DNA of 20,821 nt from a virus. A program made the translations under genes and the position numbers. Below are positions 1 through 20,821 of this stretch, in pieces; position 1 is the stretch's first letter, and every line of letters begins with the position of its first letter. The notes beneath the pieces were generated by a model that did no database searches, was not told the DNA's origin, and saw only the letters and a list, made by a program, of their open reading frames with translations. The stretch lies in IMG/VR virus record IMGVR_UViG_3300028794_000021, positions 1 to 20,821 of that record. One strand, 5' to 3'.

Positions 1-144
1 GGTGTAGGATTCTTATTATATAATTTCAATAATCCATCTGATCCTATAAATGAATACACAATATTATCAGGAGGGGGTATTGAAATCACTATTCCAGGCT
101 TTGATGTACATTCTGGTGACAATTATTTCTATATTGAATCATAA
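1..144 (+). CDS. C-terminal end of an unidentified protein (partial)
   Basis: The frame is open from the first base and encodes 47 residues before TAA at 142-144. The residues include a Gly-rich turn (SGGG) followed by alternating hydrophobic and polar residues (IEITIPGF) and end in an aromatic-rich YFYIES. This suggests a beta-rich structural protein, but the fragment is too short to identify. It lies 12 bases before the next plus-strand gene, in line with the tail-gene run that follows. The start lies outside the window. Confidence 0.55.
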   Translation, partial: GVGFLLYNFNNPSDPINEYTILSGGGIEITIPGFDVHSGDNYFYIES

Positions 145-156
145 TCCTTAAATAAC

Positions 157-375
157 ATGTCTCGAAATAACCCTAATGATGTATTACTTTATAAAAGTGA
201 CTTCTCTGCAAATGCTTACACAAGCAAAGTTTTATCCGGATTAAGATACCGGTTAATCCGTGATAAAAATTTATTACTTATACCAGGGACTGATTATGTA
301 ACTTATGACATAGGCTTTACCCTTTCTTCCTTTACTATGGAAGATGATACTACCATTTCAATACAATTCTATTAA
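157..375 (+). CDS. 72-aa hypothetical protein in the tail-gene run
   Basis: A short ORF begins at ATG 157 after an A/T-rich leader (taaataac) with no Shine-Dalgarno, as is usual in Bacteroidota. It ends at TAA 373-375, one base before the ATG of the fibre gene, which suggests translational coupling. The protein is polar and predicted beta-rich, with a central RLIRDKNLLLIPG stretch and the C-terminal DDTTISIQFY. It has no signal peptide, membrane segment or motif that I recognise. From its position it may be a small tail or fibre-attachment protein, but nothing in the sequence proves that. Confidence 0.6.
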   Translation: MSRNNPNDVLLYKSDFSANAYTSKVLSGLRYRLIRDKNLLLIPGTDYVTYDIGFTLSSFTMEDDTTISIQFY

Positions 376-376
376 T

Positions 377-3300
377 ATGAAACAGTTATTTACATTAATA
401 CTAGCAGTTATAGGGTTATCAGCATTTAGTCAACCCATCTCTAATCGTTCCTCATCCTCTGTAACTATTTCGGATAGTAGACTAATGGCCGGTTTAAATT
501 TTTATCTGCCACGATTTTTAGATACTACTGCTGCTAATCTTCAGAAAGGAATTGATACTGCGGGTGCAGTAATTTTTACTTATACAGGTAATAAAGTATG
601 GAAACGTAATAGTAATCCTAAGCAATGGGAGGAAATTGGAAGTGGAGGAGGAAGTGGAACTGTAAGTTCTGGTACTCAATATAGAATAGGTGTTTATAAC
701 AGTACTGGAACAACTATTTCTCAAAATGTAGCTATTACAGGTAACAGGGCTTTGGTAAGTGATGCTAATGGGCTGCCAACAGCATCAAGCGTTACACCCA
801 TAGAATTAGCTTATTTAAGCGGCGTTACAAGTGGGTTACAAGCACAACTGAATGCTAAGGTAAATATTGGAAATTCTGATTTGACTTTGCCGACTGGGGC
901 GAGTAGGGTATTAAATCTAAATGGGGGTGATTTTTACTTTAATCAATCAAGTAATAATTTATTCAATTTTTCAAGTGATGGTTCTTTTAGAAAATATATA
1001 CCCTCTCTTGGTGAATCTTTTGCATTACTTGACAATAGTTCTGTTTCTATAAGGTCTACAAACTCTGCTGAAACATCTTTGCCTCAAAGGCTATATATAG
1101 GTCAAGGGGATGATATTACTTCATTCAGCGTTGAAAATTCTAACCTATTTGTTACAAATATGGATAGCGCTTATCATACGCAAGTATTGGTAAGGGATTC
1201 TGTTACAGGTAAGATAACAAGGGTCAATGCATCTGCAATAGATGGACAAAATTTTGCTAATACGGACTTAACATTTACAGGAAACAGAACTCATAATGGT
1301 AATGGATATGGCATGAACTTAAACGGCTTCGCGGGTATATTTACAAATTCTAATTTCACCGCAACTGGAGCTTATATTAAATCTATAAATGCAACTTCAT
1401 CGAATGCAGATAATTCAAACAGCTTTATAGCAGAGAATAATGATGGTATTGCCCCTACTTTCTTACTTAATAAAACCGATGGTGCTACAAATCTAAAAAG
1501 AAGTGGCTGGACTTCTTATGGTAATAATGTTCAATTGAGAACTTTTTCAGACGATTACTCTATCTCGTGGCCTATCATATCTGCGGACATTGCAAATAGA
1601 GCTTATGGCCCCGCATCGTCTATTGTTGATATTAATTCTTTTGGAAGTTCTGTAAACTCTTTACTGCGAATAGATTCTAATGGGGTTGGTATATCGGGGG
1701 CTGTTGCAGCTACAAGAATTGCTTACTTAAAAACAAGCAATTTAAGTGGGAATATTAGTCTCGAAATGCCTAATGCTCCAACTAAAACATTGGCAGTAAG
1801 CGTTAATGGTATTTATGCAAACAACAGTGGGAATATTATTATAAGCGCAGGTGGGGGAACGGTAACAAGTGTAGGAATAACTGGCAGTGACTTTTCGATA
1901 ACCAGTAGTCCGATAACAACAAGTGGCGATATAGGATTAACCCTTGCAACTGTAAATAGTAATGTGGGTTCATTTACCAATGCTAATATAACGGTAGACG
2001 CTAAGGGGCGTATAACAGCGGCGGCAAATGGTTCAGCAGGTGGTGTTACTTCTTTCAATGGGCGTTCAGGAACTGTTACACCACAATCAGGTGATTATAA
2101 TTCCATTACCGAACCTCTAACTAATAAAACGATAGTCGCAGGGAGCAATTCAATAACAGGTTTAACAAATACCAACCTTTCAGGAAGTGCGGGTATTACA
2201 AATGCTAATCTTGCAAATAGTGCTATTACTATAGCTACAAATAGTACATCTTTAGGCGGTACAGTTACTCAAGATCAAATAACTGGACTAGGATCAACTG
2301 GAATTGTTAAAAGAGCAGGAGCTAATACACTTGCAATCGCTACCTCATCTGATTACGTGGCACCAGCTACATTAAATGATAGTCTTAAGCAGTATTATAC
2401 AACCTTTTCGGGGCTATCGGATAGTTCGGGCGTTGTGTTTAGAACGCAAGGAAATTACAGGCATGATACGCTTAGGCTGAATATAGCTAATGCCTTAGGC
2501 TATACGCCCGAAAATGTAGCTAATAAAGCAACTTCATTTACTACACTGAATAATACTTTATATCCTACTACGCAGGCTGTAGCAACATATGTAACAGCAC
2601 AGATTAACACACTATTAACCGATACTGTGCCAACAAGAACGGGTGCAGTAGTGGCTTTTGATAGACCTTCTGTATATAATACTGTAGTATCCCCTGCAAC
2701 TGGAAATATAACCTTTGATACTTCGGGGGCTGTGACAAACACAGAGGTAGTGCTTTATCACAATTCGGGCAGCACTCCAACATTCCCTGCTACTGCGCAG
2801 GTGATGGGGGTTTATACAGTAGGAATAAACAATGAAATAAGATTCATATATAGAAGTGCCACAGAAGTAGATGTAACAATAAGTAATACCAATACAAGCG
2901 GGTATACACCTCCGTATTCTTTTGCGAACTTAACGAGTGACGTTAGTACTACTTCTGCGTCTGCTACTGCCGTAACAGGGTTTACTGTAAACTTACTTGC
3001 AAACAAAACATATAAGATTCATTCCAATTTTCATATAGGTTGTAATAACACTGGAGGAGTTAAGATTGGACTTTCATACAGCACTACAGCTACTCCGGGA
3101 ATAGATGTGCAAGGAAGGACATCATCTTCCTCTACATGGCAGCAAAGTAGGCTTACAGCTTCAACGGGATATAATGATGTAGGCAGTACTACTTATAATA
3201 CCTTCAATAATTCTAATGGTATAACTATTCTTGATGGTAAGATAATTGTTGGGGGCTCTAACTGTACATTAGGAGTGTACATAGCTAGCGGAACAGCTTC

Positions 3301-3424
3301 GCAAACCAGTACTATTTACGCAGATCAGAGTTATATAGAAGTAATGCAATTGAATGGCATTGGATGGGTGGTTGTTATTTTGTTCTGGTTCCCATTATCA
3401 CATAGAAAAAAACTTTTTGCATGA
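377..3424 (+). CDS. Tail-fibre-like protein with an N-terminal export signal
   Basis: This 1015-aa protein is built like a phage tail fibre. Low-complexity Gly/Ser/Thr/Asn repeats make up most of its length, with fibre phrases such as LAYLSGVTSGLQAQLNAK (about 150-170), GTVTSVGITGSDFSI (about 495-510) and TSFNGRSGTVTPQSGDY (about 558-575). A knob-like beta-rich C-terminal region begins near residue 850. It should bind the host surface. The start at 377 is preferred over an in-frame ATG at 344: 377 directly follows the previous stop and gives a typical signal peptide, MKQLFTLILAVIGLSAFSQ, with Gln at the likely +1 position, as is frequent for Bacteroidota signal peptidase I substrates. An export signal is odd for a fibre assembled in the cytoplasm. 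The last ~22 residues form a hydrophobic stretch followed by HRKK, resembling a membrane anchor. The stop overlaps the next start (ATGA). Confidence 0.85.
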   Translation: MKQLFTLILAVIGLSAFSQPISNRSSSSVTISDSRLMAGLNFYLPRFLDTTAANLQKGIDTAGAVIFTYTGNKVWKRNSNPKQWEEIGSGGGSGTVSSGTQYRIGVYNSTGTTISQNVAITGNRALVSDANGLPTASSVTPIELAYLSGVTSGLQAQLNAKVNIGNSDLTLPTGASRVLNLNGGDFYFNQSSNNLFNFSSDGSFRKYIPSLGESFALLDNSSVSIRSTNSAETSLPQRLYIGQGDDITSFSVENSNLFVTNMDSAYHTQVLVRDSVTGKITRVNASAIDGQNFANTDLTFTGNRTHNGNGYGMNLNGFAGIFTNSNFTATGAYIKSINATSSNADNSNSFIAENNDGIAPTFLLNKTDGATNLKRSGWTSYGNNVQLRTFSDDYSISWPIISADIANRAYGPASSIVDINSFGSSVNSLLRIDSNGVGISGAVAATRIAYLKTSNLSGNISLEMPNAPTKTLAVSVNGIYANNSGNIIISAGGGTVTSVGITGSDFSITSSPITTSGDIGLTLATVNSNVGSFTNANITVDAKGRITAAANGSAGGVTSFNGRSGTVTPQSGDYNSITEPLTNKTIVAGSNSITGLTNTNLSGSAGITNANLANSAITIATNSTSLGGTVTQDQITGLGSTGIVKRAGANTLAIATSSDYVAPATLNDSLKQYYTTFSGLSDSSGVVFRTQGNYRHDTLRLNIANALGYTPENVANKATSFTTLNNTLYPTTQAVATYVTAQINTLLTDTVPTRTGAVVAFDRPSVYNTVVSPATGNITFDTSGAVTNTEVVLYHNSGSTPTFPATAQVMGVYTVGINNEIRFIYRSATEVDVTISNTNTSGYTPPYSFANLTSDVSTTSASATAVTGFTVNLLANKTYKIHSNFHIGCNNTGGVKIGLSYSTTATPGIDVQGRTSSSSTWQQSRLTASTGYNDVGSTTYNTFNNSNGITILDGKIIVGGSNCTLGVYIASGTASQTSTIYADQSYIEVMQLNGIGWVVVILFWFPLSHRKKLFA

Positions 3425-4473
3425 AAAAGATAATATTATTAGTGTGCGTATGGTGTACGTTTTATGGAGTTATTAATTCGTATTCTCAACGTCCAAAGTC
3501 AGGGTTAATAGGAAACAGATACCACGTAACAGTGCCTGATAGCAATATATACGTTGTTATAATATTAGCACAAAGCAATGGGGTTGGCAGAGCGCAATCG
3601 GCACGTATTGCAAACCCGTATTACAACTATAAGGGTATTGCCACATACTATCCTGACACTTCTACAATAAGGGGCAGATATGTTACAAGACCCAATAATA
3701 CCTATATCTATTTCAAAGATCAATCAAAATCAGCTAATCATAATTTAGACAATGGGCAATGGCGATTAGATACTGCTGGTGTAAACAGTGCTACAGATAA
3801 TACAAGACCCGAATTTGGATTAGATATTCCGCTTGGTACATACATAAATGACAGTACTTCTAAGAAAGTGTTTTTCATCAAGGCTGCATGGGGAGACACG
3901 CGTTTAACAGATACTACAAGTTCTGATGCCACGGTTGGTACGTGGAATAATACCAACCGTAACCTCGCATCTTATTACTATATATCAAGAGGGATAAGAG
4001 ATTTAAGAACATTGTACCCAACAAAGAGAATTGTATTAGTTTCTATTATATGGTGGCAAGGGGAAGCTGATGCCAACCTACATGTCACAAAGAGTGCATA
4101 TAAGACAGCCTTTGTGAGCTTAAAATCATTTATAGAAACCAATCTTAAGCAGGACTTATGGGTAACTGGCAACACCCCTAACTGGCAGTTAGTAAAAATA
4201 AACTTCTATCAAACTGTTTATGAAACGTTAATTAGGGATGCTTTAACAGAACTTTCGGACGAACTTTACGATGTTGATTTAATTGACATTGATGCTTATC
4301 CGCAGAAGGAGGATTTAACAAACACGGTTGGTGTATTTGATGAAAGTTCTCCTTTAGCAAAAGGTTCGCCTATTAATGCCGATGGGGGGGATGATGACCG
4401 TCATCAAAGTTATATTGCACAATTTGCGGCGGCAGAAAAAATAGGGGCTAATATTAGAAGATTAATAAGATGA
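3421..4473 (+). CDS. SASA/SGNH-type carbohydrate O-acetylesterase with signal peptide
   Basis: This 350-aa protein matches the sialate O-acetylesterase-like (SASA, SGNH hydrolase) family, which removes acetyl groups from glycans. Visible blocks are the nucleophile region ILAQSNGVGRA (Ser52), the WWQGEAD block (residues 211-217) and a C-terminal DDDRH (324-328) supplying the Asp/His of the triad. A signal peptide (MKKIILLVCVWCTFYG...SYSQ) precedes the fold, with Gln after the likely cleavage site. The ATG overlaps the fibre stop by 4 bases, so the two are probably co-translated and work on the same surface polysaccharide. A run of seven G (4384-4390) lies directly before the codons for the catalytic Asp/His. 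The natural substrate cannot be told from sequence. Family assignment is firm; a virion role is inferred from context. Confidence 0.85.
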   Translation: MKKIILLVCVWCTFYGVINSYSQRPKSGLIGNRYHVTVPDSNIYVVIILAQSNGVGRAQSARIANPYYNYKGIATYYPDTSTIRGRYVTRPNNTYIYFKDQSKSANHNLDNGQWRLDTAGVNSATDNTRPEFGLDIPLGTYINDSTSKKVFFIKAAWGDTRLTDTTSSDATVGTWNNTNRNLASYYYISRGIRDLRTLYPTKRIVLVSIIWWQGEADANLHVTKSAYKTAFVSLKSFIETNLKQDLWVTGNTPNWQLVKINFYQTVYETLIRDALTELSDELYDVDLIDIDAYPQKEDLTNTVGVFDESSPLAKGSPINADGGDDDRHQSYIAQFAAAEKIGANIRRLIR

Positions 4474-4604
4474 AAAAATTAGTATTTATTATTATCCCAT
4501 TTTGGGCTTTTGGGCAAGCTTCGGTAACAGTAAAGAATACCGCTAATGTAATAAACTCTGTAACAGGAACAGCAGGCAGGCTAAGTGTAACTGGTGGTAT
4601 TTAA
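4470..4604 (+). CDS. 44-aa exported peptide, possibly a remnant of a second fibre gene
   Basis: An ATG at 4470 overlaps the esterase stop (ATGA), and the frame ends at TAA 4602-4604. The product begins MKKLVFIIIPFWAFGQ, a compact signal peptide with Gln at the likely +1 position. About 28 residues follow, containing SVTGTAGRLSVTGG, which resembles the opening repeats of phage fibre proteins. It is either a genuine short secreted peptide or the 5' remnant of a fibre gene whose body was lost. The tight ATGA coupling favours translation. The function is unknown. Confidence 0.55.
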   Translation: MKKLVFIIIPFWAFGQASVTVKNTANVINSVTGTAGRLSVTGGI

Positions 4605-4655
4605 TTATGCACTTTAACAAAATCTTTATTACTTTACTATTAAATAAAACAACTC

Positions 4656-4754
4656 ATGAAATCAATTAAACATTACTTAGTGCCAGATGATCCTGAAACA
4701 CCGGAAGAAGGTAAACCTAAACCCCCACCAATTCCACCACCAACCAATCCATAA
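4656..4754 (+). CDS. 32-aa proline-rich ORF
   Basis: This short ORF begins at ATG 4656 and ends at TAA 4752-4754, one base before the ATG of the membrane protein. It encodes a charged N-terminus (KSIKHYLVPDD) and a Pro-rich C-terminus (KPPPIPPPTNP). Similar short ORFs with Pro-rich tails occur among phage late genes, but I recognise no family. The A-rich leader and the exact stop/start junction support translation. It may still be chance. Confidence 0.35.
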   Translation: MKSIKHYLVPDDPETPEEGKPKPPPIPPPTNP

Positions 4755-4755
4755 C

Positions 4756-5175
4756 ATGAATATCAGGTTTGCATGGATTTTAATTTTAATTATAGCCTAC
4801 AATATTGTAGGCTTAATTTATTTATACCCTTCCTGGGAAAGATGTCAGAATAGACAATATCTTGAATGGTATTGGTTCTATACTAAATCCAAAGACCCTA
4901 TTTGGTGTGGATTATGTGCCCTATTAATTAATCAATTTTCAATGTATTATCATAGATATAAATCAGAATTTAAAATACTGGGAATTATACTGGCAGTAAC
5001 TTCGTTTTGTTACGTGTTCAGGCTTTATTATAGCATTCCTGTAGATTGTACTTTTGACAATGATACTATTTATTATCTTATAGGTACTGTTACACTTATC
5101 CTTGGTATGATATTAGGAGAAATAATTTGGAAGTTTGCTAAACCTCTTCATGAAATTGTAATGAAGCGGGGGTAA
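4756..5175 (+). CDS. Four-helix integral membrane protein of unknown function
   Basis: The 139-aa protein has about four hydrophobic segments: residues 5-26 (WILILIIAYNIVGLIYL), about 46-65 (around CGLCALLINQF), about 74-90 (ILGIILAVTSFCYVF) and about 108-130 (YYLIGTVTLILGMILGEIIW). Aromatic residues are abundant in the first loop (YLEWYWFY). The start at ATG 4756 is chosen over an in-frame ATG at 4687 because 4687 lies inside the preceding 32-aa ORF and adds only a charged stretch before the first helix. Position before the lysis genes makes a holin or antiholin-like role possible, but four helices are more than classic holins have. A superinfection-exclusion membrane protein is another option. 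Confidence 0.65.
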   Translation: MNIRFAWILILIIAYNIVGLIYLYPSWERCQNRQYLEWYWFYTKSKDPIWCGLCALLINQFSMYYHRYKSEFKILGIILAVTSFCYVFRLYYSIPVDCTFDNDTIYYLIGTVTLILGMILGEIIWKFAKPLHEIVMKRG

Positions 5176-5288
5176 GCTCTATAATCAAATTATAATCGAA
5201 GCACCTAATTTCTTAAAGTTTTGTTAATTTAGATAATTCTTTGAGGAACCATGGTAGCTTCAACAAAATTTCAGCTATGGTAATCTCA

Positions 5289-5558
5289 ATGAACTCAAGT
5301 TATAACCCTACACCTAAGCCTAAATTTAAAATGGAACATATAAAATCCACTATCGCTATCTGTATAGCTGGCCTGGGTGCAATGTTAAATCGTACTTTTG
5401 GCTGGACAGAACAAATCCATCTTACTATGAACCTAAATCCTTTAATCCAAGCAGCCCTTACAGGGGGTATAGGCGCAGTATCAGGGTGGGTGTGCTTAGG
5501 TATAGGTAAAAGAATCTGGTCATGGGCAAGAAATTTTAAACGACACCGTAAATCTTAA
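5289..5558 (+). CDS. Small holin-like membrane protein (two hydrophobic segments)
   Basis: The 89-aa product has a short polar N-terminus, a hydrophobic segment (STIAICIAGLGAML), a loop, a Gly/Ala-rich hydrophobic segment (AALTGGIGAVSGWVCLGIG) and a strongly basic C-terminal tail (ARNFKRHRKS). Size, two segments and basic tail are usual for class II holins. The gene directly precedes a second holin-like gene, the putative spanin and the endolysin. The start is uncertain: TTG 5241, ATG 5277, ATG 5289 and ATG 5331 are all in frame. The 5176-5288 interval before it shows no clear promoter or hairpin. The stop overlaps the next start by one base (TAATG). Confidence 0.65.
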   Translation: MNSSYNPTPKPKFKMEHIKSTIAICIAGLGAMLNRTFGWTEQIHLTMNLNPLIQAALTGGIGAVSGWVCLGIGKRIWSWARNFKRHRKS

Positions 5559-5833
5559 TGAATATGCCTGAAGACATTCAACCCAAATCTGTAGAAGTTA
5601 CTACTTCAAAAAGATTCACTATTGACTGGCGGGATGCCGGTAAAGGTTTAGTTATGGCTGTAATTGGGGCTGGACTTACAGCACTACAAAATAGTATAGA
5701 AACTGGACATATTAATTGGAAAGCAGTAGGAACTGTATCTCTAACAGCAGGGGTAGGTTATTTATTAAAAAACTTTTTTGAACCCCCCAAAACCGTAGTA
5801 ACTATTACTCCACCTGTAAAAGAGCTCTCTTGA
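5558..5833 (+). CDS. Second small holin-like membrane protein
   Basis: This 91-aa protein has a polar N-terminus with FTIDWRDAGKG, then two hydrophobic Gly/Ala-rich segments, GLVMAVIGAGLTALQNSI (about 30-47) and AVGTVSLTAGVGYLLKNFF (about 56-74), and a Pro/Thr/Val tail. I recall similar small proteins beside lysis genes in Bacteroidota phages, and the layout suits a holin. Whether this one or the preceding protein forms the lethal membrane hole, or the two act as holin and antiholin, cannot be decided. It overlaps the upstream gene by one base and the downstream gene by four (TTGA). Confidence 0.65.
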   Translation: MNMPEDIQPKSVEVTTSKRFTIDWRDAGKGLVMAVIGAGLTALQNSIETGHINWKAVGTVSLTAGVGYLLKNFFEPPKTVVTITPPVKELS

Positions 5834-6393
5834 AATATATAATTGTAATTTGCTTGATCCTTTGTAGTTGTAAAGCTGCAAAGGATTCTTCTGCTGTGGA
5901 GAGAGTGAGTGCTAATCGTTCTCTTCTCAATCAGGTTAAGCCTCTTATAGATAGCTTATGGCCATGTATTAACGATACTGCCAGGGAATTTATTAAAGGT
6001 AAAATAGATAGTATCCCCTATAATGTGTATGTACCGGTTTTAATTGATACCAGTGATCGCAAAAGGATTATTGATAGCATCAGTCTACAGCAGAAATCCT
6101 GTTCATCTGCTGTTGAAGAAGGGTACAATCAAGGGTTTAAAGCAGCCCAGAAAAAGTATAGCAGTATCAAAGTTCCAGTACCAACCCCTGATACAATTAG
6201 ATTAAAGATTATTGATAATCGTAAGCTGGATATTGCTAATGCAACCCTAAGTAATGTATTGAAACAAGCTGCTATCTCTCAATCTGCAGCAGATAAATAC
6301 AGAAAAGAACGAAATATATTGTTCTGGATTATACTTGTTCTTACCCTGGGAATTGGTATAGGATTATTCTTCAAGTTTAAACCTAAGTTGTGA
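5830..6393 (+). CDS. Putative unimolecular spanin (lipoprotein signal plus C-terminal membrane helix)
   Basis: The 187-aa protein starts at TTG 5830, overlapping the upstream stop (TTGA). This start is supported because the export signal MKYIIVICLILCSC begins right there. The signal ends in a lipobox-like L-C-S-C with Cys14 as likely lipidation site. A long polar, probably helical body follows (for example QSAADKYRKERN). Near the C-terminus is one clear membrane helix (FWIILVLTLGIGIGLFF, about 165-181) and a basic KFKPKL tail. An outer-membrane lipid anchor plus an inner-membrane C-terminal helix is the architecture of u-spanins such as phage T1 gp11, which fuse the inner and outer membranes in the last lysis step. 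Gene context with holin-like proteins and endolysin agrees. The assignment rests on topology, not homology. Confidence 0.6.
   Translation: MKYIIVICLILCSCKAAKDSSAVERVSANRSLLNQVKPLIDSLWPCINDTAREFIKGKIDSIPYNVYVPVLIDTSDRKRIIDSISLQQKSCSSAVEEGYNQGFKAAQKKYSSIKVPVPTPDTIRLKIIDNRKLDIANATLSNVLKQAAISQSAADKYRKERNILFWIILVLTLGIGIGLFFKFKPKL
6283..6296. repeat. 14-bp dispersed repeat TCTGCAGCAGATAA, copy 1
   Basis: This exact 14-mer recurs at 8115-8128 and 12675-12688. Its first 11 bases are a dyad: TCTGC, one base, GCAGA. Here it lies in the spanin gene and reads S-A-A-D-K. Confidence 0.7.
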
Positions 6394-6671
6394 AACTTAC
6401 ACAGATAGCTTCAGGATGGTTTAATTTCGTCCAATCCTCTCCTGAACACCAGCAGATGATTACCTACCGGTTAAGCCTATGTGATAAATGTGATGATAAG
6501 AAACAACTTAGCCCAATCGGAAAAAGGTTAATTCAGGCTATTAATGAACAAGCTTCTATCTTTTACTGTGGAATTTGCCATTGCCCTCTGGCCTCTAAAT
6601 CCTCATCACCAGCAGCTTCATGCCCAATGAATAAATGGGCTGCCTGGATAACACCTCAAACTTATTACTGA
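6390..6671 (+). CDS. 93-aa Cys-rich, probably zinc-binding protein in the lysis cassette
   Basis: The gene starts at GTG 6390, overlapping the spanin stop (GTGA). It encodes CDKCDDKK near residue 31 and a second cluster, FYCGICHCPLASK then ASCPMNKW (about 57-81). The CxxC plus CxxCxC plus C spacing suggests a zinc ribbon or short zinc knuckle. I recall similar small proteins ending in a CP..KW motif among phage genes, but no function. It lies between the putative spanin and the endolysin and ends by overlapping the endolysin ATG by one base (TGATG), so it is probably made with the lysis proteins. It is cytoplasmic by prediction. Confidence 0.7.
   Translation: MKLTQIASGWFNFVQSSPEHQQMITYRLSLCDKCDDKKQLSPIGKRLIQAINEQASIFYCGICHCPLASKSSSPAASCPMNKWAAWITPQTYY
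6447..6455. repeat. 9-bp dispersed motif CACCAGCAG (reverse complement CTGCTGGTG), copy 1
   Basis: This is one of six exact copies of a 9-mer; the others are at 6607, 9758, 13028, 13896 and 14113. Here the coding frame reads H-Q-Q. Confidence 0.6.
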
Positions 6672-7300
6672 TGCTTATTACCGCTGAAATTCTAAGAAAG
6701 ATATGCCATTCACTATTTGCTGCAAGAGCAGAAAAGATTGCTGAGTTAATTAATACAGTGTGTCCACGATATGGTGTAGACAGTAAAGATAAGCTGGAAG
6801 AATTTCTGGCCACTGTTTGCCATGAGTCTGGTGAGTTCTCTATCAAGAATGAGAACATGAATTATACTACTCCTCAGAGATTGATTGATATATGGCCATC
6901 ACGATTCGGTAAAGGTAAACTTGATCCTGCTGGATATATAAGGAATCCTGAGAAGTTAGCCAATGAAGTATATGCCAATCGTATGAGTAATGGTGGGCCA
7001 AGTAGTGGGGATGGTTTTAGATACCGTGGTGCAGGCTTTATTCAGATTACCGGTAAAGAAAGTTATCAGCGTTATGCAAAGTATAAGAATCTAACTGTAG
7101 AAGATGCAGCTCTAAAAGTAAGAACTGAAGATGAATATGCTTTGGATTCAGCCTGTTGGGAATTCTTTATTGATAAAGGGTTGATGGATGAATCTATAGA
7201 TGATGATTTCAGAAGAATTACTTATCGTATTAATGGTGGAGTAATTGGTTGGAATGATAGGGTACTTTACTACGAACGTTGTAAATTATTTTTGGTTTGA
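6671..7300 (+). CDS. Endolysin, glycoside hydrolase family 19 (chitinase/lysozyme fold)
   Basis: The 209-aa protein carries hallmarks of GH19-type phage endolysins: a helical N-terminus, VCHESGEFS with the likely catalytic acid Glu52, a second acidic position Glu61 in NENMNYT, the WPSRFG and NPEKLANEVYANRM blocks, and the substrate-cleft motif YRGAGFIQITG (118-128). It should cleave the peptidoglycan glycan strand. It has no signal peptide, so it depends on a holin for release. ATG 6671 was chosen over an upstream in-frame non-ATG start at 6635 because it overlaps the preceding stop and gives a full catalytic domain. It is the last plus-strand gene, and its final 31 bases overlap the end of an opposing HNH endonuclease gene. 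Confidence 0.9.
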   Translation: MLITAEILRKICHSLFAARAEKIAELINTVCPRYGVDSKDKLEEFLATVCHESGEFSIKNENMNYTTPQRLIDIWPSRFGKGKLDPAGYIRNPEKLANEVYANRMSNGGPSSGDGFRYRGAGFIQITGKESYQRYAKYKNLTVEDAALKVRTEDEYALDSACWEFFIDKGLMDESIDDDFRRITYRINGGVIGWNDRVLYYERCKLFLV

Positions 7301-7905
7301 AACTTCTTTGGAGTTGTTAGAGCTTTTTCAATAGACCATCCTTTCTGTAATCTATTATAAATTAAAAATCTATCAATACCTAATTCTTCTGCCCATCCAG
7401 TAACACATTGAGATTTACCATTAAACTCTAAAATCTTATTTTGAGAATAATTACGATTTTGCTCTTTAGGTGTAGCCCACCTACAATTTTCTTTAAAATA
7501 ACCCAATTTATTATCCTTTCTTTCAAGAGTATGTTTGTCAGTTGGAGGATGGCCCATATCATTAAAAAATTGAACAAAATCATTCTGCCATTCAGTACAT
7601 ACAGTTATACCATTTAGGTAGTATGTTGGGTATTCTTTCTTATTAGAACAACGTTTTCTCATTGCCATCCATGAATGATAAGTTCTTGTATGAATTAATC
7701 CATGGGTTCTTTGAAAAAATCCAGATTTAGAACCACATCCACAAGTTTTTATAGCTCCACGTATTAAATGGGAAGTTTCTACTACTTTAGTTCCCCCGCA
7801 TGTACATAGACAATCCCAAACAGTTTCTTTACCCTTTCCAATACCTAAACCGACTACAGTTAATTGCCCAAAAGTCAAACCTTGTAAATTTGTAAAATTT
7901 CTCAT
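7270..7905 (-). CDS. Homing-type HNH endonuclease
   Basis: The 211-aa protein has three parts. The first is an N-terminal Cys-rich zinc-ribbon-like region, with GLTFGQLTV then Cys at 32, 34, 36, 55 and 57. The second is a central HNH/AP2-type region with HGLIHTRTYHSWMAM, RCSN, GITVC.EW, LERKDN and ENCRWAT..EQ..N (about 68-151). The third is a C-terminal helix-turn-helix of the NUMOD kind (VTGWAEELGIDRFLIYNRL, then GWSIEKAL). This is typical of free-standing phage homing endonucleases, which cut DNA of related phages and spread with flanking sequence. It lies downstream of the early-operon terminator and overlaps the endolysin 3' end by 31 bases tail to tail, so it looks like a mobile insertion between two converging modules. 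Its base composition looks more AT-rich than its neighbours by eye. Confidence 0.88.
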   Translation of the reverse strand: MRNFTNLQGLTFGQLTVVGLGIGKGKETVWDCLCTCGGTKVVETSHLIRGAIKTCGCGSKSGFFQRTHGLIHTRTYHSWMAMRKRCSNKKEYPTYYLNGITVCTEWQNDFVQFFNDMGHPPTDKHTLERKDNKLGYFKENCRWATPKEQNRNYSQNKILEFNGKSQCVTGWAEELGIDRFLIYNRLQKGWSIEKALTTPKKFQTKNNLQRS

Positions 7906-7962
7906 AAACGATTATTGGACTGTAAGCTAAGTATTTAATTTTAAAGCATAGCCAATCGGTTT

Positions 7963-7991
7963 AAAAAAGGCAGAGCTATTTCTGCTCTACC
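7963..7991 (-). terminator. Rho-independent terminator ending the early minus-strand operon
   Basis: Read on the minus strand, GGTAGAGC, a 7-base loop AGAAATA and GCTCTGCC form an 8-bp stem (one G-T wobble) followed directly by six T. The stop codon TAG (7976-7978) of the 78-aa gene lies in the loop and right arm. It should stop transcription of the replication operon before it enters the lysis module. Confidence 0.8.
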
Positions 7992-8212
7992 CATAACTTT
8001 TCAAAATCTTCCCCACCTTCCATATCACCCATAGTTCCAAGTATTAATATCTGGCCTACTTTATTTGGCAGCTCTGAGCGTACCTGCTTAAATATTCTAT
8101 CTATAGCTTCTCGGTCTGCAGCAGATAACACTGGCATATCTGGATCTATTGGAAACCCACGATCATCCATAAAAGGCCAAGGTAAAGGACTCCCTAATAA
8201 TTTAGTTTCCAT
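7976..8212 (-). CDS. 78-aa hypothetical protein, last gene of the early operon
   Basis: The most likely start is ATG at 8212, inside the final codons of the upstream 68-aa gene (11-base overlap), giving METKLLGSPLPWPFMDDRG. Longer in-frame starts, to 8344, would cover nearly the whole upstream gene. The product has a Pro-rich N-terminus (GSPLPWPF, DPDMPVLS), an acidic-amphipathic helix (ADREAIDRIFKQV) and an acidic C-terminus. I recognise no family. The intrinsic terminator overlaps its stop codon. Confidence 0.6.
   Translation of the reverse strand: METKLLGSPLPWPFMDDRGFPIDPDMPVLSAADREAIDRIFKQVRSELPNKVGQILILGTMGDMEGGEDFEKLWVEQK
8115..8128. repeat. 14-bp dispersed repeat TCTGCAGCAGATAA, copy 2
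   Basis: This copy is identical to those at 6283 and 12675. It lies in a minus-strand gene and so is read in the opposite direction relative to coding (L-S-A-A-D). Confidence 0.7.
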
Positions 8213-8408
8213 GTTGAATAGGTTTGACAGCATAATATTTCTCATTAATAAACAGACTTCTATAAGTACGCTTATATGGACTAAATTCTGGACTTTGTAG
8301 TATAAATTTAAATATAGGAAGAGGTTCAGGAGAATAGTATACAAAGTTTGGCTCAGATACTCCTATTAATTCAAACTCATGCCCTTCTAAAACTAATTTA
8401 TTCTGCAT
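8202..8408 (-). CDS. 68-aa hypothetical protein
   Basis: The ATG at 8408 opens a frame encoding MQNKLVLEGHEFELIGVSEP, rich in aromatic and Pro residues further on (YYSPEPLPIFKF). The end is basic (YKRTYRSLF...KYY). Alternating hydrophobic residues suggest a small beta-sheet protein. It lies between the 178-aa gene (37-base gap) and the 78-aa gene (overlap of 11 bases). I recognise no family. Confidence 0.6.
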   Translation of the reverse strand: MQNKLVLEGHEFELIGVSEPNFVYYSPEPLPIFKFILQSPEFSPYKRTYRSLFINEKYYAVKPIQHGN

Positions 8409-8445
8409 TAGGAAAGTTTAAAAAGGGCCCATTACAGGGCCATAG

Positions 8446-8982
8446 TTACATAATACTTTGTAAATTTATAAAACTTGCATCTGCTGGCGGTGAAAGAAGT
8501 TCATCAGGAAGGTGTCTTTCCTGGGTAGCTAATATTTCCATCCACTTAGTTCTCAGCTCGTTTCGATTATCCAATGCCATGAGAATAGAATCTGTAAACC
8601 TCTGTTCATCTTCCCCTTCTATCTCATAGTTTAATCCACTGAGCATCTTTATGGTTTGCTTAGCTTCATCAGACATTTTAGTGTACTTGCCTGCTTTAAA
8701 CATCCTCATATCCCAATCCCACTTATCCGGTATATCGAATACAAGATAATCCGCAGCTTCAGCGAATATGGCAGACTGGTAATATAATGAATGAGCTGCC
8801 AGTAAAGATAGCCTTGCATCAACTACTTCCACAACTATAAGATTCTGATCTTTAACCAGGTAAGAATTCCTGAAGTTACTGGTACCAAACATATCAGCAT
8901 TCAACCCCAGAAGAGGAAGTACATACCACGTACACAAATTCTTCTCATTCAACTTCTCTATGAAAGGATCTGACATATTCAT
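8446..8982 (-). CDS. 178-aa hypothetical protein downstream of the exonuclease
   Basis: The start is set at ATG 8982 (MNMSDPFIEKLNEKNL). ATG 9027 in frame would overlap the exonuclease by 83 bases, and ATG 8976 is also possible. The protein has a helical N-terminus, a Trp/Tyr/Pro segment (CTWYVLPLLGLN), a central beta-like stretch (YLVKDQNLIVVEVVD), a WDWDMRMF motif and a highly charged helical C-terminal half. It looks like a soluble, well-folded protein with no signal or membrane segment. I recognise no catalytic motif. The position immediately after the flap exonuclease suggests a role in DNA metabolism, which is only an inference. Confidence 0.7.
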   Translation of the reverse strand: MNMSDPFIEKLNEKNLCTWYVLPLLGLNADMFGTSNFRNSYLVKDQNLIVVEVVDARLSLLAAHSLYYQSAIFAEAADYLVFDIPDKWDWDMRMFKAGKYTKMSDEAKQTIKMLSGLNYEIEGEDEQRFTDSILMALDNRNELRTKWMEILATQERHLPDELLSPPADASFINLQSIM

Positions 8983-9814
8983 TACTGTTTTTAATTGCTT
9001 TGATGTAATCTTCAATTTCAAAGCCATAAACCCTGGTATAATATTCCCATAAAGGATGCTCTGGTGTCATCATCTTGATAACATTGAATGTTTCTTCATA
9101 GATAATCTCACCATAATGGGGGCCGTACTGTTTCTGGTAAGCAAGTTTCACTTCATTCTTCCACAGCATCTCTGAGGTTTCATTCAAAAGCTTATTGGCT
9201 TTAACCTCACCCATGCCATTCACACCGTGCACATTATCTGTAGAATCCCCGCAAATCAACTGGAAGTAGAAATTTCTTAAGGCTTCCTTTTCAGTAATTA
9301 TCTCTACACCTCTATGCTTTTCAGTACCAAGTTCTTTATAGTTATAGAAAGCACCAGGCATCTGTTTCAAATCTTTATCAGGGGAGCAGATAATGCCTGT
9401 TTCTGCTGCGGATAGATAGGCTACTACATCATCTGTTTCCAACCAAGCAGGAGCACATACAAATCCCCATCTTTCAATAAGTCTTTGACGGATATGTGGT
9501 TCCCAGAATTTGATCCATTCATCCTTTTCTGGCCGGCTTCCTTTATATGACTTATACTTATATACCTCATATCTGAAACACTTTTCTAAAGTAATATTAG
9601 GCCATCCACCAAAGGCAAGAATACCGATAAATCTTGATGCGCAGGTAATTGTAAGGAAATCATTCATGAAACTGTCAACAGCCTCATTAGTTCTTTCCAC
9701 ATCAGCATGGTCTTTCTGAAACCACCCTATCATGTAAGGGATAGCATCCCCATCTATCACCAGCAGATCAGAGTAACCTGGCGGCTGCGGCATTGATTGT
9801 TTCAAGTCGTCCAT
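8945..9814 (-). CDS. 5'-3' exonuclease / flap endonuclease (FEN-type, PIN-like fold)
   Basis: The 289-aa protein has the metal-binding acidic sites of the polymerase-I 5' nuclease / T5 D15 family in order: VIDGDA (Asp21, Asp23), the arch-region YKSYKGSRP (88-95), ETDDVVAYL (Glu126, Asp128, Asp129), SPDKDLKQ (Asp146, Asp148) and GDSTDNVHGV (Asp190, Asp193). The last is followed by the helix-hairpin-helix GMGEVKANKLL. It would remove RNA primers and flaps during replication or resect DNA ends. ATG 9814 is used; ATG 9793 (MPQPPGYSD) would also keep the whole domain. Its 5' end overlaps the winged-helix gene by up to 47 bases out of frame. A polymerase partner is not in the window. Confidence 0.92.
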   Translation of the reverse strand: MDDLKQSMPQPPGYSDLLVIDGDAIPYMIGWFQKDHADVERTNEAVDSFMNDFLTITCASRFIGILAFGGWPNITLEKCFRYEVYKYKSYKGSRPEKDEWIKFWEPHIRQRLIERWGFVCAPAWLETDDVVAYLSAAETGIICSPDKDLKQMPGAFYNYKELGTEKHRGVEIITEKEALRNFYFQLICGDSTDNVHGVNGMGEVKANKLLNETSEMLWKNEVKLAYQKQYGPHYGEIIYEETFNVIKMMTPEHPLWEYYTRVYGFEIEDYIKAIKNSNEYVRSFHREVE

Positions 9815-10061
9815 GAACTAATTTATAATACACTTCTACACCCATTGTTTCTTTACGAATTACACCTGTAGCTAAAAGCTTAGGAAGGATTCTTTGTACC
9901 ACTGGTAAAGCATTACCTGTCTTCGTAGCTAATTGCTTAGCTGTAAGTTCAGAGTTCTCTGCAAGGGTATAGATAACAAATGAAGAAACGGGAAGTGCTA
10001 TTGTTGAAAAAATATCAGCAGCCTTTTTATGAGCTGCTGATGGAATTGTTATTGTTGGCAT
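9768..10061 (-). CDS. Winged-helix DNA-binding protein
   Basis: The 97-aa protein (ATG 10061; the longer start at 10082 is TTG) contains a recognisable winged helix: a helical lead-in (FVIYTLAENSELTAKQLATKTG), a recognition helix (PVVQRILPKLLATGVI) and a beta wing (RKETMGVEVYYKLVHG). The LTAKQLA...LLATGVIRK layout is that of MarR/ArsR/DprA-type small regulators. It may control early genes or be a small DNA-architectural protein. It lies between an HNH gene (35-base overlap) and the exonuclease (47-base overlap) in different frames. Confidence 0.72.
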   Translation of the reverse strand: MPTITIPSAAHKKAADIFSTIALPVSSFVIYTLAENSELTAKQLATKTGNALPVVQRILPKLLATGVIRKETMGVEVYYKLVHGRLETINAAAARLL

Positions 10062-10434
10062 TCTTTCGGATCGATCTTTCAAGGTTCGTTTTAGATTGAT
10101 GGCATTGTTTGCAAAGTACCTGAAATGCTGAGGAATTCTCTGGTGTAAGATTCTTCACGAACTGAGGTAAATCCTCGAGACACAGCAGACTACCACATTC
10201 AGTTTTGTGGTCAATATTTATCTGGCTGCGCGGAAACCAATTCATGCATTCACAGCAGAAGTATTCAAATTTCAGACGTTTATTAGTCGATTGAGATTTC
10301 CGTTTAGCTGCTTCAAGTGCTGCTTTCATTGGTAACCACCACATAAAAGCTCTTCTAAGGGTACTTCTTAATTTTGCAAAATATGCAGCTTCAGTCATTG
10401 TACCTGCATTCCGGGTCTTTATTGCTTTTGCCAT
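10027..10434 (-). CDS. HNH-type nuclease-like protein
   Basis: The 135-aa protein has a basic N-terminal region (KLRSTLRRAFMWW, KAALEAAKRKSQ) and a C-terminal HNH/zinc-finger fold: FCCECMNWF (Cys60, 61, 63), INIDHKTECG (Asp75-His76) and VLCKQCHQSKT (Cys108, Cys111, His112). This matches the C..C/DH/C..CH..K pattern of small phage HNH proteins, often found among replication or recombination genes. It could be a homing or resolving nuclease. Location inside the early operon rather than at a boundary suggests a housekeeping role. A 110-base gap separates it from rIIB upstream. Confidence 0.78.
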   Translation of the reverse strand: MAKAIKTRNAGTMTEAAYFAKLRSTLRRAFMWWLPMKAALEAAKRKSQSTNKRLKFEYFCCECMNWFPRSQINIDHKTECGSLLCLEDLPQFVKNLTPENSSAFQVLCKQCHQSKTNLERSIRKNANNNNSISSS

Positions 10435-10544
10435 AGGTTGAAAAAGTGAAGTCTGTTATCTACTTACCAAGATTCGTTATAGGTTAGATTCCTTACAACT
10501 TGATATTATCGTGCGACTCCTCTCTTAGTTTTCACTTAACAAAC

Positions 10545-11711
10545 TTATAACAAATTCTTCTTCTCTTCTAAATCTGCGGCAATCTTATCTACATCCTGCT
10601 GGCTTGCTTCTACTGCTTCTTCAATCAGTTTAGAATATTCAGCATCAGTAAGCTGAGCATATTGGCTACTATGGTAGATAGATTTAGTTATTCCCTGGAA
10701 TGAACCATAAGGAAAGAATTTCAATACACGAAGAGCACCAGTACCTGCTTTGTCTATTGCACCTATAAACATTGGGTCAACAAAGCAAGTAAGTGTAATA
10801 GTATCATCATCCTGAAAATTACGCACATAGCGACTGCCCCCTAAATGGATACCTTTAACACAACTGTGGCTATCATCTGTATTTACTTTATCCCAACTAT
10901 CGAGGTATACTGCCTTACCAACACGAATAATGTGACCTTCGTAATCATCAGAGAAGAAAGAATCTCCACTTTGTTTCTGTACAGCAGGTTCAAATACTCT
11001 TTGTTCCATGAATTCTGGTTTCTTGTAAGTTTTTAACCCACTAAATTCATCCACTTCAAAAGCAAAACGGTCTACCTTCTTTACACCATTGGGTTGGGTA
11101 TCATCAGAAACAAATTTCCAATCAACTTCACGTACAACTTTCAAAGTTACAAGTAGGCCCTCTTCAGTAAAATTCACATCATATTGCGTAGCCCTGGCAG
11201 AAGCAACTTCTGGTGTTAATCCTTCTTTATCTACAAGTTTATTGTATAGATCAGTATTAACATCTGTGGTATTAATATACTCTGCAAATAGTTTTGCTTT
11301 AGCATCTGTATACCAGGGATTACGAAGAAAGCGAGTCCAACATTTTACAAGAGGTAATACATCAATATTTTTTTCAACTGATGTAATAATACGATCTGCT
11401 AAACTCTTGGGGATGGGTTTGCTACTTACTTTTCCATTGATGGCAAGATATAATTTACCATTATGAGGATTTACAAAAAGATGCTGACCTCCTTTAGCGT
11501 GTTCAATTATTTCTTTGTAATTCTCTTGTATAAGAGGTTCAAAATCTTCTAATAACAATGCTAACTCTTCCATTGAAGTAGCTGCATTAGCTTTAGATTC
11601 CAGTTCTTTCATCTGAGCATACTTCTGCTCAGAAAAAGTTACGCCAAACGGTTTCCCCTTATAGGAACCGGTAATTGAATCGTTCACACGATTTACGATA
11701 ATTTGACTCAT
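10545..11711 (-). CDS. rIIB: rIIB-like protein
   Basis: The 388-aa protein is identified by its partner and by a C-terminal block typical of phage rIIB homologues: DSHSCVKGIHLGGSRYVRNF, followed by FVDPMFIGAIDK and a strand-rich tail. The N-terminus begins MSQIIVNRVNDSITGSYKGKP, and a middle HTH-like segment is not obvious. Its ATG overlaps the rIIA stop by 4 bases. In T4, rIIA and rIIB together overcome exclusion by a resident lambda prophage (RexAB) and associate with the membrane; a similar anti-exclusion role is possible here but not shown. Downstream there is a 110-base gap in which only a weak promoter-like element is visible. Confidence 0.82.
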   Translation of the reverse strand: MSQIIVNRVNDSITGSYKGKPFGVTFSEQKYAQMKELESKANAATSMEELALLLEDFEPLIQENYKEIIEHAKGGQHLFVNPHNGKLYLAINGKVSSKPIPKSLADRIITSVEKNIDVLPLVKCWTRFLRNPWYTDAKAKLFAEYINTTDVNTDLYNKLVDKEGLTPEVASARATQYDVNFTEEGLLVTLKVVREVDWKFVSDDTQPNGVKKVDRFAFEVDEFSGLKTYKKPEFMEQRVFEPAVQKQSGDSFFSDDYEGHIIRVGKAVYLDSWDKVNTDDSHSCVKGIHLGGSRYVRNFQDDDTITLTCFVDPMFIGAIDKAGTGALRVLKFFPYGSFQGITKSIYHSSQYAQLTDAEYSKLIEEAVEASQQDVDKIAADLEEKKNLL

Positions 11712-14416
11712 TGTGTTTGGTTTGTCAGAGGTGTTCCCCTGTATATGAAATAATGCCGGATTGCCTCTTCCTGTTCAGCAGATAAAGGCTCAGCTTCTAT
11801 CAACGGTTGAACCATATTCATCAACTCTTTAACTGGTTGTGCCCAGTCTACAAGTTCCAAATATAGATCATAAAGCTCAGTATCAATAGCCTTACCATCA
11901 GCAATCTCAACTCCAGCTTGTGGATTGAATAATTCCAATGCAAGTTGAGAAATAGCATCTTTATCCTCAGGGTTAGCTTTAACGAATAATTGAAATTGCC
12001 CTACTTTATCCAGGTGAGAGATAAGTTTACCTGTAGTTGTATTATCAGCCCCAAGTATATTGGTACCAATAGTCATACTCCGCCAGTAAGCTGCAACATA
12101 CTCTTTTAACTTCTTATAATCTGCAGCTTTTTCTGCTGAGAGTGAGGAAAAACCATTTAGAAATTGTAGGTCGGTAAGCTTTTCCTGTAATAGCCGTGCA
12201 GTATTCCACCTGATTAATGCATTTGACATTGTGATGGTTTTGTTTCTGATTTCCTTAAAGAATTTTGTAACATGCTTGAAGTCTTTGCAGTACTTCACAT
12301 TGTTCTGTGCTACTTTGATAAGTCTTACTGGGGAATGTTCTCTAAAAGAATTGCATTTACCTAAATCTTGCCAATGAATGCCCGCGTATCCCTTAGCCCT
12401 TAAATCTTTAGCTTCTTCAGTATTATGAGAAAATAGACTGTAATAGCCAGAAGGTGAATCACTAAAACGGGTAATTAAAGAAATAGTATGCAGTAATGGT
12501 TCATAATCCTGGTTAGACCAAAATACTTCCTCATTTTTCCAAGTGTCCACAAGATGAATTGGAAATTCAACCTTCTGCATTTCATAAACCTTTTCAGGTA
12601 GATTCTTATTAGAAGATATTGTCCATTTAGTCCTTGGCGTATGAACAATAGTGCTACCGCTGGCTTTCCTTCTCTCTGCAGCAGATAATTCAGCTTCTTT
12701 TTTATCCTCAACTTCTACTTCCTCTTCTTCATCACTATCATTAGCTTTGAATCCTTCAGGAACTTCAATTGATTCATACCACATAATATCTTTAGAAGAA
12801 ATAATGTAGTTATGAAGATCTGCTATTTTCTGCCTTGCTTTAGCAAATTTTGCTGTAGTAGGGTCGCCAAATATAGCTTCTTCGATACGATTCTGATTGG
12901 TAATATCTTCTGCTGTGAGTGGACGATCAAAAGGCATTTCCTGGTGTAGATGGATAAGTACAAATCCCTGCTTATAAATTTGGGAAAGGATATACTTGTT
13001 CTTACGATTAGATATTTCTCCCTGCATCACCAGCAGAGGCTTTCCTTCAGTAAGGGCTGTACGCCAGCTCAATTGATACTCAACCTTTTTAGTGACCTTA
13101 GAACCTTTCCTTTCGGTAGTCATCTCAACCCTGTTAATCCTTACACCGTCCATGAGACGGTTATTGAACCTGAATTCAGGATTAACAGGATAGGCCAGTT
13201 CAATCTTACTCATGTCAACTATCTTGGAAAGCCTGCCTATTACGGTAGAATCCCCAGCAGAAGTCCATTTTTCAGAAGAGGCTGTAGAACAGATCTTTAA
13301 CCATTTCAGGAAATCAGTTTCACGAAGTTCTGCATTAATGGTAGCTTGTGCTATTTCAACTACTTCTCTGAACCTGTTCACGATAGTTTCCCGTGTCTTG
13401 TCAGTCCATAATAGACTTTCTCTGGATGGATTAATTTCAACGGATTCAGGATCCACTTTAATACCAATGTTACCAAGCTTTTCCTCAAGCTCTAATTCCT
13501 GGAAATTAATGAATCCGTAGTTCACACCATTGAGAAGCATGTGAGGTTTACTGTAAGATGAATTCTTTGAAAGAACAATCATATCGTCCTCATAAAGAAT
13601 ATCAGCCCTTACAGGAATTTCATTACGCTGCCCATTCTCATGTAGAAATAATCTTACATTTTTAAAGTAAAGTAATTGCCCAGTAACAGCATCCAGGTAT
13701 TGAGATTTATGATGCTTTTTGGCTGAGATCTCAATCTGCAGCATGTTTACTTCAGAAGTTTTCTTGTAGTAAGCTATATAACCATTTGAAAATTGATAGG
13801 TTGGATTTTCTACCATAAGCTCAGTATCGAGCTTAGGTATTAAACTTTCAACCTTATGGCTATACACGTTAAAACAGAATTCCATCCCGTTCCATCTGCT
13901 GGTGACGGTGTAGAAAGGCACTCCTATTGATAATGGACTCTTATTACCAAGTCCAAAACGGCCCAACATTACTTTATTCAAACGTTTTGAAGACCACCCT
14001 AATGAGAAGTACCCTTCAAGTCTGCTTCTACCAAGGCCTACCCCATAATCAGTAATAAGTACCTTGTCCTTACCCATTTCACCCCCATCAAAGTATTCTA
14101 CAATAACTTCATCTGCTGGTGATAGATAACTGGGATCGTAATAAGTTGGATCAAATCTGCTATCCTTGTAAATATCCCCTTCCTTTTGTATAAAGAAGTC
14201 TTCTACAGAAGATTCACCAGATAGGATCTTACGGGCCATTACCTTTTCAGTAATACTATCTAATCCATTAGATACAACCTCTCTGATTGTTGATTTAATT
14301 GGAAAACTGTACTGATACCGTTGCAGTACATCAAACATTAATTCCTTAGCCCCTTCATCTATCGTTTTCGAGTAACCTGCGGATATTTGTACGTTCTCCT
14401 CTGTATGAATCGCCAT
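11708..14416 (-). CDS. rIIA: rIIA-like protein with GHKL (HSP90-type) ATPase domain
   Basis: The 902-aa protein opens with a GHKL ATPase: N box REVVSNGLDS (45-54, Glu46 and Asn50), G1 box DYGVGLG (123-129) and G2 box GRFGLGNKS (152-160). The transducer-like middle region contains IKVDPESVEINPSRESLLWT. An acidic stretch (DSDEEEEVEVEDKKE, about 560-575) links it to a long helical C-terminal part. Size and order match rIIA homologues of T4-like and crAss-like phages, with rIIB directly downstream in a 4-base overlap. The ATP-binding residues appear intact, so the domain should bind ATP. The first 62 bases also encode the end of the upstream small gene in another frame. Confidence 0.85.
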   Translation of the reverse strand: MAIHTEENVQISAGYSKTIDEGAKELMFDVLQRYQYSFPIKSTIREVVSNGLDSITEKVMARKILSGESSVEDFFIQKEGDIYKDSRFDPTYYDPSYLSPADEVIVEYFDGGEMGKDKVLITDYGVGLGRSRLEGYFSLGWSSKRLNKVMLGRFGLGNKSPLSIGVPFYTVTSRWNGMEFCFNVYSHKVESLIPKLDTELMVENPTYQFSNGYIAYYKKTSEVNMLQIEISAKKHHKSQYLDAVTGQLLYFKNVRLFLHENGQRNEIPVRADILYEDDMIVLSKNSSYSKPHMLLNGVNYGFINFQELELEEKLGNIGIKVDPESVEINPSRESLLWTDKTRETIVNRFREVVEIAQATINAELRETDFLKWLKICSTASSEKWTSAGDSTVIGRLSKIVDMSKIELAYPVNPEFRFNNRLMDGVRINRVEMTTERKGSKVTKKVEYQLSWRTALTEGKPLLVMQGEISNRKNKYILSQIYKQGFVLIHLHQEMPFDRPLTAEDITNQNRIEEAIFGDPTTAKFAKARQKIADLHNYIISSKDIMWYESIEVPEGFKANDSDEEEEVEVEDKKEAELSAAERRKASGSTIVHTPRTKWTISSNKNLPEKVYEMQKVEFPIHLVDTWKNEEVFWSNQDYEPLLHTISLITRFSDSPSGYYSLFSHNTEEAKDLRAKGYAGIHWQDLGKCNSFREHSPVRLIKVAQNNVKYCKDFKHVTKFFKEIRNKTITMSNALIRWNTARLLQEKLTDLQFLNGFSSLSAEKAADYKKLKEYVAAYWRSMTIGTNILGADNTTTGKLISHLDKVGQFQLFVKANPEDKDAISQLALELFNPQAGVEIADGKAIDTELYDLYLELVDWAQPVKELMNMVQPLIEAEPLSAEQEEAIRHYFIYRGTPLTNQTQ
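12675..12688. repeat. 14-bp dispersed repeat TCTGCAGCAGATAA, copy 3
   Basis: This is the third identical copy, inside the rIIA gene (L-S-A-A-E), at the junction of its acidic stretch. A shortened version (TTCAGCAGATAA) is at 11774-11785. Confidence 0.7.
14113..14121. repeat. 9-bp dispersed motif CTGCTGGTG, copy in rIIA
   Basis: With its flanks this reads ATCTGCTGGTGATAG. The copies at 9758 and 13896 share ATCTGCTGGTGA, and the copy at 13028 shares TCTGCTGGTGAT. It differs from the E. coli Chi octamer GCTGGTGG only in the last base. That resemblance is suggestive, not evidence of function. Confidence 0.6.
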
Positions 14417-14642
14417 AAAGGATTTCTAAATTTTCATTAAAATATTTAATATCACACTCATACCTGGTAGTTTCTTTACCACCAAGCATGAATGTGATTA
14501 TCACTTCTTTGTTCTCAATGTTCACGGCTAACCTCTGCAGCTTACCTGTAACCTTGATGGAATGCACAGTCTCAAACTGCACCATCTTTCCTACTAACCC
14601 TCTTTCGAGCCGCTGCTCTATTTCCAGTCGGTTTAATTCCAT
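14355..14642 (-). CDS. Small hypothetical protein overlapping the rIIA start
   Basis: The frame encodes about 95 aa from ATG 14642 (MELNRLEIEQRLERG). ATG 14669 and ATG 14585 (MVQFETVHSIKVTG, preceded by AGGAAAG) are alternatives. The latter would cut the overlap with the upstream gene from 71 to 14 bases. The protein has a charged helix and then a beta-barrel-like stretch (VTGKLQRLAV, KEVIITFMLGGKETTRYE), ending basic. I recognise no family. Overlap at both ends (up to 71 bases upstream, 62 bases with rIIA) makes the exact limits uncertain. Confidence 0.55.
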   Translation of the reverse strand: MELNRLEIEQRLERGLVGKMVQFETVHSIKVTGKLQRLAVNIENKEVIITFMLGGKETTRYECDIKYFNENLEILYGDSYRGERTNIRRLLENDR

Positions 14643-14970
14643 TTTGTACAGTTTTAAGCCAATCTGCAACTTTAGTATAATAAAGAAGTTCTTTGAGGGC
14701 TAATGATGGTGCTTTACTGATAATCTCATTAGCATCGTTACCGTGTATTACAGAGAGAGAACTTATACCACACCCGCCAGGCCCAATTAAAAGCATGAAT
14801 CTATTTCCTCTTTCCCCCTCAGGTTCTATAGAAAGGCTAAAAAACTCCCATCTTAAACTGCAATGCCATCCAAGATTTTCATGTACAATAACTTTCCAGT
14901 TCCCAAAATGTAGAATAGCCTTAACTTTCTCAGCAGCAGACTTAGCTAAAGTTTCTGTCTTATAACTCAT
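14572..14970 (-). CDS. 132-aa hypothetical protein downstream of the primase
   Basis: The ATG at 14970 overlaps the primase stop by four bases (ATGA), a strong sign of a real, coupled gene. The protein starts with a helix (KTETLAKSAAEKVKAIL), continues with a Trp-rich beta region (GNWKVIVHENLGWHCSLRWEFF) and a Gly turn (IGPGGCGIS), then a helical section (SLALKELLYYTKVADWLK), and ends basic (RAAARKRVSRK). The basic tail could contact nucleic acid. I recognise no known family. Confidence 0.68.
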   Translation of the reverse strand: MSYKTETLAKSAAEKVKAILHFGNWKVIVHENLGWHCSLRWEFFSLSIEPEGERGNRFMLLIGPGGCGISSLSVIHGNDANEIISKAPSLALKELLYYTKVADWLKTVQNGIKPTGNRAAARKRVSRKDGAV

Positions 14971-15914
14971 ATAATTGTTTGAAGCAACTGTGAAGCTGCT
15001 GTCGGTGAATAATCTCTCGTAAAGTCTGAGATGTCTTTACAACCTGTAGATTCAGGTATATAAATTTTAGGATAAGGGTACCACTCTCCACGATGTTTCA
15101 TATCATTATCAAACAATACTACCTTCTTCTTATACTTACTGTCAGCCCAATTAAAGAATGATTCAGGCATAGGGGTATTCTCAGACCTGGGACTTACTGC
15201 ATCATATCCAAAAGATCTCAACGTCATTACATCTTTACGGCTCTTGGTAATTACCAAAGTATCAGTACTATAAGTGAGTTGTTCAATCCCATGAACATGA
15301 TGTTCCTGCAAGTCATGCCTGAATTTCTTACCCTTTTCCTTCTGTGGAAAATAGAGTTGGTATTTATCATATACCCTATAAACAAAAGAGAGCCCCATAG
15401 GAAATACGGGAACTCTCTGTGATGGGGTTAGCCAATAACAATATAAGGAAGATGTTTTGTACTGCTCAAGAATAGATTTAGAAATATTGAATTGATTCCA
15501 CCAGTTGAGATCTGCTGCTGTGAAGAGACGGGGGCGGATACGTATATCTGCATCACTTCTCATTACAGGTTTAGCCCTCACTACTTTACCTCTCTTCTCT
15601 ACGCCAGGCCCTAATCCAAAATCTGACATTATCCTACCTAATACCTCAGACCTGCTTGTATATCCAAACATCAGTTTAATGAGTTTGAATACATCGCCAC
15701 TGTCACCCATATTTCCGGAATCTTTCCACATGAATTCCCGGTTCAGCTTCTTACAGGGATACAATCCAAATGAAGGGGTTTCATCCCCTTCACGGATTGG
15801 TGAACTGTAGTTCAATCTTATCTCGGGTTCAAATTCCAAATAGTGACAGTACAAAGTGTATTCGTCAATGTGCTGCAGAAGAATATCTTCATCAGCAAGG
15901 AATCCTAATATCAT
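14967..15914 (-). CDS. DnaG-type primase (TOPRIM)
   Basis: The 315-aa protein resembles phage DnaG-like primases. The N-terminus has the short form of the primase core (YSSPIREGDETPSFGLY at about 36-52, then FMWKDSG...GDVFKLIKLMFG), without a C4 zinc ribbon. A TOPRIM domain follows (about 219-276), with LVITKSRKDVMTLRSFGYDAV and KVVLFDNDMKHRG, where Asp269 and Asp271 form the DxD. The Glu of the usual EGxxD motif is replaced, the equivalent stretch being Lys224-Ser-Arg-Lys-Asp228. GCKDISDF near the C-terminus matches the KDxSD signature seen after TOPRIM in phage primases. It would make RNA primers for the helicase encoded upstream. It is short compared with bacterial DnaG (about 580 aa) and has no helicase-binding domain. 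Confidence 0.8.
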   Translation of the reverse strand: MILGFLADEDILLQHIDEYTLYCHYLEFEPEIRLNYSSPIREGDETPSFGLYPCKKLNREFMWKDSGNMGDSGDVFKLIKLMFGYTSRSEVLGRIMSDFGLGPGVEKRGKVVRAKPVMRSDADIRIRPRLFTAADLNWWNQFNISKSILEQYKTSSLYCYWLTPSQRVPVFPMGLSFVYRVYDKYQLYFPQKEKGKKFRHDLQEHHVHGIEQLTYSTDTLVITKSRKDVMTLRSFGYDAVSPRSENTPMPESFFNWADSKYKKKVVLFDNDMKHRGEWYPYPKIYIPESTGCKDISDFTRDYSPTAASQLLQTII

Positions 15915-15938
15915 GGGTCAGGGGTTTAAGAGAATCGG

Positions 15939-16655
15939 CTATTGTGGTGCAAACGGGTTGCTCTCTGCAACCGGGGCGGCAACCTTCTGCTCAGCAGTAT
16001 CTTTTGATACCGGTGCAGAACTATCCAGGCCATTATCAATTTCCCATTTACTGAACTTCACCTTGCTTTGGTCTTCTGGCACACTCATTGGTTCAATAAA
16101 CGGGTTATCAGTAATAAAGCGGGAAGGTAGTGTAGCATAATGCTTATCCTTACTCTGACGGATTAACTTTAACCTTACAGGATTGGTTACATCATTAATA
16201 AATGGCTTCATCAGTTCAGCAAAACGCTTAATGATGTTAGTATAGATCTTTGAAATAACATCCTGGTCAAGAATACGGGATTCATAAGATGCTGCATCAA
16301 TAATACCAGTGTTGGCATATTGTACATCCATAGTATCCAAATCAATCTGGTCAGCTACCACGAACTGTTCAAGGATCTGGCCAAGTTGTTTATGCAGAGA
16401 AGTAAAATCACCTGCAACACGGTTGATCTTTTGTTCAATCGTAAACTCAGGCTTATTTGGTAACATAGGCTGAAATACGAACAACCTTGTACCGGTAGTG
16501 TCTTCATTTGTACGGGCAGTCAATGATTGCTCGAACACACTTTTCTTAACGGTTTCTTTGCCGGCCTGAGCAAACTCAAGTTCCAGGGTGCCTTTTTCAT
16601 TGATGTTGATAGACTTGAAAACTACATTGGGATTAATGCCAATACCAATTGCCAT
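15939..16655 (-). CDS. 238-aa hypothetical protein, candidate ssDNA-binding or replication accessory factor
   Basis: ATG 16655 (MAIGIGINPNVVFKS) is preferred over an in-frame start at 16745, whose extra 30 residues read like untranslated leader. The protein has a beta-rich N-terminal half (VFKSININEKGTLELEFAQ, TRLFVFQPML), a helical middle (VAGDFTSLHKQLGQILEQFV) and a disordered Ala/Pro/Ser tail ending NPFAPQ. A folded domain plus a flexible tail with a short C-terminal peptide is reminiscent of SSB-type proteins, although the tip lacks the acidic DDDIPF pattern. It lies directly upstream of the primase. I recognise no defined family; the role is inferred from layout. Confidence 0.72.
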   Translation of the reverse strand: MAIGIGINPNVVFKSININEKGTLELEFAQAGKETVKKSVFEQSLTARTNEDTTGTRLFVFQPMLPNKPEFTIEQKINRVAGDFTSLHKQLGQILEQFVVADQIDLDTMDVQYANTGIIDAASYESRILDQDVISKIYTNIIKRFAELMKPFINDVTNPVRLKLIRQSKDKHYATLPSRFITDNPFIEPMSVPEDQSKVKFSKWEIDNGLDSSAPVSKDTAEQKVAAPVAESNPFAPQ

Positions 16656-16754
16656 AATAGAGAAATTTAAGGTAGATAAAAATGGGATGCAGAGAGAATA
16701 CCCTACACCCACGGAAGAAAATGAAAGGTAGGAAGTTGCTACCATTTCAGGAAA

Positions 16755-17501
16755 TTATTCTGTCTCAGCGGTACCAAATTCTCTTGCTTCTGCCAAAGAA
16801 TTAATCTCTTTTACAGGTTCGGTTGCTGGTTGAGCTGCATTAACTACTTCTGCTGGTAGAAAAGCGTAGAACTCAGGTTTTTCACGGCGCTGAGTAGATA
16901 CTGTTCCCTTGTCTTTACCACGGCTCACTTTCTTAGGGATATAAACTACATCACGCGGCGCAGTCCATGGCTCACCTGTAGCTGGATTAGCTACAAGTAA
17001 CATATCCACGAAGTCAAGCCCTTCAACTGCAGGTGAATCTTCTGCACCTTCTTTACCTGTAACTGCACTTTTAGCAAAGGTTAAACCATAGATTTCTTCA
17101 ATGGCCGGAATAAGTTCTTCTGTACCAAAGCTTTTACTCCCCTGGTCAATAACACTTGACTTAGGTTTACCATCTTCTTCATAAACAGTTGAACCAAACA
17201 GGTCAACTTTAGGAAGAGATTTCTGGGCTGGGGAAATAATTAAGATGCGTTTACCTGCTTGGAACTGTGGAAATAGTTGAGTGTCAATCACATCAAAACC
17301 ATTACCTGTCACAGCAGAATCTTTGGCTGCATATTCCAATCCAAACTTTTCTACAAGTTCAAGAGATGGGTATACACTACCGTCACGGAATACACGGATA
17401 GCTAATCCTTCCGGGTTACGTTGTTTACGGGGGCCGCCTGTGCGTGCCACTGTCTTTTCTGCTACATCAGCAATAGTGATGTTCTGTAAGAAATCTAACA
17501 T
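16755..17501 (-). CDS. 248-aa hypothetical protein of the replication module
   Basis: The protein starts at ATG 17501 with MLDFLQNITIADVAEKTVAR, a basic patch (GGPRKQRNPEG) and a beta-rich core (LAIRVFRDGSVYPSLELVEKF, then FQAGKRILIISPAQKSLPKVD). A long Ala/Glu/Pro-rich, probably unstructured tail ends in acidic residues (EFGTAETE). I recall similar proteins with an AIRVFRDGSVYPS-like block among Bacteroidota phages without known function. The acidic disordered tail and abundance-type composition would suit a DNA-binding or scaffold-like replication protein. It forms a pair with the 238-aa gene, separated by a 99-base leader. Confidence 0.72.
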   Translation of the reverse strand: MLDFLQNITIADVAEKTVARTGGPRKQRNPEGLAIRVFRDGSVYPSLELVEKFGLEYAAKDSAVTGNGFDVIDTQLFPQFQAGKRILIISPAQKSLPKVDLFGSTVYEEDGKPKSSVIDQGSKSFGTEELIPAIEEIYGLTFAKSAVTGKEGAEDSPAVEGLDFVDMLLVANPATGEPWTAPRDVVYIPKKVSRGKDKGTVSTQRREKPEFYAFLPAEVVNAAQPATEPVKEINSLAEAREFGTAETE

Positions 17502-17528
17502 AATTATAGTTGATTTATAAATCCGGGT

Positions 17529-17786
17529 TTAATAGCCAAGTTCTCTCCACTTAGCAATTGCTGTATTTCTATCTAATTCGATTGTTCCAAATGAAATTGC
17601 TTTATTGCGTCTGCTTCTTACAAGATCATAATGAGGTAAACCTTTATTAGATTTTTGAAACCAGCTTCTTTTCATTCCAATTTTATCAGCCATAGTATGC
17701 AACTCCTCAAGAGTATCCGCAAACATATGACAACTGGGCCCCAATCTCCAGACATAATCTACAAGAGAATCCACATATACAGCCAT
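17529..17786 (-). CDS. DUF4031-family protein
   Basis: This 85-aa protein matches the small DUF4031 family: an N-terminal MAVYVDSLVDYVWRLGPSCH, then MFADTLEELHTMADKIGM, the block RSWFQKSNKGLPHYDL and a C-terminal RRNKAISFGTIELDR. The order V-YVD, H-ADT-EELH-A, SWFQ, PHYD, R---A is characteristic. The biochemical role is unknown. Such genes occur in phages and bacteria near DNA and nucleotide metabolism genes. It lies 2 bases after the pyrophosphohydrolase stop and is surely co-transcribed with it. Confidence 0.8.
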   Translation of the reverse strand: MAVYVDSLVDYVWRLGPSCHMFADTLEELHTMADKIGMKRSWFQKSNKGLPHYDLVRSRRNKAISFGTIELDRNTAIAKWRELGY

Positions 17787-17788
17787 TA

Positions 17789-18355
17789 TTATGGATTTAG
17801 TGAAAGCTGTACTTTCTTGTGGTCATGGGGTTTGATAACCTTACCAGAAGAATTAGTAAGTACAAATGTGTTGGGATTTATTCCGAGTATTTGATATTTT
17901 TCTTCCTTAGGTATACTTTGAATAGTTTGTTCAGCATGTAACCAAGAATTATGAGCTTTACTCATATTATTCTGATGAACCAGATCAAACTCTCTGTCGA
18001 ATATCTCATGCATTCCTGCAGTGATAATCTTTCCATTGAGAACGTATTGAAGATCACAGAGGGCATCAAGCTCTTCAAGCTGGTTTACATTATCACCATC
18101 AGGCGAATCATATAATATTCCAGCAACTTCAGGATCATCTGAGAAAACTGAAGTAGTTTCCCGTTCCCAAGGCTCAATACAGAGATTTACAAAAGTCTCC
18201 ATGCAATCAGAAGCCTTAGCAAGCTCTTCTAACTCCTCAAACAGCAGCTTAATCCTCAATTGCCTTACCTGTAATGGTTCAAACTCAGTGAGATTACCTA
18301 CTGGGTGGTTGAAGACCTGATGAAATTCTTGTACTTGTTCTAAAGATTTATTCAT
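17789..18355 (-). CDS. All-alpha NTP pyrophosphohydrolase (MazG / PRA-PH-like)
   Basis: The 188-aa protein shows the family layout: an N-terminal QVQEFHQVFNHPVG, the metal-binding helix LRIKLLFEELEEL (Glu40, 41, 43, 44) and the second acidic helix EELDALCDLQYVLNGKI (Glu94, Glu95, Asp97, Asp101). Then comes the substrate-side block FDLVHQNNMSKAHNS and, near the end, the short GKVIKPHDH motif typical of DR2231-like dUTP/NTP pyrophosphatases. It should hydrolyse a (d)NTP to the monophosphate and pyrophosphate. In phages such enzymes keep dUTP or alarmone levels low or adjust the dNTP pool. The catalytic residues look intact. An insertion of about 45 residues between the two acidic helices is longer than in compact members. 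Confidence 0.82.
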   Translation of the reverse strand: MNKSLEQVQEFHQVFNHPVGNLTEFEPLQVRQLRIKLLFEELEELAKASDCMETFVNLCIEPWERETTSVFSDDPEVAGILYDSPDGDNVNQLEELDALCDLQYVLNGKIITAGMHEIFDREFDLVHQNNMSKAHNSWLHAEQTIQSIPKEEKYQILGINPNTFVLTNSSGKVIKPHDHKKVQLSLNP

Positions 18356-18357
18356 AT

Positions 18358-18672
18358 CTAATTGTCCAATAAAGCAGGACTATCTTTTATGGTTTCTATA
18401 TATTCCCATATACCCGAATTTCCAAGGAGAGGATATTCGCAATTAGTCCCATGAGTAAATATATTTTCAACATTGTCAAGTAGATTGCAGATTAAAAGTT
18501 CTTCCGGTGTTAGGCCATTCCAATTTAAATCTTTTAATTTACCTTTTATAGAAAGCAATATAGTTACAATAGATTTTAACTTACGCTGGCAATGGCAAAT
18601 TCTTAAATAACCTGTAAGAAAATGGTTAATTGAATTCCACTGTTTATCATACTCAGGGGGTATTGCTGCCAT
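18358..18672 (-). CDS. 104-aa hypothetical protein
   Basis: ATG 18672 (MAAIPPEYDKQWNSIN) begins 2 bases after the stop of the previous gene, and the stop lies 2 bases before the pyrophosphohydrolase ATG, a tight operon spacing. The protein is helical by composition (LTGYLRICHCQRKLKSIVTILLSI, LTPEELLICNLLDNVENIF) with Cys/His residues scattered but no regular zinc pattern. I recognise no family. Confidence 0.62.
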   Translation of the reverse strand: MAAIPPEYDKQWNSINHFLTGYLRICHCQRKLKSIVTILLSIKGKLKDLNWNGLTPEELLICNLLDNVENIFTHGTNCEYPLLGNSGIWEYIETIKDSPALLDN

Positions 18673-18674
18673 AT

Positions 18675-18875
18675 TTAAAAAGATTGTACAATTTCCAATT
18701 CTACAAGAATTTCTCTAATGTAAGGAGAGGGGTCAGCTAAATTTCTACCACCTATCTGGTTATAGATTTTCTTAGTAGGTACCCACATATAATAAAGCCT
18801 GTTCACAGCATCTATGTAAACAACAGTACCACCATCACGATACCTGTCTTGTTCAATTACTTTAACTTTTTCCAT
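18675..18875 (-). CDS. 66-aa hypothetical protein
   Basis: The start at ATG 18875 (MEKVKVIEQDRYRDGG) overlaps the stop of the Sak4-like gene by one base (TAATG) and is preferred over an in-frame ATG at 18926 lying inside that gene. The protein is a small, probably beta-sheet protein (GGTVVYIDAVNRLYYMWVPT) with a C-terminal helix (SPYIREILVELEIV). I recognise no family. Confidence 0.6.
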   Translation of the reverse strand: MEKVKVIEQDRYRDGGTVVYIDAVNRLYYMWVPTKKIYNQIGGRNLADPSPYIREILVELEIVQSF

Positions 18876-19663
18876 TATTCTGCTGTTGAAGATTGAGGGA
18901 ATACATCGGGGTAAATTACAGACCAATCAAATTGTATGTCTTTACCGGCAAGATACTTTTGCCTGGCACCCATTACTGCACCATCATAAGTTTGAAATGA
19001 AACACGAAGCTCCCCTTTAGGGGTTCTATACATGTAACCTATTGCATCAGCTTTTCCGCAGACGATAGAAGATAGCTTACCAGTAAGTGAAATATCATTC
19101 ACTTTAACCTCAGTTCCTTCCTTAGTAGCTATGAGCTTTTCTTTAACGTGTACAATGAGAATTAGATATGGGGTAATAGCCGAGTAAGCTTCAATTACAT
19201 CCTTTACACCCTCCCTCAAATAGTAATAACCTCCACCATTTGGTAGTTCAAGTACTGAACGGCCCTTGAAATTCTTACCCATTGTACCTTCCTTGTACTT
19301 TACAGTTTCAGATATTTCTGCCATATCTTCTACAGCATCAAGTGTATCAATAGCTACAAATTGATAAGGGAAAGCTTCCATCCCTTTCTTACCGGTAGCG
19401 GTACGTTTAATACCTTCAGAGGTTATTAACGTAGGTACATACATGACCTGTGCCATATTATCTACCTTCATTGCGGTGGTTTCATAAGTATCGGTACCAT
19501 GAGGCTGTTCAGTATCAACTATTAAGCAATCAGCCATCTTAGCTAATTCTGTAAGTTGCTCTGTTTTCCCCGTTTTTGGAAGAGAATATAGTACCAGAAT
19601 CTTGGGCCCTATCCTGGTAGCCTTTACTGGGTTTTCCCTTGTGGGGAGCTGAATTGTTGACAT
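18875..19663 (-). CDS. Sak4-like RecA-fold ATPase (AAA_24 type)
   Basis: The 262-aa protein carries a P-loop in the form LYSLPKTGKTEQL (residues 25-37, the first Gly of the Walker A motif replaced by Ser), then CLIVDTEQPHG and a Walker B FVAIDTLDAV (Asp106). Downstream it has LILIVHVKEK (a sensor-like strand ending in polar residues) and CGKADAIGYMYR. This is the order of phage Sak4/AAA_24 proteins, single-strand annealing-linked RecA paralogues that act with an SSB in phage recombination and replication. ATG 19663 gives the usual short N-terminus. It overlaps the helicase stop by 40 bases and the next small gene by one. Confidence 0.82.
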   Translation of the reverse strand: MSTIQLPTRENPVKATRIGPKILVLYSLPKTGKTEQLTELAKMADCLIVDTEQPHGTDTYETTAMKVDNMAQVMYVPTLITSEGIKRTATGKKGMEAFPYQFVAIDTLDAVEDMAEISETVKYKEGTMGKNFKGRSVLELPNGGGYYYLREGVKDVIEAYSAITPYLILIVHVKEKLIATKEGTEVKVNDISLTGKLSSIVCGKADAIGYMYRTPKGELRVSFQTYDGAVMGARQKYLAGKDIQFDWSVIYPDVFPQSSTAE

Positions 19664-20821
19664 ACGTTTTCTATACGTTTAGCTTCTGTGATGAAATAAT
19701 TTATAGCTGGTTGATTATCTGTACCATAAGCTGTGGGAAGTGGAATATCATAGAACATTCCTGAAAGTGGATTCATAAAGAGGGGCATCCAGCGGTCTGC
19801 CGGCCCATAGCGATTCTTCATTAAAAACAGGGCAATGAAATACTGTCCAATATCTTCAAGATGGTAACCATTGAAAGTCTTCAGATTGTACTGAATAGGT
19901 TTAACCATACCAAACACTGCATCAGCATCGCGATAAGTATAACTACTATCTCCGAAGTCTAACCTCTGAGGTGCTATAGCGGTTTCAGATTTCTTCTGTT
20001 CCCGATAAGCTGACATCATTGATGTGGAAAACTGCTGGATCTGAATAAGGGTTGTGTTAAAGATATTGCGTAATTGCACTGAATACATAGACCAACGATC
20101 CATAATCTGCTTAGTGGTAGTAGCACCCCCTTCAACATTAATCAATGCTAAGTGATCTACAATTACTACTGTCATAGCTAATGGATCATTAGCTTTAAAT
20201 CCACGTATCATTCCTTTCTTCTTACCTTCTTTTGGTGTATCACGAATTACAGTACCAATCTTTTCATAGTGCTCCTCAACCAGCTTATTAAGCATACCTG
20301 TAGGATGCAGCATGTGGTCTATCAACACCATATCCCCCATCATTTCTTCAATCACACCATAGGCTCTCATTACTAATTTGAGATGCTCAGGTTCAAGAAG
20401 TAATCCTGGGATACGTCCCATAATATAGTCAGTGGATAAGTCAATATTATAGATAGTCTTAACCCACTGGCATACCCACTTTGCTTTCTTCTCAGCAGCA
20501 GACAGTTCAAATGAGAAGTACTTGATGTAGAGCTTGATACCTTTCTTCTTAGCAGATCTCCAAAGAGAATACAGATACATGAAATCAGCAATTGTAGTTT
20601 TACCAACCCCGCTGTCGGCACCTATTAAATAGTATCGGCCACGGTGAGTCCCGTGAATATGATTATTGATAACTTTTAACCCATTATCAAACCCCTCATT
20701 CATTCCAGACATACCACGTTTAACCTGGGCCATAAAACTATTATCCTCTTCCTGTTTATCCCATTGAGCTTCGAGTTCTTCCCATTCTACTTCTTCATCA
20801 GGTATTTGCCAGATAACTTTA
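19624..20821 (-). CDS. DnaB-type replicative helicase ATPase domain (partial, runs off the window)
   Basis: The RecA-fold domain of a SF4 helicase is clear: Walker A IGADSGVGKTT (38-47 counted from ATG 20733), FSFELSAAEKKAK (H1a-like), Walker B VVIVDHLALI (Asp193), IQQFS and QRLDFGDSSYTYRDADAVFGMVK, and an arginine-finger-like LMKNRYGPADRW. It would unwind DNA at the fork together with the primase. ATG 20733 is the first start visible, but the frame stays open for another 29 codons to the window edge and reads as a plausible acidic segment (EEVEWEELEAQW). The real start therefore probably lies outside. If 20733 is the start, the protein has 369 aa and essentially no N-terminal domain. Confidence 0.85.
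   Translation of the reverse strand, partial: KVIWQIPDEEVEWEELEAQWDKQEEDNSFMAQVKRGMSGMNEGFDNGLKVINNHIHGTHRGRYYLIGADSGVGKTTIADFMYLYSLWRSAKKKGIKLYIKYFSFELSAAEKKAKWVCQWVKTIYNIDLSTDYIMGRIPGLLLEPEHLKLVMRAYGVIEEMMGDMVLIDHMLHPTGMLNKLVEEHYEKIGTVIRDTPKEGKKKGMIRGFKANDPLAMTVVIVDHLALINVEGGATTTKQIMDRWSMYSVQLRNIFNTTLIQIQQFSTSMMSAYREQKKSETAIAPQRLDFGDSSYTYRDADAVFGMVKPIQYNLKTFNGYHLEDIGQYFIALFLMKNRYGPADRWMPLFMNPLSGMFYDIPLPTAYGTDNQPAINYFITEAKRIENVCQQFSSPQGKTQ

Follow-up and report, generated by a model that had tools for sequence, protein, structure and literature searches.

Virion assembly in tailed double-stranded DNA phages is taught as an entirely cytoplasmic process. The Q-rule is established for secreted proteins of the Bacteroidetes and holds for about 71 % of the phylum's signal peptidase I substrates, and glutaminyl cyclase is essential in Porphyromonas gingivalis (PMC10653852). 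Phages of P. gingivalis contain five Q-rule genes of unknown function which may modify the host outer membrane; as in the proteins described here, Gln follows the signal peptidase I site, but those genes, unlike the present ones, are not described as fibres (PMC10367356). The available part of a second report (PMC8776804) mentions signaling peptides on the lyases of phages Ingeline and Nekkels, notes that phage tails are where enzymes of this sort are usually located, and does not raise the question of export. The glycan biofilm-modifying enzyme WceF of Pantoea stewartii has a bacteriophage tailspike-like fold and is, according to the available part of its description (PMC7949094), a bacterial enzyme, representing the opposite direction of exchange to that of a phage cassette. 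A literature search, for which most subscription journals were out of reach, returned no description of exported tailed-phage fibres. Such signals were mentioned only in passing (PMC8776804, PMC10367356), and "little-described export module", the term used in the original prediction for the cassette considered below, is a fair description.

The DNA analysed (the window) is a 20,821-base IMG/VR virus fragment with late genes on the plus strand and replication genes on the minus strand, in which the cassette lies between the tail genes and the lysis genes. All features below are on the plus strand. The window opens within a conserved tail-region protein without a signal, of which it contains the C-terminal end (1..144); this is 62-69 % identical to the product of the gene immediately upstream of the signal-bearing fibre in contigs L146/L149 and L145. 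A 72-amino acid ORF, also without a signal, follows at 157..375, where a small pre-fibre gene would sit, and Pfam, PHROG and clade comparison gave no homologue of it. The cassette consists of a 1015-amino acid fibre-like protein (377..3424) and a 350-amino acid SASA-like carbohydrate O-acetylesterase (3421..4473), both with Gln-type signal peptides, and a 44-amino acid signal-bearing peptide (4470..4604). The lysis region begins with a small membrane protein, holin-like by position and hydrophobicity (4756..5175), and contains a unimolecular-spanin-like lipoprotein with a C-terminal transmembrane segment (5830..6393; 49 % identical to its L043 homologue) and a GH19 chitinase-type endolysin (6635..7300; phrog_181, 6.9e-51). 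Spanin-like lipoproteins of this form, diverged in sequence, were seen in the window (5830-6393), L043 (17632-18300) and L046 (18767-19318).

The three cassette ORFs were verified, with an ATGA overlap at both junctions (3421 and 4470). Signal prediction throughout used our own rule-based script, not SignalP. The predicted signal peptides are MKQLFTLILAVIGLSAFS in the fibre (377..430, cut before Gln19), MKKIILLVCVWCTFYGVINSYS in the esterase (3421..3486, cut before Gln23) and MKKLVFIIIPFWAFG, again cut before Gln, in the 44-amino acid peptide; in the window proteins a basic n-region, a hydrophobic core and a small-x-small site are followed by Gln, as in Sec and signal peptidase I substrates that obey the Q-rule. 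The rule was positive for 12 of 6460 shuffled N-termini (0.19 %) and for none of 1753 internal Met starts, compared with 30 of the 446 distinct large genes of these phages (Fisher p about 4e-27 against the controls). The original prediction, that three ATGA-joined genes each encode a signal with Gln after the cut, was thus confirmed by rule-based prediction with shuffled and internal-Met controls. The objection that the starts were mis-called was tested and failed. The esterase and the 44-amino acid peptide contain no second Met, which leaves no ATG further on to which their starts could be shifted, and the fibre start at 377 and the Gln after its cut are kept in relatives; the signals are therefore not mis-called starts. 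No T9SS C-terminal sorting domain was found by Pfam or NCBIfam in the window or in the sampled Cellulophaga proteins, and the predicted destination is therefore the periplasm. The O-glycosylation motif D(S/T)(A/I/L/V/M/T) was depleted rather than enriched in 27 signal-bearing late proteins (0.46x) and was also low in 26 signal-less proteins (0.61x); the window fibre has 7 against 4.1 expected, which is not significant.

The window fibre has no family match in Pfam, PHROG or NCBIfam. It is called a fibre because of its position, its repeat-rich body, as found in phage fibres, and its 59 % identity across 68 amino acids, a weak homology, to the tail fibre of a Pelagibacter phage. As expected of a tailed-phage fibre, its gene is late and lies between the tail and the lysis functions, and it has homology, although weak, to a known fibre. 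Its hydrophobic C-terminal tail, read from the sequence (GIGWVVVILFWFPLSHRKKLFA, 3355..3424), may be an anchor or an extension produced by the gene overlap. This C-terminus (GIGWVVVILFWFPLSHRKK) is hydrophobic with a basic end and resembles a membrane anchor, a feature not seen among the other printed signal-bearing fibre C-termini (L002-L026), and a PDB search with it gave a chance match only. The esterase contains the motifs AQSN (Ser52), WWQGEAD and DDRH (His328), corresponding to the AQSN, WWQGEAD and DxxH-type motifs of the SASA sialate O-acetylesterases (PF03629). Unlike the curated members of that family it is phage-encoded, and its score is just under the gathering cut-off (24.3 bits against 24.8, E 2.8e-5); the match to the sialic acid acetylesterase 8f9q in the PDB was weak (E 0.0095), and structure prediction from the single sequence was unusable (pLDDT 35). 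The mature 44-amino acid peptide is QASVTVKNTANVINSVTGTAGRLSVTGGI. Its slot is occupied in L145 by a 26-amino acid mini-gene, MRFILTILLFPIMLNA followed by QDTTYAEQHK, and a 26-amino acid ORF (MKKILFLLLLLCTVQFYGQTSTGQEQ) that precedes the fibre gene of L053 resembles the truncated start of another signal fibre. The 44-amino acid gene may encode a mini-protein or, given the truncated-looking L053 ORF, may be the leftover start of a replaced fibre gene. Very short signal ORFs were observed at the cassette ends of both L145 (4354-4434) and the window (4470-4604), with mature lengths of 10 and 29 residues, and may be remnants or secreted peptides.

Direct searches of phages and viral contigs with the fibre and the esterase gave almost no matches, and relatives were reached instead through the endolysin, RIIA, the portal-like protein and the upstream tail gene, the RIIA search yielding relatives at 62-82 % identity. 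L145 is the rest of the L043 contig, and L146 and L149 belong to the L046 contig. The order of conserved tail gene followed by a fibre with a signal and the mature pattern QP..S..S.T..... was found in four phages (the window, L145, L149 and L152), in all of which Gln-Pro opens the mature fibre. The cut regions are SAFS followed by QPISNRSSSSVTI in the window, SAFA followed by QPVKETSPTSIT in L145, SAFA followed by QPVRETSPSSIT in L149 and SAAA followed by QPVRETSPQSVT in L152. A domain of about 75 amino acids after the signal is common to the fibres of the window, L145, L146 and L152, and over its approximately 90 N-terminal residues the window fibre shares 31-33 % identity with the fibres of L145 and L146, while the remaining cassette content differs; L145 has five consecutive Gln-type signal genes plus the 26-amino acid one. 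In a comparison of L146 with L152, identity is 47 % across the signal and rises to 90 % over the 30 residues that follow it. Judged from these alignments, the clade signal appears to conserve chemistry rather than letters, as a generic cleavable signal would. Other features of these contigs were recorded. L043 encodes an NHL-repeat protein with a Gln-type signal (18957-21947), the homologue of which (30 %) in the unclassified podovirus record MW202691.1 (L131) was read as an ORF without a signal. In L046 the RIIB homologue (12849-15152) is matched by tblastn as two separate pieces, 12849-13403 and 14547-15152, with about 1.1 kb between them, and looks interrupted by an insertion.

Endolysin and portal-like queries also retrieved about 110 Flavobacterium-type phage contigs and one Flavobacterium genome contig, among which the comparison concerned one slot, located about 1.05 kb downstream of the portal-like gene. 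An unsplit, signal-less fibre of 314-804 amino acids with an N-terminus of the MANKKLTxLxxxT type occupies the slot in 26 phages. In 15 others a short signal-less gene with the same type of N-terminus (108-219 amino acids) is followed, often through an ATGA junction, by a large fibre with a Gln-type signal. The two groups differ (Mann-Whitney p 1.4e-7), the phages being related so that the p value overstates independence and is indicative only, and a few split pairs without a signal (L060, L049 and L081) are exceptions. Signal-bearing fibres, for which the original prediction had proposed a search in related phages, were found in L145, L149, L152 and these 15 split-fibre phages. Residues 162-498 of the signal-less fibre of phage 11b are 36 % identical to residues 68-409 of the L014 signal fibre, and in a second family L082 (signal) and L081 (no signal) are 45 % identical across 548 residues; signals and other N-termini are thus alternatives on the same fibre bodies. 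Phages 11b, hemulen9-1 and FL-1 and contigs L058, L067 and L060 have fibres, split or whole, in the same slot and of the same body kinds as the signal fibres, but with a canonical N-terminal domain and no export signal. This second signal family, with the mature start Q(Y/S)(N/G)L(F/I)(A/V)RQNF, was noted after the first signal fibre (L014 2515-3357, L076 11038, L082 7452 and L093 12463), its L082 member being the protein 45 % identical to that of L081.

As in the window, late genes with Gln-type signals also occur in runs, ahead of the lysis functions or close to them, in the Cellulophaga phages phi10:1, phi19:1, Nekkels, Ingeline, phi13:2, phi46:3, phi39:1 and phiSM. Their proteins are unrelated in sequence to those of the window, and lyases are encoded there where the window has an O-acetylesterase. 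In phi19:1, gp101-104 are four consecutive genes with signals, Gln-type in three of them, and all four products are annotated as MS/MS-detected. In phi10:1, gp91-95 carry Gln-type signals that differ among themselves and gp91-94 are so annotated, as is gp90, a signal-less base gene of 116 amino acids. Virion MS/MS annotation is likewise given for phi39:1 gp25-26 plus gp24 and for phiSM gp08, and the annotated signal proteins of these four phages comprise fibres and pectate lyase. The lysozyme and replication proteins in the same records have no such note. This evidence consists of GenBank notes ("based on experimental MS/MS proteomics analysis"), not peptide lists, and carry-over of soluble lysate proteins is possible. 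Similar cassettes are present in phi13:2, phi46:3, Nekkels and Ingeline (Assiduviridae, Pachyviridae and Duneviridae in the records). The signal-bearing pectate lyase of phi19:1 is 44-49 % identical to the lyases of phi14:2, phi17:2 and phi4:1, and related lyase domains in phi14:2 (Crassvirales), phi17:2 and phiST have a different N-terminus and no signal. No signal was present on the fibre-region genes read in phi12:1, hemulen9-1 and FL-1. Bacteroides phage B40-8 and Riemerella phage RAP44 have no fibre with a Gln-type signal, and the trait is therefore not universal. A likeness by eye between the window fibre and the Cellulophaga post-signal domain was dropped, as a profile built from that domain of the MS-detected fibres missed the window fibre and shuffled sequences scored better.

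The best explanation of the cassette is that it encodes the distal, surface-reading part of an adhesion apparatus. This part would consist of a fibre and a glycan O-acetylesterase, both synthesised as Sec pre-proteins of the usual kind in a Bacteroidota host. We consider it probable that the products, distal fibres and depolymerases, are exported by Sec and become attached to virions when the cell lyses or afterwards. Taken together, the forced starts, the conserved site and the detection in virions argue for proteins that are exported yet end on particles. Joining of the virion outside the cytoplasm is the best supported of the three options first offered, with signal proteins annotated from MS/MS in phi10:1, phi19:1, phi39:1 and phiSM. 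The same annotations weaken another option, that the proteins are secreted during infection and are not virion parts, stripping or masking surface glycans in the periplasm or outside and so blocking superinfection or freeing progeny from debris. The clear signals, the glycan esterase and the lyases and SGNH hydrolases of relatives would suit such a role, and the window is linked to virions by analogy. Nevertheless, four Cellulophaga phages have signal proteins of the same kind recorded as parts of the virion, whereas their lysozyme and replication proteins are not so recorded, and the signal fibre fills the slot of the only large fibre in the split phages, which makes a purely secreted role unlikely. 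Still less probable is a hydrophobic N-terminus retained, with no export, as a helix for docking of the fibre in its base: the signal is located where signal-less fibres have their docking domain, but all examples show the basic start, hydrophobic core and small-x-small site followed by Gln, the signals of phi10:1 gp91-95 are mutually different, and that of L146 and L152 drifts faster than the adjacent domain. The third option, recent capture of host secreted genes with signals retained and no special phage role, is very improbable, since although the signals follow the host Q-rule (PMC10653852) and a bacterial secreted enzyme with a tailspike fold is known (available part of PMC7949094), the signals sit on phage fibre bodies that have phage homologues with other, signal-less N-termini, their position is conserved across phages, and a search of 395 genomes from the class to which a Flavobacterium belongs, run without a positive control, gave no esterase match at E<=1e-6.

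Export of distal fibres and depolymerases would proceed as follows. The coupled genes would be translated late in infection and their products exported by the host Sec system, with signal peptidase I cutting before Gln and the host glutaminyl cyclase converting it to pyroglutamate. The periplasm would be where the fibre and esterase fold; capsids and tails, complete with a signal-less base, would meanwhile be put together in the cytoplasm. Once the endolysin and spanin open the envelope, the exported fibres and enzymes would meet the virions and dock on the base, the signal replacing or bypassing the N-terminal domain by which fibres usually dock on virions. P22 tailspikes and T4 long fibres attach in the final step and can be joined to particles in vitro, which makes late docking chemically plausible. 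Export combined with virion association is well supported for this kind of protein, actual export being an inference; cleavage, pyroglutamate formation and the route onto the virion at lysis would follow as described, and the window proteins would by analogy behave like those of the Cellulophaga phages. At the sequence level the reading is supported by the predicted signals, the conserved starts, the cassette position, the split of base and signal fibre, and the N-terminus swaps. Against it, the window fibre shows no full-length homology to the MS-detected proteins, and the hydrophobic C-terminal end of the fibre could act as an inner-membrane anchor.

A finished phage part thus seems to be exported from the cytoplasm and to be added to the particle outside it. 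We lean slightly towards a broad class of tailed phages of Bacteroidota, spanning several families, in which the fibre is split, the base is packaged, and distal fibres and depolymerases pass through Sec with a Q-rule signal and are added as the envelope opens. If true, the last assembly step would shift to the periplasm or lysate, assembly would depend on the host Sec system, signal peptidase and glutaminyl cyclase, and virions meeting in one lysate could swap receptor-binding parts. A Gln-type signal on a late gene would then be a marker for the host-recognition genes of uncultured Bacteroidota phages.
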